In this document: piece by piece, positions 1 through 64,000 of the stretch
Position numbering within the stretch: position 1 is the first letter of the stretch
Layout of the letters: each line of letters begins with the position of its first letter
Notes under the pieces: model-generated
The model's database searches: none
What the model saw: only the letters and a program-made list of their open reading frames with translations
What the model was told of the DNA's origin: nothing
Position numbers and translations under genes: made by a program
Assembly: GCF_007990755.1 (NCBI RefSeq)
Contig: NZ_BJXA01000004.1
Span: forward strand, 62,001-126,000
Length of the DNA stretch: 64,000 bases
Origin: Nocardia ninae NBRC 108245
Lineage (GTDB): Bacteria > Actinomycetota > Actinomycetes > Mycobacteriales > Mycobacteriaceae
Direction: 5' to 3'

Positions 1-296
1 TTGTAGCAGTTGATGTTTCGGCGGCAACGGATCGGTCGGCATCGGGGGTTCCTTGTGGCACAGGAGCGCAGCGCGGTGAGGGTGCGCCCGGCCAACAACG
101 AAACTGTTAGGTTTGAGGTGGACTCCCTAACCGCATCGACCGGGCGCACATCAACAAAACACCTGCCAGGGTGGCGATGTGTGCGGCTTCGGGCGGCCCG
201 AATGAACTCCCCCGAATCCCCAGCAAACCTCCCGCGGCAGTTGCCATGATCTACCCGATGCGGGTCGAACGGCCCGCCCGAAGTGGGGAGGACTTC

Positions 297-1181
297 ATGC
301 CGGAAACCGGATCTACCCTGCCGCGAAGGCAACTCGGTCGATATCTGACGGAGTGGCGCAGTCGCGCGGGAATGAGCCAGCAGAAAGCCGCTGAGCTACT
401 GGAGATGGGATCGAGCAGCCTGCAACGGCTGGAACGCGGACAGAACAGTCGGATCAAAGTCCGCGACATCCAGGCGGCGTGCGATCTGTACGGGGTGCCG
501 AACGAACTGGCGGACGCGCTGACCGGGCTAGCCCGGCAGGCCAGCGTCAAAAGTTGGTGGCACGCGTACGGCGACCTCATTCCGAAAGACTTCGATGTGT
601 ATGTCGGACTGGAATCAGCGGCCGTCAAGTTGTGCTCACATCAGCCCGAATTGGTGCCTGGCCTCTTCCAAACAGCTGACTACGTTCGCGCCTTGTTTCG
701 TCTCGTTCGCCCAGACGCCGTTCGGGCCGAAGAAGACCGATGGGTCGAGCTGAAGATGCAGCGGCAGAACATCGTCACCCGCAAAAACCGCCCCACCACC
801 GTCGACGTGGTCATCGGCGAAGCAGTTGCACGCCGCATGAACGGCGGCCCGAACGTCATGGCCGCACAACTCCGGAGATTGGCCGACGTCAGCACGAGAC
901 CCAACGTCACGGTGCGTGTTCTCCCGTTCCGAGCGGGGTTCCCCGCCGGAATGTCGTTGGGACCATTCGTCATCCTGGACTTCGGCAAGACCGCAACCGG
1001 CGAGCCCACGGAGCCACCGGTCGTCTTCATCGAAGGCAGCTCTGTCGGCAACCTTTACCTCGAGGAGCCTGAAGACGTAGAACGCTACGATCGATCGTAC
1101 GAGATCATTCGGCGGGCAGCGTTGGACGCTGAACACAGCAGGAATCTGCTCCGGCAGATAGCAAGGGAGTATCTAGCGTGA
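297..1181 (+). CDS. XRE-family regulator with DUF5753 domain
   Basis: Predicted 294-residue DNA-binding protein. Residues about 12-65 form an XRE helix-turn-helix (SQQKAAELL followed by SLQRLERGQ), and the rest matches the DUF5753 domain that follows such helix-turn-helices in actinomycetes. The ATG at 297 is preferred over upstream starts because GGGGAGG lies just before it and the protein then begins right at the helix-turn-helix. The stop overlaps the GTG of the next gene (DUF397) by four bases, so the two are translationally coupled. In this family the regulator and its small DUF397 partner form a pair of unclear role, related to the Streptomyces WhiJ/BldB-type loci; a toxin-antitoxin-like relation has been proposed. 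Confidence 0.9.
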   Translation: MPETGSTLPRRQLGRYLTEWRSRAGMSQQKAAELLEMGSSSLQRLERGQNSRIKVRDIQAACDLYGVPNELADALTGLARQASVKSWWHAYGDLIPKDFDVYVGLESAAVKLCSHQPELVPGLFQTADYVRALFRLVRPDAVRAEEDRWVELKMQRQNIVTRKNRPTTVDVVIGEAVARRMNGGPNVMAAQLRRLADVSTRPNVTVRVLPFRAGFPAGMSLGPFVILDFGKTATGEPTEPPVVFIEGSSVGNLYLEEPEDVERYDRSYEIIRRAALDAEHSRNLLRQIAREYLA

Positions 1182-1390
1182 GTGCCGACCTTACTAGTAC
1201 TCGCTGGTTCAAGAGCAGCCGCAGCGAGGCACAAGGCGAATGCGTAGAAGTCGCCTTCCTCGCCGACGGCATGGTCGGTGTCCGAGACTCCAAGAACCCC
1301 AACGGTTCCGCCCTGACCTTCACCCTCGGCGAGTGGAACGCTTTTACCACCGGAGTCGTCGATGGGGAGTTCGATCACCCTCAGCTCTGA
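1178..1390 (+). CDS. DUF397 domain small protein
   Basis: A 70-residue protein with the DUF397 pattern: W-K-S-S-R-S near the N terminus (residues 9-15), a G-x-C-V-E-V stretch, a V-R-D-S-K pair and an F-T-x-x-E-W tryptophan. It starts with GTG overlapping the stop of the upstream XRE-DUF5753 gene (GTGA), the usual arrangement for this pair. The biochemical role is unknown; the partner is inferred to be the upstream regulator. A hairpin follows the stop codon. Confidence 0.88.
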   Translation: MSADLTSTRWFKSSRSEAQGECVEVAFLADGMVGVRDSKNPNGSALTFTLGEWNAFTTGVVDGEFDHPQL

Positions 1391-1406
1391 ACGCGTCCAG
1401 TGACCA

Positions 1407-1439
1407 GCCCTCGGATCGCTCAGTGAAATCTCCGAGGGC
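1407..1439 (+). terminator. Hairpin after DUF397 gene
   Basis: A perfect 9-bp inverted repeat, GCCCTCGGA (1407-1415) and TCCGAGGGC (1431-1439), with a 15-nt loop, starts 17 bases after the DUF397 stop. There is no clear T-run. It lies between this gene and the convergent ADP-ribosylglycohydrolase gene and could serve both. Confidence 0.6.
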
Positions 1440-1453
1440 GCTTCACATTTGCG

Positions 1454-2356
1454 TCACTCTGCCACCCAAGTAGGCAGCGGCTCACGCGCCGCCAACCACT
1501 CCTCCGGCACCCCGCGCATCTCCCCTCGCCGCCCCACCCCCGTGTGTGCCGCCACAATCCCCCCAACGATCGCGGCCGTAGTGTCCACATCCCCACCAGC
1601 CGCCACACACGCGGTGACAGCCCCCGGATAGTCACCGAGAAAGCTAGCGGCCACCCACAACGTGAACGGCACCGTGTCCTGCGCACTGACCTCCGCACCA
1701 TTCCCGAGCTCATACGCCGCTTCGGCCACCGACCGCCCCAACAGCTTCCGCGCGCGCCGCACACCATCCGCCGTCCGCCCGTCTACCAGATACGGCTCGA
1801 CCGCCTCCAGCAATTCGTCTGGCGCACAACCTTTCCCACGAGTCACCGCAGCATGACCGGCCGCGACCGCAACCACCATCGCCCCCACGATCGCCTCCGG
1901 ATGCCGATGCGTCACCTCCGCGGACAACGCCGCCTCCCCCGCCGCACGATCCAGATCTTCAGCGAAGTACACCCCGAGCGGAGCCACCCGCATCGCAGCC
2001 CCATTCCCCCAGGACCCGCGTCCACCGAAACCGGCCCCAGCCGCTTCCCGCCACGGCCGCCCATCCCGAATCTCATGCAGCACAACAACTGTGCCCCCAC
2101 CGTAGCCCCGATACGGCTCACACCGATCAGCAAACACCGCTGCGAGCGCATCCTGATCAACCCGCCCAAGGCGACAGATTTCCGAGTACACCGAACAGGC
2201 CATCTCGGTATCGTCGGTCCATTCCCACGGCCCCGCCGGCGGTCGCCCGGCAATCAATTCACTGACAGACCGACCGGGCACAAAGAACTGCGCACCCAGC
2301 GCATCACCAACGGACAAACCCTCCAGGCTGTCCCGAACACAATCGAAATCCGGCAT
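1454..2356 (-). CDS. ADP-ribosylglycohydrolase family protein
   Basis: About 300 residues. The ADP-ribosylglycohydrolase (DraG/ARH) fold is shown by an N-terminal D-A-L-G-A, the metal-binding W-T-D-D-T about 45 residues in, and the C-terminal G-G-D-V-D-T-T-A-A that supplies the second set of Mg ligands. Members remove ADP-ribose from proteins or small molecules, for example from dinitrogenase reductase; the substrate here cannot be read from sequence. The ATG at 2356 is chosen because MPDFDCVRDSLEGLSVGDA fits the family N terminus; an ATG 39 bases upstream is possible. No ADP-ribosyltransferase gene is seen next to it. Confidence 0.85.
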   Translation of the reverse strand: MPDFDCVRDSLEGLSVGDALGAQFFVPGRSVSELIAGRPPAGPWEWTDDTEMACSVYSEICRLGRVDQDALAAVFADRCEPYRGYGGGTVVVLHEIRDGRPWREAAGAGFGGRGSWGNGAAMRVAPLGVYFAEDLDRAAGEAALSAEVTHRHPEAIVGAMVVAVAAGHAAVTRGKGCAPDELLEAVEPYLVDGRTADGVRRARKLLGRSVAEAAYELGNGAEVSAQDTVPFTLWVAASFLGDYPGAVTACVAAGGDVDTTAAIVGGIVAAHTGVGRRGEMRGVPEEWLAAREPLPTWVAE

Positions 2357-2531
2357 GCTGCCGCAATAGTGCCAACCCCGAACCCCCAACCGCAACTGTC
2401 GCGCGCGCCGGTACGTGCACCTCCGACGCGGCGTTCACCGCGACCCACAGGATGACGAGGGCGCACCTGTGCGCCCGCACGCATAGGGTTGTGCGCCAGC
2501 GCTGCCGCTACCGCACGATCGTTGGTCAGTT

Positions 2532-2591
2532 GATCACGAGGAAATCATGGTGGCATCGGCCGAGAGGCAACACCACCAGTTCCTCGTGATC
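2532..2591. repeat. Long intergenic inverted repeat
   Basis: A perfect 12-bp inverted repeat, GATCACGAGGAA (2532-2543) and TTCCTCGTGATC (2580-2591), encloses a second paired segment, TGGTGG (2548-2553) with CCACCA (2573-2578). The RNA would fold into an 18-bp stem with one small internal loop. It sits between the 3' end of the ANTAR gene and the promoter side of the glycohydrolase gene, both on the minus strand. No T-run follows on either strand. It could be an atypical terminator for the ANTAR gene or a dispersed palindromic element. Confidence 0.7.
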
Positions 2592-2688
2592 GCTTGTCCA
2601 ACAGAGCTTTTCGGGTGGTAGCGGGACTGACGCATCGCGGTAGGCGTTAGACGGAGGGCGCAGGCAAGCGGGAGGGCTGCCGGCCCGG

Positions 2689-3402
2689 CTATTCGGGATC
2701 GGTTGGCGGGTCGGGTTGTTCGTGCACGGTCAGGAGCAGGTGGTCGAACTGGGCACGCACCTTGACCGGTGCTCCATTGAACCCGTTGATGACGGCGATG
2801 AGTTTGGTGGCCAGGGTGCGGAGTTTGGTGTTGGTTTCCTGGGAGCGCCACTGCAGGACGCGGAAGGCTTGCTCGGCGTTGATGCCGTAGACGAACATCA
2901 GCACGCCCTTGGCCTGCTCGATCACCGCACGTGCTTCGACAACCTCGGGCAGACTGGTGTCGAGAGCTTCGCGGTGGTTCTGGTCGAGGCGGTCGGTCAG
3001 GTCGATGTAGTAGCCGATGGACCCGACGGTGGCGCCGGTGTCGTCGTGCAGGCGGTCGCCGACGACGAGGACGTGATGCATGGTCCCGGCGGTGTCGATG
3101 ATGCGGTGCCGCGAGCAGAACGGGTCGCCGTGACGGACCGCGACGGCGAGGGTTTCCGCGACGGTGTCGCGGTCGTCTGGGTGTTTGTGTGCGAGCAGCA
3201 GTTCGGTGGTCGGGGTGACGGTGCCGGGTTCGTAGCCGTGGAGTTGGGCGACCTGGTCGGACCATTCCCAGCGTTGGTCGGCGAACCAGAATCGGAAGCT
3301 ACCGATCAGGTACGGGCTGCTTGCGGCAATCTGCTCCAGACTCGGCTGGCCGTTGGTAGTAGATGCAACAGTCTCGGTCACTCGAAGATTATTACCCTTC
3401 AC
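2689..3402 (-). CDS. PAS-ANTAR antitermination regulator
   Basis: A 237-residue protein with an N-terminal PAS sensor (W-S-D-Q-V-A-Q-L-H-G-Y, then H-P-D-D-R-D; about residues 30-140) and a C-terminal ANTAR RNA-binding domain (A-R-A-V-I-E-Q-A-K-G-V-L-M, about 155-215). ANTAR proteins bind tandem hairpins in nascent mRNA and prevent termination; the PAS input is typically a small ligand or redox cue. The start is a GTG at 3402; another GTG seven codons in is equally possible. No histidine kinase is adjacent, and the target transcripts cannot be told from this window. Confidence 0.88.
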   Translation of the reverse strand: MKGNNLRVTETVASTTNGQPSLEQIAASSPYLIGSFRFWFADQRWEWSDQVAQLHGYEPGTVTPTTELLLAHKHPDDRDTVAETLAVAVRHGDPFCSRHRIIDTAGTMHHVLVVGDRLHDDTGATVGSIGYYIDLTDRLDQNHREALDTSLPEVVEARAVIEQAKGVLMFVYGINAEQAFRVLQWRSQETNTKLRTLATKLIAVINGFNGAPVKVRAQFDHLLLTVHEQPDPPTDPE

Positions 3403-3475
3403 CAGCGGTGATGCCGAAATTTCGGCTCGATCGCCAGCGGGCCGGGTGCAGGACAGTTGTCGTCGCTGCGGCTCG

Positions 3476-4144
3476 CTACTTCTCCTGCCTGCGCACCATT
3501 TCCGTGATCCAGGTCGGCGCGAACGGGGACGTGCAGTTCGGTGGAGTCGGGTAGTCCTTCAACACCTGAAGGCGTTCGCCGATGTCGAGGGCGCGGGCCC
3601 GATACTCGGCGTGCTCGATGCCGATCTGCGCGAGGCAGTGGTTCATCGCCCACTGCAAGCGATCCGGGGCATCCTTCATCTCCGCATCGATGACGTCGAG
3701 CAGCCCAGCGAGGTCGATACCATCGGGTTGCTTGGCGACACGTTCGGTGGTGAGCGCCCAGCCCGCGCTCGCGACCACGGGCTCAGGGTCGGCGAGCCAG
3801 GCCAGGCGCAGTTCTTCGGCGTGTGGGTTCTTCTTCACGACGTAGTTCACAAGCCAGTCGTGCACCTTGGGTGTGCGCGCCTGGCGCACCATAGTGTCCA
3901 GCTCGGCGCGGTCGAAGGCTTTCGGGCGGCAGATCAAGGTCGCCAGTAGTTTTGCGGCCGTGTCGTCGGTCGCCCAGAGCTCGCGCGCCAGATCCTGCTG
4001 CGTTTTCAGCTGCTTCGCGAGCGCGCGCAGCTTGCTGAGATTCACACCGTGGTCGTCACCGTGCTTCTCGTTCACCGCGCGTGCTCGCGGATCCTCGAGC
4101 GCGGACAGCTCGGCCAGCACCTCGGCTACCGTCGTTTCGGCCAC
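3476..4144 (-). CDS. AlkD-like DNA alkylation repair protein
   Basis: A 222-residue all-helical protein resembling the HEAT-repeat DNA alkylation repair family (AlkC/AlkD-type DNA glycosylases that excise N3- and N7-alkylpurines). Visible family features are the N-terminal K-H-G...H-G-V-N-L-S-K-L-R segment, the L-A-R-E-L-W repeat and the W-L-V-N-Y-V-V tract. It starts with GTG at 4144 after a strong AGGAGG site. The downstream gene on the left is PAS-ANTAR; a DinB-like gene lies just upstream and may be cotranscribed. Some members of this family lack glycosylase activity, so catalysis is not assured. Confidence 0.75.
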   Translation of the reverse strand: MAETTVAEVLAELSALEDPRARAVNEKHGDDHGVNLSKLRALAKQLKTQQDLARELWATDDTAAKLLATLICRPKAFDRAELDTMVRQARTPKVHDWLVNYVVKKNPHAEELRLAWLADPEPVVASAGWALTTERVAKQPDGIDLAGLLDVIDAEMKDAPDRLQWAMNHCLAQIGIEHAEYRARALDIGERLQVLKDYPTPPNCTSPFAPTWITEMVRRQEK

Positions 4145-4182
4145 CGCCGCCTCCTGTCCGTCGCGTGGGAGGTTCAGCGTAG

Positions 4183-4758
4183 TTATCCGGTGGCGGTTTT
4201 GGTGTGCAGGTAGAGGTCGCGTAGCAAGCAGACCTCGGACAGGTGATGGATCAGTTCGCGGTGGACGTGCAGCACCAGAGCGGCCATGGGCAGCTCCGGG
4301 TAAGGCTCCTTCTCGCCGACCGGGACGCGGAGCCCGTCCGCACCGAGGCTGTGCACTCCGGTCAACCAGGTGTCGAGCTGGGTTTCGAGTTGGTCGAGCG
4401 CGGTGGCCGCGGTGCCCGCGTAGTCCCAGCTCTCGTAGGACGCCGCCGGTGCGCCGAAGTGTGCCGCGTTACGTGCGGCGAGCACGCCGACGATGACGTG
4501 ACCGAGCCGCCAGGCGATCGCGGTGAACGGTGCGGGGGTCGGCTCGGGGAAGGCGTAGTCGATCGTGAAATCTCCGGCACCGGCCTGCACGGGCGCCGTC
4601 GAGGTGCCGCGCGGTCGCACGCTCCACGCGTTCGGGACCGGTGACCAGAAATACTCGTCATCGGTGAGGCCTTCGAGCCGGGCGCGGATCTGATGGTTCC
4701 AGTGGAACTCCCACTGCTCGCGCAGCGTCTGGTTCCAGTCGAGTTCGTCTGCGTTCAT
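4183..4758 (-). CDS. DinB-like four-helix-bundle protein
   Basis: 191 residues, with the DinB/YfiT-like pattern: an N-terminal W-x-x-H-x-x-x-R-A-R-L-E-G-L-T-D-D-E-Y-F-W block, a central W-R-L-G-H-V segment supplying one metal-binding histidine, and a C-terminal H-V-H-R-E-L-I-H-H segment supplying two more. These proteins bind divalent metal, and several actinobacterial members use mycothiol as cosubstrate. The reaction here is unknown. ATG at 4758 is preceded by GGATGG. It is probably cotranscribed with the AlkD-like gene 38 bases downstream. Confidence 0.8.
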   Translation of the reverse strand: MNADELDWNQTLREQWEFHWNHQIRARLEGLTDDEYFWSPVPNAWSVRPRGTSTAPVQAGAGDFTIDYAFPEPTPAPFTAIAWRLGHVIVGVLAARNAAHFGAPAASYESWDYAGTAATALDQLETQLDTWLTGVHSLGADGLRVPVGEKEPYPELPMAALVLHVHRELIHHLSEVCLLRDLYLHTKTATG

Positions 4759-4821
4759 GCCGCCATCCTGACAGCGCTAGCGGACAGGATCGGTCCGCTG
4801 TCTTCGGTGTCGACTGCGCGT

Positions 4822-5346
4822 CTACTGGCTCAGGGATCGGGGGCTGTACCGCCACGCCCTGCCGGGACTGATGTCCGCCGGTTTCCCCACGCCCAGCGAT
4901 TTGCGGACCTCGCCGATGAACCGGTCTCGGCACTCCTGCTGGTGTCGGCGCGCGACGTGCCACGTTTCGTCCGGTGGCACCGGGCCGTTGAACGCCACGG
5001 TCATCGCATCGACATCGGCAAAATGCAGTTGCTCGGCGGCGGCAACGACCTCGCGGGGTGCGATCAGACGCAGTCTGGTGAGGCTCGTCATCGCGCGCCT
5101 GCAGGCGGCGTCCGAACTCTCCTTCTGCTCGACCAGTCCGGCGTGGTCGTCCGCCGCACGTAGTTCCAGCGTCCGCGGGGAGCGCGTGGCGAAGCTCGCC
5201 TCGACGTACTCCACGTAGGCCTCCACCAGGGAGTCCCGCAGCCAGCGGCGATGTTCACGTCGACCGGTGACGTACAGCGTTCCGAACGACAGGATCGCCG
5301 CCAAGGTGGCGGCAATCGCACTGAGGATGGACGGAAGCTGTTCCAT
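4822..5346 (-). CDS. Hypothetical single-pass membrane protein
   Basis: 174 residues, family not recognised. One membrane segment near the N terminus (I-L-S-A-I-A-A-T-L-A-A-I-L-S-F-G-T-L-Y-V, about residues 6-25) is followed by R-R-E-H-R-R-W, so the bulk is likely cytoplasmic, largely helical and charged. The ATG at 5346 gives the transmembrane helix at the N terminus; a start 29 codons upstream would overlap the region divergent to the hydrolase gene. It has codon use like its neighbours and no shared strand overlap with a better candidate. Confidence 0.6.
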   Translation of the reverse strand: MEQLPSILSAIAATLAAILSFGTLYVTGRREHRRWLRDSLVEAYVEYVEASFATRSPRTLELRAADDHAGLVEQKESSDAACRRAMTSLTRLRLIAPREVVAAAEQLHFADVDAMTVAFNGPVPPDETWHVARRHQQECRDRFIGEVRKSLGVGKPADISPGRAWRYSPRSLSQ

Positions 5347-5525
5347 GAGGACCCTGCTGTCGGTCGAAACCGTTGCACTACAGCGTAATGCGAGCGTCGG
5401 GTTCTCGGAATTGCCAGTCGAGGCGACGATCACATGCCGGCCGAACTCGTGGGACCATCGGACGCGAGCCAGGCCGATCTCTGATTAGACTGGCGCCCGG
5501 CCCATTTGGGGCGGAGGGGGATACT

Positions 5526-7226
5526 ATGCGCCGAACACGGCGACCTGTCATCATGCTGCCACTGCTGGCGGTTGTCCTGTCGCTCGCGGCCGGGCACACC
5601 TCGGCGGACAGCGGCTCATACAATCTCGAATTCCAACCGGCACCGGCACGATTTGCCGAATACCCCACTGGCGCACCACAGATCCCTGCGGCGATTGCCA
5701 ATCAGCGCTTGGACTGGAAGCCGTGCACCGAGGCCGGGTTGATCGCCGCAGCGAACGGCAATCCGGAGGCCGGTGTTCGCGCTCCCCTGCTCGTCGGGCT
5801 CGATTGCGCGACGGTCCGCACCCCACTGGATTGGACGCAACCCGACGCCGGTCCGGTCGCGACCTTCGAGATCTCACGACTACCCGCCCGACAGCCAGCA
5901 GGCCGACCGCGTCAGTTGCTGACCAGCCCGGGCGGTCCGGGGGCCGGTTCGTTGATCAACCCGGCCGAGTGGGCGGCCGCGATTCCCGAACTGCTGGACA
6001 CCTACGACCTGCTGGGCTTCGATCCGCGCGGCACCCGCCTGTCCAGCACCGACCAGGTCTGCGACGCAAACGTTTCGGGCGATCCCCTTTTGCTCGGCAC
6101 CGGCCGCAACGACCGCACCGACATGCTGAACTTCTCGACCGAATCGGTGCGACTCCAACTGGGGCAGGCCCGCGATTGGGTGCGCTCATGTGTCGATCGC
6201 ACCCCGGCCGGTACCTCCGGAACCATCACGTACTGGCAGACCGTCCGGGATCTGGACCTGGTACGCGAACTCTTGGGCACGCCGACCTGGAGCTACCTCG
6301 GCGTTTCCCAGGGCACCCTGCTCGGAGCCGAACTGGCCCGAACCTTCCCCGACCGCCTCGACCGCGTGGTCCTCGACTCGGTAGTCGACCCGACCGTGTC
6401 CAGCGCGGCAGCCTACGCCGAACGAGTCCTGCGCCAGCAGAACGTGATCGAGCAGCGGTTCGCACCGTGGCTAGCCGCACGCGGCACAGTATTCGGCGAC
6501 AGCGCCGACGCAGTTCTCACGGCGCTGCGAAAGCTGCGCGGCGACCTCACCGCACACCCGATCCCGCTGCCGCTCGATCGAACCTTCAGCGGCAACGACC
6601 TCAACACCCTCTTTTTCGGCGTCGACAACAGCCCCTATGAGGCGCTGGAACGCAAACTCCTGACCTTGCGCACCGGCGTCGACAATCCCACGCCTGCCGC
6701 ACAGCTCAACGCCGCCACGGCATTTCGGGTCCCGCGACTACTGGAGGAGCTCGCCCAGGACGTCTTGGCCGCCGGTTCACGCGTCGGCTGGTGGACCGCT
6801 CGCAACTGCAATATCGACGCATGGAGCCACGACCTCGACCACATCGTCGACACCGCACGACAACTCGCCGCTCGCGCGCCGTTGACCTACCTCGGGATGA
6901 ACTTCACCGCCGCGTGCGCGTTCTGGCCCGAATCCCATACGGGCACAAGTCCGCTGGGCTACGACAAGATCGACTCCGCAGTGCTGATCGCCAATGAGAG
7001 GGACCCGGTGACGCCGATCTCGGGTGCCCACGCCGTCCGCGCGCTGATCCCCACCGCACGGCTGATCACGGTGGTCGGCACGCCCGGTCACCTCGTGCTG
7101 CCGCAACGACCCAAGGGATTTCCCGCCGCGATCCCCGGCACCAGTTCGTGCGCCCGCACCATCGCGGTGGACTATCTCGTCCACGGGCGAATCCCCGCGC
7201 TCGACACACCGTGCCAGCCGGGCTGA
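5526..7226 (+). CDS. Secreted alpha/beta-hydrolase, tripeptidyl-aminopeptidase type
   Basis: A 566-residue exported hydrolase of the S33 family, related to Streptomyces tripeptidyl aminopeptidase (SlpD/SlpE-like). The N terminus is a signal peptide (M-R-R-T-R-R, then a hydrophobic L-L-A-V-V-L-S-L-A-A stretch, cleavage near residue 27). The nucleophile elbow G-V-S-Q-G has Ser261, and Asp493 (E-R-D-P-V-T-P) and His522 (G-T-P-G-H-L-V) complete the triad. The oxyanion block S-P-G-G-P-G-A-G-S lies near residue 140. ATG at 5526 follows GGAGGGGG. Expected to cleave peptides outside the membrane; the substrate is not known. Confidence 0.85.
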   Translation: MRRTRRPVIMLPLLAVVLSLAAGHTSADSGSYNLEFQPAPARFAEYPTGAPQIPAAIANQRLDWKPCTEAGLIAAANGNPEAGVRAPLLVGLDCATVRTPLDWTQPDAGPVATFEISRLPARQPAGRPRQLLTSPGGPGAGSLINPAEWAAAIPELLDTYDLLGFDPRGTRLSSTDQVCDANVSGDPLLLGTGRNDRTDMLNFSTESVRLQLGQARDWVRSCVDRTPAGTSGTITYWQTVRDLDLVRELLGTPTWSYLGVSQGTLLGAELARTFPDRLDRVVLDSVVDPTVSSAAAYAERVLRQQNVIEQRFAPWLAARGTVFGDSADAVLTALRKLRGDLTAHPIPLPLDRTFSGNDLNTLFFGVDNSPYEALERKLLTLRTGVDNPTPAAQLNAATAFRVPRLLEELAQDVLAAGSRVGWWTARNCNIDAWSHDLDHIVDTARQLAARAPLTYLGMNFTAACAFWPESHTGTSPLGYDKIDSAVLIANERDPVTPISGAHAVRALIPTARLITVVGTPGHLVLPQRPKGFPAAIPGTSSCARTIAVDYLVHGRIPALDTPCQPG

Positions 7227-7239
7227 CCGGGACATGAAA

Positions 7240-7277
7240 CTGCCCCAAGGTTGCCGTCGAAGCCAACCTCGGGGCAG
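7240..7277. terminator. Hairpin after the secreted hydrolase gene
   Basis: An inverted repeat, CTGCCCCAAGGTT (7240-7252) and AACCTCGGGGCAG (7265-7277), 13 bp with one internal mismatch and a 12-nt loop, begins 14 bases after the hydrolase stop. The mismatch would be a G-U pair in a minus-strand transcript. It separates the hydrolase from the convergent LysE gene. The remaining bases to 7508 show no gene. Confidence 0.6.
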
Positions 7278-7508
7278 GGATCGCACGAACCGCGGATGCC
7301 TGCAGGTGTTGTCACCCGCGACCCTTTACCTACCGGAGGAAACCCGGAGCGCCCGCAACGCCGCCGACACAGTCGGAACCCGCGATATCCGCGGCAGCGA
7401 GGGACACCGAAAGAAACCCCACAACCAGTACATCGCCCCTCCCCCACAATCCGTTAACAAAATCTATCGGTGACTTTCCGCCGCCCCGCTGAACCCACTC
7501 GGCGCAGC

Positions 7509-8126
7509 TCACAGCAGGCGTTCCAGCAGGAGGAGGGTGCCGATGATGATCATGGCTATGCCGGAGATGCGCGTGACGAGGCGGGCTGCGGTGGGGCGGG
7601 CGCGGAGGACGGTGCGGGCGAGGGTGCCGACGCAGAGGTAGATGGCGGCGCAGCTGAGGGTGTGGATGAGGCCGAGGGTGCCGATTTGGGCGGCTAGCGG
7701 CCAGGAGCCGGTGCGGTCGGTGAACTGTGGGAGCAGGGCGAGGAAGAGGAGGATGGCTTTGGGGTTGAGGCCGCTGATGCCGATGCCGCGCAGTACGCTG
7801 GCGCCCCAGGGGGCGGGGTTCGTCTGCTCCGGGAGGGCGGCGGGAGTGCCGGCGGTGGCGAGGGTCGTTCCGCCGAGCCACATCAGGTAGAGGCCGCCGA
7901 AGACGGTAAGGGCGGTCAGCACCACGGGATTGCGGTCGACGACCGCGGCGACACCGGCCGCGACGACCGCGGTCAGTGCGACGTAACCGAGGAGCAGTCC
8001 CCCGACTGCGGGCAGCACCGAGCGTTCACGCAGACCTGCGGCGATCGCGTAGGCCCAGTCCGCGCCGGGCACGAGGATCAGCAGGACCGAGACGGTCCAG
8101 AACGCGGCGATGTACCCGACTGCCAT
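7509..8126 (-). CDS. LysE/RhtB-family amino acid exporter
   Basis: A 205-residue inner-membrane protein with about six hydrophobic segments. Family marks are L-V-P-G-A-D-W near residue 20, where RhtB/LysE proteins have P-G-P-x, G-L-x-x-G near residue 45, and the N-P-K-A-I-L-L-F motif near residue 128. Members export lysine, threonine, homoserine or other amino acids. ATG at 8126 is chosen because GGGAG lies upstream and the protein then starts at the first membrane helix. It is divergent from an Lrp/AsnC regulator, the classic arrangement in which the regulator senses the exported amino acid. Confidence 0.87.
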   Translation of the reverse strand: MAVGYIAAFWTVSVLLILVPGADWAYAIAAGLRERSVLPAVGGLLLGYVALTAVVAAGVAAVVDRNPVVLTALTVFGGLYLMWLGGTTLATAGTPAALPEQTNPAPWGASVLRGIGISGLNPKAILLFLALLPQFTDRTGSWPLAAQIGTLGLIHTLSCAAIYLCVGTLARTVLRARPTAARLVTRISGIAMIIIGTLLLLERLL

Positions 8127-8236
8127 GCGGAGCTGCTCCCTTCGATTGAATACCCGCAGGAAGAATAGGCGGGATCGACCGGGAGATGATTCCAAGTTTT
8201 CGCAGCTGAGCGGCTGTGTGTGGAAGGATCTTCTGC

Positions 8237-8689
8237 ATGGATCGCGTGGACCGGAAGATTCTTGCCGAACTCCAGCAGAACGGGCGTTTGACGATCACCG
8301 AACTCGCCGCCCGGGTACGGCTGAGCCTGTCGCCGTGTCACCGTCGGCTGCGGGAGTTGGAACGAACGGGTGTGATCCGTGGTTACCGCGCACTGGTCGA
8401 CGCGGCGGCCGTCGGGTTGACGTTCGAGGCGCTGGTTTTCGTCACCATGCGCCAGGAGGATCGCACGACGGTGGCCGCGTTCGAACAGGCCGTCGCGGAG
8501 ATACCGCCTGTGTTGCAGGCGCAACGACTGTTCGGGGATCCGGATTTTCTGCTGCGCATCGTCGCGGCGGATCTGCCTGCGTTCCAACAGCTTTACGACG
8601 AGAAGCTGGCCACACTGCCCGGTGTACAGCATTTGACGTCGACACTGGTGATGAAACATGTGGTGCACGAGCGGCCGGTGCCGCTGTAG
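8237..8689 (+). CDS. Lrp/AsnC-family transcriptional regulator
   Basis: 150 residues. The N-terminal helix-turn-helix (D-R-K-I-L-A-E-L-Q-Q-N-G-R, then S-L-S-P-C-H-R-R-L-R-E-L-E-R-T-G-V-I) is followed by the RAM ligand-binding domain (G-D-P-D-F-L-L-R-I-V-A at about residue 100). Such proteins form octamers or dimers and respond to amino acids. It is transcribed away from the LysE-type exporter across a 110-bp intergenic region and most likely controls it. ATG at 8237 is used, since MDRVDRKIL is the standard family start. Confidence 0.9.
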   Translation: MDRVDRKILAELQQNGRLTITELAARVRLSLSPCHRRLRELERTGVIRGYRALVDAAAVGLTFEALVFVTMRQEDRTTVAAFEQAVAEIPPVLQAQRLFGDPDFLLRIVAADLPAFQQLYDEKLATLPGVQHLTSTLVMKHVVHERPVPL

Positions 8690-8766
8690 CGAGTATCACC
8701 GCGGCGGCCGTCGCCTGCGCGTCAGCTCAGTTCACTTGCGCGGCAGCTGAGTTAGCCTCCGCGCAG

Positions 8767-9045
8767 TCAGTACGGATAGCGCTGCTCGACAGCGTCCTTG
8801 GCTTCCTTGAGGCCACAGCCGGTCAGCTCTCGATACCGCTTGATCGCATGAATCTTCTTGCCATCAGCCAGAAGTGCGTCGATCTCAGCGAAGCTGAAGG
8901 ATGCGGGTCGAGCATGAGTGGGCGCGACCCGCACTGGTTCGGCGGGCATGGGCGGCAGCCCCTGGATCCCCAGATGCTGGAGGATCAGGTCCGTTTTGAA
9001 GTGCAGCGCATCAATCTTCCGCTCGAGGCGGCGGCGGGCAAACAT
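8767..9045 (-). CDS. Stand-alone L7/L12 C-terminal-like domain protein
   Basis: 92 residues. The C-terminal 30 (K-K-I-H-A-I-K-R-Y-R-E-L-T-G-C-G-L-K-E-A-K-D-A-V-E) closely match the C-terminal domain of ribosomal protein L7/L12 that recruits translational GTPases. The N-terminal half is instead a charged helix (R-R-L-E-R-K-I-D-A-L-H-F-K-T-D-L-I-L) and a proline-rich linker, without the L7/L12 dimerisation domain. No rpl genes are nearby, so it is not the ribosomal stalk gene. Similar small proteins occur in actinomycetes without assigned function. Confidence 0.8.
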   Translation of the reverse strand: MFARRRLERKIDALHFKTDLILQHLGIQGLPPMPAEPVRVAPTHARPASFSFAEIDALLADGKKIHAIKRYRELTGCGLKEAKDAVEQRYPY

Positions 9046-9081
9046 GATCGAATCGTAGTGACCGCCGCCGTGTCTCGATAG

Positions 9082-9546
9082 CTAGGCGGCGCCGAGCAGC
9101 GCTTCGGCGAGGTTGGCCGCGGTGTCGAAAGCGACGAAATCGCCGGCGACCGCCAGCAGTCGGTCAACGCAGCGCGGGCCGGTGACCAGGCGAACCCGGC
9201 GGTCGGTGTGCTCAGCCCAGGTACGCGCCTCGATCAGCACATGCAGGCCGACGATGCCGAAGAACGTCACCTGGGATAGATCGACGACCACCAGCGGTGC
9301 GGCCGTATTCAGCGAGCCGATCAGTTGGGACCGGAACTGGTCCGCAGTATAGAAATCCACTTCACCTGCGACGGCGCACAGCGTGACGGTATCGCTCGGC
9401 GCGGTCACGGAAACATGCAGTCGAGCTTCCGGTTCGGTACGACTCGGCAACACTGCTCGACTCGGTGCCACACCTCGACTCGCCATAGGGTCGGGTCTCG
9501 ACGTGGTGGTTGCGGGGCTTGCAGGAGTAGCAAGAGTTGACGACAT
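9082..9546 (-). CDS. STAS-domain anti-sigma factor antagonist-like protein
   Basis: 154 residues with a low-complexity Ser/Thr/Pro N terminus (1-40) and a STAS domain (about 42-150). The canonical D-S-(S/T)-G-L phosphoacceptor site is replaced: the sequence around residues 95-101 is F-F-G-I-V-G-L, so both the Asp and the phosphorylatable Ser are missing. A typical SpoIIAA/RsbV switch by phosphorylation is therefore unlikely. No anti-sigma kinase gene is adjacent. ATG at 9546 is taken as the start; an upstream start at 9618 would add 24 non-STAS residues. Confidence 0.8.
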   Translation of the reverse strand: MSSTLATPASPATTTSRPDPMASRGVAPSRAVLPSRTEPEARLHVSVTAPSDTVTLCAVAGEVDFYTADQFRSQLIGSLNTAAPLVVVDLSQVTFFGIVGLHVLIEARTWAEHTDRRVRLVTGPRCVDRLLAVAGDFVAFDTAANLAEALLGAA

Positions 9547-9722
9547 GCGGATCTCGGTCCTGTCGCGCACGGCAATTGACGTCTGTTGCCGGCAATGCGT
9601 TGCGTCCCGGGCTGACAATGAGCACCAGAACTAGGCTGTTCGCTCAACCCTGAACGTCGGTTACCCATTCCACACCCGATCTACACCTCATCGGTGCAGA
9701 TTTATTTCCTGCTGGAACGAAA

Positions 9723-9751
9723 GAAGCCACCGCGCACTGCGCGATGGCTTC
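9723..9751 (-). terminator. clpX terminator
   Basis: Hairpin with arms GAAGCCAC-CGCGC and GCGCG-A-TGGCTTC; the single plus-strand mismatch becomes a G-U pair in minus-strand RNA. On that strand it is followed by TTTCGTTCC, a short U-rich tail. It begins 21 bases after the clpX stop. Confidence 0.75.
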
Positions 9752-9771
9752 TCTCAGCTCTATCGAGCGGA

Positions 9772-11052
9772 CTACGCCGACTTCTCCCGGCGTTCGGCCC
9801 GCTGCGCCTTGCGCGGCACGATGGTCGGCAGCACGTTCTCGGTGACGGTGTCGGAGTCGACGACCACCTTGGCGACGTCGTCGCGACTGGGGATGTCGTA
9901 CATCACCGGCAGCAGGACTTCCTCCATGATGGCGCGCAGGCCACGAGCACCCGTGCCGCGCAGGATCGCCTGGTCGGCGATCGCCTCGAGGGCGTCGGTG
10001 GTGAACTCGAGGTCGACCCCGTCCATCTCGAACAGCCGGACGTACTGCTTGACCAGCGCGTTCTTCGGTTCGGAGAGGATCTTGACCAGCGATTCCTTGT
10101 CCAGGTTGGTCACCGAGGCGACGACCGGCAGCCGGCCGATGAACTCGGGGATCAGGCCGAACTTGATCAGATCCTCCGGCATCACCTCGGCGAAGTGATC
10201 GGCGGTGTCGATCTCGGACTTGGACCGGACCTCGGAGCCGAACCCGATGCCGCGATGGCCGGTGCGCTCGGAGACGATCCGCTCCAGACCCGCGAACGCG
10301 CCCGCCACTATGAACAGCACGTTGGTGGTGTCGATCTGGATGAACTCCTGGTGCGGGTGCTTGCGCCCACCCTGCGGCGGCACGCTCGCCTGGGTGCCCT
10401 CCAGGATCTTCAGCAGCGCCTGCTGCACGCCCTCGCCGGAGACATCGCGGGTGATCGACGGGTTCTCGCTCTTGCGGGCGATCTTGTCGACCTCGTCGAT
10501 GTAGATGATGCCGGTCTCGGCGCGCTTCACGTCGTAATCCGCAGCCTGGATCAGCTTGAGCAGGATGTTCTCGACATCCTCGCCGACATACCCGGCCTCC
10601 GTCAGCGCTGTCGCGTCGGCGATGGCGAACGGGACGTTGAGCATCTTGGCCAGCGTCTGCGCGAGGTAGGTCTTGCCGCAGCCGGTGGGGCCGAGCATGA
10701 GGATGTTCGACTTGGTCAGCTCGACGACCTCGCCGCGGCTGTCGCGGCCCTTGTCGCCGGCCTGGATGCGCTTGTAATGGTTGTAGACGGCCACCGCGAG
10801 AGTGCGCTTGGCGGTGTCCTGCCCGATCACGTAGTTCTCCAGGAAGTCCCGGATCTCCGCGGGCTTGGGCAACTCATCGAGCTTGACCTCGCTGGACTCG
10901 GCGAGCTCCTCCTCGATGATCTCGTTGCATAGATCGATGCACTCGTCGCAGATGTACACCCCTGGTCCCGCAATGAGCTTCTTGACCTGCTTCTGGCTCT
11001 TTCCGCAGAACGAGCACTTGAGCAGATCGCCGCCATCTCCGATGCGCGCCAT
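9772..11052 (-). CDS. clpX: ATP-dependent Clp protease ATPase subunit ClpX
   Basis: 426 residues, the usual ClpX length. The N-terminal zinc-binding domain has Cys13, Cys16, Cys35 and Cys38; Walker A is G-P-T-G-C-G-K-T (121-128), the pore loop is G-Y-V-G (154-157), and Walker B is I-I-Y-I-D-E (182-187). ClpX unfolds tagged or damaged proteins and feeds them to the ClpP1P2 peptidase encoded just upstream on the same strand. ATG at 11052 gives [18 protein letters not shown], the standard actinobacterial start. A 448-bp gap separates it from clpP2, so it probably has its own promoter. Confidence 0.98.
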
Positions 11053-11500
11053 CTCGTGGGTCCCTACTTCCTTGTCCGCGTGCAACCGTCCGTCCAGGTT
11101 GCCAGCTATCTGCCGCCTTGCTTGTCCGCGCCACCGGCTGTGATCGCAAACGCATCGACCGATTCCGGTGGGTGAGGCAGTGCTGTCAACCGGGAGCAAA
11201 GGTCCCTAGGTTGACCGTACCTGGTGTGTGCGACGGAGGTCGACAACTCGAGCATGTTTCTCCGCCGGGTTGTGCGAGTTCTCACGACACCGGAGCACGT
11301 TACGTCCGTTCAGCAGCCATTTTGTGCGTCAGCCGCTTGTTTCATCGGGGCTGCGGACCCGAGTGTTTCCGGGCCTGCCGTGTCACTGGAGCAGTCCGGC
11401 CGGGTAGCACGCCACTTGGCGCACTTCCCGGCCGGAAATCCCTGGGGTACAGCAATTTACGAGCGAATCGCCGCCGGGGTCGGCGATTCGCACGACGCGA
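11053..11500. other. Gap between clpX and clpP2
   Basis: 448 bases without a convincing gene. It should contain the clpX promoter (read on the minus strand) and the clpP1P2 terminator. Two hairpins stand out: TCCGGCCGGG (11395-11404) with CCCGGCCGGA (11427-11436), and the one at 11463-11491 described separately. In mycobacteria other genes lie in this interval; none is visible here. Confidence 0.6.
11463..11491 (-). terminator. clpP1P2 terminator hairpin
   Basis: A perfect 11-bp inverted repeat, GCGAATCGCCG (11463-11473) and CGGCGATTCGC (11481-11491), with a 7-nt loop, begins 10 bases after the clpP2 stop on the minus strand. The RNA continues with UCGUAAAUUG, a weak U-tract. Confidence 0.7.
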
Positions 11501-12172
11501 TCACTTCTTCTGCGCGCTGAGCTTGCGGTAATCGAACACCTGGTCGATGATCCCGTATTCCTTGGCGTCTTCGGCCGTGAGGATCTTGTCGCGGTCGGTG
11601 TCCTTGCGGATCTGATCCGCGTCCTTACCGGTGTGGCGAGCCAGCGTGGTCTCCATCAGGCGACGCATGCGCTCGATCTCGGCGGCCTGGATCTCCAGAT
11701 CCGACACCTGACCCTGGATGCCACCCTCGAGCGACGGCTGGTGGATCAGCACGCGGGCGTTGGGCAGGCAGGCGCGCTTGCCGGGGGTACCGGCGGCGAG
11801 CAGCACGGCGGCGGCCGAGGCGGCCTGGCCGAGGCAGACGGTCGCGACATCGGCACGCACGTACTGCATGGTGTCGTAGATGGCCATCAGCGAGGTGAAC
11901 GAGCCACCGGGCGAGTTGATGTACATGGTGATGTCACGGTCGGGGTCGAGCGACTCCAGCACGAGCAGCTGCGCCATGACATCGTTCGCCGAGGCGTCGT
12001 CCACCTGCACGCCGAGGAAGATGATGCGCTCCTCGAACAGCTTGTTGTACGGGTTGGATTCCTTGACGCCGAAGCTCGAGTGCTCGATGAACGACGGCAG
12101 GATGTAGCGCGACTGGACGCCCTGCGGTGCCATACCGCCGAGGCCTGCGCGTGGGTCAAACTGGTTGGCCAT
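11501..12172 (-). CDS. clpP2: ATP-dependent Clp protease proteolytic subunit 2
   Basis: 223 residues. Catalytic Ser119 lies in G-Q-A-A-S-A, His144 in I-H-Q-P-S, and the Asp near 191 in R-K-D-T-D-R-D. In actinobacteria ClpP2 pairs with ClpP1 as a mixed tetradecamer of two heptamer rings, and ClpX/ClpC1 dock on the ClpP2 face. The ATG at 12172 ([13 protein letters not shown]) gives an N-terminal extension typical of ClpP2. It follows clpP1 after a 68-bp gap on the same strand and is likely cotranscribed with it. Confidence 0.97.
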
Positions 12173-12240
12173 CTTCGTCTCCAAAGTCTGTGTGGGAAAG
12201 CGGCTGATGCGCTGAACGGACGAAAGAGTCCGGATGGCGC

Positions 12241-12828
12241 CTAGTTGCCTGCGCCGTTGGCCTGGTTCGCATGGCCGATCACGTGATCGATGAAGCCGTA
12301 CTCGAGCGCCTGCTTGGCGGTGAACCAGCGGTCGCGGTCGGCGTCGATGGTGACCTGTTCCACGGACTTGCCCGTGTGCAGCGCCTGCAGCTCGTTGAGC
12401 TCGCGCTTGGTGTGCGCGAACTGCTCGGCCATGATCGCGATGTCGGCGGCGGAACCACCGATGCCCGCCGACGGCTGGTGCATCATGATCCGCGCGTGCG
12501 GCAGTGCGTGGCGCTTGCCCTTGGTGCCTGCGGTGAGCAGGAACTGCCCCATCGACGCGGCCAGGCCCATGCCGAAGGTGGCGATATCGCACTCGGCGAA
12601 CTGCATGGTGTCGTAGATGGCCATACCGGCGGTCACCGAACCACCGGGCGAGTTGATGTAGAGCTTGATGTCCTTGGACGCATCCTCCGCCGAGAGCAGC
12701 AGGATCTGCGCGCAGATCTTGTTCGCGATGTCGTCGTCGACCTGGGTGCCGAGGAAGATGATGCGCTCGCGAAGCAGTCGCTCGTACACCGAATCGCTGA
12801 GGTTGAGACCAGCAGTCGGGGATGTCAT
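12241..12828 (-). CDS. clpP1: ATP-dependent Clp protease proteolytic subunit 1
   Basis: 195 residues. The catalytic Ser is residue 92 in G-L-A-A-S-M-G, His117 is in M-H-Q-P-S, and the Asp follows in I-D-A-D-R-D. It is first of the clpP1-clpP2 pair. ATG at 12828 follows AGGGG; a GTG ten codons upstream would also be in frame. The upstream interval carries GTTCGTT (12904-12910) and AACGAA (12923-12928) as an inverted repeat spaced 12 bp, a possible regulator site, next to the tig terminator. Confidence 0.97.
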
Positions 12829-12929
12829 GACGACCCCTGCCTGATTGACTGTCACGGATACCTGCCTTTTCTTACCGGCTCGTTGGCCGACGGCCATCTC
12901 TGGTTCGTTGTCACAAACATTAACGAAGC

Positions 12930-12959
12930 AGGGCGGCACCGAACTCCCGGTACCGCCCT
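12930..12959 (-). terminator. tig terminator
   Basis: A 12-bp stem (arms 12930-12941 and 12948-12959) with a 6-nt loop. The only plus-strand mismatch is a G-U pair on the minus strand, which assigns it to tig. It lies about 50 bases past the tig stop and upstream of the clpP1 promoter. Confidence 0.7.
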
Positions 12960-13008
12960 TCTTCGCTTACAGCGCAACTTCGCTAGCGCTCAGCTGCGCT
13001 TTCTGCAC

Positions 13009-14415
13009 TTATTCAGCCTTCGCCGCGGCGGTCTCGGTCGACTCGACCTCGGCCACGCCTTCGGCCTCGACCTCGGGGGCGGAATCCTCAGGGGCACCGA
13101 ACATTTCGGCGGTGTCCACCACGTTGCCCGCGGAGTCGGTGACCTTGACCTTGCCGACAACACCCGCAAGGGCCTTGCCGCGCCGGACGTCGGCGAAGAT
13201 CGCGCCGAGCTGGCCGGCCTGCTGCACCTGCTGGATGAACTGCTCCGGCGCCAGGCCGTAGCGCTGCGACTGGAACAGGATCCGCTCGGTGAGCTCTTCC
13301 TGGCCGACCTGGGTGTTCTCTGCCTCGGCGATGGCGTCCAGCAGCAGCTGGGTGCGCACCGACTTCTCGGCGGACTCCTTGGCGTCCTTGTCGAACTCTT
13401 CACGGCTGGAGCCCTGGGCCTCCAGTGCCTCGGCGAGCTTGGCCTCGTCGTGGTCGAAGCCGTGCACCGCGTCGTGGGTGACGGCGTCGATCTCGGCCTG
13501 CACGACCGCCTCGGGGAGCGGCACCTCGACCTGCTCGAGCAGGGTCTCCAGCACCTTGTCCCGGATCTCGCCGGCCTGCTGCACCTTCTTGCTGCGCTCG
13601 ACCCGGTTGCGCAGGTCTTCCTTCAGCTCGTCGAGGGTGTCGAATTCGCTTGCCAGCTGGGCGAAGTCGTCGTCGGCCTCGGGCAGCTCGCGCTCCTTGA
13701 CCGACTGCACGGTGACCTTGATGACGGCTTCCTTGCCCGCGTGCTCGCCGGCCACCAGGGTCGAGGTGAAGTCCTTGGACTCACCGGCGGTCAGGCCGAT
13801 CAGCGCCTCGTCGAGGCCCTCGATGAGCTGGCCGGAGCCGACCTCGTGGGACAGGCCGGTGGTGGCCGCCTCGGGCACGTCCTCGCCGTCGACGGTCGCC
13901 GACAGGTCGATCGAGACGAAGTCGCCGTCCTGGACCGGGCGCTCGACACCGGTGAGGGTGCCGAAGCGCTGGCGCAGCGACTGCAGCTGCTCCTCGATGT
14001 CCTCGTCGCCGATGGTGAAGGCGTCGACGGTCACCGCGATGTTCTCGTACTCCGGCAGCGTGATCTCCGGGCGCACGTCGACCTCGGCGGTGAACGCGAG
14101 CTCCTCGCCGTCCTCGATCTTCGTGATCTCGATCTCGGGCTGGCCGATGACCTTCACGTCGGCGGCGGTGACGGCCTCGCTGTAGCGGCCGGGCAGCACG
14201 TCGTTGACGACCTGCTCCAGCACCGCGCCGCGGCCCAGACGCGCCTCGAGCAACTTGGCCGGCGCCTTGCCCGGACGGAAGCCGGGGATCTTGACCTGCT
14301 TGGCGAGTGCCTTGTACGCGCGGTCGAAGTCCGGCTTCAGTTCCTCGAAGGGCACCTCGACATTGATCCGGACCCGGGTCGGGCTCAGCTGCTCGACGGT
14401 GCTCTTCACGGACAT
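13009..14415 (-). CDS. tig: Trigger factor
   Basis: 468 residues. The order is an N-terminal ribosome-binding domain (start [15 protein letters not shown], with the G-F-R-P-G-K-A-P signature near residue 45), the FKBP-type prolyl isomerase domain (about 155-240), and a C-terminal chaperone domain with an Ala/Glu-rich acidic tail. It binds nascent chains at the ribosome exit and speeds proline isomerisation. ATG at 14415 follows AAGGAG. Upstream of clpP1P2 on the same strand, it belongs to the conserved actinobacterial tig-clpP1-clpP2-clpX order. Confidence 0.97.
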
Positions 14416-14579
14416 GCTCCTTGTTCGTCGTCTGTTCTGGTTGAGACGCGATCCCCCGTTGTCCCGGACTTCTACCGGGACCCCGGCACCCACCGGGCTG
14501 GCGAGGGACGCGGCGTACGCATCCCGACCAGGTTAGTTGACCGGCCGGGGCGGGCTGCACTCGGCCGCTTTTCGGGCCG

Positions 14580-15155
14580 CTACTTCCCCACCGATACCGC
14601 GTCGGTGACGAAGACCAGCGTCTCGTTCGGCGCGATACCGCGACCGCCCGCGCCGTAGCCGAGGTCCGGCGGCACGATCAGCAGCCTGCGGGTGCCCTCC
14701 TGCACGCCGACCAGTCCCTCGTCCCAGCCCTGGATGACCTGGCCGCCGCCGAGGGTGAGCTGGAAGGGGGTGCCGCGGTCGAACGAGCTGTCCTTCTTCT
14801 GCTTGTTCGACCAGGTGACGAGCGCGTAGTTCATGGTGAGCGGCTGGCCGGAGGCGGCGCCGGGGCCGCTGCCCTGGATCAAATCCTTGGTGATCAGCGT
14901 CTTGGGCGGATCGCAGTTGTCCGGGATGGTGATCTTCGGTGCGGAACCGAAGTCGCCGCTCACGCCGATGTCCTCCGCGGTGCATTCCCGGCCCTTGCTC
15001 TGGGTCGGCGCAGCCGGTGCCGTCGGGGAGAGGCTCTTCGCGGGGGCGGTAGTGGAAGGAGTAGAGGACGCCTTGTCGTCCGACCCACAGGCGACCAGAG
15101 TGAACGCTGCCGCGGCCATGGTGCCGATCCCGATGATCCTGCCGAGTGTGTGCAT
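14580..15155 (-). CDS. Lipoprotein FKBP-type peptidyl-prolyl isomerase
   Basis: 191 residues. A lipoprotein signal (M-H-T-L-G-R, hydrophobic core, lipobox L-V-A-C with Cys23) is followed by a Ser/Thr/Pro/Ala linker and an FKBP domain (about 85-190) with the typical G-x-G-x-G-A, V-I-Q-G-W-D-E-G-L and I-P-P-D-L-G-Y-G blocks. It should catalyse cis-trans isomerisation of prolyl bonds at the outer face of the membrane. It lies just upstream of tig on the same strand and is divergent from the phosphoketolase gene. Confidence 0.92.
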
Positions 15156-15266
15156 GCGGCGGACCCTAGACCATCCTCGCGGCGAATGTCCGAGTCGCCC
15201 GGCGCGCGTCGGACTGCCGTTACGCTGACAAGTGGAATCTCCCCCTACGACGAGGAGAGTCGGCGC

Positions 15267-17726
15267 ATGACCCACATGGCGAGCGCGGGTGGCGATACCT
15301 CGGCCGACAATGTCGGCAGCGCGGGCGGCGAGAGCGTCGCCCCGCAGCCCTATCGGCTGACGGATATCGCGGGCCCGCTGGACCGCGACGAACTGACCTC
15401 GATCGACGCGTGGTGGCGAGCCGCGAACTACCTCGCCGTCGGGCAGATCTATCTGATGGCCAATCCGCTGCTGCGGGAGCCGCTACAGGCCGAACACATC
15501 AAACCGCGACTGCTCGGGCACTTCGGCACCGTGCCCGGTTTGAATCTGGTGTGGGTGCATGCCAATCGGGCGATCCGGCAGCGCGGGCTGAACGCGGTCT
15601 TCGTGGCGGGACCCGGGCACGGCGGGCCTGGGCCGAACGCCTGCGGCTGGTTGGAGGGCACGTACTCCGAGCTGTACAGCCATATTCCGCAGGACGCCGC
15701 GGGCATGGGCGCGCTGTTCGCACAGTTCTCCTTTCCCGGCGGAGTGCCCAGCCATTGCGCGCCGGAGACGCCCGGCTCGTTCCACGAGGGTGGCGAACTC
15801 GGCTACTCCCTGCTGCATGCCTTCGGCGCGGCGCTGGACAACCCGGACCTGACGGTGTTCTGCGTGATCGGTGACGGCGAGGCGGAGACCGGGCCGCTGG
15901 CCGGCAGCTGGCACGCCAACAAGTTCCTCAACCCGGCGCGCGACGGTGCGGTGCTGCCGATCCTCGCGCTGAACCAGTACAAGATCGCCAATCCGACCAT
16001 CCTGGCGCGCATTCCGGAGCAGGAGCTGGTTTCGCTGATGCGCGGGTACGGCTACGAGGCGATCGTCGTCTCGGGCAGCGACCCCACCGCGGTGCACCAG
16101 GCGATGGCCGTCGCGGTGGACACCTGCATGGAACGCATCGCGCAGATCCAGCGTGCCGCGCGCGGCGGCAGCGATGGTGCGCGCCCGGTGTGGCCGATGA
16201 TCGTGTTGCGCACCCCGAAGGGCTGGACCTGTCCGCCCGTGGTGGACGGCGATCCGGTCGAGGGCACGTTCCGCGCACATCAGGTGCCGCTGCCAGGGGC
16301 GCGTTCGGACGCGGGCCATCGAGCGGTGCTGGAGCAGTGGCTGCGGTCCTATCGCCCGGAGGAGTTGTTCGACGAGCTGGGCAGGCCGGTATCGGAGCTG
16401 CTCGACCAGGTGCCCGAGGGCGACCAGCGGATGAGCGCCAATCCGATTGCCAACGGCGGCATGCTCGTTCGTGATCTGAACCTGCCGGATTGGCGCGATT
16501 TCGGGGTCGAAGTCGCCACGCCGGGTGGGTCTTCGCACGAGGCGACCAGGGTGCTCGGCGCGTGGTTGCGCGAGGTCACCCGGAACAACCCGGACAATTT
16601 CATCACCTTCGCCCCCGACGAGCTGGCCAGCAACCGGCTCCAGGACATCCTGGAGGTGACCGGCCGCAACTGGCAGGCCGAGATCGGTGAGTACGACGAG
16701 AAACTCGACCGCACCGGACGGGTGATCGAGGTGCTGTCCGAGCACATGTGCCAGGGGCTGCTGGAGGGCTATCTGCTCACCGGCAGGCACGGGGTGTTCA
16801 CCTGCTACGAGGCGTTCATCCACATTGTCGACGCCATGTTCAACCAGCATGCCAAGTGGCTCGACGCCAGCGCGGGGGTGCCGTGGCGGCGGCCCATCGC
16901 GAGCCTCAATTATCTACTGTCCTCACATGTTTGGCGGCAGGACCACAACGGGTTCACCCATCAGGACCCCGGCTTCCTCGACGTGGTGCTCAACAAGAAG
17001 CCCTCGATCGTGCGGGTCTATCTGCCGCCGGACGCCAACACGCTGTTGTCCTCCTACGACCACTGCCTGCGGTCCCGGCACTACGTCAACGTGGTGGTGG
17101 CGGGCAAACAGCCGCAGGCGGATTGGCTTTCGGTGACCGACGCGGCCGAGCACTGTGCCCGCGGCATCGGGATCTGGGACTGGGCGGGGCACAACGACGA
17201 CCTCGGCACCGTCCCGGATGTCGTGCTGGCCTGCGCCGGTGACGTGCCGACACTGGAAACCCTTGCGGCGGCGGCGATTCTGCGGGATCGGCTGCCCGCC
17301 CTGCGGGTGCGGGTGGTCAACGTGGTCGATCTGATGCGGCTGCAACCGCAGGACGAACACCCACATGGGTTGCCCGACAGCGAGTTCGACACGTTGTTCA
17401 CCCATGACCGGCCGGTGATCTTCGCGTTCCACGGCTACCCGTGGCTGGTGCACCGGCTCACCTACCGGCGGGCCAACCACGACGGGCTGCACGTGCGCGG
17501 CTACAAGGAACGCGGCACCACCACCACACCGTTCGACATGGTGATGCTCAACGATCTGGATCGATATCACCTGGTGATGGACGTCATCGATCGGGTGCCG
17601 AGCCTCGGCGAGCGGGCCGCCGGGTTGCGTCAGGAAATGGTGGACGCACGCTGGGAGGCGCGGGCCTGGACCCGCGAGCACGGCGAGGACATTCCCGAGG
17701 TCGCCGACTGGAGTTGGCCGTACTGA
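15267..17726 (+). CDS. xfp: Xylulose-5-phosphate/fructose-6-phosphate phosphoketolase
   Basis: 819 residues, full length for a thiamine-diphosphate phosphoketolase. It cleaves xylulose 5-phosphate or fructose 6-phosphate with phosphate to acetyl phosphate plus glyceraldehyde 3-phosphate or erythrose 4-phosphate. Visible marks are H-G-G-P-G-P near residue 125, the ThDP-binding G-D-G-E-A-E-T-G-P segment near residue 205, W-x-C-P-P near 315, and the C-terminal domain motif [16 protein letters not shown] at 15267 follows GAGGAGAG. No acetate kinase or phosphotransacetylase gene is adjacent. It is divergent from the FKBP gene. Confidence 0.95.
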
Positions 17727-17747
17727 CCCCAGCCTCGACCGCTGCGG

Positions 17748-17769
17748 AGTACGAACACTTTCGTATACT
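17748..17769. promoter_or_regulatory. Near-palindrome upstream of glycosyltransferase
   Basis: AGTACGAA (17748-17755) and the nearly complementary TTCGTATACT (17760-17769) face each other over four bases, between the phosphoketolase stop and the glycosyltransferase start. It may be an operator or promoter element. Its regulator is unknown. Confidence 0.35.
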
Positions 17770-17908
17770 TCGCTGTCCGGGGGCGCCTTCAAAAGTATTG
17801 TGGTGAAGGATAGTTCGCGAAACGAGTCCGACGATGCGGTCGGGGCGGGACCGTCCACGTACTCGTTCCGCTCGATTGTGTCCTCGTCGAGGCCAAGGGG
17901 GAGTACCG

Positions 17909-18808
17909 ATGTCGGCGTCAGCTGTACCTGCACGTAAGCCCGAGCTCGTCTCGGTCATCATCCCGGTGTTCAACGGACTGCCGGAATTGGACGAACAACT
18001 CGACGGCCTGGCCGAACAGGATTACCAGGGGCCCTACGAAGTGGTGATCAGCGACAACGGCTCCAGCGACGGCCTGGCCGAGCACATCGACGGACATCCG
18101 CTGACCGCGCGATTGCGGTTGCGCTACGTGGCCAGCTCCGCCACACCAGGTCCGTCGTACGCCCGCAACAATGGGGCGGCGCTGGCCCGCGGTGACTTCC
18201 TCGCCTTCGTCGACCAGGACGATCGCGTGCATCCCGGTTGGCTCAGCGCGATGGTGCGGACCGCCGCCGATTACGACGCGGTGAGCGGCGCCGTGGAGGT
18301 GACGACGCTCAACACCCCGGAGGTGGCCCGCTGGCGACCGATGCCCGCGCCGGAGGACGGCTTCCCCACTCATTACCTGCCCTATGCGCACGGCAACAAC
18401 GCCGGATACTGGCGCGCCGCCTTCGACAAGATCGGCGGATACGACGAGAGCCTCTTCGGCGGCGACGACGTGGACATCAGCTGGCGTCTACAGGAAGCTG
18501 GGTTGCGCCTGGGCCATTCGGCGGATGCTCTCGTCGCATACCGGCTACGCACGACCTACCGCGACACCTGGCGGCAAGCGCTCAACTACGGGCGCGGCGC
18601 CGTCGAGGTGTACGTCAAGCATCGGGCCGCCGGCTGTCCCCGATTGCCGTTTCAGGCGACATGGTTCTCGATTGTGCTTGTGGTGCTGCACAATCCGTTT
18701 ATCCCGCTCACCAGAAACCGCTTCCCTCGCGGTCTGTGGACCCTGCACGCGGGTGTGCTCGCCGGGCGGATCCAAGCCGGCCTGCGCCACCGCACCTACT
18801 ACGGATAA
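17909..18808 (+). CDS. Family 2 glycosyltransferase
   Basis: 299 residues with the GT-A fold of family 2: S-V-I-I-P-V-F-N at the N terminus, S-D-N-G-S-S-D near residue 50, A-R-N-N-G-A near 85, and the metal-binding D-Q-D-D near residue 102. A G-G-x-D-E-S-L-F-G-G-D-D-V-D segment near 195 supplies the acceptor-side acidic residues. It adds a sugar from a nucleotide-sugar donor to an unknown acceptor. ATG at 17909 follows AAGGGGGAG. No polysaccharide genes are adjacent; it precedes the RNA repair pair by 80 bases on the same strand. Confidence 0.85.
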   Translation: MSASAVPARKPELVSVIIPVFNGLPELDEQLDGLAEQDYQGPYEVVISDNGSSDGLAEHIDGHPLTARLRLRYVASSATPGPSYARNNGAALARGDFLAFVDQDDRVHPGWLSAMVRTAADYDAVSGAVEVTTLNTPEVARWRPMPAPEDGFPTHYLPYAHGNNAGYWRAAFDKIGGYDESLFGGDDVDISWRLQEAGLRLGHSADALVAYRLRTTYRDTWRQALNYGRGAVEVYVKHRAAGCPRLPFQATWFSIVLVVLHNPFIPLTRNRFPRGLWTLHAGVLAGRIQAGLRHRTYYG

Positions 18809-18888
18809 ACGGGAGCGAACTTGTCTGGGGCCTGCTACGGCAATGAAACTTCCTTGCGCAGGTCCCGGCACTGGGCGACGATCGCTGC

Positions 18889-20757
18889 ATGCTCCTGACG
18901 ATCACCTGCACACCACCGGAGGACGCCGACTGGCCGGCGACCGACCTGGGGTTCTTGCTGCACAAGAACCCCGACCGGGTGCAGGCGTTCGAACAGTCCT
19001 ACGGCACAGCGCATGTCGTGTACCCCGAGGCGACCGCCGCCCGGTGCACGGTGGCACTGGTGCTGGAGATCGATCCGATCCGGCTGGTGCGCGGACGTTC
19101 GCGCGGGACACCGGATTTCAGTCTCGGCCAGTACGTCAACGATCGGCCGTACGCGGCGTCGTCGCTGCTGTCGGTCGCGATCGGGGCGGTGTTCCGCACC
19201 GCGCTGCACGGGCGCTGCACGCTGCGCCCGGAACTGGTGCAGACCGCGCTGCCGTTGCGCATCGAGCTGCCGACCGTACCGTGCCGAGGCGGCGCGGAGG
19301 TGGCGGAGCGGGTGTTCGCGCCGCTCGGCTGGGCGGTGACCGCCACTGCCCTGCCGTTGGATCCGGCGTTCCCGGAGTGGGGTGATTCGCACTACCTGCG
19401 GCTGCAGTTGTCCGGGACCGTGCGGTTGGCGGACGCGCTCTCACACCTGTACGTCTTGCTGCCTGTGCTGGATGGGGCGAAGCACTACTGGCTGGCCGCG
19501 GATGAGGTCGACAAGCTGATCCGGGCGGGTGGCGGATGGCTGGCCGAGCATCCGGAGCGTGGATGGATCACGCGACGTTATCTGGCGCGGCGGCAGTCGC
19601 TCGTACGGACGGCGTTGGCTCGGCTCGCCGAGTTGGACGAGGTGGAGCCGGAGTTGTTGGACGCGGTGGAGGAAGTGGACGACGCGGAGGAAGTCGGTTC
19701 CAGCGACCTTGCGGCGGGCGAGTCCGAACCCGGCTCCGCGCCAGCCCAAATGGCTGACGGCGATGGTGTTTCGGCCCAGGCACGGCCACCTTCGACCGAG
19801 ATCGACGCTGCGGGAATGGCCGTAGCCGACGCGAGCAAGCAAGTCGATATGTCAGCGTCCGATCTGCCCGGTGGTGGCGAAATCGTCACAGGAGACGGGG
19901 CGGACCTCGCCTCAACAGTGGCCGGTGCGCACGACACGACCGTGGCTGATCCGATCGACGTGGCCGTGGCCGGTGCAGCCGCCACCGACGAGGCCGGTGT
20001 GCCAGACATCGCAGCCCCTGTTGTGCCTGACATGGCAGCGACAGGCGGGTCAGACCTGGCAGCGCCTCGTGCGTCCGAACTGGCTGAAACTCCCCCGGGC
20101 ACAGTGTCGTTGGCAGTCACACGACGCGCTGCGGTGCGTGCCGCGCTGCACGAGGTCGGTGCTCGTCGAGTGCTCGACCTCGGTTGTGGCGAGGGCACGC
20201 TGCTGCGAGAGCTGTTGGCGGACAGAACATTCACCGAGATCGTCGGGGTGGACGTATCGATGCGGGCGCTGCATATCGCTGAACGCAAGTTGCGGCTCGA
20301 GCGCCTGCCAGAACCTGTGGCGCAGCGGCTGACCCTGCGGCAGGGCGCGCTCACCTACACCGACGCCCGGTTGCGCGGTTACGACGCCGCGGTGCTGATG
20401 GAGGTCATCGAGCACGTGGACCCGCCGCGTCTCGGTGCGCTGGAGCATGCGGTCTTCGCGGCGGCAGCGCCGAGGGCGGTGCTCGTCACGACGCCGAACG
20501 CGGAGGTCAATGTGCGCTTCGAGGGCTTGGCGGCCGGCGCTTTCCGGCATGCCGATCACCGGTTCGAGTGGACCCGTGCCGAATTCGCGGCGTGGGCCGA
20601 CGGTGTGGCGGCCCGGCACGGGTATTCCGTGCGATTCGTGCCGATCGGCGTGGTGGACGCGGAGTTCGGCGCGCCCACCCAAATGGCAGTATTCAGCAAG
20701 ATCGAATTCGACAACGCCACGGTAACCGTGGCTGCGGCCCGGGAAGGGGTGGCGTGA
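18889..20757 (+). CDS. hen1: 3'-terminal RNA ribose 2'-O-methyltransferase Hen1
   Basis: 622 residues. The N-terminal half (about 1-245) is the bacterial Hen1 domain that works with Pnkp; the C-terminal half (about 405-600) is the methyltransferase, with S-adenosylmethionine motif D-L-G-C-G-E-G and metal ligands E505, E508, H509 and H554 in E-V-I-E-H and F-R-H-A-D-H. It methylates the 2'-OH at the 3' end of cleaved RNA so that the sealed junction resists a second ribotoxin cut. Between the domains lies an acidic, Ala/Asp/Val-rich, low-complexity linker (about 250-400). Compared with roughly 465 residues for well-studied bacterial Hen1, this linker explains the extra length. The stop overlaps the pnkp start. 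Confidence 0.95.
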   Translation: MLLTITCTPPEDADWPATDLGFLLHKNPDRVQAFEQSYGTAHVVYPEATAARCTVALVLEIDPIRLVRGRSRGTPDFSLGQYVNDRPYAASSLLSVAIGAVFRTALHGRCTLRPELVQTALPLRIELPTVPCRGGAEVAERVFAPLGWAVTATALPLDPAFPEWGDSHYLRLQLSGTVRLADALSHLYVLLPVLDGAKHYWLAADEVDKLIRAGGGWLAEHPERGWITRRYLARRQSLVRTALARLAELDEVEPELLDAVEEVDDAEEVGSSDLAAGESEPGSAPAQMADGDGVSAQARPPSTEIDAAGMAVADASKQVDMSASDLPGGGEIVTGDGADLASTVAGAHDTTVADPIDVAVAGAAATDEAGVPDIAAPVVPDMAATGGSDLAAPRASELAETPPGTVSLAVTRRAAVRAALHEVGARRVLDLGCGEGTLLRELLADRTFTEIVGVDVSMRALHIAERKLRLERLPEPVAQRLTLRQGALTYTDARLRGYDAAVLMEVIEHVDPPRLGALEHAVFAAAAPRAVLVTTPNAEVNVRFEGLAAGAFRHADHRFEWTRAEFAAWADGVAARHGYSVRFVPIGVVDAEFGAPTQMAVFSKIEFDNATVTVAAAREGVA

Positions 20758-23372
20758 TGGCAGAGCTCTCGGTGCCCGAGCTGTCCCTCGTGGTGTTGGT
20801 CGGCAGCACCGGCTCGGGTAAATCCACCTTCGCGCGCAAGCACTTTCGGTCGACCGCGGTGGTGTCCTCCGACGCGTGCCGCGGCATCGTCAGCGATGAC
20901 GAGAACGATCAGTCGGCCACCGCAGAGGCGTTCGCGCTGCTGCACCACATCGCGGGCATCCGGTTGCGGCGTGGCCTGCGCACGGTGGTCGACGCGACCA
21001 ACGTGCAGGCCAAGTCGCGGCAGGAACTGATCGCGGTGGCCCGCGCGCACGACGTACTGCCGGTGGCGATCGTGCTCGACGTGCCGGATTCGGTGTGCCT
21101 GGAACGCAATTCGGCGCGCCCGGACCGCGCCTCGCTCGGCGCGCACGTGGTGGTCCGGCAGCAGCGCGAGTTGCGGCGCAGCCTGCGCGGACTGGAGCGT
21201 GAGGGCTTCCGCAAGGTGTACGTGCTGCGCGGGGTGGCCGAGATCGAGGCGGCGACCATCGTCGACGAGAAGGCGTGGAACGACAAGCGTGAGCTCACCG
21301 GGCCGTTCGATGTGATCGGTGACGTGCACGGCTGCCGCAGCGAACTGGAAACGCTGCTCGGCGAGCTCGGCTATGTCCTCGAACGCGACGACGCGGGCCG
21401 GGCGATCGGCGCGCGGCACCCGGCGGGGCGCACCGCGGTGTTCGTCGGCGATCTGGTCGATCGCGGGCCGGACACCCCGGGCGTGCTGCGGCTCGTCATG
21501 GGCATGGTGGCGGCCGGAACGGCGCTGTGCGTCACCGGCAATCACGAGAACAAGCTCGTCCGCGCCCTCGACGGCAAGCAGGTGCGGGTGGCACACGGTC
21601 TCGCCGAGTCGCTGGCCCAGCTCGACGGCGAGGACGAGGTCTTCCGCAAGGCGGCCCACGAATTCTGTCGTGGGCTGGTCAGCCACTATGTGCTCGACGG
21701 CGGCAAGCTCGTCGTCGCGCACGCGGGGCTGAAGGAAGAGTTCCACGGGCGGGCATCGGGGCGAGTGCGGTCCTTCGCCATGTACGGCGAAACCACCGGG
21801 GAGACAGATGAATACGGCCTGCCGGTGCGTTATCCGTGGGCCAACGACTATCGCGGCCGGGCCACCGTGCTGTACGGGCACACTCCGGTGCTGGACCTGC
21901 AGTGGGTGAACAACACGCTGTGCCTGGACACCGGCGTGGTGTTCGGCGGCAGGCTGTCCGCGTTGCGCTATCCGGAGCGGGAGCCGGTTTCGGTTGCGGC
22001 GGAGACTGTTTGGTACGAGCCGACGCGGCCGCTGGAGCCCACCACAGCTGCGCCCGACGCGGTCGTGTCGGCCGCCACCGGGGGCGTGGTGCACCGGGAT
22101 CCCGGTGTGCTCGACCTGGAAGATGTAATCGGCCGCCGCGTCGTGGAGACCCGTTATCACGGCCGGGTCGGCGTGCAGGAGGAAAACGCCTGCGCCGCAC
22201 TGGAAGTGATGAGCCGATTCGCGATCGACCCGCGCTGGCTGGTGTACCTGCCGCCGACCATGTCGCCGTGTGCGACCTCGGAGCTGCCGGGCTATCTGGA
22301 ACACCCTGCGGAGGCGTTCGCGTACTACCGCGCCGAAGGCGTCGACCGGCTGGTGTGCGAGGAGAAGCACATGGGGTCGCGGGCCGTGGTCCTGGTCGCC
22401 CGGTCGGCATCCGCCGCGCGGGACCGATTCGGCGTCGACGACGGCGGCACCGGCGTGATCTACACGCGCACCGGCCGGCCGTTCTTCGATGACCCGGTGC
22501 ACACCGAGACACTGCTCGCCCGCGTGCGCGCGGCCGCCGAAACCGCGGGGCTCTTCGATGAGCTGCGCAGCGAGTGGCTACTGCTCGATACCGAGCTCAT
22601 GCCGTGGTCGGCGAAGGCGATCGGCCTGCTGCGCAACCAGTACGCCGCCGTCGGCACGGCGGCCCGGGCGGCGCTCGGTGCCACCACCGAGGTGCTTTCG
22701 GCGGTGGCGGAACGCGGACTCGATGTCGCGGACCTGGCGGCACGCACAGGAGCGCGTAAGGACGATGCCGCGGCCTTCACCGACGCCTACGGCCGCTACT
22801 GCTGGCCGGTCGACGGCGTGGCCGGCCTGCGGCTCGCGCCGTTCCAGGTCCTCGCCGCCGAAGGATCGAATTACGCGGTGCGTGAGCATGATTGGCACCT
22901 TGCACTGATCGACCGGCTGGTCGCGGCCGACAGCGAGCTGTTCGCGCCGACCGGGCGGATGTTCGTCGATCTGACCGACGCGGACAGCGTGGCCGCCGCC
23001 ACCGATTGGTGGACCGAGCTGACCGCAGCAGGCGGCGAAGGCATGGTGGTCAAGCCGCGGCAAGCGCTGGTGCGCGGGGCCAAGAAGGCCGAGGGTGCCA
23101 AGGGCGACGGCAGGCTCGTCCAGCCCGGCGTGAAATGCCGTGGCCCCGAATACCTTCGGATCATCTACGGACCGGAGTACCTGCGCGAGCACAACCTGGT
23201 TCGGCTGCGCACGCGCGGCCTCGGCCGTAAACGCTCGATGGCGTTGCGCGAGTACGCACTCGGACTGGAGGCATTGGACCGGCTGGCCGTGGGCGAACCA
23301 CTATGGCGCGTGCACGAGGCCGTCTTCGCGGTGCTCGCACTGGAGTCCGAACCGGTGGATCCGCGCTTGTAA
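20757..23372 (+). CDS. pnkp: Polynucleotide kinase-phosphatase-ligase Pnkp (RNA repair)
   Basis: 871 residues, full length for the three-domain bacterial RNA repair enzyme. The order is a 5'-kinase with P-loop G-S-T-G-S-G-K-S-T near residue 13-21; a metallophosphoesterase that removes 2',3'-cyclic and 3' phosphates (D189 and H191 in G-D-V-H-G, D232 in G-D-L-V-D-R-G, N262-H263 in G-N-H-E); and a C-terminal adenylyltransferase with lysine K537 in E-K-H-M-G-S-R. Alone it heals ends and adenylates; with Hen1 it seals and methylates. The ATG overlaps the hen1 stop by one base (TGATG), so the two are coupled. Confidence 0.96.
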   Translation: MAELSVPELSLVVLVGSTGSGKSTFARKHFRSTAVVSSDACRGIVSDDENDQSATAEAFALLHHIAGIRLRRGLRTVVDATNVQAKSRQELIAVARAHDVLPVAIVLDVPDSVCLERNSARPDRASLGAHVVVRQQRELRRSLRGLEREGFRKVYVLRGVAEIEAATIVDEKAWNDKRELTGPFDVIGDVHGCRSELETLLGELGYVLERDDAGRAIGARHPAGRTAVFVGDLVDRGPDTPGVLRLVMGMVAAGTALCVTGNHENKLVRALDGKQVRVAHGLAESLAQLDGEDEVFRKAAHEFCRGLVSHYVLDGGKLVVAHAGLKEEFHGRASGRVRSFAMYGETTGETDEYGLPVRYPWANDYRGRATVLYGHTPVLDLQWVNNTLCLDTGVVFGGRLSALRYPEREPVSVAAETVWYEPTRPLEPTTAAPDAVVSAATGGVVHRDPGVLDLEDVIGRRVVETRYHGRVGVQEENACAALEVMSRFAIDPRWLVYLPPTMSPCATSELPGYLEHPAEAFAYYRAEGVDRLVCEEKHMGSRAVVLVARSASAARDRFGVDDGGTGVIYTRTGRPFFDDPVHTETLLARVRAAAETAGLFDELRSEWLLLDTELMPWSAKAIGLLRNQYAAVGTAARAALGATTEVLSAVAERGLDVADLAARTGARKDDAAAFTDAYGRYCWPVDGVAGLRLAPFQVLAAEGSNYAVREHDWHLALIDRLVAADSELFAPTGRMFVDLTDADSVAAATDWWTELTAAGGEGMVVKPRQALVRGAKKAEGAKGDGRLVQPGVKCRGPEYLRIIYGPEYLREHNLVRLRTRGLGRKRSMALREYALGLEALDRLAVGEPLWRVHEAVFAVLALESEPVDPRL

Positions 23373-23663
23373 GACGCCGTGGGCGAATCATGGACCGGGA
23401 CAGCTGGTAGTACGAATGCGCGCGGACGCCCCCGCCGCGCTGGGTGGTGTCAGCACTGTCCCCCCACACGGCAGACAGTCGTCATCGACAGCGCGGCGGC
23501 GATTGCGCGCGATCCATCGCTCGCCGGCGATGGTTGAAGCGCCGCCGAGTCGGGTAACCATCCTGTCGATGAGTCAGGATTCTGCCGCGGCATAGTTCCA
23601 CGCCGCGATCTCTTCTGAATGTGTTCGGCGACCTGTTCCCGCTACGCAGAAGGACGAAGATCC

Positions 23664-24065
23664 ATGGTGACTATTCGAAATTCCGTCCGCATCGCGACCG
23701 TCATCGGAGCCACCGCGCTGGCCATCGCCTCGGCCACTGCTGTGGCCGCAGCCGAGAACTCCATCGACGTCAGTGGTGTCGGGCCGGTCAATATCGGGGT
23801 CGACTATAGCTGTGAAGCCTCGGCCGGCGTGACCGCGATTCGGGCCATGGTGGGCGACCCGCAGGCCGACAGCCCCTCGGCCACCGGTACGCACACGGCG
23901 GTGACCTGCGACGGCAGCCGCCAAACCGCCGTTGTGCTGCTGACCGGAGCGAACGGCACGGACGCGCCGCTCTCGGCGGGGCAAACCGTCCAGGTTCGGG
24001 TTGCGCTGGTCGACAGCGCAGACACCGTCGTCACTGGTCAGGCCAAGGTGGTCTCGCTGGGCTAG
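23664..24065 (+). CDS. Small secreted protein, unknown function
   Basis: 133 residues, family not recognised. A signal peptide is clear: T-I-R-N-S-V-R, a hydrophobic A-T-V-I-G-A-T-A-L-A-I-A-S-A-T-A-V-A stretch, and cleavage near A-A-A-E at about residue 31. The mature part is short and beta-rich with two cysteines (C-E-A and V-T-C-D-G) that could form one disulfide. ATG at 23664 lies after AAGGACGAAG. The 290 bases before it hold no gene. Confidence 0.7.
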   Translation: MVTIRNSVRIATVIGATALAIASATAVAAAENSIDVSGVGPVNIGVDYSCEASAGVTAIRAMVGDPQADSPSATGTHTAVTCDGSRQTAVVLLTGANGTDAPLSAGQTVQVRVALVDSADTVVTGQAKVVSLG

Positions 24066-24131
24066 TCCGAACTCGGGCTCCAACTGTCCCAGACCCATTG
24101 CACGCGGTAACTGATACACGTTACCGTGGGT

Positions 24132-24151
24132 GTTAGCAAGCTGCTTGCAAC
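24132..24151. promoter_or_regulatory. Near-palindromic operator upstream of lipP
   Basis: GTTAGCAAGC (24132-24141) and GCTTGCAAC (24143-24151) form a near-perfect palindrome around one base, 48 bp before the lipP start. Just upstream, GTAAC (24108-24112) and GTTAC are a second short inverted pair. The dyad resembles TetR-family operators; the protein that binds it is not in view. Confidence 0.55.
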
Positions 24152-24198
24152 TGTTACCGCGGCGGCTTCGCAGGCGTACTGGACAAGGGAGTCTGACC

Positions 24199-25434
24199 AT
24201 GCCGTTAGCGAGTTCCGACAGCACGCCCAGCACCGGGCACATGCTCATCGACGACCGCTTCACCGCCGTGGCCGCGAAGTTCTTCGCGATGTTCCGGCGC
24301 AAGCGGCAGGGTGGTGGTGCCCTCTCGGTATACCTGCACGGCGAACCCGTGCTGGACATCTGGGCGGGCTGGGCGGACCGGGACCGGCGGTGGCGCGCCG
24401 ATACGATCGCGCTGTCGTACTCGACGGGCAAGGGCGTCGCCGCCACTATCGCGCACCGGCTGGCCGAGCGCGGCGTGCTCGACTTCGACGCACCGGTGGC
24501 GACGTACTGGCCGGAGTTCGCGGCAAATGGCAAGGAGGCCATCACCGTTCGCGACGTGCTCAACCATCGCGCGGGGCTGCAACGCACCCGAGGTCTGCTC
24601 GACGATCCGGCGGATCTGCTCGACCACGACGCCATGGCCGCCGCCATCGCCGCCTCCGCGCCGGATCCGTTGCGGCTGCGCGCATCCGGGTATCACGGGC
24701 TCACCTTCGGCACGATCGTCGCGGAGATCGCACAGCGGGCCACCGGGCGCGAGTTCCCCGAGCTGGTCCGAACCGAACTCGCGGAGCCCCTGGGCGACAA
24801 CGACTTCTACTTCGGCGTCCCGCAGCACCAGCGGCACCGGCTAGCCAAGCTGTCACCGCGCCTCGGCATCGCACGCGTGCCGTTCGACCGGATGATCGCC
24901 CCGTTCGCCTCGATGCGGGCAGTGCACTCGGCGCGCGGCGCGGTGTACGACGGGTGGGCGGACATGACGCTCGGCGACCAGCCCTACGATGCGATGATGC
25001 CTGGCTGGAACGGGGTTTTCACGGCTCGGGCGCTCGGCAAGATGTACGGCGCGATCGCCAACGACGGCATGATCGGTCATCGGCGCCTGCTGCGGCCGGA
25101 GACCACCCGGCTGATCGCGCAGATGCCGCCGAACGGGCGGTTCGACTACGTGCTCGGCGCCGCACCACATTTCGCGCTCGGGTATCACCGTGGCATCGTC
25201 GGCACCAGACTGACCCGGCAAGCATTGGGGCACTTCGGTATCGGCGGCTCCGGCGGCATCGCCATGCCCGCGCTCGGGCTTTCGGTCGCCTTTGTCACCA
25301 ATCACCTCGGCAACCACGCCATGTCACTGGGTGATGCGCGGCTGCCGGTGCTCGCCGCGCTCTCCCAGCGCGCCGCCAGAGGCGTGAAAGACACCAGCGG
25401 CCTGCCGGAGACCCTCGACGTCGCGGTCGGCTGA
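24199..25434 (+). CDS. lipP: Serine beta-lactamase-fold esterase (LipP/EstB type)
   Basis: 411 residues of the beta-lactamase-like esterase family (family VIII). The S-x-x-K catalytic pair lies in Y-S-T-G-K-G near residue 76, and the second motif contributes the tyrosine in S-G-Y-H-G-L-T near 165. The C-terminal G-H-F-G-I-G-G-S-G-G block near 350 lines the active site. Members hydrolyse short-chain esters and often beta-lactam analogues. No signal peptide is seen. ATG at 24199 sits after a GGGAG. The position in the tig-nei block matches M. tuberculosis lipP. It is convergent with the next gene, 4 bases away. Confidence 0.85.
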   Translation: MPLASSDSTPSTGHMLIDDRFTAVAAKFFAMFRRKRQGGGALSVYLHGEPVLDIWAGWADRDRRWRADTIALSYSTGKGVAATIAHRLAERGVLDFDAPVATYWPEFAANGKEAITVRDVLNHRAGLQRTRGLLDDPADLLDHDAMAAAIAASAPDPLRLRASGYHGLTFGTIVAEIAQRATGREFPELVRTELAEPLGDNDFYFGVPQHQRHRLAKLSPRLGIARVPFDRMIAPFASMRAVHSARGAVYDGWADMTLGDQPYDAMMPGWNGVFTARALGKMYGAIANDGMIGHRRLLRPETTRLIAQMPPNGRFDYVLGAAPHFALGYHRGIVGTRLTRQALGHFGIGGSGGIAMPALGLSVAFVTNHLGNHAMSLGDARLPVLAALSQRAARGVKDTSGLPETLDVAVG

Positions 25435-25438
25435 GACG

Positions 25439-25834
25439 TCAGCTCTCGCGTTTCAGCTTGCGCCAGCCGCCCGCGCGGTTGTTCGCGATGATCTGCTGGA
25501 ACATCGCGAGCAGCGGTGCGGCAGGGACCTTTTCGCCCTCGCGCACGGCGACGGTTCGGGCGGTCTTGTTGTCGTGGCCCGCGGTGATGATGCCGTCGGG
25601 GTCGGCGACAATGGCTCCGTCGTAGAGGAAGATATTGACGTGGGTCTTCGCCGCGAGCAGGGCACAGATATTGCCGTCGAGCACGAAGTACGGCTGCACG
25701 GTGCGCTTGATGGTCTCGACGACTTCCGGATCGGCGGCGTGCACCAACTCGCGCACCTCCCGGCAGATTGCTTGCTGCCAGTTGGGTAGCGCGTCGATAT
25801 AGGTGTCGACGCGCGGGTCGACCGCGTAGGACAT
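25439..25834 (-). CDS. DUF1801 domain protein
   Basis: 131 residues resembling the DUF1801/YdhG-like fold: V-D-T-Y-I-D-A-L-P near the start, V-V-E-T-I-K near residue 45, Y-F-V-L-D-G-N-I-C-A-L near 55, and the T-H-V-N-I-F-L-Y-D-G strand pair. The function of the family is not established. The start is taken at ATG 25834 (MSYAVDPRVDTY). The gene ends 4 bases from the lipP stop, so the two are convergent. Confidence 0.75.
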   Translation of the reverse strand: MSYAVDPRVDTYIDALPNWQQAICREVRELVHAADPEVVETIKRTVQPYFVLDGNICALLAAKTHVNIFLYDGAIVADPDGIITAGHDNKTARTVAVREGEKVPAAPLLAMFQQIIANNRAGGWRKLKRES

Positions 25835-25888
25835 GGGCCGATCCAAGCACAAATCCGGCGGTCCGATGACCGTTTCTCGCCAGCCTGA

Positions 25889-25904
25889 GTACGATCGACC
25901 GTAT
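25889..25904. promoter_or_regulatory. Candidate TetR operator at the tetR start codon
   Basis: GTACGATCGACCGTAT differs at two positions from the perfect palindrome ATACGGTCGACCGTAT found before the divergent-regulated MFS gene at 27978-27993. It overlaps the tetR start codon at 25903, which suggests autoregulation and a very short or absent leader. Confidence 0.65.
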
Positions 25905-26547
25905 GGAAAGTGGCCCCGACTCTGCGCTCCTCACCCGGCGTGAGCCGGCCGAGATCACCGATAAACGCCTGCTCCGCGGTGCGAAGACGCGGCAGACCGT
26001 GCTACGGCATGCGGTGGACATCGCCTCGATCGATGGGCTCGCGGGTTTGAGTTTCGGCAGGCTCGCCACCGACGCGGGGCTGAGCAAAGCGGGCATCCAG
26101 ACGCTGTTCAAGACCAAGGAAGCCTTGCAGCTGGCCGCCATCGACTACGCGCGCGACCTGTTCGTCGACGAGGTGATCGAACCGACCAGGTCAACACCGC
26201 ACGGTATCGCCCGGCTGCGAGCGCTGATCGAGAGCTGGCTGGCCTACGCCGAGACTCCCCTGTTCCCGGGCGGCTGCTTCTGGGTCGCGAACATGCCGGA
26301 GCAGGACAGCAGGCCGGGACCGTTGCGCGACGCACTCCTGCGGGACCGGCGGGCGTGGGTGCGCATCCTCGAGCGGGAGTTGCGCGAGGCGGTGCGCACG
26401 GGCGACATCGTCGAGGTCGACCCGGAACTCGCCGCCTATCAGATCGATGCGGTGCTGTGCGCCACCAACACCGCGCTGCGCGTGGGCGAGCAGGACGCCA
26501 TGAGCCGGGCTCGGCGCATCGTCGAGGGTTTCCTCACTTCGCCCTGA
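25903..26547 (+). CDS. TetR-family transcriptional regulator
   Basis: 214 residues. The N-terminal helix-turn-helix (T-R-Q-T-V-L-R-H-A-V-D-I-A, then L-S-F-G-R-L-A-T-D-A-G-L-S-K-A-G-I-Q-T-L-F, about 29-75) is typical TetR, although the usual F-x-x-K-E is F-K-T-K-E here. The C-terminal domain would bind an inducer. The ATG at 25903 lies within a candidate operator, so translation may be leaderless, which is common in actinomycetes. It ends convergently with the MFS pump gene, overlapping by 14 bases, and shares an operator sequence with that gene's promoter, so it most likely represses the pump. Confidence 0.88.
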   Translation: MESGPDSALLTRREPAEITDKRLLRGAKTRQTVLRHAVDIASIDGLAGLSFGRLATDAGLSKAGIQTLFKTKEALQLAAIDYARDLFVDEVIEPTRSTPHGIARLRALIESWLAYAETPLFPGGCFWVANMPEQDSRPGPLRDALLRDRRAWVRILERELREAVRTGDIVEVDPELAAYQIDAVLCATNTALRVGEQDAMSRARRIVEGFLTSP

Positions 26548-27967
26548 CCGCAGGCAGTTGACGTACCAGCACCGAAATAACAATGGCGACAGCGAAATTC
26601 GCGATCGAAGACATCATGAAGGCGTGCCCCGACACAGCGGCGCCGGTGTCCGCGCCGGGTTGGAACGCGGCGAAGAAGACCGCGCCGATCACCGCGACGC
26701 CCAGCGCGCCACCAATCTGCTGGGCAGTCGACAGCGCCCCCGACGCCATGCCGACAGCCGCCGGGCCGACCCCGGACAGCACCGTGTTGAGCAGCGGCGT
26801 GATGAGCAGACCACCACCGGCGCATTGCAGCACGATAGTCGCAATCACCAGCGCCACAGGGAATCCCGAGCTCGACAGCAGCACCACCACGGTGCACAGA
26901 TAACCGACCACCATCAAGATCGACCCGAGTTCCAATACGCGCCGACCATATTTCGGCACGACGCGGCTCGCGACCATGCCGAAGACGAAGAACGCCGCCG
27001 CACCGGGCGCGTACACCAGACCCGCGCGGAGGGCGGACATGCCGAGGCCCTCCTGTAGCGAAATCGACAGCGCCAGATAGTAAGACGTGAGCAGCGCATA
27101 CACGCACAGCACGAGCAGGATGCCCACCGTGAACGAGCGCTGAGCGAACAGAGCGAGATCTACCAGCGGGTCGCCACCCGCCTCGGCGACGCGCCGTTCG
27201 ATCACGGCGAACAGCACGAACGCGGCCGCGCTCGCCACGAAGCAGGCCCAGGTCCACCACGGCCAGCCCGCCTCGCGCCCTTGAATGAGCGGGAAGGTGA
27301 GCAGGAACAGCGCGGTACTCAATGCGAGTACGCCAGGAAGGTCCAGCCTGCGCGCCCCCGCCACGCGTGATTCCGGCACGAATTTCGCGGCGAGCAGGAT
27401 CATCGCCACCCCGATCGGCACGTTCACCCAGAACACCGCGCGCCACTGCGCACCGAACAGATCCGCGCTGATCAGCAACCCGCCGATGAGCTGGCCGCCG
27501 ATGCTGGCCATACCGATCACCACACCCAGCACGCCGAAGACCTGATGCCTGCCGCGTTCCGGCACCAGCACAGCGATCATCGCGAAGACCTGCGGAACCA
27601 GCAGCGCGGCACCGAGCCCCTGCACGACCCGCGCCGCGATCAACGTGCCAGGGCCCGGCGCGGCGGCACACACGATCGAGGACAGCGTGAACACCGCCGC
27701 GCCGAGCAGGAAGATCCGTTTGCGCCCATACATATCGGCGATGCGGCCGCCGGTGATCATCAGGACCGCGTAGCTCAGCTGGTAACCCGCCAGGATCCAC
27801 TGGAGTTGCCCCTCGGTGGCACCGAGATCCGCGCGGATCGCGGGGCCGGCCACCACCACGATGTACGCGTCGAGGATGGCCATGAACATGCCGACCATGA
27901 CCACCGACACCGCGGTCCACGGCACAACGGCCGGGCTGGTGCCGACAGATGGTTTCAACTCCGTCAT
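26534..27967 (-). CDS. MFS drug efflux transporter, DHA2 (14-TM) type
   Basis: 477 residues with about 14 hydrophobic segments, matching the EmrB/QacA drug:H+ antiporter family. The cytoplasmic loop motif G-R-I-A-D-M-Y-G-R-K-R (about residues 74-84) is the A motif, and the antiporter motif C appears in the G-x-x-x-G-P-x-x-G-G-like segment of helix 5. It likely expels an organic compound. ATG at 27967 lies directly below a perfect 16-bp palindrome that matches the one at tetR. The 3' end overlaps tetR by 14 bases on the opposite strand. Confidence 0.9.
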   Translation of the reverse strand: MTELKPSVGTSPAVVPWTAVSVVMVGMFMAILDAYIVVVAGPAIRADLGATEGQLQWILAGYQLSYAVLMITGGRIADMYGRKRIFLLGAAVFTLSSIVCAAAPGPGTLIAARVVQGLGAALLVPQVFAMIAVLVPERGRHQVFGVLGVVIGMASIGGQLIGGLLISADLFGAQWRAVFWVNVPIGVAMILLAAKFVPESRVAGARRLDLPGVLALSTALFLLTFPLIQGREAGWPWWTWACFVASAAAFVLFAVIERRVAEAGGDPLVDLALFAQRSFTVGILLVLCVYALLTSYYLALSISLQEGLGMSALRAGLVYAPGAAAFFVFGMVASRVVPKYGRRVLELGSILMVVGYLCTVVVLLSSSGFPVALVIATIVLQCAGGGLLITPLLNTVLSGVGPAAVGMASGALSTAQQIGGALGVAVIGAVFFAAFQPGADTGAAVSGHAFMMSSIANFAVAIVISVLVRQLPAVRAK

Positions 27968-27977
27968 GCTGGGAACA

Positions 27978-27993
27978 ATACGGTCGACCGTAT
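27978..27993. promoter_or_regulatory. Perfect 16-bp palindrome before the MFS gene
   Basis: ATACGGTCGACCGTAT is a perfect palindrome, 10 bases upstream of the MFS start codon at 27967. Its core recurs with two changes at the tetR start (25889-25904). Position over the promoter or leader fits TetR repression. Confidence 0.75.
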
Positions 27994-28009
27994 GTTTATT
28001 GCAACGGCC

Positions 28010-28780
28010 TCAGGACGAGGGCTTGTGCGCCACCGCGAAGATCCGGCGGAACGGGAACCACGTCGTGCCGTCGGACCTCGCCGGGTAGGCCATGCGCAGG
28101 CGGGCCGCCAGCTCGGTACGGAACTCGCGCCAATCTTCGTCGTCCAGCTCGGCGCGAATCGGTCGCAGCGCGGTGCCGGTTACCCACTCCAGCACGGGAT
28201 CCGGGCCCGAAAGTCGTTGCAGGTAGGTGGTTTCCCAGACATCGACGATGGTGTCGTCGGTGGCCAGTGCCGTCGCATAGTCGGCGGGCGTGGACACCGC
28301 GTCGGCGCTGCGCAGCGCGATCTCGGCCAGCTGGGCTTGCCAGCGCGCCTCGGTCGCCAGCGCGCGGATCTCCCGGTGCGACGGCGCGTCGAAGTTGCCG
28401 GGCACCTGCATGGCGAACCAGGCGCCGGGCGACAGGGCGGGCAGCCACTCCGCGAGCAGGCTCAGGTGATCCGGAACCCATTGCAGGACAGCATTACTGA
28501 CGACGACATCGGTCTCGGGGTCCGGCGCCCAGTCGTGCACGTCGAGGACCCTGGCGTTGATGCCACGCTCCTGCGCTTCTTGCACCATCTCCGGCGAGGA
28601 GTCGAGTGCGTCGAGTTCCGCGTCCGGCCATCGTGCGGCGAGCACACCGGTGAGGTTGCCCGGCCCGCAGCCCAAATCCACTACGCGGCGCGGCTTTTCG
28701 GCGTCGATCCGGCTGATCAACTCGAAGAACGGACGGGCACGGTGATCGGCGAAATCGAGGTACTTCTTCGGATCCCACAT
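28010..28780 (-). CDS. tam: Trans-aconitate 2-methyltransferase
   Basis: 256 residues. The S-adenosylmethionine motif D-L-G-C-G-P-G-N-L-T (about 35-44) and the family start M-W-D-P-K-K-Y-L-D-F-A-D-H-R-A-R-P-F are both clear, as is the N-A-V-L-Q-W-V-P-D-H block near residue 95. The enzyme methyl-esterifies trans-aconitate, an inhibitor of aconitase formed by spontaneous isomerisation. ATG at 28780 follows AAGGG. Two tandem palindromes cover the promoter. Related methyltransferases with other substrates exist, but the match across the length supports Tam. Confidence 0.9.
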   Translation of the reverse strand: MWDPKKYLDFADHRARPFFELISRIDAEKPRRVVDLGCGPGNLTGVLAARWPDAELDALDSSPEMVQEAQERGINARVLDVHDWAPDPETDVVVSNAVLQWVPDHLSLLAEWLPALSPGAWFAMQVPGNFDAPSHREIRALATEARWQAQLAEIALRSADAVSTPADYATALATDDTIVDVWETTYLQRLSGPDPVLEWVTGTALRPIRAELDDEDWREFRTELAARLRMAYPARSDGTTWFPFRRIFAVAHKPSS

Positions 28781-28800
28781 ACGAAACCCTTCTCGTAAAC

Positions 28801-28829
28801 AGTACGAGCGTACTTAGTACGATTGTACT
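28801..28829. promoter_or_regulatory. Two tandem palindromes before tam
   Basis: AGTACGAGCGTACT (28801-28814) and AGTACGATTGTACT (28816-28829) are each palindromic around two or four bases, one base apart. Both start AGTACGA and end GTACT. They lie 20-50 bases upstream of tam. This looks like a double operator for a dimeric repressor such as a TetR-type protein; no regulator gene is adjacent. The rest of the interval to 29050 shows no gene. Confidence 0.65.
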
Positions 28830-29051
28830 GTAAGGCGGGTGCCTGGAGGTGGCACATCAGAAGCAAACCGACCAGTTTTGGCGTGTTATTTCCGGGTAGT
28901 CGATATATCAACACCTACCCCAGATGTCCGCTCTAATCTTCGTTGCCGCGCAGCAAACAGATGGCTGCCGACCCGATCGGCTTTGCGCCCCAGTCCCCGA
29001 CTCCCCCGCCCGCCCCGACTCTCGTTCCTCAATGTTGTTGCACGCAAGACA

Positions 29052-29069
29052 GATACAGTGACCTGTATC
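29052..29069. promoter_or_regulatory. Palindrome upstream of hspQ
   Basis: GATACAG (29052-29058) and CTGTATC (29063-29069) are a perfect 7-bp inverted repeat around TGAC, 17 bases before the hspQ ATG. The position is that of a repressor site over the leader or promoter. The binding protein is unknown. Confidence 0.65.
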
Positions 29070-29086
29070 GGAAAGGTGCGTGAATC

Positions 29087-29314
29087 ATGACGGAAGCCAA
29101 ATTCGCTGTCGGCGACCGAGTCCGCCACGTGTCCATCGGACGTCACGGTGTCGTCGTCGCAGTCGACACGGAGTACTCCCCCGCCCACGACGAAAACGAC
29201 CTCAGCCTCAACCCCTCCGTCCGCGACAGCCCCTGGTACCGGGTGACGCTCGAGGACGAGAACGGCCAGCCCGTGGAGACCTACCTATCCGAGTCCCAGC
29301 TCGATTCCGAATAA
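29087..29314 (+). CDS. hspQ: HspQ/YccV-like protein
   Basis: 75 residues, aligning along the length to the core of E. coli HspQ (105 residues): A-K-F-x-x-G-x-x-V-R-H, then G-V-V-V, Y-S, P-W-Y, E-D-x-N-G-x-P-V and T-Y-L-x-E-x-Q-L-x-S-E. The C-terminal 30 residues of the E. coli protein are absent. HspQ is a small heat-shock protein that binds hemimethylated DNA (YccV name) and in Salmonella acts as an adaptor that stimulates Lon. ATG at 29087 follows AAAGG. A perfect palindrome lies just upstream. It is monocistronic here. Confidence 0.85.
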   Translation: MTEAKFAVGDRVRHVSIGRHGVVVAVDTEYSPAHDENDLSLNPSVRDSPWYRVTLEDENGQPVETYLSESQLDSE

Positions 29315-29387
29315 CCCCGACCCGCGCGAAACACAGCGGGATGGTTGGTGCCCGGTTTGTGTCGGTAGGTGCCGCTAGTCTGCTGAA

Positions 29388-30053
29388 GTGGTCGGACCGG
29401 ATTCGGCGCTGCGCCGACTGATGCGCGAGGCAGGGAAGCTGCTGCAGCCCTATGGCTTCCAGGGCTCGGAAGACATGTGGGTGCGAGTCGTGCCCGGGGG
29501 TGTGGCGTCGGTCGGTCGCACCCGGGTACTGCGCACCTGGACCGAAGGGCAGCAGGTCCTGAAATTCGGCCTGACCCTCGACGCGACACCCGCCGCCTGG
29601 TGGGAATTCCGCAACTGGCGCAATACACAGCTCGGTCGCCCGCTCGTGCCGCTGGAGCAGGCGACCGGCCCCGGGCTGATCAGTGACCACGGCATGCCGG
29701 ACGAGCTGACCCAGCCGTGGTCGCTGGGGGTCGACCCGGCAACGGCGGGCAGGCATGCGCTGGCGGCAGACGTCGACGCCATTCGTGCCGAGCTACCCAA
29801 GCGCGTGCACGCCTATGCGCGGCGCGCGCTACGACTACTGGAGCCGGACCGGTATCTGGACGAGTTGCTGGCCGACCCGGATCCGCAGGGTGAGGTTTGG
29901 GAGGTAATCGTCGTGCTGCTCGCTGATCGCGGACCTGGGCCCGAACTGGAAGACGCATGCACCCAATTGCGGGCGTACCTAGCGGCTCGAGACGAATCGG
30001 CCTACGCGGAGAGCCTCATCGAGTACGTGCAAGGCCGTGCCGCGCTCGTCTGA
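29388..30053 (+). CDS. Hypothetical protein, possibly DUF4304-like
   Basis: 221 residues, not firmly recognised. The N terminus (L-M-R-E-A-G-K-L-L-Q-P-Y-G-F) and the following W-V-R-V, V-L-K-F-G-L-T and W-W-E-F-R segments resemble proteins of the DUF4304 type, which are of unknown function. The C-terminal half is helical. No signal peptide or membrane segment is seen. It starts with GTG at 29388, 74 bases after hspQ on the same strand, and could be cotranscribed with it. Confidence 0.6.
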   Translation: MVGPDSALRRLMREAGKLLQPYGFQGSEDMWVRVVPGGVASVGRTRVLRTWTEGQQVLKFGLTLDATPAAWWEFRNWRNTQLGRPLVPLEQATGPGLISDHGMPDELTQPWSLGVDPATAGRHALAADVDAIRAELPKRVHAYARRALRLLEPDRYLDELLADPDPQGEVWEVIVVLLADRGPGPELEDACTQLRAYLAARDESAYAESLIEYVQGRAALV

Positions 30054-30157
30054 GCCCCCTGGTCGATGTGTGGTGCAGGACCGCAGCGCGGAGCTCGCTG
30101 AGCTGAACGGCCGAGATGAGCGCGCCGCCCAGCGTCGGCAGGAGCATCGCCGCATTC

Positions 30158-30631
30158 TCAACGCGTCGCGCCCAGTCGGACTCGTAGACCTTCCGCGAAC
30201 GTGCGCGCCGCCTCGAGATCGGTGGCGTCGGGTCGCCCTTTCCGGATGCCGCCGACGAGCTTGAACGGTGCGTAGGTGTCGAACGCGCGGCACGAGAAGG
30301 TGTCGGCCACCTCGAATCCCTTCTGCTCGAGCAGGTGGATCATGGGGCGAGAGAAGCGCTGCATACCGGCATCCGGAAAGCCGCTGCTGGCGAAGACGAA
30401 TGCGGCCCTTCGCGGCTCCTGCGGGAGCGACTCGACGAACTCCCGCAGCTCGGCGTGGAAGGAACCGAGGAAGATCCCCGAGCCGAACCCGACGAGGTCG
30501 TAGCCGGCCAGCTCGGCGGCATCGATGTGCTGCGGGTCGACAACCCGGGCTTGGAGCACCTGCCCCATGACGTCGGCGATCTTTTTCGTGTTGCCATGAG
30601 ACACCGAGGTGCACACGATGATGGCTTTCAT
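30158..30631 (-). CDS. Flavodoxin-like FMN protein
   Basis: 157 residues. The FMN phosphate loop is T-S-V-S-H-G-N-T-K-K-I-A at residues 7-18, followed by the G-Y-D-L-V-G-F-G-S-G-I-F segment near 47-58 that flanks the isoalloxazine. The fold is that of short-chain flavodoxins or the flavodoxin half of protoporphyrinogen oxidase; the partner is unknown. The ATG at 30631 is favoured over an in-frame start at 30682 because an ECF41-type -35 element (30695-30701) lies upstream and the longer start would sit inside that promoter. It follows sigJ on the same strand and may belong to the SigJ regulon. Confidence 0.82.
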   Translation of the reverse strand: MKAIIVCTSVSHGNTKKIADVMGQVLQARVVDPQHIDAAELAGYDLVGFGSGIFLGSFHAELREFVESLPQEPRRAAFVFASSGFPDAGMQRFSRPMIHLLEQKGFEVADTFSCRAFDTYAPFKLVGGIRKGRPDATDLEAARTFAEGLRVRLGATR

Positions 30632-30674
30632 GACGACGCTCCCTTCAGGTTGCGTTGAACCGGACATGCTCTGA

Positions 30675-30703
30675 GCCACCACCCGATTCGCGACCGTGAC
30701 ATC
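30675..30703 (-). promoter_or_regulatory. Candidate ECF41 (SigJ-type) promoter for the flavodoxin gene
   Basis: The minus strand carries GATGTCACGGTC (30703 to 30692), identical over 12 bases to the element upstream of the sigJ operon. TGTCACG matches the ECF41 -35 consensus. Sixteen bases downstream is TGGC, a poor match to the CGTC -10, so the promoter call rests mainly on the -35 identity. Confidence 0.5.
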
Positions 30704-30739
30704 TGGGCACCTGTGGTCTCCGCCACGCCGGGGGTTCTC

Positions 30740-31651
30740 TCAGACGTCCTGCGGCCGATCGAGCGGACGCAGCACGTCGGCGGAGCGCAACTTGTCCGGG
30801 TTGCGTACCGCGTACAGGCCGGTGATGCGGTCCCCGGCGATCTCGATCATCAGCACGGTGTCGAGCTGACCGCCCTCGGACCGGAGCAGGATCGCGGGCA
30901 GCGCGTTGAAGGTGCCGAACTCGGCGACCATGCCCGCCATGCTGTGCTGGGCGAGCTTGATGAGGAAGCCGGCCACTGCCGCGGCACCGGTGATCGGTCG
31001 ACCGGCGACGATGGCTTTTCCGCCGCCGTCGGAGATCTGCACGACATCGGGGGCGAGCACGTCCATCAGATTCTGTACGTCACCGGTGCGCGCGGCGAGC
31101 AGGAACCGATCGAGTACTGCCCGATTGGTGTCCGCGTCGGGTTCGAAGCGTTTGCGGCGAGCCTGCACGTGTTCGCGGGCCCGGTGCGCGATCTGGCGCA
31201 CGGTGGTGTCGGACTTGCCGATCATGTCGGCGATCTCGACGAGGCTGTGACCGAACACCTCCGACAGCAGGAACACCGCCCGCTCCGTCGGACTCAACGT
31301 CTCCAGGACGAGCAGCATCGCCATCGACACCGATTCGGCCAGCAGCACATCGTGACTGGCGTCGTGTTCGGTGCGGATCGGTTCGGGCAACCAGTTGCCC
31401 ACATAGTCCTCGCGGCGGCGGCGCGCAGACCGCAGCTGGTTGAGCGATTGGCGCGTGACGATCTGCACGAGATAAGCGCGCGGGTGTTCCACCTCGTCCT
31501 GGTCGATGTCGCGCCAGCGAAGATAACTGTCCTGCAACACGTCTTCGGCGTCGGCCGCGCTGCCGAGGATCTCGTAGGCGATGGTGAACAGCAGCGGACG
31601 GAACCGGTCGAACACGTCCGGTTCGGTGGTGTCTTCGGTTCGCTCGATCAT
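30740..31651 (-). CDS. sigJ: ECF41-family RNA polymerase sigma factor SigJ
   Basis: 303 residues. Sigma region 2 (about 13-80) and region 4 (about 130-180) are followed by a SnoaL-like C-terminal extension (about 195-300) that controls activity in place of an anti-sigma factor. Two ECF41 marks are visible: W-L-P-E-P in the linker between regions 2 and 4 and N-P-D-K-L near residue 284. The ATG overlaps the stop of the upstream FAD oxidoreductase (ATGA), the standard ECF41 pairing with an oxidoreductase. Such sigma factors usually transcribe their own operon, and a matching promoter lies ahead of it. Confidence 0.93.
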   Translation of the reverse strand: MIERTEDTTEPDVFDRFRPLLFTIAYEILGSAADAEDVLQDSYLRWRDIDQDEVEHPRAYLVQIVTRQSLNQLRSARRRREDYVGNWLPEPIRTEHDASHDVLLAESVSMAMLLVLETLSPTERAVFLLSEVFGHSLVEIADMIGKSDTTVRQIAHRAREHVQARRKRFEPDADTNRAVLDRFLLAARTGDVQNLMDVLAPDVVQISDGGGKAIVAGRPITGAAAVAGFLIKLAQHSMAGMVAEFGTFNALPAILLRSEGGQLDTVLMIEIAGDRITGLYAVRNPDKLRSADVLRPLDRPQDV

Positions 31652-32799
31652 CGGGCCGCCGTCGGGGCCGGTGCGAGCACGGTCGGGCCGGGCAGCCACC
31701 GGTAGGCCCGCGGATACCGCATCGAAGTCAGCGTGCAGCGGCACACCCGTTCCTTGGCCATCGCCGCCACTCGTCCCGACAGCACGAACCCGCGAGCCGT
31801 GTCATCCAGGTGCGTCGCTTGAATGAACCCGTCGCGCCGCCCGAGACTGATCGCCTGTCCGACCATTCCGATAGACGACGGCTGCGGTCGTTCACCCCGA
31901 ATCAACGCGAGCACCGTATCGGCGCCGTGCGCCCCCATCGGCATCGCCGCTTGGCAACTCATTCTCAGGTGCTCCCCCACATGTGCAGGCGGTGCGACAG
32001 CGTCCCCGACGCCGACGATCCGCCCATGATCGACACACACCAACGTATCGTCGGTGCGCAACCGCCCATCAGCGGCCACTGCCAGACCACTGCGCAACGC
32101 CAGGTCCGGCACCCCGAACGAGCCCGCCCACACCGTGCAATCGCTGGGCAGCACACCCGCATCGGTCACAACAGCGTCGGCACGGGTCGCGGTCACCCGC
32201 AACCCGGATCGCACCCGCACCCCAGCGTTCTCAAGCCTGTCCTCGATGCTCGCTCGGCTTGAATCGGGCAGGCACCCGGCCACCGACCCCGAAACCAGCT
32301 CGACCGCCAAAGCCGGATACCGGTAAGCGATTTCAGCGGACGTCTCGATCCCGGTCAGCCCGCCACCCACCACCACAACCCGAGCCCCCGCCGATAGTCG
32401 CCGCAGCCGCCCACGCAACAATTCGGCACCGTCGAGATCGGCGATATTGCACGCGTGTTCGGCACCGGCCAAGCCCGGCGCGGCGGTGCTGCCCACCGCG
32501 TACAGCAGATAGTCGAACTCGAGAACAGAACCATCATCGAGCGCTACCGACTCCGCACCGATCCGCGCCACCGTCGCCACCCGCAGCCGAACATCGCGAT
32601 GCAACACACCCCGCCGAAGCTGCACCACCCTCGACACCCCAGCCGCCCGCTCATGCAACCGAATACGTTCCACGAACTGCGCCCGCGGGTTGACCACAGT
32701 GACACGGACATCCGACCCACCCACCGCCGCAAGCCGATTCGCAGCCATCACCCCCGCATAGCCCGCACCGACAACCACCACTCGACGCAACACAACCAC
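31648..32799 (-). CDS. FAD-dependent pyridine nucleotide-disulfide-type oxidoreductase
   Basis: 383 residues. The FAD-binding V-V-V-G-A-G-Y-A-G-V (about 8-17) starts the protein, the NAD(P)-binding V-V-V-G-G-G-L-T-G-I-E lies near residue 147, and a V-G-D-A block near 272 closes the FAD site. It resembles type II NADH dehydrogenases and the oxidoreductases that accompany ECF41 sigma genes. No catalytic C-x-x-x-x-C pair is seen. It is the first gene of the operon with sigJ, overlapping it by four bases. An ECF41-type promoter lies 30-57 bases upstream. Confidence 0.88.
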   Translation of the reverse strand: MVVLRRVVVVGAGYAGVMAANRLAAVGGSDVRVTVVNPRAQFVERIRLHERAAGVSRVVQLRRGVLHRDVRLRVATVARIGAESVALDDGSVLEFDYLLYAVGSTAAPGLAGAEHACNIADLDGAELLRGRLRRLSAGARVVVVGGGLTGIETSAEIAYRYPALAVELVSGSVAGCLPDSSRASIEDRLENAGVRVRSGLRVTATRADAVVTDAGVLPSDCTVWAGSFGVPDLALRSGLAVAADGRLRTDDTLVCVDHGRIVGVGDAVAPPAHVGEHLRMSCQAAMPMGAHGADTVLALIRGERPQPSSIGMVGQAISLGRRDGFIQATHLDDTARGFVLSGRVAAMAKERVCRCTLTSMRYPRAYRWLPGPTVLAPAPTAAR

Positions 32800-32829
32800 C
32801 TCCGCTCAGCTCGACCCGATGTCTCGAAG

Positions 32830-32858
32830 ACACCGCCGGAGTGGAGACCGTGACATCG
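32830..32858 (-). promoter_or_regulatory. ECF41-type promoter of the oxidoreductase-sigJ operon
   Basis: On the minus strand TGTCACG (32856 to 32850) is followed after 16 bases by TGTC (32833 to 32830), matching the known ECF41 promoter pattern TGTCACA-N16-CGTC with one change in each box. The transcript would start some 20-25 bases before the ATG at 32799, suggesting autoregulation by SigJ. Confidence 0.65.
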
Positions 32859-33014
32859 GTGGAAGGTGGTAGCGATCACAACGGTTCGCCTGACTGCCCG
32901 GCGGCCGAAGGGCACGAAATGCCGACGGTGCCCCGACTAGTGGTGCGCGATGCAAGCCCGATGCCGGTTTGCTGCGTAGGCCGCACGCGCGGGAATCCGC
33001 CAGTTGAAACGGCA

Positions 33015-33048
33015 CAGCCCCTGACCTTCGTACACAGGTCAGAGGCTG
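33015..33048 (-). terminator. tRNA operon terminator
   Basis: Arms CAGCCCCTGACC (33015-33026) and GGTCAGAGGCTG (33037-33048) pair over 12 bp; the single mismatch is a G-U pair in minus-strand RNA. It follows tRNA-Pro by about 11 bases. Confidence 0.75.
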
Positions 33049-33058
33049 TTCGATGCTG

Positions 33059-33132
33059 TCGGGGTGACAGGATTTGAACCTGCGACCCTCCGCTCCCAAA
33101 GCGGATGCGCTACCAAGCTGCGCTACACCCCG
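33059..33132 (-). tRNA. tRNA-Pro (anticodon TGG)
   Basis: Minus-strand cloverleaf of 74 nt: acceptor stem CGGGGTG with CACCCCG and discriminator A, D arm with GCGC/GCGC pairing, anticodon loop TTTGGGA giving TGG, and the T loop TTCAAAT. The CCA end is not encoded. It follows tRNA-Gly by 50 bases on the same strand and ends before a hairpin terminator. Confidence 0.97.
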
Positions 33133-33182
33133 TTGTTCCTCGCGGCGGTTGTCGGCCGCCGCCGAGGCTGAATTCCGTGTGG

Positions 33183-33253
<71 letters not shown>

Positions 33254-34045
33254 AGGCATACGACATCGATGGGATCGCCACGATGTCGTGTGCGTTCCGA
33301 CTGTACCGAACCCTGCTTCGTAATTGCCAATCAGCCCCCCGCGCAGCGGGTTAGCGCGGGGGTGTGTCCGGTTGTCGGCGCGATGCCGCTGATGCGTGCC
33401 GGATGGCAGCCGCCCCGGTCAGGGCGTGGCGCGCACAGCCCAGAACTAAATGAAATTAAAAGGCTTCTGTTCCTGGAAACTCGGGCGTGTCGGATGGGAA
33501 GCGGGGAGCATATGGGACGCGTGACGACTCCTGTCGGGGGGAGCCGTGGCCCACGGGGTGGCCAGCAGTCACGCCCGACCGGTCGCGGAGAGGATGCCAC
33601 CCTTGGGGACATCACGACTCGCCGATATCGCACTAGCAGTAAATTGCGCTGTGCGACCGACCGCCGGGTGTGCTGTGGGCAGGAAAAACCGGCTCCACAC
33701 CTCCAGTGGGCAGAAGACCCGCAGACTCTCGGCTACTCATACCGCTACTTCGGCACCACGACCAGGCGGGCGGCCCGGCAGGCCGAGCGCACGGCCACAG
33801 GGCGCCGAGGTATCGCGAGTGGCCGAGAGGACCCGCCTGACGCACCGCTACAGCGTGTCGTCAGCGTGTCACGGCGCGACTTCTCAGCGAACGAAATCCA
33901 GGTGTAACGCCGACGCGTCTGCAGCGATCACATACCCGATCGCCATTCGCGAGGCATCGAGAACACGTTGCAAAACAGCGTATTTTGATGCCGAGTGGCT
34001 TGCTAGGATCCTTTTTGCCGGACGGGGGTATCTGGAAAGGGGGCG
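33254..34045. other. Intergenic stretch between tRNA-Gly and the GGDEF locus
   Basis: About 790 bases with no convincing gene on either strand; possible reading frames have no domain, good start or normal codon pattern. A 9-bp hairpin, CCCCCGCGC (33336-33344) with GCGCGGGGG (33354-33362), lies upstream of the tRNAs. Near the right end TAGGAT (34005-34010) resembles a -10 box that would drive the diguanylate cyclase locus. Confidence 0.5.
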
Positions 34046-34162
34046 GTGAGCGTGCGCCGAGCGAGGTGGACACAACCGCGTAGCAGTGCGAACGATCGGG
34101 GTGACGTCGGCACCTGTGTCAGCACAGGGCCTCTGGGTACCGACGCCACCTGCGTCGGGTGA
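34046..34162 (+). CDS. Small leader ORF overlapping the GGDEF gene
   Basis: A 38-codon frame starting at GTG 34046, right after a strong purine-rich ribosome site (GGAAAGGGGGC). Its product would begin M-S-V-R-R-A-R-W-T-Q-P-R. Its TGA overlaps the GTG start of the diguanylate cyclase as GTGA (34159-34162), so ribosomes finishing it could restart on the downstream gene. No family is recognised. It may be a coupling or leader peptide, or an artefact if the cyclase starts at ATG 34168. Confidence 0.4.
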   Translation: MSVRRARWTQPRSSANDRGDVGTCVSTGPLGTDATCVG

Positions 34163-35118
34163 GTTCGATGTCGATCGATATCGAGCCCCCCGTCGCCGCG
34201 ATGGCCCGCGCCTGGGCCCGTGCGGTGTGCGCCGAGCCGGGTACCGGCGCGGCGCCCCAACAGCTGGAACCGGTACTGATCGACATCGTCGAGCGCCTGC
34301 TCAGGCTGGCCAGGTCCGAGCCGTTCCCGGTGCCGGAGGCCCGGGTGCTCGGGTCCAAGCTGGCCGAGGCACCGTTCGACCGGATACGCATGCTCGCGCA
34401 AGCCTCCCGGTGGCTACTCGGCTTCCCCTCCGGCGCGCCGGGCTCACTCGTCGCCACCCGCTGGCCGCTCGTCGCCAGCCAGGCCATCGACAGCTACGCC
34501 CAAGCGCTCCAGGAGCGCGCGCTGGCGCAGCAAGAACAAAACCTCTCGGCCAAGGTTTCGCTACGCGTACAGGAGATCGCCGCGCTGCAACACCGGCTGC
34601 GGCACGAGGCGACCCACGACGCCCTCACCGACCTGGCCAACCGGACGCTGCTGCAGGACCGGGTGCGGCTGATGGCGACCGACCCGAACCGCGGCGTCGG
34701 ACTGCTGCTGATCGACCTGGACCGGTTCAAGCAGATCAACGACGGCTACGGCCACGCCATCGGCGACGAGGTACTGGTCGAACTGGCCAACCGCCTGCGC
34801 GAGGTGTGCCCGCCGGACACGGTCATCTGCCGCTACGGCGGCGACGAATTCGTGCTCGCCGTCAACCCGCCGCACAACACGCTCGGCGACCTCGCCCACC
34901 GGATCGTGTCCGCGCTACGCGACCCGGTGTGGTCGACCGCGGGCCCGGTGCCGGTCTCGGCGAGCGTCGGCACCGCGTTCTGTCCGCCCGGAAGTCCCTG
35001 CGACTTCAGCGATCTGCTGCGCCGGGCCGACCGTGCGATGTACTCGGCGAAGACGGCGGGCGGGCGGCGGTTCGCACTGGCCGACGAGCCGGTCATCGAC
35101 GAGGCCGTCGCCGGTTGA
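34159..35118 (+). CDS. Diguanylate cyclase (GGDEF domain)
   Basis: 319 residues. The N-terminal half (1-130) is an unrecognised helical region, a coiled-coil-like stretch (Q-A-L-Q-E-R-A-L-A-Q-Q-E-Q-N, about 115-145) links it to the GGDEF domain (about 150-310), and the signature G-G-D-E-F lies at residues 227-231. It should make cyclic di-GMP from two GTP. The residues five before the signature are P-P-D rather than R-x-x-D, so the usual product-inhibition site is absent. No membrane segment is seen. The GTG at 34159 overlaps a small upstream frame; ATG 34168 is an alternative start. Confidence 0.9.
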   Translation: MSSMSIDIEPPVAAMARAWARAVCAEPGTGAAPQQLEPVLIDIVERLLRLARSEPFPVPEARVLGSKLAEAPFDRIRMLAQASRWLLGFPSGAPGSLVATRWPLVASQAIDSYAQALQERALAQQEQNLSAKVSLRVQEIAALQHRLRHEATHDALTDLANRTLLQDRVRLMATDPNRGVGLLLIDLDRFKQINDGYGHAIGDEVLVELANRLREVCPPDTVICRYGGDEFVLAVNPPHNTLGDLAHRIVSALRDPVWSTAGPVPVSASVGTAFCPPGSPCDFSDLLRRADRAMYSAKTAGGRRFALADEPVIDEAVAG

Positions 35119-35202
35119 GGGACTGATGCACCGCACAGCGCGGATACACCTGATCCCGCTGACCGCGACAGCCCGATCCGGCCGAACTGACCCCTGGACG
35201 CG

Positions 35203-36015
35203 CTATTCCGGCTGACAGGTGGGGCACCAGAAGAGGTTTCGCGCCTCCATGACGGCATGGGCGACCGGCGTGCCGCACACGCGGCACGGCGCACCCTGGC
35301 GGCGATAGACGTAGGTGCGCGGCCGGTCCGGAGCGTAGGACGGCTCCCCGTGGTCGTCCTCGGGCCGGACCACGACCATCTTGCCGACCCGCACGCCCAC
35401 CTTCATCAACGCGACCAGATCGACCCACATCGCGTCCCACTCGCCGGCGGACAACGCGGTGCCCGGCCGGTACGGCGAAACATGGTGCCGGAACAGCAGT
35501 TCCGCCCGGTAGACGTTGCCGACACCGGCCACCACCTGCTGATCCATCAGCAACGCGCCGATCGGCCTGCGCGAGCGGTGGATGCGCTGCCAGGCGCGGT
35601 CACGGTCGGCGCCACGGCGCAGCGGATCGGGGCCGAGCCGATCGGTCAGCGCGGAAACCTCTGGGGCGAGCAGGACTTCGCACGCGGTCGGCCCACGCAG
35701 ATCGGTGCCGAAGCCGGGCTGTCCGTCCGGCGCGCCGAGCATGCGCATCCGCACCTGCCCGATCGGCTCCCCCATCGGCAGCTCGGATTCGGTGAACTTC
35801 CCGTACAACCCGAGGTGCACGTGCACGACCAAGCCCGAGTCGTAGTGGTGCAGTAGATGTTTGCCCCACGCCTCGGCTCGCGTCAGCAGGTGACCGTCGA
35901 CCCGGGCGGCCCCTGCCGCGAACTTGCCCTGCGGGCTCGACACGCGCACCACACCGCCCGCGAGGCGCTTCTGGTGCAGCCTCGCGAGCCGGTGCAGCGT
36001 ATGACCTTCCGGCAC
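35203..36015 (-). CDS. nei: Fpg/Nei-family DNA glycosylase-AP lyase
   Basis: 270 residues. The N terminus P-E-G-H-T after the initiator Met supplies the catalytic proline and the Glu; the H2TH region with D-Q-Q-V-V-A-G-V-G-N-V-Y-R-A lies near 155-170; and the C-terminal zinc finger has C-R-V-C and C-P-T-C. It excises oxidised pyrimidines and cuts the abasic site. P-E-G-H-T rather than P-E-L-P favours Nei over Fpg. The position beside rpiB matches M. tuberculosis Rv2464c. It ends 85 bases past the GGDEF gene, convergently. Confidence 0.93.
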   Translation of the reverse strand: MPEGHTLHRLARLHQKRLAGGVVRVSSPQGKFAAGAARVDGHLLTRAEAWGKHLLHHYDSGLVVHVHLGLYGKFTESELPMGEPIGQVRMRMLGAPDGQPGFGTDLRGPTACEVLLAPEVSALTDRLGPDPLRRGADRDRAWQRIHRSRRPIGALLMDQQVVAGVGNVYRAELLFRHHVSPYRPGTALSAGEWDAMWVDLVALMKVGVRVGKMVVVRPEDDHGEPSYAPDRPRTYVYRRQGAPCRVCGTPVAHAVMEARNLFWCPTCQPE

Positions 36016-36022
36016 AGCGTGT

Positions 36023-36505
36023 TCAGTACGCGGGAACCGCGGGGGCCTCGCCGGACTTCTCGTACTCGGCCAGGATGTCGATGCGCCGCTGGTGGCGATC
36101 CTCGCCCGACCACGGGGTGGTGACGAACGCGTCGACGATGGCCAGCGCCTCCTCGGTGGAGTGCATGCGGCCGCCGATGCCTGCCAGCTGGGCGTTGTTG
36201 TGCTGGCGGGCCAGCTGGGCGGTCTCCACGCTCCAGGTCAGCGCGCAGCGGGCGCCGGGCACCTTGTTGGCGGCGATCTGCTCGCCGTTGCCGCTGCCGC
36301 CGAAGACCAGCCCGAGGCTGCCCGGGTCGGCGACGGTGCGGCGGGCCGCCTCGATGCAGAAGGCCGGGTAGTCGTCGAGGGCGTCGTATTCGAGGGCGCC
36401 GCAGTCGACCACCTCGTGACCCGCCTTTTCCAGATGATCCTTGACGTGATTCTTGAGTTCGAAACCGGCATGGTCGGCACCGAGGTATACGCGCATGGCA
36501 GGCAT
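36023..36505 (-). CDS. rpiB: Ribose-5-phosphate isomerase B
   Basis: 160 residues of the RpiB/LacAB family. The N-terminal M-R-V-Y-L-G-A-D-H-A-G-F-E-L-K supplies the Asp and His at the phosphosugar site, and G-G-S-G-N-G-E-Q-I-A-A-N-K near 70 binds the substrate. It interconverts ribose 5-phosphate and ribulose 5-phosphate. Actinobacterial members use an acidic residue in place of the usual catalytic Cys. ATG at 36505 (MPAMRVYLG) is preferred, but ATG 36496 is possible. nei begins 7 bases downstream, so they are likely one operon. Confidence 0.94.
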   Translation of the reverse strand: MPAMRVYLGADHAGFELKNHVKDHLEKAGHEVVDCGALEYDALDDYPAFCIEAARRTVADPGSLGLVFGGSGNGEQIAANKVPGARCALTWSVETAQLARQHNNAQLAGIGGRMHSTEEALAIVDAFVTTPWSGEDRHQRRIDILAEYEKSGEAPAVPAY

Positions 36506-36660
36506 TCTGTCAGGCCCGGCCGCGGCTAGTTGCGAAGGGGCACACGGCCCGATTAACACCGGAGATCGCACGCGCGAATCGAGATACGTCGGGAGCACCG
36601 CGGTCTCGCGACACCACGAGGTTCCGCTCCCGCTCCCAGCAACTGAATAGAGTTCATTCC

Positions 36661-37722
36661 ATGCAGCCGCACGAACCCCAGCCCCCTCAGACGGGCCCGC
36701 ACGCCGACCCGTATGCCCCGGCCGGGTGGGCGCAGGCGCAGGACGCGCCTTACGGCTCGCCGCCGCCCTACCCCGTTCCGCCCGCATACGGCCCGTACCC
36801 CGGCGTTCCCGTCCCGCCGAACCTGCCGCCACAGCAGCAGCCGCGTGGACTGTCGCCGTTCGGCATGCCTGCCCGGCACAGCTGGGAGATCCCGATGCTC
36901 ATCGTGGTGGTCACCCTGACCGTCGTGGCCTACGCGATCGCGGTGCTGTTGCTGGTGACCGGCAGTGTCGATCAGTACGTGCTGCTGCTGGTGTTCGCGC
37001 CGCTGCTGATCTGGTTCGGCCGCGGCATTCTCTACTCGACCCAGCGCGTCAACGGCGTGAAGATGTCGCCGACTCAGTTCCCCGAAGGTCACCGGCTGGT
37101 GCTCGAGGCGGCCGCGCGATTCGGCATGGCCAAGGCGCCGGACGCCTACGTGGTGCTCGGCAACGGCCAGATCAACGCGTTCGCCAGCGGGCACGGGTTC
37201 CGCCGCTTCGTGGTGGTGTACAGCGACCTGTTCGAGATCGGCGGCGCCGCACGGGAACCCGACGCGTTGGCCTTCATCATCGGCCATGAGGTGGGCCATA
37301 TCGCGGCGGGCCACGTCTCGTACTGGCGCCAGCTGGGCATGTTCCTGGTCCCGTTCCTGCCGATCATCGGCAACTCGCTGATCCGCGCGCAGGAGTTCAC
37401 CGCCGACAATCACGGCTACTGCAACCGGCACGTCGGCGCGCCAGGGGCGATGAGCACGCTGGCCGCGGGCAAGTACCTGAACAAGCTGGTCGGCTTCGAC
37501 GAGATGGCCGACCGGGCGGCGCTGGAGAAGGGCTTCTTCGTCTGGATGGTCAACGCCATGTCCTCGCACCCGGTGCTGACCTGGCGGATGTGGGCGCTGC
37601 GCGACCGGAGCCGGCACGGCAAGCTCTGGTTGCGGCCCACCCCGCCCGCGGGCGCCGTGCCTCCGGCATACCCGAGCTCCTTCGGCCAGACACCCGCGCT
37701 GCCGCCGAAACCCGTTCCGTAG
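36661..37722 (+). CDS. M48-family membrane metallopeptidase
   Basis: 353 residues. A Pro/Tyr/Gln-rich cytoplasmic N terminus (1-75) is followed by two membrane helices (about 78-125), then the peptidase domain with H-E-V-G-H (H209, E210, H213) and the third metal ligand region R-A-Q-E-F-T-A-D near 250. Another hydrophobic stretch (F-L-V-P-F-L-P-I-I-G) follows the active site. It is related to HtpX and other M48 peptidases that degrade or process membrane proteins. The tail is again Pro-rich. It is divergent from rpiB across 155 bases. Confidence 0.88.
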   Translation: MQPHEPQPPQTGPHADPYAPAGWAQAQDAPYGSPPPYPVPPAYGPYPGVPVPPNLPPQQQPRGLSPFGMPARHSWEIPMLIVVVTLTVVAYAIAVLLLVTGSVDQYVLLLVFAPLLIWFGRGILYSTQRVNGVKMSPTQFPEGHRLVLEAAARFGMAKAPDAYVVLGNGQINAFASGHGFRRFVVVYSDLFEIGGAAREPDALAFIIGHEVGHIAAGHVSYWRQLGMFLVPFLPIIGNSLIRAQEFTADNHGYCNRHVGAPGAMSTLAAGKYLNKLVGFDEMADRAALEKGFFVWMVNAMSSHPVLTWRMWALRDRSRHGKLWLRPTPPAGAVPPAYPSSFGQTPALPPKPVP

Positions 37723-37767
37723 CAAGCAGGTGCGAGTGCCGCACGTACGCGGCACTCGCACGATCGC

Positions 37768-38415
37768 TCAGTCGAACTCGGGATCTTCGGTGCGGGTGCG
37801 CTTGAGCTCGAAGAAGTGCGGGTAGTCCGCCAGCGTCACCGCGGCGTCCCACAGCTTGCCCGCCTGCTCACCGCGCGGGATCCGGGACAGCACTGGACCG
37901 AAGAACGCGGTGCCGTTGATGTGGATCGTCGGCGTGCCCACGTCGGTGCCGACCTTGTCCATGCCCTCGTGGTGGCTCTTGCGCAGCGCCTCGTCGTAGT
38001 CGGTGCTGTCGGCAGCCTTCGCCAGTTCGGCGGGCAGACCGACCTCGGCCAGCGAATCGGCGATCACCGCGGCGAGGGAGTCCTTGCGCGAGTCCCGCTC
38101 GTACTCGGCGCGACGGTTGTGGATGCGGGTGCCCATCGCGGTGTAGAGCGGCGACAGCATCTTGTCGCCGTGCTCCTGCGCGGCGGCGATAGCGACGCGG
38201 ACCGGGCCCCAGCCGGAGGCGAGCAGTTCTTTGTACTGGTCGGGCAGGCCCTCCCGGTTCTCGTTCAGTACCGCCAGGCTCATCACGTGGAATCGCGCCT
38301 CGATGTCGCGCACCTGCTCGACCTCGAGGATCCAGCGCGAGGTGATCCAGCACCAGGGGCACAACGGGTCGAACCAGAAATCGGCAACGTCTTTCGCGGA
38401 GCCTTGATCACTCAC
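37768..38415 (-). CDS. DsbA-like mycothiol-dependent reductase (Rv2466c type)
   Basis: 215 residues with a thioredoxin-like fold carrying an inserted helical domain. The active site is C-P-W-C at residues 19-22, exactly where it lies in M. tuberculosis Rv2466c, a mycothiol-dependent oxidoreductase that also activates nitro prodrugs. No signal peptide, so it is cytoplasmic. cis-Pro is in G-T-P-T-I-H near residue 165. The start is GTG at 38415 after GAGAGGA. It lies beside rpiB/nei and pepN as in mycobacteria. Divergent from the FAD reductase gene. Confidence 0.92.
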
Positions 38416-38626
38416 GGCGGGTCCTCTCGACTCGGATATTCGACGGCGGTGGCGGTGGCGGATGATGTCGCTCGCTGCGCGCGCTGGTGCCCCGCCGCTA
38501 TACCGAACCAACCACACCGGCTCCCGATTCGTTCCCATCCGGTGCCCGCGTTTTCGGGAGACGGCGCCGCCCACCCCAGTAGGGTCTATTCGCAGGAGTC
38601 CGGTTCCCTCTCGACAAGGAGTCCGA

Positions 38627-39862
38627 ATGACCTCGGATGAGCATTTCGTCATCGTCGGCGGCGGACTGGCTGCGGCCAAGCTGGCGGAAGCATTGCGCGC
38701 CAACGACTTTCCCGGCTCGGTGACGCTCATCGGCGCGGAGGAGTGGCTGCCCTACGAGCGACCACCGCTGTCCAAGGACCATATGGCGGGCAAGAAACAG
38801 CTCGCCGAATTCACCTGCGAACCGCGTCAGTGGTACCGCGACCATCGCGTCGAGGTCCGGGTCGGCACGACCGTCGAAAGCCTCGATCGCGACGCGAAGA
38901 CGGTCTCGCTGCCGGACGGTTCGACGGTGTCCTACGACAAGCTGGCGCTCGCCACCGGCTCGTCCCCGCGCACCCTGTCCATCCCGGGCGCCGACGCGCC
39001 CAACGTGTACACGCTGCGCACCATCGAGGACTCCGACACCCTGATCGAGCTCTTCGCGAGCGCCGCGCAGCGCATCGTGATCATCGGGGCAGGCTGGATC
39101 GGCTTGGAGGTCGCCGCGGCGGCCCGGGCCGCCGATCTCGAGGTGACCGTAGTCGAGAGCGCGGAGCAGCCACTGCTCGGGGCGCTCGGGCCGGAAATGG
39201 GCGAGGTGTTCGCCGACCTGCATCGGTCGCACGGGGTCGACCTACGCCTCGGGGTTCAGGTCAGCGAGATCACCACGAAGGAAGGGATCGGCACCAGGCT
39301 GGCGAGCGGGGTGAAACTCGCCGACGACACCGTGCTCGATGCCGAGGCCGTGCTGATCGCGGTGGGTGCCAAGCCGAATATCGAACTGGCCGCCGAGGCG
39401 GGGCTCGACGTCGACGGCGGCGTGCTCGTCGACGAACACCTGGCCACCAGCGACCCGGATATCGTCGCCGTCGGCGACATCGCCGAACAGCAGCATCCGG
39501 TGCTCAACCGCCGAATTCGCGTGGAGCACTGGGCCAACGCGCTCAACCAGCCCGCCGTGGCCGCCGCGACCATGCTCGGCAAGAAAGCCAGTTACGACCG
39601 ACTGCCCTACTTCTTCACCGACCAGTACGACCTGGGCATGGAGTACACCGGCTACGCCGCCCCCGGCGACTACGACCGGGTGGTGACGCGCGGCGATGTC
39701 GGCAAACGCGAGTTCGTCGCGTTCTGGCTCGACTCGGACAACCGGATCCTCGCGGGCATGAATGTGAACGTCTGGGACGTGACCGACCGGATCAAGGAAC
39801 TGATCCTCGCCGGCGAACCGGTCGACCCGGACGCGTTGGCCGACACCTCGAAACCCTTGTGA
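38627..39862 (+). CDS. NAD(P)/FAD-dependent ferredoxin reductase-like protein
   Basis: 411 residues. The FAD motif I-V-G-G-G-L-A-A-A near residue 8, [10 protein letters not shown] near 44, the NAD(P) motif [10 protein letters not shown] near 147 and the second FAD motif A-V-G-D-I-A near 282 define the rubredoxin/ferredoxin-NAD reductase family that feeds cytochrome P450 or oxygenase systems. A C-terminal reductase domain follows. Partner ferredoxin or P450 genes are not in view. ATG at 38627 follows AAGGAG. Confidence 0.9.
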
Positions 39863-39892
39863 TGCAGCTCACTTCGATGATCGGCGAGATGC

Positions 39893-39917
39893 GTCGAATC
39901 GATGGGCCAGGCTCCGA
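39893..39917 (+). promoter_or_regulatory. Candidate ECF42-type promoter
   Basis: GTCGA (39893-39897) is followed after 16 bases by CGAC (39914-39917), resembling the TGTCGA and CGA/TC boxes described for ECF42 promoters. It lies 57 bases before the YCII/DGPF gene that precedes the ECF42 sigma gene. These motifs are short, so the call is tentative. Confidence 0.4.
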
Positions 39918-39973
39918 CTACACCACGAGCGCGCCACACGGGCGCACCGCTCGGTAGCCGGAAAGAGGACCCG

Positions 39974-40375
39974 ATGAAGTACATGCTGCTGAAGACCTAC
40001 ACCGCCCCCGCGTTCTGCGACACACCGATCAACGAATGGTCCCCCGAAGAAATCCAGGCGCACATAGACTTTCAGCGCGCCCTCGGCGAGCAATTGGCCA
40101 AGTCGGGTGAGCTGGTAGATGCGCAAGGGCTCGCCGGTCCGACCGAGGCCCGCATCGTCAGCTCCGACGGCCGCTCGGCGCCGGTGGTGACCGACGGACC
40201 GTTCCCGGAGACGAAGGAATTCCTGGCCGGGTACTGGATCGTCGACGTGGAAAGCCCGGAACGGGCCTACGAGATCGCCGCGAAAGCCTCGGCGGCACCG
40301 GGGCCGGGTGGCAAACCGATCGGCGAATACATCGAGGTGCGGCCGGTTATGAGCGTCCCGGCCAGCGACCTGTGA
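39974..40375 (+). CDS. YCII-related DGPF domain protein
   Basis: 133 residues of the YCII/DGPF family: M-K-Y-M-L-L at the start and the family signature D-G-P-F-P-E-T-K-E near residue 76, followed by G-Y-W-I-V-D-V. Their biochemical role is unknown. They occur as partners and targets of ECF42 sigma factors, and the next gene is one. ATG at 39974 follows GAAAGAGGA. The stop overlaps the sigma gene start by four bases. Confidence 0.9.
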   Translation: MKYMLLKTYTAPAFCDTPINEWSPEEIQAHIDFQRALGEQLAKSGELVDAQGLAGPTEARIVSSDGRSAPVVTDGPFPETKEFLAGYWIVDVESPERAYEIAAKASAAPGPGGKPIGEYIEVRPVMSVPASDL

Positions 40376-41652
40376 CCAACCGGCGAGTGGTGCCCGACGA
40401 CACACCGCTCCCGGCGAGGGCCGAGGACCTGTTGCGCGAGTTGGCGCCACAGGTCCTCGGTGCGTTGGTCCGCCGGTTCGGTGATTTCGATACTGCCGAG
40501 GACGCGCTGCAGGAGGCCATGCTCGCGGCCGCGACCCAGTGGCCGGTGGACGGTCTGCCGGACAACCCGCGCGGCTGGCTGATCCATGTGGCGCAGCGCC
40601 GAATGGCCGACGCGGTGCGCGCCGAGGTGGCCCGGCGGCGCAGGGAGACAACGGCCTTCGACCGCGACGTGCCCGACGCGATGCCGGTCGATCAGGACGA
40701 CACCCTCGCGATGTTCTTCCTCTGCTGCCATCCCGCGCTGTCCTCGGCCAGCGCCATCGCGCTCACTCTGCGAGCGGTGGGCGGGCTCGGCACGGCGGAG
40801 ATCGCGCATGCGTTCCTGCTGCCGGAAGCGACCATGGCGCAACGGATCACACGGGCGAAGAAGAAACTGGCGACGCTGGAGCGGCCGTTCGCCCAGCCGG
40901 GTGGTGCACCGACGGGCAGGAGCGAAGCGACCCGGGATTCGGCAGAATGGCATGCTCGGCTCGGAACGGTTCTGCATGTGCTGTATCTGATCTTCAACGA
41001 AGGCAATACCAGCACGACCGGCCCGGAATTACAGCGCGCGGACCTGTCGGCTGAAGCGATTCGGCTCACCCGCGCCGTGCATCGCATGCTGCCCGACGAT
41101 ACCGAGGTCACCGGCCTGCTCGCGCTCATGCTGCTCACCGATGCCCGGCGTGCGGCCCGCACCGGCGCCAAGGGCGAGCTGATTCCGCTCGCCGAGCAGA
41201 ACCGTGCGCTGTGGGATCGCGCGCAGATCACCGAGGGCGTCACGTTGGCGACAAGCACACTCGCGCAGGGACTTTCCGGGCCGTATCAGATCCAAGCGGC
41301 CATTGCGGTGCTGCACGCGCAGGCCGGTAGCGCCGAGGAAACCGACTGGACCAAAATCCTCGCGCTGTACGACCTGCTCGAAAAGCTCTCGGACAACCCG
41401 ATGGTCACGCTCAACCGGGCCGTCGCGATCGCGATGGTGCACGGGCCCGAGGCCGGGCTGGACCTCGCCGCGACCCTCGACGATCGGCTGGCAGGCAACC
41501 ACCGGCTCGACGCTGTCCGCGGCCACCTGCACGAAATGGCAGGCAATCCCGACGCCGCCATCGCCTGCTACACCACCGCGGCGGGCCGCACCCCCAGCGC
41601 GCCGGAGAACCATTACCTCACCCTTCGCGCCGCCCAGCTCCGGCATCGCTGA
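40372..41652 (+). CDS. ECF42-family RNA polymerase sigma factor
   Basis: 426 residues. Sigma region 2 (about 20-90: F-D-T-A-E-D-A-L-Q-E-A) and region 4 (about 120-175) are followed by a long C-terminal extension of about 230 residues built of TPR-like helices (DUF6596 type), including D-W-T-K-I-L-A-L-Y-D-L-L and N-P-M-V-T-L-N-R-A-V-A. This extension defines ECF42, where it is required for activity and replaces an anti-sigma factor. It starts with GTG overlapping the upstream DGPF gene (GTGA), the standard arrangement. Confidence 0.93.
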   Translation: MTNRRVVPDDTPLPARAEDLLRELAPQVLGALVRRFGDFDTAEDALQEAMLAAATQWPVDGLPDNPRGWLIHVAQRRMADAVRAEVARRRRETTAFDRDVPDAMPVDQDDTLAMFFLCCHPALSSASAIALTLRAVGGLGTAEIAHAFLLPEATMAQRITRAKKKLATLERPFAQPGGAPTGRSEATRDSAEWHARLGTVLHVLYLIFNEGNTSTTGPELQRADLSAEAIRLTRAVHRMLPDDTEVTGLLALMLLTDARRAARTGAKGELIPLAEQNRALWDRAQITEGVTLATSTLAQGLSGPYQIQAAIAVLHAQAGSAEETDWTKILALYDLLEKLSDNPMVTLNRAVAIAMVHGPEAGLDLAATLDDRLAGNHRLDAVRGHLHEMAGNPDAAIACYTTAAGRTPSAPENHYLTLRAAQLRHR

Positions 41653-41708
41653 GCGGCTCGCTCGACGGTTGCCGCGGTCGCTGCGACTCGTACGGCAGAC
41701 TGCATGGG

Positions 41709-42194
41709 GTGACGGATAAGACCAGTGCGGGCGTTTTGGTGTTCCGGCGGCGCGACGGCGCGGACGTCGAGGTGCTGATCGGGCATATGGGTGGGCCGTT
41801 CTTCGCGCGCAAGGACAGCGGCGCGTGGTCCATTCCGAAGGGCGAGTACGAGCCGGAACTGGAGGACGCGCGGGCGGCGGCCAGTCGCGAGTTCCACGAG
41901 GAGCTCGGCCTGTTCGTGCCGCCCGGCGACTGGATTCCGCTCGGCGACGTGCGGTACGGCAGCGGTAAGGGCAAGAAGACGGTCACCGTCTGGGCGGTCG
42001 AGGGCGATCTGGACCCGGCCGACGTGGTACCGGGCACCTTCGAGATGGAGTGGCCGCCGCGGTCCGGCCGGATGGCGAGCTTTCCGGAGATCGACCGCGC
42101 CGACTGGTTCGACCTGGCCACCGCGCACGACAAGCTCGGCACCGGCCAGCGACCGTTCCTCGACCGGCTGCGGGACTACCTCGGCCAGGCCTGA
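41709..42194 (+). CDS. NUDIX hydrolase
   Basis: 161 residues. The Nudix box is present at about 45-67 as G-E-Y-E-P-E-L-E ... R-E-F-H-E-E-L-G, with one residue more than usual between the first Gly and the Glu that precedes the R-E-x-x-E-E core. It would hydrolyse a nucleoside diphosphate linked to another moiety; the substrate is not predictable. It starts with GTG at 41709. It is convergent with purC, whose stop lies six bases away. Confidence 0.88.
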   Translation: MTDKTSAGVLVFRRRDGADVEVLIGHMGGPFFARKDSGAWSIPKGEYEPELEDARAAASREFHEELGLFVPPGDWIPLGDVRYGSGKGKKTVTVWAVEGDLDPADVVPGTFEMEWPPRSGRMASFPEIDRADWFDLATAHDKLGTGQRPFLDRLRDYLGQA

Positions 42195-42200
42195 GTTCGT

Positions 42201-43037
42201 CTACTGCGCGACACCCGTCCAGGCGCGGCCGGTGACGAGTTCGTAAGCCTCCCGGTACTTCTGGCGGGTGACCTCGACGATGTCGGCGGGGATCTCCGGG
42301 CCGGGCGGCTCCTTGTCCCAGCCGGTGGAGGTGGCCCAGTCGCGGACGAACTGCTTGTCGAAGGAGCGTTGCGCGCGGCCGGGTTCCCATTCGGCGGCGG
42401 GCCAGAAGCGCGACGAGTCGGAGGTCAAGACCTCGTCACCGAGGGTGAGAGTGTCACCGTCCCAGCCGAATTCGACCTTGGTGTCGGCGACGATGACGCC
42501 GCGATCGGCGGCGTGCGCCGCACCGCGGGAGTAGATGTGCAGGGTGAGGTCGCGGAGTTGCTCGGCGACCTCGCGGCCCTCCTGGTTCACCACATCCGCG
42601 AAGGTGATGGACTCGTCGTGCCCCTCGGACGCCTTGGTGGTCGGCGTGAAGATCGGCTCGGGCAGCTTGTCACCCTCGCGCAGTCCGGGCGGCAGCGCGA
42701 CACCGGACACCGACCCTTCCCGCTGGTACTCCTTCAGCCCCGAGCCGACCAGGTAACCGCGGGCGATGCACTCGACCTGCACCATCTTCAACGGCTTGAC
42801 CCGGATCGCGCGACCGGCGAACTCGGCGGGCACGTCGGTGGCGGAGACCACGTGGTTGGGCACGTCGGTGAAGTAGTCGAACCACCAGTTGGACAGCTGG
42901 GTCAGCAGCGCGCCCTTGTCCGGGATCGGCGTCGGCAGCACCACGTCGTAGACCGAGACCCGATCGGACGCGACGAGCAGCAGGGTGTCGCCGTCCTCGT
43001 AGAGGTCGCGCACCTTGCCGGCGTGCACATGCTTCAC
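42201..43037 (-). CDS. purC: Phosphoribosylaminoimidazole-succinocarboxamide synthase
   Basis: 278 residues. SAICAR synthetase joins aspartate to CAIR with ATP in purine synthesis. Marks are G-K-V-R-D near the start, L-L-V-A-S-D-R-V-S-V-Y-D near 25-35, C-I-A-R-G-Y-L-V-G-S-G near 95, and the acid block D-T-K-V-E-F-G near 190 with D-S-S-R-F-W-P. GTG 43037 with GGAG upstream is preferred because it begins at the conserved K-H-V-H-A-G-K; ATG 43088 is possible. No other pur gene is nearby. Divergent from pepN. Confidence 0.95.
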   Translation of the reverse strand: MKHVHAGKVRDLYEDGDTLLLVASDRVSVYDVVLPTPIPDKGALLTQLSNWWFDYFTDVPNHVVSATDVPAEFAGRAIRVKPLKMVQVECIARGYLVGSGLKEYQREGSVSGVALPPGLREGDKLPEPIFTPTTKASEGHDESITFADVVNQEGREVAEQLRDLTLHIYSRGAAHAADRGVIVADTKVEFGWDGDTLTLGDEVLTSDSSRFWPAAEWEPGRAQRSFDKQFVRDWATSTGWDKEPPGPEIPADIVEVTRQKYREAYELVTGRAWTGVAQ

Positions 43038-43149
43038 TCCGCAGCTCCGATCCTGGATAGGGTTCAGTAAAAAGTCCCGCGCGGGCAACCTTACCCAGGT
43101 GGCATCGTGGGGAACGCCCGAGCTAGTTCTTCGAACCCGAAGGAGCCCT

Positions 43150-45729
43150 ATGTCCGCACCGAACCTGACTCGCGACCAGGCGATCGAACGCGCGTCGACA
43201 GTGACGGTCGATAACTACCGCATCGACCTGGACCTGACCGACGGTGCGGGCAAACCGGGCGAGCAGACCTTCTTCTCCCGGACCACGGTCACCTTCGCCG
43301 CGACGCCGGGCGCGAGCACCTTCATCGACCTGGTGGCCCGCGGCGTGCGGTCGGCGGTGCTCAACGGCACCCCGCTCGATGTCTCCGGCTACGACGAGTC
43401 CACCGGCATCACGCTGCCCGACCTGGCCGAGCGCAACGAGCTGGTGGTGGAGGCCGACTGCGAGTATTCGAACACCGGCGAGGGCCTGCACCGCTTCGTC
43501 GACCCGACCGACGACTCGGTCTACCTCTACTCACAGTTCGAAACCGCCGATGCCAAGCGGATGTTCGCGTGCTTCGACCAGCCGGACCTGAAGGCCACGT
43601 TCGACGTCAGCGTGACGGCGGCGCCGGAGTGGAAGGTCATCTCCAACGGCGCGGTCGTGGAAACCCTTGCGGCGGAACCGGGTAGGCATGTTTTCCGTAC
43701 CACTCCGAAGATGAGCACCTACTTGGTCGCGCTCATCGCGGGCCCGTACGCGCAGTGGACCGACGTCTACACCGACGAGCACGGCAGCATCCCGCTCGGG
43801 ATCTATTGCCGCGCTTCGCTGGCCGAGTTCATGGACGAACAGCGGCTGTTCACCGAGACCAAGCAGGGATTCGGCTTCTACCACAACAACTTCGGCGTTC
43901 CCTACGCGTTCGGCAAGTACGACCAGCTGTTCGTGCCGGAGTTCAACGCGGGCGCGATGGAGAACGCGGGGGCGGTGACCTTCCTGGAGGACTACGTCTT
44001 CCGCTCCAAGGTGACCCGCGCGTCCTACGAGCGGCGCGCCGAGACCGTGCTGCACGAGATGGCGCACATGTGGTTCGGCGACCTGGTCACCATGAAGTGG
44101 TGGGACGACCTGTGGCTGAACGAGTCGTTCGCCACCTTCGCGTCGGTGCTGTGCCAGGCCGAGGCGACCGAATACACCAGTGCCTGGACGACTTTCGCGA
44201 ATGTGGAGAAGTCCTGGGCGTACCAGCAGGACCAGCTGCCCTCCACCCACCCGATCGCGGCGGACATCCCCGACCTGGCCGCCGTCGAGGTGAACTTCGA
44301 CGGCATCACCTACGCCAAGGGCGCGAGCGTGCTGAAGCAGCTGGTCGCCTACGTGGGGCTGGAGCCGTTCCTGGCGGGTCTGCGGGCCTACTTCGCCGAT
44401 CACGCCTACGGCAACGCCACCTTCGACGATCTGCTCGCGGCGCTGGAGAAGTCTTCCGGCCGTGACCTTTCCGGCTGGGGTGCGCAGTGGCTCAAGACCA
44501 CCGGCCTGAACACTCTGCGCCCCGACTTCACGGTCGACGGCGACGGCAACTTCACCTCGTTCGCCGTCCTGCAGGGCGGCGCGGAGCCCGGCGCCGGTGA
44601 GCGCCGCGTACACCGGCTCGCCATCGGCGTCTACGACGACCAGGACGGAAAGCTGGTGCGCACCAAGCGCGTCGAGCTCGATGTCCAGGCGGCCGAGCGC
44701 ACCGAGGTGCCCGAGTTGGTCGGCGTGGCGAGCGGGCAGTTCGTGCTGATCAACGACGACGACCTGACCTACTGCTCGGTGCGCCTCGACGCCGAATCGC
44801 TGGACGTGCTCGTCAACCGGATCGCCGATATCGCCGAGCCGTTGCCGCGCACCCTCGCCTGGTCGGCGGCTTGGGAGATGACCCGCCAGGCCGAGTTCCG
44901 GGCCCGCGACTTCCTCGCGCTGGTCCAGCGTGGCGTCGGCGCGGAATCGGAAATCGGTGTGGTGCAACGACTCCTGATGCAGGCGAACCTGGCGCTGCGC
45001 AGCTACGCCGACCCGGAATGGTCGGCGAGCACCGGCTGGACCGTGTACGCCGACCGGCTGCTCGAACTGGCTCGCGAGGCCGGGGGCGGCTCGGATCACC
45101 AGCTGGCCTTCGTCAACGCGCTCGCCGCGGCCAAGCTGTCCGCCTGGCACACCGAGGTGTTGCAGGAGCTGCTCGACGGCGACCCGGCGAAGGTCGGCCT
45201 GGCCGGGCTGGTCATCGATACCGACCTGCGCTGGCGCCTGGTGATCGCGCTGGCGGCGGCGGGCGAGATCGACGCCGACGGCCTCGATACCCCGTTCATC
45301 GACCAGGTGCTGGCCAAGGATCCGACCGCGGCGGGCAAGCGGCACGCAGCCACCGCGGCGACCGCGCGCCCCATCGCGGCGGTGAAGGAGCAGGCCTGGA
45401 CCAAGGTGGTGGAGGACGACACCATCTCCAACATCACCGCCCGCGCGATCGCCGCGGGCTTCGCTCCGGCCGGTCAGGCCGAGCTGCTCGCGCCCTACGT
45501 GGATCGGTACTTCGCGGCGATCCCCGGCGTGTGGGAGCGGCGCTCCAGCGAGGTCGCCCAGACCGTGGTGGTCAACCTCTACCCGAGTTGGGCGATCAGT
45601 GACGACGCGGTCGCGGCGGCCGACAAGTTCCTGGCCGGTGAGCACCCGCCCGCCCTGCGCCGTTTGGTGATCGAGGGCAAGGCGGGCGTCGAACGTGCCC
45701 TGCGCGCACGGGTATTCGACAGCCGGTAG
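43150..45729 (+). CDS. pepN: Aminopeptidase N
   Basis: 859 residues, an M1 zinc aminopeptidase. G-A-M-E-N at 268-272 binds the substrate amino terminus, H-E-M-A-H (H302, E303, H306) and the downstream N-E-S-F-A glutamate bind zinc. It removes N-terminal residues from peptides in the cytoplasm, including products of Clp proteolysis. The C-terminal ERAP1-like helical domain is complete. ATG at 43150 follows AAGGAG. Position next to the CPWC reductase matches Rv2467. Confidence 0.96.
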   Translation: MSAPNLTRDQAIERASTVTVDNYRIDLDLTDGAGKPGEQTFFSRTTVTFAATPGASTFIDLVARGVRSAVLNGTPLDVSGYDESTGITLPDLAERNELVVEADCEYSNTGEGLHRFVDPTDDSVYLYSQFETADAKRMFACFDQPDLKATFDVSVTAAPEWKVISNGAVVETLAAEPGRHVFRTTPKMSTYLVALIAGPYAQWTDVYTDEHGSIPLGIYCRASLAEFMDEQRLFTETKQGFGFYHNNFGVPYAFGKYDQLFVPEFNAGAMENAGAVTFLEDYVFRSKVTRASYERRAETVLHEMAHMWFGDLVTMKWWDDLWLNESFATFASVLCQAEATEYTSAWTTFANVEKSWAYQQDQLPSTHPIAADIPDLAAVEVNFDGITYAKGASVLKQLVAYVGLEPFLAGLRAYFADHAYGNATFDDLLAALEKSSGRDLSGWGAQWLKTTGLNTLRPDFTVDGDGNFTSFAVLQGGAEPGAGERRVHRLAIGVYDDQDGKLVRTKRVELDVQAAERTEVPELVGVASGQFVLINDDDLTYCSVRLDAESLDVLVNRIADIAEPLPRTLAWSAAWEMTRQAEFRARDFLALVQRGVGAESEIGVVQRLLMQANLALRSYADPEWSASTGWTVYADRLLELAREAGGGSDHQLAFVNALAAAKLSAWHTEVLQELLDGDPAKVGLAGLVIDTDLRWRLVIALAAAGEIDADGLDTPFIDQVLAKDPTAAGKRHAATAATARPIAAVKEQAWTKVVEDDTISNITARAIAAGFAPAGQAELLAPYVDRYFAAIPGVWERRSSEVAQTVVVNLYPSWAISDDAVAAADKFLAGEHPPALRRLVIEGKAGVERALRARVFDSR

Positions 45730-45734
45730 CGCAC

Positions 45735-45788
45735 CATGATCAACGGGACATGACGGCTGATGTGGGCCGACATGTCCCGTTGATCATG
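45735..45788. terminator. Long perfect inverted repeat between pepN and the NmrA gene
   Basis: CATGATCAACGGGACATG (45735-45752) and CATGTCCCGTTGATCATG (45771-45788) pair perfectly over 18 bp, with an 18-nt loop. It fills the gap between two convergent genes, so it could terminate both. No T-run follows on either strand. Confidence 0.75.
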
Positions 45789-45792
45789 AATG

Positions 45793-46596
45793 TCACTGGA
45801 AGAGAGCGGTATTGGCGGCGGCCCACTGGGCGAAGGTGGTGGCGGGGGCGCCGGTGAGGTCGGCGATGATGGTGTTCGCCTGCTGCGGGTGCTCGACCAT
45901 GGTGGCGAGGCCGTCGACGTACCATTCGGCGTATTCGCCCATGGCCGGTGTCAGCTGTTGAATCGCCTCCTCCCGTGACACTTTCACCATCCTGAGGGGG
46001 CGGCCCAGTGCCGCGCCGAGCTGCTTGATCTTCTCGGCTCTGGTCAGCGTTTCCGGCCCGGTGAGTTCGTAAGCTTTGCCTGCGTGACCGTCGGACAGCA
46101 GGACGGCCGCGGCGACGCGGGCGATGTCGTCCATCACCAGCGGTGCGTTGGCGGCCTCCGGGTAGGCGTCCGGCAGCACGTCACCGGCCCGGATCTGGTC
46201 GGCCCAGATGGTGGCGTTCTCGGTGAATTCGCCGGCATAGAGATGCGTCCAGTCCAGCCCCGAGTTCTCCACGGCCCGCGCGATCGGTTGCCAGTCGGTG
46301 TACTCGTTGCCGGACAGATCGACGATGTGCCGGACGCCCGCGGCTTTCGCCGCCGCGACGACCTCGTCGATGGTTTCCAGGACCGGGGCGAGATACATCC
46401 GGTCCACCCCCTCGAACGCGGCGGGCAAAGACGACACCCGCTTCAGGTAACCCTTGACGACCTCCACTCCGGCCGGAAAGTTCGTCCGCTCCGGATGATT
46501 CGACAGCGCCCGTACGTCCTGTGCCCCCGCCGCGAGCAGGTGGTCGACCACCATCCGTCCGATATTTCCGGTAGCTCCGGTCACAAGAATTTTCAT
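45793..46596 (-). CDS. NmrA-like NAD(P)-binding protein
   Basis: 267 residues of the atypical short-chain dehydrogenase group. The nucleotide-binding T-G-A-T-G-N-I-G-R lies at 6-14, and the Y-x-x-x-K catalytic pair is not conserved, as in NmrA, HSCARG and quinone oxidoreductase QOR2-like proteins. Such proteins sense redox state or reduce quinones. The start is ATG 46596 (MKILVTGATG). It runs convergently to pepN with a long hairpin between. Confidence 0.85.
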   Translation of the reverse strand: MKILVTGATGNIGRMVVDHLLAAGAQDVRALSNHPERTNFPAGVEVVKGYLKRVSSLPAAFEGVDRMYLAPVLETIDEVVAAAKAAGVRHIVDLSGNEYTDWQPIARAVENSGLDWTHLYAGEFTENATIWADQIRAGDVLPDAYPEAANAPLVMDDIARVAAAVLLSDGHAGKAYELTGPETLTRAEKIKQLGAALGRPLRMVKVSREEAIQQLTPAMGEYAEWYVDGLATMVEHPQQANTIIADLTGAPATTFAQWAAANTALFQ

Positions 46597-46738
46597 CCCA
46601 CCACCCTGCGCGGCAGGCGCACCGAGCGGCAACCCCCAATTCTGGTACTAGCGAAGAGAAAATTTTCCGCGTCTGGACTTGTGACGACATAATCGCGATG
46701 CCACCGGCGCGCCCACGCGAGTAGGCCCGCAAACGCCA

Positions 46739-46771
46739 CCGGCGCGCTCACCCAGTGGGTGAGCGCGCCGG
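46739..46771 (-). terminator. Strong 15-bp hairpin after the DUF5130 gene
   Basis: CCGGCGCGCTCACCC (46739-46753) pairs perfectly with GGGTGAGCGCGCCGG (46757-46771) over a three-base loop. It lies 39 bases past the DUF5130 stop on the minus strand. The 12-mer GCCACCGGCGCG occurs here (46735-46746) and again at 46700-46711. Confidence 0.75.
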
Positions 46772-46809
46772 AAGCAGCACTCGTGACTCCGCCGCAAGGG
46801 CGGGATGGT

Positions 46810-47274
46810 TCAGCGGCCGATCGCGGCGGCCATCACGCGAACCGCGGAAACCAGGCCGTCGATCAGCTGGCCCTGCCGGAACGAGCTCGATGCGGCGGTG
46901 ACGCCGAGTTGGCAGACCCGGTCGTTCGCGCGGTCGGCGACGTCGCGGCCGGAGCGGACCTCGATCGCCTTGTCGTTGGGCGAGACCGCGATGAGCACCG
47001 AACGGGTCGCCTCGGGGGTCGAGGGGAAGATCGCGTCCGCACCCGCGGCCGGATCGGCGCCGAGATCGCCGATGTAGACGTTGAAGCGCACCTTGGTCGC
47101 GCGGGTCGCCTCGGTGAGCACGTTGTCCATGGCCAGCCGCTCTTCGTCGCTGAACGGGGCCTCCTTGAACACGTCACCCGCCTCGTGCACGCCGGAGACG
47201 CGTCCGCTGGTGGTGACCACATACCCGTGCGGCAGGTCGGACTCGACCACCGCGGGCCACTTAGAACTTGCCAC
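46810..47274 (-). CDS. DUF5130/TPM-like protein (Rv2468c type)
   Basis: 154 residues, a soluble protein with the TPM-like fold of DUF5130: F-S-D-E-E-R-L-A-M-D-N-V-L near residue 42, V-R-F-N-V-Y-I-G near 62, the V-L-I-A-V-S-P-N-D-K-A-I-E-V-R-S-G strand block near 92, and an acid-rich C-terminal helix. The function is unknown. The GTG start at 47274 overlaps the 3' end of ctaJ by 14 bases, so it is coupled to that oxidase subunit. In mycobacteria its homologue lies next to pepN. Confidence 0.85.
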   Translation of the reverse strand: MASSKWPAVVESDLPHGYVVTTSGRVSGVHEAGDVFKEAPFSDEERLAMDNVLTEATRATKVRFNVYIGDLGADPAAGADAIFPSTPEATRSVLIAVSPNDKAIEVRSGRDVADRANDRVCQLGVTAASSSFRQGQLIDGLVSAVRVMAAAIGR

Positions 47275-47566
47275 TTGCCCGGCCTCCGATCAGCTCCGCC
47301 TTGGGGGCTTCGAGCGCCGCATGATGGCCATGCGACGACTCCGCGTGATGGCCGTGCGACTCCTCGGCCCTTTCGTGGTGAAATGCGTTCGTCACCTCGT
47401 CGGTCGCGCTCCACAGCACCGGCGCCGCCGTCCACTGCTGACCGAGGTCGTAGTGGGCAGGCTTCTCGCCGGGCAGTGGCTTACCGAGATACGACAATCC
47501 GGCAATCGCGCCGTAGACCACCAGCGGGATGCCGAGGAAGATCAGCACTGTCTCGAGAATGCTCAC
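47261..47566 (-). CDS. ctaJ: aa3-type cytochrome oxidase subunit CtaJ
   Basis: 101 residues. The N-terminal S-I-L-E-T-V-L-I-F-L-G-I-P-L-V-V-Y-G forms one membrane helix, followed by P-A-H-Y-D-L-G-Q-Q-W and P-V-L-W-S-A, the pattern of CtaJ found in the M. smegmatis respiratory III2IV2 supercomplex. The tail is His-rich (E-S-H-G-H-H-A-E-S-S-H-G-H-H). GTG at 47566 is chosen because it opens the helix. It overlaps DUF5130 by 14 bases; the core oxidase genes lie elsewhere. Confidence 0.82.
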   Translation of the reverse strand: MSILETVLIFLGIPLVVYGAIAGLSYLGKPLPGEKPAHYDLGQQWTAAPVLWSATDEVTNAFHHERAEESHGHHAESSHGHHAALEAPKAELIGGRASGKF

Positions 47567-47655
47567 GGTCCAACGGTAGACGATGCTCTGTAGTAGTTCC
47601 TCTTCTGGTCGCACTGTGACTGTTTCGTGTCGGGTCGCGGCGACGACCCCGCCGG

Positions 47656-48087
47656 TCATGGGCGGGGAGGCCGAAACCGGACGCTGACTTGGATCTCTTC
47701 CGGCCCGCACCGCCGCCACAGGGCCCGGGCGGTCCGCCACCCGGTGCGGAGGGCGAACACGAGCGCGCAGCAGGCCAGTGTCCGATGCTCGACATCGTCA
47801 GGCCATCCGCTGCCGACCAGCTCGGCGAACGTCGCGGTCGTCATCACGCCGGCCACCGCAACCGGGATATCGAGCCGCAGCGTGCGACGGATCAGCCCGG
47901 CAGTCGCGGGGCGGGCACCGATCGGGCCTGCCGATACCGGGAACGACACAGGCAGCACAGGGCCGGACGGCACATCCGTCCGGACACTGTCGGCGGTGTC
48001 GTCCCGCGCGCTCGAGGTGACCGACCGGTCTCCGGTATCACCTGTGCGCGTGGCGTCCCCCGCGGGATCGCGGTGAGAATTCAGCAT
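47656..48087 (-). CDS. Hypothetical protein, possible membrane association
   Basis: 143 residues, not recognised. A disordered Asp/Arg/Thr-rich N terminus (1-45) precedes two moderately hydrophobic stretches (V-A-V-A-G-V-M-T-T-A-T-F-A, about 75-92, and L-A-C-C-A-L-V-F-A-L, about 103-112) and an Arg-rich end. ATG at 48087 has AGGAAG upstream. It precedes ctaJ by 90 bases on the same strand. A frame on the opposite strand also exists but looks less natural. Could be a real small gene or chance. Confidence 0.4.
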   Translation of the reverse strand: MLNSHRDPAGDATRTGDTGDRSVTSSARDDTADSVRTDVPSGPVLPVSFPVSAGPIGARPATAGLIRRTLRLDIPVAVAGVMTTATFAELVGSGWPDDVEHRTLACCALVFALRTGWRTARALWRRCGPEEIQVSVRFRPPRP

Positions 48088-48932
48088 CTGCGTTTCGTCT
48101 TCCTAGGTGAGGAATCCGTGTTCGAGCACTGAATCAGCACGACGGAACACGAACTCAGGAATATTCAGGGAATGCGACCGACGCACGATTACGTGCAGTT
48201 CTTCTCTGGTATCCGCAGCGGGCCCGATTCGAGAGCCCGCCACCCTTCGCCAGCGAGAGGACGAATACGAGCATAGCCAAGACCGGCCGAGTTTCAACAT
48301 TCCTTTTGCACCCTTGCAGCAGAAGCGACTCGGCCCATGGCGAAATCGGTCCGGTAGAGCGCAACTCTCGGCAGCTTCCAAAAAGCAGACACACCGATAG
48401 ACGCGTTTGGAATTGGAATTCCAAATACGAATCGGCACCGTTCCAACCAAGCTCCGCCAGCCCTCGGAGGTCGTTCCAAACGGAGGGATTTGGACTCTGA
48501 TGCATCGCTCTTACCTGTGCTTTTGGAAATTTGCACCAGAGGGAAGGCCGCACAAGGATGACGAACGACCGTCGAGGTTGCGTCGGCAACCAGTCCACCA
48601 TGCACCGGGTTACGCGAGCACAGCAATCTGACTCCGGCCCTCCCGACTCGCGCACAGAGAATGCGCCCGAGAAGCAGTGTGAACCAGTGGACCGTCCCTG
48701 AACGCGATGGTCGGACCGCCGGGCAACGAGGCGTTATAGGCGCCACTACGAGAAAACTGCGCAGTACTCGACAACGGAAGTCTCGACAAACTGCATGCAG
48801 CAAAGTGTTTGAGCCGCCGATATACCTACCGCTCGAGATTGCAAATGCAAATACACCAGTGCAGATTGTACGGAAAAGCAGACGTTCGAGAATTTCGCGG
48901 CGCCGTAGTGGCGGCCAGCGAAAGCCCTGGTC
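48088..48932. other. AT-richer gap left of the XRE/NlpC-like gene
   Basis: About 845 bases with no gene I can support; composition is visibly richer in A and T than neighbours. It contains a perfect 20-bp palindrome (48406-48425, arms TTTGGAATT and AATTCCAAA around GG) and further TTCCAA/TTGGAA copies near 48376, 48440, 48474 and 48521, plus ATTTGGACT (48488-48496) and ATGCATCGC (48500-48508). The cluster suggests protein-binding sites or remnant mobile DNA. Confidence 0.55.
48406..48425. repeat. Perfect 20-bp palindrome in a TTGGAA/TTCCAA cluster
   Basis: Arms TTTGGAATT and AATTCCAAA flank a GG centre. Half-site copies lie within 130 bases on either side. The same TTGGA core recurs in the promoter region of the neighbouring XRE/NlpC-like gene. 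Confidence 0.7.
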
Positions 48933-51002
48933 CTACGCGACCCCCGGCCGATTCCGGGCAGACCACCGACCCGCGGCGGCCGTGGCCAACCGCGCCATCA
49001 TCAACTCCGCGGCCGTCGCGGAGTCCGCGGGAGACACCGCTTGAATGTTGCGGAGCCGAGCGTCACGTGGATACACCGGTTCCCGCACCGGATCCCATGC
49101 GGTCGTCACCGAGGTGAACTCGACTCCGCCTCGAATCTTGGCCGCCGTGAACAACTCTCGTCCGCTCAACGGCACGGCGACCCCGCGCTGCTTCGCGCGC
49201 TCGACCACCTCGATCACCATGGCGACGACCTCGGCCGTTTCCGGAACCCGGCGATGACGGCCGCTACGTCGCTCACCGGCCCGGTAGATCCGCGCGAGGC
49301 GTCCGGTGCCGTCATGATCGACCACCGCCACCGAGCTCACCAGCCCATAGCCGGTCCGCGCAGGCACGGCGGTCACCCGCCACGCCGCCACATACAACGC
49401 GGGCTGCAGCACGCTGGTGGCCTTGGTGCCCGCCGGCCCCAGATATACGAGTTCACCTCGGCCACCGTAGATTCCGAGCACGCCGGATTCGGTGAACACG
49501 ATATCGCCGGGGCGCAGGTCGACGTGGCGGACGGCGACCGCCATCACCGGCAACTCGAAGCGGATATCGGGTGGCAGCGGCAGGTCGATGGCCTTGAAGG
49601 CCTCGCGGACGAGCCATGCCTGCGATCCCGCGTACGGGAAGACCAGGCGGTCGATCGCCCGCAGCGCGGCCGGTCCCGGTTCGGCGGCCCGCGCCGCGGC
49701 CTCGACCCGTTCGGTCACCGCACCCATGACCGCCTCGTACTCCGATATGACGCGCTCGGTCGACGAGTCGGCCGGGCGCGACGGCATCGTTACCTGCTGC
49801 GCGGGTGCACCGTCTCGCGGGCCCGGCGGAATGTCGGTCGACGACGGCGGAACCGCATCGAAAACTGTTGGTGTGGGAGGACTCTGCGCAGGGCGGTCCG
49901 CCAGCAGTACAGACTCCCACGTGATGCGGCGTGTCGTCCGAACCTGATCCCGGGGGATCAGCCAGCCGTATGATCCGCCCACCGACGAGGCGAACAACAA
50001 CGCGAGTCCATTGCCCGCATAAAGACATTCACGGCCATCGGCCAGGATGAGGATGTCGCCCGGCTCGGCGTTCTCGAACGGCACGTGCACGCCGGCCTCG
50101 GCCTGTTCGCCCGCGCGGGTCCGCAAGGTGATCCCCGCGGCACCATAAGCCTTGCGGATGAGCGACGCCGCGGTGAGATTCTCGAGGGAGCGCGGGTCAG
50201 CGAGTTCTTCGCGAACGAACCGCAATGCCATTCGACCTGGCGAGACCCGCACCCCCGAATCCCGCAGCACGCTGCCGACCCACCAACGGTGGCCCTGCGT
50301 TGCCGACTCTGCGCCTACTGCCCGCACCGCGGGATCGCGCGGCTGCCACGGTTCGTACGCGTGCGGCTCGTACTGTGTGGCCGGCAGGGGCGTGATGAAC
50401 CGCGTGCCGACGGAGCCGTAGACATCAGCCGGCGAGAAGGTTCTTCTCGGCGAAAACCGTTGGGTAAGCCCACGCCACCACTCCGACCAGCCACCCGGCT
50501 GAGCAGACAACGGGGTGCCGGGACCGGCGTTCACGGTGTTCGGCAAAACGGTTTCCCGCTGCCCGGCAACCGGCCCGGAGCCGCTCACGTACCGTCCGGG
50601 AGAGTGCACACCGTCGGCCTGGGGCCGGGGCGACTCTTCTGTTCCGCGGAGCCCTGCCTTGCCCGCCTCCGGGAACCTGCGCCTGATCTCCGCGCAGCGG
50701 GCCACCGCGAACTCGATCTGCTCCGGTGGGAGTTCGCAGCTCTCCAAATACTTTTGGAGCAGCGCGGGCTTCGGGAAGCTCGTGTAGGTGGGGTTTCCGG
50801 CGTAGTTGTACACCGTCTGCCGTCCGGGCTTACCGGCGCAGCGTTTCGCGACAGCAGCCCTGGACAACCCCGATGAACGCTGCGCCTCGGTGGTCATCTC
50901 CAGGAACTCCGTGCGCAGTCGGTCGTAAGAGGCGCCGTCGAGATCGAGCGTGAGTTTCAGCTCGGTGCCTGCCTTCTCGGCCGCGGACACCTCGGCCCTC
51001 AC
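48933..51002 (-). CDS. XRE-type HTH protein with two degenerate NlpC/P60-like domains
   Basis: 689 residues. Residues about 30-110 look like the XRE helix-turn-helix found at the N terminus of actinomycete multidomain proteins (S-R-A-A-V-A-K-R-C, then T-V-Y-N-Y). A Pro/Ser linker follows, then two repeats resembling NlpC/P60 cysteine peptidases: about 270-365 (P-G-D-I-L-I-L at 314-320, Y-A-G-N-G at 328-332) and about 445-548 (P-G-D-I-V-F at 498-503, G-I-Y-G-G-R-G at 510-516). In both, the D-C-S-G-L catalytic Cys is replaced (T-A-A-S-L-I; G-S-Q-A-W-L) and the H-V-G-I-Y His is missing (E-C-L-Y; V-L-G-I-Y). They are probably non-catalytic binding modules. Start is GTG 51002 or GTG 50990. Confidence 0.72.
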   Translation of the reverse strand: MRAEVSAAEKAGTELKLTLDLDGASYDRLRTEFLEMTTEAQRSSGLSRAAVAKRCAGKPGRQTVYNYAGNPTYTSFPKPALLQKYLESCELPPEQIEFAVARCAEIRRRFPEAGKAGLRGTEESPRPQADGVHSPGRYVSGSGPVAGQRETVLPNTVNAGPGTPLSAQPGGWSEWWRGLTQRFSPRRTFSPADVYGSVGTRFITPLPATQYEPHAYEPWQPRDPAVRAVGAESATQGHRWWVGSVLRDSGVRVSPGRMALRFVREELADPRSLENLTAASLIRKAYGAAGITLRTRAGEQAEAGVHVPFENAEPGDILILADGRECLYAGNGLALLFASSVGGSYGWLIPRDQVRTTRRITWESVLLADRPAQSPPTPTVFDAVPPSSTDIPPGPRDGAPAQQVTMPSRPADSSTERVISEYEAVMGAVTERVEAAARAAEPGPAALRAIDRLVFPYAGSQAWLVREAFKAIDLPLPPDIRFELPVMAVAVRHVDLRPGDIVFTESGVLGIYGGRGELVYLGPAGTKATSVLQPALYVAAWRVTAVPARTGYGLVSSVAVVDHDGTGRLARIYRAGERRSGRHRRVPETAEVVAMVIEVVERAKQRGVAVPLSGRELFTAAKIRGGVEFTSVTTAWDPVREPVYPRDARLRNIQAVSPADSATAAELMMARLATAAAGRWSARNRPGVA

Positions 51003-51804
51003 CGCGGTGAACGGCAGTCAGCACCACCCGGAACCCGACGTAGTGCGCCATCGAGCCACGCGCCACAGCCAGCTCTCCGACGCCGCACGCACCTCGGCAC
51101 TCCGGCGGACACGACAAAACCGGTCACGTCAACTCCTCAACCTGTGTAACGAAGGAGTCCGCGGGCCGCGATGCTGCGCGCCGACCACTGCGATCGGCGC
51201 TCGTGGTCCGGATCCACTATGAGGTGGGTACCAGCCGTTGAGCCTCGCGTGCCTCGCGAACCCCAAAGCATCGTGGGTGCAGCCGAATTCGGGACCATCG
51301 CGGCACTGCGCGCTACAGGCTGGTTAAGCCGAGCGCGGCCCCCCACTGCACTGGGGGCACCGACCAGTCTCCCATTCCGCGACCGCTCACGGCCAGTCCC
51401 CGCGAGCAAAAATCACAAATGTGTAACTTCGCTGAGAGCGAACCGCGTTCGGGTCGACGACAACCCCGTCGACCAGCGATTTGGACTAAAACGCAAGCCC
51501 CCTGAACGCCGATTTGGACCGCACGAACTAGTCCAATTGGAAAAATGCATCGCGCACATAGGCAAATTTCGGCGTGACGGGTGCGGCTTTCCGGCGGCAT
51601 AGACGCGGCCGACTGGCTCGCAACGATCAATCGCTACGGGCGCAGCCCTCCCCACGCTGGGGTGTAGCCGCACACAGCAACACCCCAGCACAACTACGTG
51701 TACCTGTCCGAGTGGACGCCGCGGTCCCTATGCCTTCAGCATCGTTCTGCCGCAGCGGCTTCCGCAGTCTGCCCACCGAAAAGTTCCGCGGACAACCGCG
51801 CCCG
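51003..51804. other. AT-richer gap with candidate operators upstream of the XRE/NlpC-like gene
   Basis: About 800 bases without a supported gene. CGATTTGGAC occurs twice as a direct repeat, 51477-51486 and 51510-51519, 33 bp apart (about three helical turns); the palindrome TCCAATTGGA is at 51532-51541 and ATGCATCGC at 51545-51553. The left flank of the same gene carries the same 9-mers. Confidence 0.55.
51477..51519. repeat. Two CGATTTGGAC direct repeats
   Basis: Perfect 10-bp copies 33 bp apart, about 480 bases upstream of the XRE/NlpC-like gene start. The spacing places both on one face of the helix, as for dimer- or tetramer-binding regulators. Confidence 0.6.
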
Positions 51805-53406
51805 CTAGACCAACCACGCGGCCGTGTTCGGCGGCAGCTGACCACCGTCGAGCGCGGCGCTGGCCAGCAGCACGTCACCGGGTGGCAGCTGGGTGGGTAT
51901 GTTCGACGCGTTCAGCACACAGACCAGGCCACCTTCGCGGCGGAAGGCGAGGCACCCGGGCGGGCTGCCGTACCACTCGATCCGGTCACCGCTGAATTCC
52001 GGTCGCAGGCCGCGTAATTCGATGGCCATCCGGTAGAGCGAGAGAGTGGAGCCGAGTTCCTCGAGCTGCGCTTCCACGGTGCGTCCCGCCCAGTCGGCCG
52101 GCATCGGCAGCCACGGTGTGCCGGTGGTGAATCCGAACGGGGGTGTGGTGCCCTCCCACGGGATCGGCACCCGGCAGCCGTCGCGGCCGCGTTCGGTGTG
52201 CCCCGACCGTTCCCACGCCGGGTCTTGCAGTACCTCGTCGGGTAGGTCGTCCACGTTCGGCAAACCGAGTTCGGCGCCGTTGTAGATGAAGACCGTGCCG
52301 GGCAGCGCGAGCTCGACCAGCAGCATTGCGCGGGCCCGCGCCTCACCCACCGCACCGCCGCCGTAGCGGGTCACTTCCCGGGCGATGTCGTGGTTGGACA
52401 GCGTCCAGGTGGGTGCGGCCGCGACCGGCGCGACCGCGGCGAGCGAATTGTCGATCGCCGCACGGACGTGGTCGGCGTCGAAGTCGGTCTTGGCCAGCCG
52501 GAAATTGAAGGCCAGGTGTAGCTCGTCGGGGCGCAGGTACTCGCCGAATCGAGTGTTGTCGTTCACCCAGACCTCGCCGATCGACACCGCGTCCGGATAG
52601 TCGTCGAGCACCTTGCGGATGCGGCGGTGGATCTCGTGCACGGCGGGGTTGTTGAAGCGCGGATCATCGTCGTCGTTGGACAGCATGCTGGACTTGGCCA
52701 CCGCCATATCGGGCAGCCCGGCCGGTTTCGCCATACCGTGCGCCACGTCGAGGCGGAAGCCGTCGACGCCGCGGTCGAGCCAGAACCGCAGGGTCTTCTC
52801 GAAATCGGCGGCAACCTCCGGGTTTTCCCAGTTCAGGTCGGGCTGTTCGGGCGCGAAGATGTGCAGGTACCACTGGCCCGGCGTGCCGTCGGGCTCGGTA
52901 ATCCTGGTCCAGGCGGGGCCGCCGAAGATGCTCGGCCAGTTGTTCGGTGGGGCGTCGCCGCCGGGGCCACGTCCGTCCCGGAAGAGGTAGCGGGCCCGTT
53001 CCGGGCTGTCTGGTCCGGCTTCCAGCGCCGCGAGGAACCAGGGATGTTCGTTGCTGGTGTGGTTGGGCACCAGGTCCATCGTGATCTTGATGTGGCGCAG
53101 GTGCGCCTCGGCGATCAGCTCGTCCATGGCGGCGAGGCCACCGAACAGGGGGTCGATATCGCGCGGATCGGCCACGTCGTAGCCGCCGTCGGCCATCGGC
53201 GACGTCATCACCGGACACACCCAGAGTGCGTCGATGCCGAGCAGTTCGAGGTAGCCGAGTTTCTCCCGGACGCCACCGAGGTCACCGACCCCGTCGCCAT
53301 CGAAGTCCGCGAATGATCGGGGATAAACCTGGTAGAAAACGGCCGACCGCCACCATGGTTGCTTGGCGCGATCCACCGGCACCAGCACGGCGGGTGTATC
53401 AGTCAC
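51805..53406 (-). CDS. aglA: Alpha-glucosidase, GH13 family
   Basis: 533 residues of the oligo-1,6-/alpha-glucosidase GH13 group. Conserved regions are D-L-V-P-N-H near residue 110, G-F-R-L-D-V-A-H-G near 217 with the nucleophile Asp, S-I-G-E-V-W near 278 with the acid/base Glu, and L-S-N-H-D near 335. It hydrolyses terminal alpha-glucosidic bonds, likely of maltose or trehalose-derived oligosaccharides. GTG 53406 is preferred over TTG 53436; there is no strong ribosome site, so translation may be leaderless. Corresponds to M. tuberculosis aglA beside glbO. Confidence 0.93.
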   Translation of the reverse strand: MTDTPAVLVPVDRAKQPWWRSAVFYQVYPRSFADFDGDGVGDLGGVREKLGYLELLGIDALWVCPVMTSPMADGGYDVADPRDIDPLFGGLAAMDELIAEAHLRHIKITMDLVPNHTSNEHPWFLAALEAGPDSPERARYLFRDGRGPGGDAPPNNWPSIFGGPAWTRITEPDGTPGQWYLHIFAPEQPDLNWENPEVAADFEKTLRFWLDRGVDGFRLDVAHGMAKPAGLPDMAVAKSSMLSNDDDDPRFNNPAVHEIHRRIRKVLDDYPDAVSIGEVWVNDNTRFGEYLRPDELHLAFNFRLAKTDFDADHVRAAIDNSLAAVAPVAAAPTWTLSNHDIAREVTRYGGGAVGEARARAMLLVELALPGTVFIYNGAELGLPNVDDLPDEVLQDPAWERSGHTERGRDGCRVPIPWEGTTPPFGFTTGTPWLPMPADWAGRTVEAQLEELGSTLSLYRMAIELRGLRPEFSGDRIEWYGSPPGCLAFRREGGLVCVLNASNIPTQLPPGDVLLASAALDGGQLPPNTAAWLV

Positions 53407-53540
53407 ACCTGCAATAGTGCCAAAGTTTTGCGGCAAAAACCCTTAGGCGGAGCAGTGATCTCAACTTCCGGCAAATCGCCAGCGTCCGCCGCGACGCGCC
53501 GAAAACCCTCGGCCCGTCTCGGCTCTGGCGCCAAACGCCC

Positions 53541-53966
53541 TCACCAGGGGGCGTTCATCAGCGAATTCGCCGCCATCTCCAGATAGTCCAGCAGCACCTT
53601 GCGGTGCTCGTCATCGAGTAGCTCGGGTTCTATCTCGGCTACGGCGATTCGCATGCAACGCAACCACGCGTCGCGCTCCAGCGGACCGATGGTGAACGGG
53701 TGATGCCGCATCCGCAGCCGAGGGTGCCCGCGCTCCTCGCCGTAGGTCCGCGGCCCACCCCAGTACTGCTCCAGGAACATGCGCAGTCGGCGCTCGGCCG
53801 GGCCGAGATCTTCCTCGGGATAGAGCGGGCGCAGCACCTCGTCGGTCGCCACCTCGCGGTAGAACGCCGCCACGATGCGCCGGAACGTCTCCGCCCCGCC
53901 GACCGCGTCATAGAACGACGTCGCCTGTTCTGCCGAAGCCGCTGCTGTCTGCTCGCCCGAAGTCAT
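53541..53966 (-). CDS. glbO: Group II truncated haemoglobin GlbO
   Basis: 141 residues. The globin core matches trHbO of M. tuberculosis along its length, with [14 protein letters not shown], the [12 protein letters not shown] segment, and [11 protein letters not shown] carrying the proximal His; the C-terminal W-L-R-C-M has the conserved Trp. It binds oxygen and peroxide and may support respiration or peroxide removal. About 14 extra residues precede the globin core. ATG at 53966 follows GAGAGGG. Confidence 0.95.
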
Positions 53967-54198
53967 AGACCCTCTCGATTCGCTGGATGCGCCGACGTCC
54001 ATTGTGCCCGCGCTCGGCATCGGCAGCCCACACCGCGGTTTCTCGGGACGGTAAATCGCGGGCCGGCGGCTCTTCAGCCACAGTTAACCGGACATTGTTG
54101 AAAATCACCGTGCAATAGCCGACGTTCCATGGTCAACTGGGTGGCAATCTCTGCCGAGCTAACAGCATGATCCTGCCAATCATGAAATTGAGGTCCAG

Positions 54199-54903
54199 AT
54201 GAAGCAGCGGCACAGCGCCAGATCACACGAGGCGCGCACACACCGACAACTCCAGCCCGCCGACGTCCACAATCGTGGGTCGGGGGCTACTCCGCTGCAC
54301 ATCTTGTCCGATCATTATCCGGGCGCGCATCACGGTCACGCCGATCATGCGCACCGCTCCGCACCGCCGCACAGCGAGAGTCCGAGCTGGTTGAAGCGCC
54401 GGGTGCTGCTTCTGAACGCCACCTACGAGCCGCTCACCGCTCTGTCCGCGCGTCGCGCGATCGTCTTGCTCATCTGCGATAAAGCCGACACCGTCCATCA
54501 CGACGTCGAAGGTCCGGTCGTCCATTCCGCCGAATCCGCCGTCACGATCCCCTCGGTGATCCGCCTGCGCACCTATGTCCACGTGCCGTATCGGGCCCGC
54601 GTCCCGATGACCCGCGCCGCACTCATGCACCGCGACCGCTATCGCTGCGGCTACTGCGGCGGCAAAGCCGAAACCATCGACCACGTCATCCCGCGCAGCC
54701 GGGGCGGGGAACACTCCTGGGAGAACTGCGTCGCCAGCTGTGCGCCGTGCAATCACCGCAAGGCCGACAAGATGCTGAGCGAACTGGGCTGGACCTTGCG
54801 CTCACCGCTGGTCTCGCCGAAGGGACCGCATTGGCGGCTGCTGTCCACGACAGCCGACCTGGACCCGGTGTGGTTGCAGTACCTGGGTGAAGGCGCCGCC
54901 TAG
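54199..54903 (+). CDS. HNH endonuclease family protein
   Basis: 234 residues. A His-rich N terminus (H-I-L-S-D-H-Y-P-G-A-H-H-G-H-A-D-H-A-H, about 34-52) precedes the conserved domain L-L-N-A-T-Y-E-P-L and a C-terminal HNH motif: Cys pair C-G-Y-C-G, then I-D-H-V-I-P-R-S-R-G-G, and C-A-P-C-N-H-R-K. The four cysteines bind zinc and the H-N-H residues metal. It resembles the Rv2469c-type HNH proteins of actinobacteria, of unknown cellular role, not the homing type. Convergent with the XRE-cupin gene. ATG at 54199 follows TGAGG. Confidence 0.9.
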   Translation: MKQRHSARSHEARTHRQLQPADVHNRGSGATPLHILSDHYPGAHHGHADHAHRSAPPHSESPSWLKRRVLLLNATYEPLTALSARRAIVLLICDKADTVHHDVEGPVVHSAESAVTIPSVIRLRTYVHVPYRARVPMTRAALMHRDRYRCGYCGGKAETIDHVIPRSRGGEHSWENCVASCAPCNHRKADKMLSELGWTLRSPLVSPKGPHWRLLSTTADLDPVWLQYLGEGAA

Positions 54904-54924
54904 CCCCGGGTTCGATATAGGGGT

Positions 54925-55506
54925 TTAGGTGTATTCGATCACGAGGGTCGCCCAGGTGGCGGGCTCCAGTGCTTCGAAAACGTGTGGGAGATCGCCCGGG
55001 TAGGAGATGTAGTCGCCCGGGGATAGGTCGACGGGTTCGTCGATCAAGCCGACTTTGGCGCGACCGCTCGCGAGTAGTACGTGCTCGACCACACCTGGAA
55101 TGTGCGGCTCGGAGCGGCGCGCGTGGCCTGGCTCGGCGGTGATCCGGAACAGGTCGCGGCGGGAGTTGGGTGGGCTCGCCGCCAGCAGGGTCGCGCGGTA
55201 GTCGGATTCCGCGGCAGCGACCACGGGGCCCTCCCCCGCGCGGATCACCTGAACGGTGGGGCGTGGCGGGTCGAGCAGGCCGGAGAAGGGCATGTCCAAT
55301 GCGACGCACAATGCCCACAGGGTCTCCAGGCTCGGATTGCCGGTGCCCGATTCCAGTTGGGAGAGGGTGGATTTCGCGATGCCCGCGCGGTTCGCCACCT
55401 CGGTGAGGGACAAGCCGGCGCGGGTGCGTTCACGGCGCAAAGCGGCAGCGATCACCGCCTGGGGTGTCTGCGCCGGTGAGTCCCGCTGTGCCACTTGCCC
55501 TCCCAT
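54925..55506 (-). CDS. XRE-cupin transcriptional regulator
   Basis: 193 residues. An XRE helix-turn-helix (G-L-S-L-T-E-V-A-N-R-A-G-I-A-K-S-T-L-S-Q-L-E-S-G, about 30-55) is followed by a cupin beta-barrel (about 110-190: H-I-P-G-V-V-E-H-V-L-L, P-G-D-Y-I-S-Y-P). Such proteins sense a small metabolite. It is divergent from azlCD over 67 bases, and likely regulates the amino-acid exporter. The inverted pair GAACAC (55519-55524) and GTGTTC (55557-55562) lies between them. ATG at 55506 is used. Confidence 0.88.
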   Translation of the reverse strand: MGGQVAQRDSPAQTPQAVIAAALRRERTRAGLSLTEVANRAGIAKSTLSQLESGTGNPSLETLWALCVALDMPFSGLLDPPRPTVQVIRAGEGPVVAAAESDYRATLLAASPPNSRRDLFRITAEPGHARRSEPHIPGVVEHVLLASGRAKVGLIDEPVDLSPGDYISYPGDLPHVFEALEPATWATLVIEYT

Positions 55507-55573
55507 CGTGTGATCGAACACTCAACAGGAAACCATATTGACGGATCGGTTCGCTGTGTTCACTATAAGCTAC

Positions 55574-56320
55574 ATGCGTTCGATATGGCGAACACTCGGG
55601 CGGGATACGTTCTCCGGGATCGCGGCGGTGTGCCTTGCCGTCGCGGTGATCGGGGTGTCCTACGGCGCGACCGCGGTGACCACCGGCCTCCCTGCGTGGC
55701 TGCCCATTGCGCTCGGGATCGTGGTACTCGCCGGAGGTGCGGAGTTTCTGTTCATCGGGATCGTCGCGGCCGGCGGCAGTCCGATCGCGGCCGTGCTGGC
55801 CGGGCTGGTGGTCAATGCTCGGCATCTGCCGTACGGGTTGTCGGTGCCCGATGTGGTCGGCACCGGGTGGCGGCGGTTCCTCGGGGTGCACCTGATGAAC
55901 GACGAGTCGGTGGCGATGTCGCTGGCCCAACCCGATGCCGAGCGGAAGCGGGCTGCCTACTGGGCGTGCGGTTTCGGCGTGCTGCTGGCCTGGCCAGTCG
56001 GTGCCGCGCTCGGTGCGCTGATCGGGTCCTTCGTACCGGATACCGCGGCGTTCGGGTTGGACGCGGTGTTCCCTGCTGTGCTGCTCGCGTTGATCATTCC
56101 GGCGTTGCGGGACATAGCGACACGGCGTGCGGCGTTGGTGGGAGCTGCGGCGGCGGTCGCCAGTGCGCCGTTCTTGCCTGCGGGAATGCCTGTGCTGGTG
56201 GCGCTTTCGGGGTTGTTCTTCGTGCGGCCTCGGGGTGGCAAAGGAACCACTGCCGAATCGGAAGCTGTTGCACCAGCGCCGAATTGCGAGCGGACCACAT
56301 GCGAATCAGGTGTCGAATGA
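55574..56320 (+). CDS. azlC: AzlC-family branched-chain amino acid permease
   Basis: 248 residues. Seven or so hydrophobic helices with the AzlC pattern (F-S-G-I-A-A-V-C-L-A, V-N-A-R-H-L-P-Y-G, D-E-S-V-A-M-S). With the small AzlD subunit it exports branched-chain amino acids, as BrnFE does in corynebacteria. ATG 55574 opens the first helix; an in-frame TTG at 55538 is less likely. Its stop overlaps azlD by four bases, and an XRE-cupin regulator is divergent. Confidence 0.9.
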   Translation: MRSIWRTLGRDTFSGIAAVCLAVAVIGVSYGATAVTTGLPAWLPIALGIVVLAGGAEFLFIGIVAAGGSPIAAVLAGLVVNARHLPYGLSVPDVVGTGWRRFLGVHLMNDESVAMSLAQPDAERKRAAYWACGFGVLLAWPVGAALGALIGSFVPDTAAFGLDAVFPAVLLALIIPALRDIATRRAALVGAAAAVASAPFLPAGMPVLVALSGLFFVRPRGGKGTTAESEAVAPAPNCERTTCESGVE

Positions 56321-56628
56321 TGCTGATCGCAGGCATGATCGCCCTCGCTCTCGGAACCTACGCCTTCCGCTGGTCCGGACCAGCGCTCCGCGACCGTATC
56401 CGCTTCCCCGCCCGCACAATTCAGCTCCTGGAGGTCGGCGCCGTCGTCCTGCTCGCCGCTCTGGTGGCAGTCACCGCGCTGCCCACCGCCTCCGGCCACT
56501 TCGGATTCGCGCTGCCCGCAGGCGTTCTCGTCGCCGCGTTGCTGGCCTGGCGCAAACAACCCATCCTGCTGGTAATCCTCGCCGCCGCAACAACCACCGC
56601 CCTCCTACGCCTACTCGGTCTCCCCTGA
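56317..56628 (+). CDS. azlD: AzlD-family branched-chain amino acid export subunit
   Basis: 103 residues with four hydrophobic helices. The start A-L-G-T-Y-A-F-R-W-S-G-P (about 10-21) and the later L-L-L-A-A-L-V-A-V-T-A-L segment match AzlD/BrnE. The ATG overlaps the azlC stop (ATGA), so the two subunits are coupled and should be made in matching amounts. This gene reads in a different frame from azlC. Confidence 0.88.
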   Translation: MMLIAGMIALALGTYAFRWSGPALRDRIRFPARTIQLLEVGAVVLLAALVAVTALPTASGHFGFALPAGVLVAALLAWRKQPILLVILAAATTTALLRLLGLP

Positions 56629-56669
56629 CCCGCCCGTCCACCCTGCCCTGCTGAGCCGTCGGCGGTGGG

Positions 56670-57335
56670 TCAGCTCGGGGAGAGGGAGATGCCGCCGCCT
56701 CGGCGGCGGGCCACCGAACCGTAACGGGCGTCGATGCGCAGCCAGGTGTTGGTGGCGCGGACTCTGACGATTTCGGTGGGGAGGATGCGGGCGGGGTCGG
56801 CCTTGTCACCGGAGTGCGGGATGAAATCCATTGCGGTGAGGGCGAAGACGACACGCATCGGGACCTCCACCTCGATGTCGCCACCGGAGACGGTCAGTAC
56901 GGGCTGGTCGAGCAGCGAGGCGGGCGGGCCGTGACTGCTGCCGTGTTCCTTGGCCAATCGCGCGCCTTGCTCGGCGAGTTCGACCAGGGTGCGCGCCGGG
57001 ACGTCCTCGACGTGGGTGAAACCGTCCATCGGCGGCAAAGCGCCACGCCAGGCGGAGTCCATCGAAAAGCCGAGGTCGATGGGCAGGCCGGAGGCGAGGC
57101 CGGCCAGCACCATGTCGGCGCCCACGGTGACGTCGTCGACGCCGAGCTCGCCGACGATGGTGCGGACCGCGAGCGCCTCGAACCCCGTTGCCACCCAGGC
57201 CGAGACGTGCTGCTCCCCGCGGCGGCGGATGCGTACCACCACCGCGGGGTCCAGCCGCAGTGCCCGAGTCAGGAACGTCGCGAGATTCTCTCGCTCCGCC
57301 GGATCGGGCACGTGCAGCACACGTTGTTCCGGCAT
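56670..57335 (-). CDS. Conserved hypothetical protein (Rv2474c-like position)
   Basis: 221 residues. No characterised domain recognised. The fold looks alpha/beta, with V-V-V-R-I-R-R-R-G near 33 and L-G-F-S-M-D-S-A-W-R near 88. It lies beside the thioesterase and gdh as a conserved hypothetical does in mycobacteria. ATG 57335 is chosen; GTG 57338 immediately precedes. Convergent with azlD. Confidence 0.75.
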   Translation of the reverse strand: MPEQRVLHVPDPAERENLATFLTRALRLDPAVVVRIRRRGEQHVSAWVATGFEALAVRTIVGELGVDDVTVGADMVLAGLASGLPIDLGFSMDSAWRGALPPMDGFTHVEDVPARTLVELAEQGARLAKEHGSSHGPPASLLDQPVLTVSGGDIEVEVPMRVVFALTAMDFIPHSGDKADPARILPTEIVRVRATNTWLRIDARYGSVARRRGGGISLSPS

Positions 57336-57378
57336 CACGGCTGTGCTGCCGTTCGCTTTACGTGACTACCGATGTGGA

Positions 57379-57846
57379 TCAGTCCATCCACTCGGCGAGA
57401 TAGTCGCGTTCGGCATCGGTGAGCCTGCGCAACCGCTGCGCGGACATGTCGAACGCGGCGATCTGGGTGGACGCGATCACCGCGGCCGGCGAGTCCGGCG
57501 CCGCACTCGCGGCACGCACCTCGTAGCCGATGGTGAAGTCGACCGCCCGCAGCTGCTCGATCCACATGGCGATATCGAGCGGCGTGTCCTCGTGCCGCAG
57601 CTGACCGCGGTAGCGCACCCGCAGGTCGGCCAGCACACAGCCGGTGCCGAGCGCGGCGGTCGGCCTACCGGGCTCGAGCAGCCACGGGATCCGCGCCTCC
57701 TCCAGCAGGGTCACCATCCGGGCATGGTTCACATGCTGGAAAGCATCCATGTCCGACCATCTGACCTCTACCTGGGTGTGGAAACGCTTGGGCAGCACGA
57801 CATTGCCGCCGTGTGCCTTCCCGTTACCGTTCAACGAGCTCGTCAA
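57379..57846 (-). CDS. Hotdog-fold acyl-CoA thioesterase
   Basis: 155 residues. The catalytic segment W-S-D-M-D-A-F-Q-H-V-N-H (about 30-41) is the YbgC/4-hydroxybenzoyl-CoA thioesterase signature, with Asp as nucleophile or base. It hydrolyses acyl-CoA to acid plus CoA; the chain is not predictable. A TTG at 57846 overlaps the gdh stop (TTGA), so it is translationally coupled to gdh; GTG 57798 is an alternative start. Corresponds to Rv2475c. Confidence 0.88.
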   Translation of the reverse strand: MTSSLNGNGKAHGGNVVLPKRFHTQVEVRWSDMDAFQHVNHARMVTLLEEARIPWLLEPGRPTAALGTGCVLADLRVRYRGQLRHEDTPLDIAMWIEQLRAVDFTIGYEVRAASAAPDSPAAVIASTQIAAFDMSAQRLRRLTDAERDYLAEWMD

Positions 57847-60800
57847 CGTGGTACCTCCGATTGGGCGCCCACCCCGCTCACCATGCTTCGCACTTGCCGC
57901 GCCGCAACCGACAGCGTGGCGAGATCGTGGGTTCCGGACTCGAACAACTCCGACAGTGCCGCTCGGGCGCGCCCGAGCCGGGACTGGTTCTTCGACTCCC
58001 AGTATGCAATCTTCTCGTCGGCGCTCTCTTCCGGGTCACCGGCGGAGAGCACATCGAGGGTCAGCGAGCGCAGCGACGAGTACATATCGTCGCGCAGCGC
58101 GAGCCGGGCCAGCGAGTGCCAGCGGTCACCGCGCTCGAGGTGGCTGACCGCCTGGAGCAACCAGTCGATCTTGAGGTGCTCGTTGAGCGCGTAGTAGAGC
58201 GCACCGACCTCGTCACCGTCACGATCGGTGATGTCGGCGATATCGACGATGTCGAGCAGCGGGAACAGGTTGAGCAGCCCGAACACCTCGGTGGCCAGGT
58301 CGGTCGGCGCACCGCGGGCGATGAGCTCGGCCGACTGATCGGTGAGCGTCGCGACGTGGTGTCCGCGCAGCCAGCCCGGCACCTTCGGCGCCAGCGCCTG
58401 CACGTCTTGGCAGTACCGGTTGATCTCCGCACCGACCGCGATCGGCTGCGGACGGTTGCTCAGGAACCAGCGCGACGCCCGGTCCAGCGTCCGCTTGGTT
58501 TCCAGTTCCAGCAGGTCCCGCACCGCGGTGGTGGCGTCGGCCGCCCGGATCCTGGCCCACATCTCCGGCAGGCCGAAGATCTCGGTGGCCGCGGCGAACG
58601 CGCGCACCGAATCGGTGGCCGTGGCGCCGGTCTCCTCGCTCAACCGGTGCGCATAGGTGATGCCGCCGTAGTCGACCATCTCGTTCACGATCATCGTGGT
58701 GAGGATCTCCCGGCGCAGCCGGTGCTTCTTGATCGCGGCACCGAACCGGTCGCGCAGCGGCGTCGGGAAGTAGTCCGGCAGCCGGGTGACGAAGAACGGG
58801 CTGTCCGGCAGATCCGTGTCGAGCAGGTCGGCCTTGAGCGAAAGCTTCACGTGCGCCATGAGATTGGCGAGTTCCGGCGACGTCAGGCCGGTGCCCTCCT
58901 CCAGCATGCGCTTGAGTTGCGCCTTCGACGGCAGCGCCTCCAGCTCGCGGTCGAGGCCGCGGCGCTCTTCGAGATCCTCGATCAGGCGCATGTGCACGTT
59001 CAGCATCTGCGATGCGTCGGTGCGCGACATGCCCATCAGGAAGTTCTGCGCCACATTGTCTTCCAGCACCATCCGCGCGACCTCGTCGGTCATCGAGGCG
59101 AGCAGCGGGTTGCGTTCCGGCGCGGGCAGCTGGCCCGCGCTGACCACACCGTCGAGCAGCACCTTGATGTTGACCTCGTGGTCGGAGCAGTCGACGCCGG
59201 CCGAGTTGTCGAGCGCGTCGGTGTTCATCTTGCCGCCGTGGCGGCAGAACTCGATGCGGCCGAGCGCCGTCGCACCCAGGTTGCCGCCCTCGCCGATCAC
59301 CTTGACGCGCAACTCGTTTCCGTTGACGCGGACCAGATCGTTGGACTTGTCGCCCACGTCGGCGTTGGACTCGGTGCTCGCCTTGATGTAGGTGCCGATG
59401 CCGCCGTTCCACAGCAACTGGGCCGGCGCGAGCAGGATGGCGCGCACCAGCTCGGGCGGGGACAACGACTCCACCTCGTCGGCCAGCCCCAACGCCTTTC
59501 GCGCCTGCGGGCTGATCGGCACCGACTTCACCGTGCGGTCCCACACGCCGCCGCCCTTGCTGATGAGCGAGGCGTCGTAGTCGGCCCACGACGAGCGGGG
59601 CAGCTTGAACATCCGCTGCCGTTCGGCGTAAGACGCGGCGGTGTCCGGGTTCGGGTCCAGGAAGATGTGCCGGTGGTCGAACGCCGCGAGCAGGCGGATG
59701 TGCTCGGACAGCAGCATGCCGTTGCCGAAGACGTCACCACTCATGTCGCCGATGCCGACGACGGTGAAATCCTCGGTCTGGGTGTCGATGTCCATTTCCT
59801 GGAAGTGGCGTTTGACGCTCTCCCAAGCACCCTTGGCGGTGATGCCCATGGCTTTGTGGTCGTAGCCCACCGAGCCGCCCGAGGCGAACGCGTCGCCGAG
59901 CCAGAAACCGTAGCGCTTGGCCACATCGTTGGCGATGTCGGAGAAGGTGGCGGTGCCCTTGTCGGCGGCCACCACCAGGTAGGTGTCGTCGCCGTCGCGG
60001 CGCACCACCCGAGCGGGCGGCACTACATCGCCGGTCGCGCGATCCACGTTGTCGGTGACGTCGAGCAGGCCGGAGATGAAGGTGCGGTAGCAGCTGACGC
60101 CTTCGGCGCCGAGCGCCTGCCGGTCCGCGACGGGGTCACCGGTGGCGGCAGGCGGCTGCTTCACGACGAAGCCACCCTTGGCACCGACGGGGACGATCAC
60201 CGCGTTCTTCACCGCCTGGGCCTTCACCAGGCCGAGCACCTCGGTACGGAAGTCCTCCAGCCGGTCCGACCAGCGCAACCCACCACGGGCCACCGAGCCG
60301 AACCGCAGGTGCACACCCTCGACCCGCGGCGAGTACACGAAGATCTCGAATTGCGGCCTGGGCTTGGGCAATTCGCTGATCTCGCGCGGCTCGACCTTCA
60401 TCGAGATGTAGTCGCGCGCCATGCCCTCGGCGTCGGTGACGTAGTAGTTGGTGCGCAGCGTCGCCCTGATCAGGTTGAGGATGGCGCGCAGGATGCGGTC
60501 GGCGTCGAGGCTGACCACGTCGTCGATCCGGCCGCGGACCTGGATCTCCAGTTCGGCGGCGTGCTCGGCCGAGAAGTTGTCCGGGTCGAAACGCGCCCCG
60601 AACAGGTCCACGAACAGCCGCGCCACGTCCGGGTAGGTGAGCAGCACCCGGGAGATGTTGGCCTGGCTGTACGGGAAACCGGCCTGCTGCAAGTACTTCG
60701 CGTAAGCGCGCAGGATCGAAACCGCACGCCACGGCAGGCGTGCGCGCAGCACCAGTTCGTTGAGTCCGTCCGCTTCCGCGCGGCCGTACCAGGCCGCCTC

Positions 60801-62795
60801 GAAGGCCTCGGTGAACCGCTCGCGCAGGCCACGGACCTCCGCCTCCAGCACGGCGGCCCGCTTGGACGACTCGAGCAGTTCCGCATCCAGGTCGCGGTCG
60901 AGCGCGCTGCGCAGCAACTCGGCGCGGGCCAGCAGGCCGAAGTCATAGATCCAGCGTTCGCCGCCGGTGCTCGGGTCACCGCCGGGCTGCGGCTCCAATT
61001 CGAGCTGGTACGGACGCTCATCGACAACTTCCACACCGAGGCTCTGCAGGACCGGAAGCACCTGGCTCAGTGAGATGCCGGGGCCTGCGACGTAGAGCGA
61101 GAACCGCCAGGTGCCGGGATCGGAATCCGCGTTGCGGTACAGGTATTGGTCGATGCCACCCTCGCGCAGCCGCTCCAGGCGAACGATGTCGGCGAGCGCG
61201 CGGCCTGCCTCGAAGTCCTCCTTGTAGGCGTCGGGGAACGCCTCGGCGTAGCGCTGCACGACCGCCGGGTCGAGCATGGTGGAGGTGCTGACCTCGTCGT
61301 TCAGGTGGTCTTCCCAGGTCCGGCTCGCCTCGGCGAGCAGGCCCTGGATGCGCAACCGGTTCGCCTCGGAGGTGTCCGCGGGCGGTGCCGCGTAGCGCGG
61401 GGCACCGAACTCGACTTCGGGCATGCGGACCGTGAAATACACACTGGCCAGGTCGCTTTCGCCGACCCGCGCGGAGTAATCGATGGAGACGCCGCCCAGT
61501 TCGCGAACCAGTATCTCCTGCATCTCCAGCCGCACCCGGGTGGTGTAGCGGTCGCGCGGCAGGTAGACCATGCAGGCGACGAAGCGGCCGTAGCCGTCGG
61601 CCCGCAGGAACAGCCGGACCTGCCTGCGCAGCCCGATGTTCAGTACCGCGAGGGCGGTCCGGCGCATCGTCTCGGCGTCGGAGGAGAACAGCTCGGTGCG
61701 CGGGAAGGACTGGATGACCTCGAGCATCGCCTGCCCGGAGAACGACTCCAGGTCGAAGCCGCTCTCCTCGATCACCGAGCGCACCCGGCGCTCGATCACC
61801 GGGATGTCGAGCACGTTCTCGTGCACCGCGGTGACCGTGAAGACGCCGATGAACAGGTGCTCGCCGACGATGGTGCCTGCCTCGTCGAAGTCGGCGACAC
61901 CGATGAAGTACGGGTACACCGAGCGGTGCACGGTGGCGGGCACCAGACCCTGGGTCAGCATCAGCAGCGGGCGGTCGGTGGCGTTGATCGGCACCCGGAA
62001 ATCGGTGCCGACGTCGGGCCGGAGCACGCCGAGGCAGGTGCCAGGCATCGGGTTGGACGACTCGCGTCCCTGCTCGGAGCTCAGCTGGTAGCGGGCGTAG
62101 CCGAGCACGGTGAAGTTGCCGCTGGCCAGCCAGCGCAGCAGGTTCGCGGTGTCGGACAGGTCGGTTTCCGCGAACGGTGCCGTGCCCGACTTGGCGGCCA
62201 GCTCCAGGTCGTCGGCCAGCCTGCTCTGGACATCCTTGATCGCCTCGGTGTCACCGATGACCTGGCGGACATCGGCGATCACGTTCGGCATGCCGGATTC
62301 GATCCGGCTGAGCAGCGCCCGGCTGGTGGCCGGGTGCAGTTGCAGGTGCATCCATGATTCGCGCAGTGCGGTGGCACCGTTGGTGCCGTCCACTACTTCG
62401 TGCGGGGCGGCGTGCTGCAGGCGTCCCTCCGCATCGCGCTCGACTTCGAAGATCGGGTGGATTACCTCGCTCACACTGACGCCGAGCCTGTTCAGCGACG
62501 AGGTGATCGATTCGACAAGCAGGGGCATGTCGTCGGTGACCAGCTGCACCGCCGCGCCGAGGCCGGAGCCGTCGTCGGGGTGATACACCCGGACCAACGC
62601 CCGGCCCGCCGGGCGGTGCATGGCCAACTCCATGTGCCGCCGGAAGATCTGGGTGATGCCGGTGATCGCGCAGTCCACATCGCCAGCGTCGACGTGGCGG
62701 AAATACGCCTCCTCGAGGGTCGCCAGTTCGCCGCGCAGTACCTGCGGCAAACTCGCGGCCCACGCCGCACTGGACAATTCGGACGAGACCGTCAT
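57843..62795 (-). CDS. gdh: NAD-specific glutamate dehydrogenase, 180-kDa type
   Basis: 1650 residues, close to M. tuberculosis Gdh. It deaminates glutamate to 2-oxoglutarate with NAD. The order is a long N-terminal regulatory region with ACT-like folds, then the catalytic core (about 820-1150: G-G-L-R-W-S-D-R-L-E-D-F near 840, with G-A-K-G-G-F-V-V near 880), the NAD-binding region with V-G-I-G-D-M-S-G-D-V-F-G-N near 1015, and a C-terminal helical domain. In mycobacteria activity is controlled by GarA. ATG at 62795 follows GAGGAG. It overlaps the thioesterase. Confidence 0.95.
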   Translation of the reverse strand: MTVSSELSSAAWAASLPQVLRGELATLEEAYFRHVDAGDVDCAITGITQIFRRHMELAMHRPAGRALVRVYHPDDGSGLGAAVQLVTDDMPLLVESITSSLNRLGVSVSEVIHPIFEVERDAEGRLQHAAPHEVVDGTNGATALRESWMHLQLHPATSRALLSRIESGMPNVIADVRQVIGDTEAIKDVQSRLADDLELAAKSGTAPFAETDLSDTANLLRWLASGNFTVLGYARYQLSSEQGRESSNPMPGTCLGVLRPDVGTDFRVPINATDRPLLMLTQGLVPATVHRSVYPYFIGVADFDEAGTIVGEHLFIGVFTVTAVHENVLDIPVIERRVRSVIEESGFDLESFSGQAMLEVIQSFPRTELFSSDAETMRRTALAVLNIGLRRQVRLFLRADGYGRFVACMVYLPRDRYTTRVRLEMQEILVRELGGVSIDYSARVGESDLASVYFTVRMPEVEFGAPRYAAPPADTSEANRLRIQGLLAEASRTWEDHLNDEVSTSTMLDPAVVQRYAEAFPDAYKEDFEAGRALADIVRLERLREGGIDQYLYRNADSDPGTWRFSLYVAGPGISLSQVLPVLQSLGVEVVDERPYQLELEPQPGGDPSTGGERWIYDFGLLARAELLRSALDRDLDAELLESSKRAAVLEAEVRGLRERFTEAFEAAWYGRAEADGLNELVLRARLPWRAVSILRAYAKYLQQAGFPYSQANISRVLLTYPDVARLFVDLFGARFDPDNFSAEHAAELEIQVRGRIDDVVSLDADRILRAILNLIRATLRTNYYVTDAEGMARDYISMKVEPREISELPKPRPQFEIFVYSPRVEGVHLRFGSVARGGLRWSDRLEDFRTEVLGLVKAQAVKNAVIVPVGAKGGFVVKQPPAATGDPVADRQALGAEGVSCYRTFISGLLDVTDNVDRATGDVVPPARVVRRDGDDTYLVVAADKGTATFSDIANDVAKRYGFWLGDAFASGGSVGYDHKAMGITAKGAWESVKRHFQEMDIDTQTEDFTVVGIGDMSGDVFGNGMLLSEHIRLLAAFDHRHIFLDPNPDTAASYAERQRMFKLPRSSWADYDASLISKGGGVWDRTVKSVPISPQARKALGLADEVESLSPPELVRAILLAPAQLLWNGGIGTYIKASTESNADVGDKSNDLVRVNGNELRVKVIGEGGNLGATALGRIEFCRHGGKMNTDALDNSAGVDCSDHEVNIKVLLDGVVSAGQLPAPERNPLLASMTDEVARMVLEDNVAQNFLMGMSRTDASQMLNVHMRLIEDLEERRGLDRELEALPSKAQLKRMLEEGTGLTSPELANLMAHVKLSLKADLLDTDLPDSPFFVTRLPDYFPTPLRDRFGAAIKKHRLRREILTTMIVNEMVDYGGITYAHRLSEETGATATDSVRAFAAATEIFGLPEMWARIRAADATTAVRDLLELETKRTLDRASRWFLSNRPQPIAVGAEINRYCQDVQALAPKVPGWLRGHHVATLTDQSAELIARGAPTDLATEVFGLLNLFPLLDIVDIADITDRDGDEVGALYYALNEHLKIDWLLQAVSHLERGDRWHSLARLALRDDMYSSLRSLTLDVLSAGDPEESADEKIAYWESKNQSRLGRARAALSELFESGTHDLATLSVAARQVRSMVSGVGAQSEVPR

Positions 62796-62983
62796 TTTTT
62801 CGCCAACTCCTCGGATTCGGTTCCGTAACAAAGCGACGCCGGTCCGAGAGTAGCTGTGCGTTGCAGGCGAGGGGGTGAAATCCCTTCCAATCCTGGGGTG
62901 TTCACCATCACCGCGGTGTTCGCCACGCGATTGCCCAGCTCGGATGAAGGATCCAGGCACAGCATCGTTCGGACTCGCGAACG

Positions 62984-63175
62984 TCAGGTGTGCGCGACAG
63001 GGTCTTTCTGCGGCGGCAGCGGGGCCGAAGCACCTCGGATCAGCTCGGCCACCATGTCGACGGTGGGAACCGCCGATTGCTCGAACTGTGCCTGCGCATT
63101 CACGTGTCCCACACTAGCGAGATTCGAACTGGCTGTGGGCGGCGGTGGGGTGCGGTTGTACCGGATCCGAGACAT
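62984..63175 (-). CDS. Small hypothetical protein between gdh and ettA
   Basis: At most 63 residues; a GTG at 63103 would give 40. Ends P-L-P-P-Q-K-D-P-V-A-H-T. The middle (V-P-T-V-D-M-V-A-E-L-I-R-G) could form one amphipathic helix. No family recognised. It lies on the gdh/ettA strand between them. GGGA precedes the inner start, which mildly favours it. May be a chance frame. Confidence 0.3.
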   Translation of the reverse strand: MSRIRYNRTPPPPTASSNLASVGHVNAQAQFEQSAVPTVDMVAELIRGASAPLPPQKDPVAHT

Positions 63176-63356
63176 AACGGACGTCCTTCATCGTGGCGCG
63201 ACGAACTCGTCGGTCCGGGCCCGACATTGTGGGCTCGGTGGAAGCCGGGATCGGGGCGTGACCGCGTGGCAACGGTACGGATGGATCCCGGAGCAAAGTC
63301 AGCTATGCCGAGGCACCGCGGGCCGACCCGAGGGGTCGGCCGGCCCGCGGTCTCGA

Positions 63357-64000
63357 TCAGTCGCGGGTCAGCTTGCGGTGCGTAACCCGGTGCGGGCGGG
63401 CCGCTTCCAGGCCGAGGCGCTCGATCTTGTTGGCCTCGTAGGCCTCGAAGTTGCCCTCGAACCAGAACCACTTGGCGTCGTTGTCGGCGTCGCCTTCCCA
63501 CGCCAGGATGTGGGTGCAGGTGCGGTCCAGGAACCAGCGATCGTGGGAGATGACCACGGCACAACCCGGGAACTGCTCGAGCGCGTTCTCCAGCGAACCC
63601 AGCGTCTCGACGTCGAGGTCGTTGGTCGGCTCGTCGAGCAGGATCAGGTTTCCACCCTGCTTGAGGGTGAGCGCCAGGTTCAGCCGGTTCCGCTCACCAC
63701 CGGAGAGCACGCCGGCTGGTTTCTGCTGGTCCGGACCCTTGAAGCCGAACGCGCTGACGTACGCGCGCGACGGCATTTCCTGGTTACCGACCTGGATGAA
63801 GTCGAGCCCTTCGGACACGACCTGCCAGACGTTCTTCTTCGGGTCGATGCCTGCCCGGTTCTGGTCGACGTAGCTCAGCTTGACCGTCTCGCCGACCTTC
63901 ACCTCGCCGCTGTCGGGGGATTCGAGCCCGACGATGGTCTTGAACAGCGTGGTCTTACCGACACCGTTCGGGCCGATGACGCCGACAATGCCGTTGCGCG
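63357..64000 (-). CDS. ettA: Energy-dependent translational throttle protein EttA (3' part)
   Basis: The C-terminal ~214 residues of an ABC-F protein; the 5' part lies beyond the right edge. Visible are the second Walker A (G-P-N-G-V-G-K-T-T), the Y-V-D-Q-N-R segment after it, the signature L-S-G-G-E-R-N-R, Walker B L-I-L-L-D-E-P-T-N-D-L-D, and the H-switch S-H-D-R-W-F-L-D-R. EttA binds the ribosomal E site and gates the first elongation cycle according to ATP level. Matches Rv2477c in position. Length and start cannot be judged here. Confidence 0.93.
   Translation of the reverse strand, partial: RNGIVGVIGPNGVGKTTLFKTIVGLESPDSGEVKVGETVKLSYVDQNRAGIDPKKNVWQVVSEGLDFIQVGNQEMPSRAYVSAFGFKGPDQQKPAGVLSGGERNRLNLALTLKQGGNLILLDEPTNDLDVETLGSLENALEQFPGCAVVISHDRWFLDRTCTHILAWEGDADNDAKWFWFEGNFEAYEANKIERLGLEAARPHRVTHRKLTRD

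Follow-up and report, generated by a model that had tools for sequence, protein, structure and literature searches.

Sequence comparison among Nocardia genomes establishes that the window (the whole 64,000-nucleotide stretch analysed) carries, beside aglA, an island with a gene for a 689-residue protein containing two NlpC/P60-like domains that have lost their active site, and that this gene co-occurs with a small companion gene and a conserved non-coding block. The reading we favour, and hold tentatively, sees in the island a small, mobile module with a regulatory role in Nocardia, combining a helix-turn-helix (HTH) sensor with dead enzyme domains, an RNA leader and, where present, input from a kinase.

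Insertion site and distribution

The insertion was delimited by comparison with empty sites (Table 1). In 35 of 42 Nocardia aglA loci, only 303–451 bp separate the aglA match from the start of DUF5130, ORF159 lying in this gap and ORF143 being missing; the 42 loci were fetched as two sets of 13 and 29, and 30 of the genomes were chosen by us, hence 35 of 42 is not a frequency. These empty sites confirm for Nocardia the view of an earlier note on this DNA that the island interrupts a conserved gene block, and the genes flanking the islands at the aglA site are indeed those of the block. The extent given there, 48088..51804, was too short, since ORF143 is included. Six of the remaining seven loci belong to module-carrying genomes, and the seventh, in G067, holds another insert with alpha/beta-hydrolase-like and MerR-like frames (by eye).

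Table 1. Positions in the window of the island and its parts.
Feature	Position	Strand	Basis or remark
Insertion between aglA (51805-53436) and the ORF159/DUF5130 pair	47656..51807		Comparison with empty sites
ORF143, small protein travelling with the module (stop included)	47656..48087	-	Co-occurrence; not at empty aglA sites
Promoter-like TTGAAA-16-TATGCT upstream of ORF143	48270..48297	-	Motif scan and alignment
XRE - pseudo-NlpC/P60 x2 protein	48933..51002	-	689 aa, stop included
Conserved C-terminal tail, residues ~560-689	48936..49325	-	Alignment; no domain recognised (Pfam, NCBIfam)
Pseudo-NlpC/P60 domain 2, residues ~440-548	49359..49685	-	Profile search, alignment, structure match
Pseudo-NlpC/P60 domain 1, residues ~251-366	49905..50252	-	Pfam, NCBIfam, PDB profile, alignment, structure match
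XRE-type HTH region, residues ~14-110	50673..50963	-	HipB profile match, HTH_31 in a relative, model helices
Conserved non-coding block, predicted structured RNA (~320 nt)	51111..51436	-	81-86% identity to G067, G041, G143
RNA core, long stem and two arms (three-way junction), model R1	51150..51267	-	Predicted fold
Near-invariant element GTTACACATTTGTGAT, 5' edge of block	51412..51427	-	Candidate operator (imperfect palindrome) or MtrA-type direct repeat

The 689-residue gene is flanked by 805 bp at 64.3% GC upstream and 845 bp at 56.8% GC downstream, whereas the genes neighbouring the island have about 68% GC. Thus, the flanks are AT-richer, as had been noted, chiefly the downstream one; their description as free of genes is half right, because the upstream flank holds a conserved element predicted to be structured.

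The Nocardia sample comprised 150 genomes, including the one that contains the window (G000). A full-length relative of the protein was found in eight of them, namely G000, G127, G067, G031, G143, G029, G041 and G030, and the named relatives are N. suismassiliense (91%), N. brasiliensis, N. vulneris and N. colli. The open reading frame is a conserved gene, with 92% (G127) and 63% (G067) identity over residues 2-689; in the other five the C-terminal part is 65-70% identical and the N-terminal and middle pieces 45-63%. Beside aglA the module lies in one piece in G000, G127, G041, G143, G029 and G031. In G030 it is split over short contigs and its place beside aglA is likely though not seen directly, and in G067 it sits at a second place with its order kept (kinase, RNA, pseudo-NlpC protein, ORF143). 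A shorter relative in G028, an open frame of 384 residues, has the HTH and the second NlpC-like domain, and distant relatives occur in G119 and G010. Any match at all was obtained in 145 of the 150 genomes, those beyond the family (NlpC cores of other genes, short matches) being uncounted.

Among 298 genomes of the order, a set with few Nocardia, no member was detected beyond the own genome at E<=1e-9, a limit that hides the weaker matches of those few. The profile of domain 2 had matches in five of 396 genomes of the phylum, two of them Nocardia; in the other three the matches (E 2e-7 to 3e-5) extend over no more than a part of the NlpC core. Both searches score few candidates per genome and do not prove absence outside Nocardia. 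Searches of plasmids and phages (tblastn with the 689-residue protein) and of viral contigs (domain-2 profile) returned no relatives. In the genomes searched here, the distribution of the module is patchy and mobile, and it is found only in Nocardia.

The tandem pseudo-NlpC/P60 protein

The earlier note had read into the protein an XRE-type HTH and two NlpC/P60-like repeats without the catalytic Cys and His, and had proposed profile searches with each half and structure prediction, naming homologues with a retained active site as a refuting outcome. The repeats are supported by profile searches. Domain 1 matches Pfam NLPC_P60 with E=1.1e-4, its 22.6 bits falling just short of the cut-off (23); among NCBIfam models the inactive RipD fits it best (E=7.4e-5), and the domain-1 profile finds RipB in the PDB at 1.7e-5. 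For domain 2 there was no Pfam match of its own, and its profile picks up Nocardia NlpC/P60 genes with E values down to 2.5e-13. In the family alignment the active-site Cys is replaced by Ala and the His by Glu in domain 1 (the His position is deleted in the HMMER alignment), while domain 2 has Gly and Val at these positions and a shortened loop preceding the Cys position. The catalytic Cys and His were retained in none of the six domain-1 and none of the five domain-2 sequences. By alignable sequence and predicted fold both domains belong to the NlpC/P60 superfamily, and with the catalytic residues missing they fall outside its hydrolases.

Structure prediction agreed in part. The AlphaFold model of the full-length protein, of poor confidence (mean pLDDT 37.4), gave an NlpC/P60-like match, and the match for domain 2 was obtained solely with this model; residues 410-689 modelled alone (mean pLDDT 38.6) yielded nothing significant with Foldseek, the best hit being 7v6t with E 0.12.

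The HTH assignment was upheld, with a weak match. The HTH of the window protein alone had no Pfam match; a family profile aligned with HipB at E=8e-4, one family member reached HTH_31 (best 1.3e-5), and the low-confidence AlphaFold model has helices in this region. Judged by these profiles, the family carries an XRE-type HTH. At the DNA level the HTH region shares 71-81% identity with G067, G041 and G143, unsurpassed by either of the other two coding regions compared, and against the same genomes the frame is intact and third codon positions are the most divergent. The length of the open frame ranges from 640 to 1172 residues across the family through low-complexity linkers. No membrane segment was found by hydropathy at the cut-off used, and this together with the N-terminal HTH would speak against export.

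The closest known systems each share a part of this architecture. RipD (Rv1566c) of mycobacteria is a short, exported protein with pentapeptide repeats. It is a non-catalytic NlpC/P60 protein that binds peptidoglycan, according to excerpts of PMC12067865; the island protein differs in having two such domains and an HTH, in lacking a membrane segment by hydropathy and in its link to an RNA and a kinase. According to the same excerpts, ripE of M. tuberculosis has a gene for an XRE regulator as its neighbour, and since this is a separate protein it may serve as a loose parallel only. The HTH core of the family aligns with that of the XRE/HipB-type regulators, which lack its two extra residues before the recognition helix and its long C-terminal pseudo-enzyme part. 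Nocardia NlpC/P60 proteins with an intact site (e.g. in L022, L110) can be aligned throughout the domain, PGD motif included, and share an RPDQVVTARR-like end with domain 1, but they keep DCSG and GHVG, neither of which is present in the island protein. Nocardia XRE-membrane and XRE-membrane-kinase proteins have an N-terminal HTH alignable with that of the window protein, which in contrast lacks a membrane region and carries a pseudo-hydrolase instead of a kinase. The distant relative in G010, for which Pfam gives no match, is a single chain with an N-terminus resembling an HTH, membrane segments and a region similar to NlpC that has neither Cys nor His, an architecture that would fit a cytoplasmic pseudo-NlpC domain. 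In the open-access literature searched we found no description of an XRE-pseudo-NlpC protein, which may be in print elsewhere; the ingredients are each known, and neither their combination nor the RNA was found there.

Non-coding block and companion genes

The block ends about 110 nt ahead of the start codon. It is 98% identical between the window and G127, and 85.5%, 81.1% and 80.8% identical to G067, G041 and G143, in every comparison above all three coding regions (63-81% overall, 45-71% at third positions); between the block and the start codon identity drops to 61-73%. Reading frames in the block are interrupted by indels of 1, 2 and 8 bases, and the opposite-strand open frames of relatives lie in different frames (by eye); a protein-coding block was rejected on these grounds.

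RNAalifold predicts a closed structure for the alignment of eight related sequences. Because this structure was derived from the same alignment, the following counts are flattering: over 77 predicted pairs 96.9% of cells can pair, compared with 36-45% for slid partners; variable columns make up 39 of 153 paired and 45 of 95 unpaired positions; one gap column is paired and 23 are unpaired; and 595 of 614 cells pair in the sense strand against 509 in the antisense strand. Changes on both sides of a pair occur in 10 cells (shuffle mean 3.9; 0 of 500 shuffles as high) and in only four pairs, a number reached by 56 of 500 shuffles. Since three of these four are common to the window, G127 and G067, they reflect few evolutionary events. 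In the core alone 98.6% of cells pair, with three double-changed pairs (30 of 500 shuffles), and the diversity of pair types gave no signal, the observed value being reached in 421 and 437 of 500 shuffles. Folded singly, all seven cores (G127, near-identical to the window, being left out) form a main stem and two arms with small differences; the z scores lie at -4.0 to -5.6 in six of them and at -1.8 in G067. A larger piece of 261-266 nt is less striking, with z -1.9 in the window (266 nt) and -3.7 in G143, and -1.3 for the opposite strand. Taken together, the block is predicted to be a conserved RNA with a three-way-junction fold on the gene strand.

A search of 148 genomes with the core model, using filters able to lose weak matches, found exactly the eight module genomes with one copy each. 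At the gathering score Rfam recognises two tRNAs only in the whole window; four weaker matches concern models of miRNA, 5.8S rRNA and archaeal sRNA, the best of them (E 0.022) lying outside the block, and were taken as chance, and a second permissive search gave no match. There is a fair chance that the block represents a new RNA class.

The element at its 5' edge is exact in seven of the eight module loci and has one mismatch in G067. It contains GTTAC-N6-GTGAT, which fits the MtrA direct repeat as worded in an excerpt of PMC6265350; this degenerate motif is not rare, with 3.8 sites expected by chance in 64 kb and two found.

ORF143 was detected in the same eight of 148 genomes. A ninth, weak match in G078 (E 1.6e-4, 38% over residues 19-100) was regarded as a chance hit: that genome lacks an RNA match, and its only match to the 689-residue protein is to the NlpC core. 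One promoter-like site was found in the region, where shuffling predicts 0.5; it recurs in all seven loci aligned (G030 lies outside the alignment), with TATGAT in G067. A gene for an XRE-membrane-Ser/Thr kinase is located upstream in five of the eight module genomes (G067, G029, G143, G031 and G030), and a search of 148 genomes found the membrane and pre-kinase region in these five only. All four kinases scanned match Pkinase with E 1e-29 or better, and that of G030, cut by a contig end, was identified by motifs; pattern matching found VAVK and DFG in all five, HxDxKPxN in four, and each has four to five membrane segments by hydropathy at the cut-off used. The HTH-like N-termini of kinase and pseudo-NlpC protein can be aligned. 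The kinase is absent in G000, G127 and G041, and a search of G000 with the XRE-membrane part of the G067 kinase returned only a 477-residue XRE-membrane open frame without a kinase. The RNA, the small companion gene and the kinase partner had all been missed by the earlier note.

A proposed regulatory module and its alternatives

A non-catalytic sensor that regulates transcription, one of the two functions suggested earlier, is the best single reading, with ligand and DNA binding both conjectural. The pseudo-NlpC domains, presumably cytoplasmic in view of the hydropathy result, might bind a cell-wall peptide, as RipD binds peptidoglycan, or a protein partner, and binding would alter the contact of the HTH with DNA. 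Its first target could be its own promoter, with the near-invariant element as candidate site, and the RNA leader may set translation or readthrough. In genomes that have it, the kinase would pass a signal from the envelope into this circuit, either by contact of its N-terminal domain with the related one of the pseudo-hydrolase or by phosphorylating that protein; it was probably lost in the lineage of the window. Several results weigh against this regulatory module: the HTH match is weak and the region has two residues more than the kinase-type HTH, three of eight genomes including that of the window manage without the kinase, the four double-changed RNA pairs fall mostly in the same three sequences, model confidence is poor with no significant match for residues 410-689 alone, and Pfam finds nothing in the G010 protein. 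A bolder version, an undescribed mobile protein-RNA signalling module with a new RNA class, a cytoplasmic tandem pseudo-NlpC/P60-XRE sensor, a small protein and a dispensable XRE-membrane-Ser/Thr kinase, in which a dead wall hydrolase was recruited to read wall fragments inside the cell and to influence its own gene via the RNA, appears doubtful to us.

The upstream block might be conserved as DNA, a promoter or operator region with multiple sites. Its most invariant stretch resembles a palindrome or direct repeat, compensations are few, pair types carry no signal and the 266-nt window piece has only a moderate folding advantage over shuffles. All seven single cores nevertheless give a main stem with two arms, and the pairing excess over slid partners, the rarity of variable and gap columns in paired positions and the strand bias (all within the limits of a structure taken from the same alignment) favour RNA, so we regard conservation as DNA as unlikely. 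We would put a similarly low weight on the pseudo-NlpC pair serving only to hold proteins together or to be phosphorylated by the kinase, with the HTH as a dimerisation remnant that does not bind DNA: the shortened loop in domain 2 may alter the substrate groove, and the variable linkers and the HTH insertion point the same way, yet the HTH region is well conserved and the kinase is dispensable.

The other function suggested earlier, a defence or conflict module, has little behind it. Here the XRE N-terminus would be an adaptor common to kinases and NTPases, and the pseudo-NlpC domains would sense wall damage or damage of invader origin and set off the kinase or a different effector. The patchy, mobile distribution within Nocardia, the alignable N-termini, and AbiTii and an XRE-like AAA-TPR protein beside the G010 relative, the only defence-like neighbours seen, are consistent with this, and actinobacterial conflict systems include kinases (Kaur et al., PMC7159879, in excerpt). 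Most of the latter have disrupted catalytic residues, whereas the kinases here retain their active-site motifs and are missing in three of eight genomes; PADLOC found 0 families for the 689-residue protein at E<=5, the searches of phages, plasmids and viral contigs returned no homologues, and the neighbours at the aglA site belong to the conserved block. A defence role is improbable. That the window holds a decaying remnant, drifting after loss of the kinase, has the three kinase-free genomes in its favour; it is already disfavoured and very improbable given the intact frame, the third-position bias and a block that stays 98% identical to G127 and 81-86% identical to the other three compared.

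If the regulatory module is real, a cytoplasmic tandem pseudo-NlpC protein with an XRE HTH would give actinobacteria a possible route for reading wall turnover directly into transcription. The RNA provides a compact, testable handle, with eight natural versions at a fixed place before the gene.

The insertion site and its borders

The gap between aglA and the ORF159/DUF5130 pair, which holds the module in the window, is filled in G067, a genome that carries the module elsewhere, by another insert with hydrolase-like and MerR-like frames, as read by eye. That a different insert occupies the same gap there suggests that this gap is an insertion hotspot. ORF159 as listed overlaps ORF143 of the module in the window, and in 10 of 12 loci with the module-free gap the ORF159 match starts at residue 32 or later; the real start is probably downstream of the listed one.

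The window, G127, G041 and G067 have 0.8–0.85 kb between the gene for pseudo-NlpC (the XRE protein with two non-catalytic NlpC/P60 domains) and ORF143. In three kinase-bearing aglA-site loci this stretch measures 2.0–2.5 kb and contains direct and inverted between-species matches.

Coordinates of the features discussed
Feature	Position	Strand	Basis or remark
XRE-membrane open frame, own genome (G000)	G000:C64:42303-42680 (L125)		
tRNA-Ala (cgc)	window 19284-19376	+	ARAGORN
pseudo-NlpC-to-ORF143 stretch, kinase-bearing aglA-site loci	L034:12704-15126, L035:12227-14757, L038:11449-13429		
Distant relative, G010	L041:8302-10668	-	
Different insert, G067 aglA site	L142:3130-4345		frames read by eye
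ORF159 as listed	window 47264-47740	-	overlaps ORF143
Distant relative, G119	L040:8716-10668	-	

Distant relatives of pseudo-NlpC

The G119 protein has an HTH-like N-terminus, two stretches resembling NlpC/P60 and a C-terminal biotinyl/lipoyl-like domain. In the alignment, Asn stands at the lipoyl-lysine position of this domain, a putative second pseudo-enzyme module.

The G010 protein, for which a Pfam scan gave no match, is a single chain whose N-terminus is HTH-like and which also carries membrane segments and a region resembling NlpC. An AbiTii gene lies nearby, as does one for an XRE-like AAA-TPR protein.

Additional observations

The ARAGORN tRNA call is probably spurious; the Rfam tRNA model did not report it at gathering score. 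The own genome also contains an XRE-membrane open frame of 477 residues without an effector, and N-terminal matches of this kind are likewise seen in other Nocardia.
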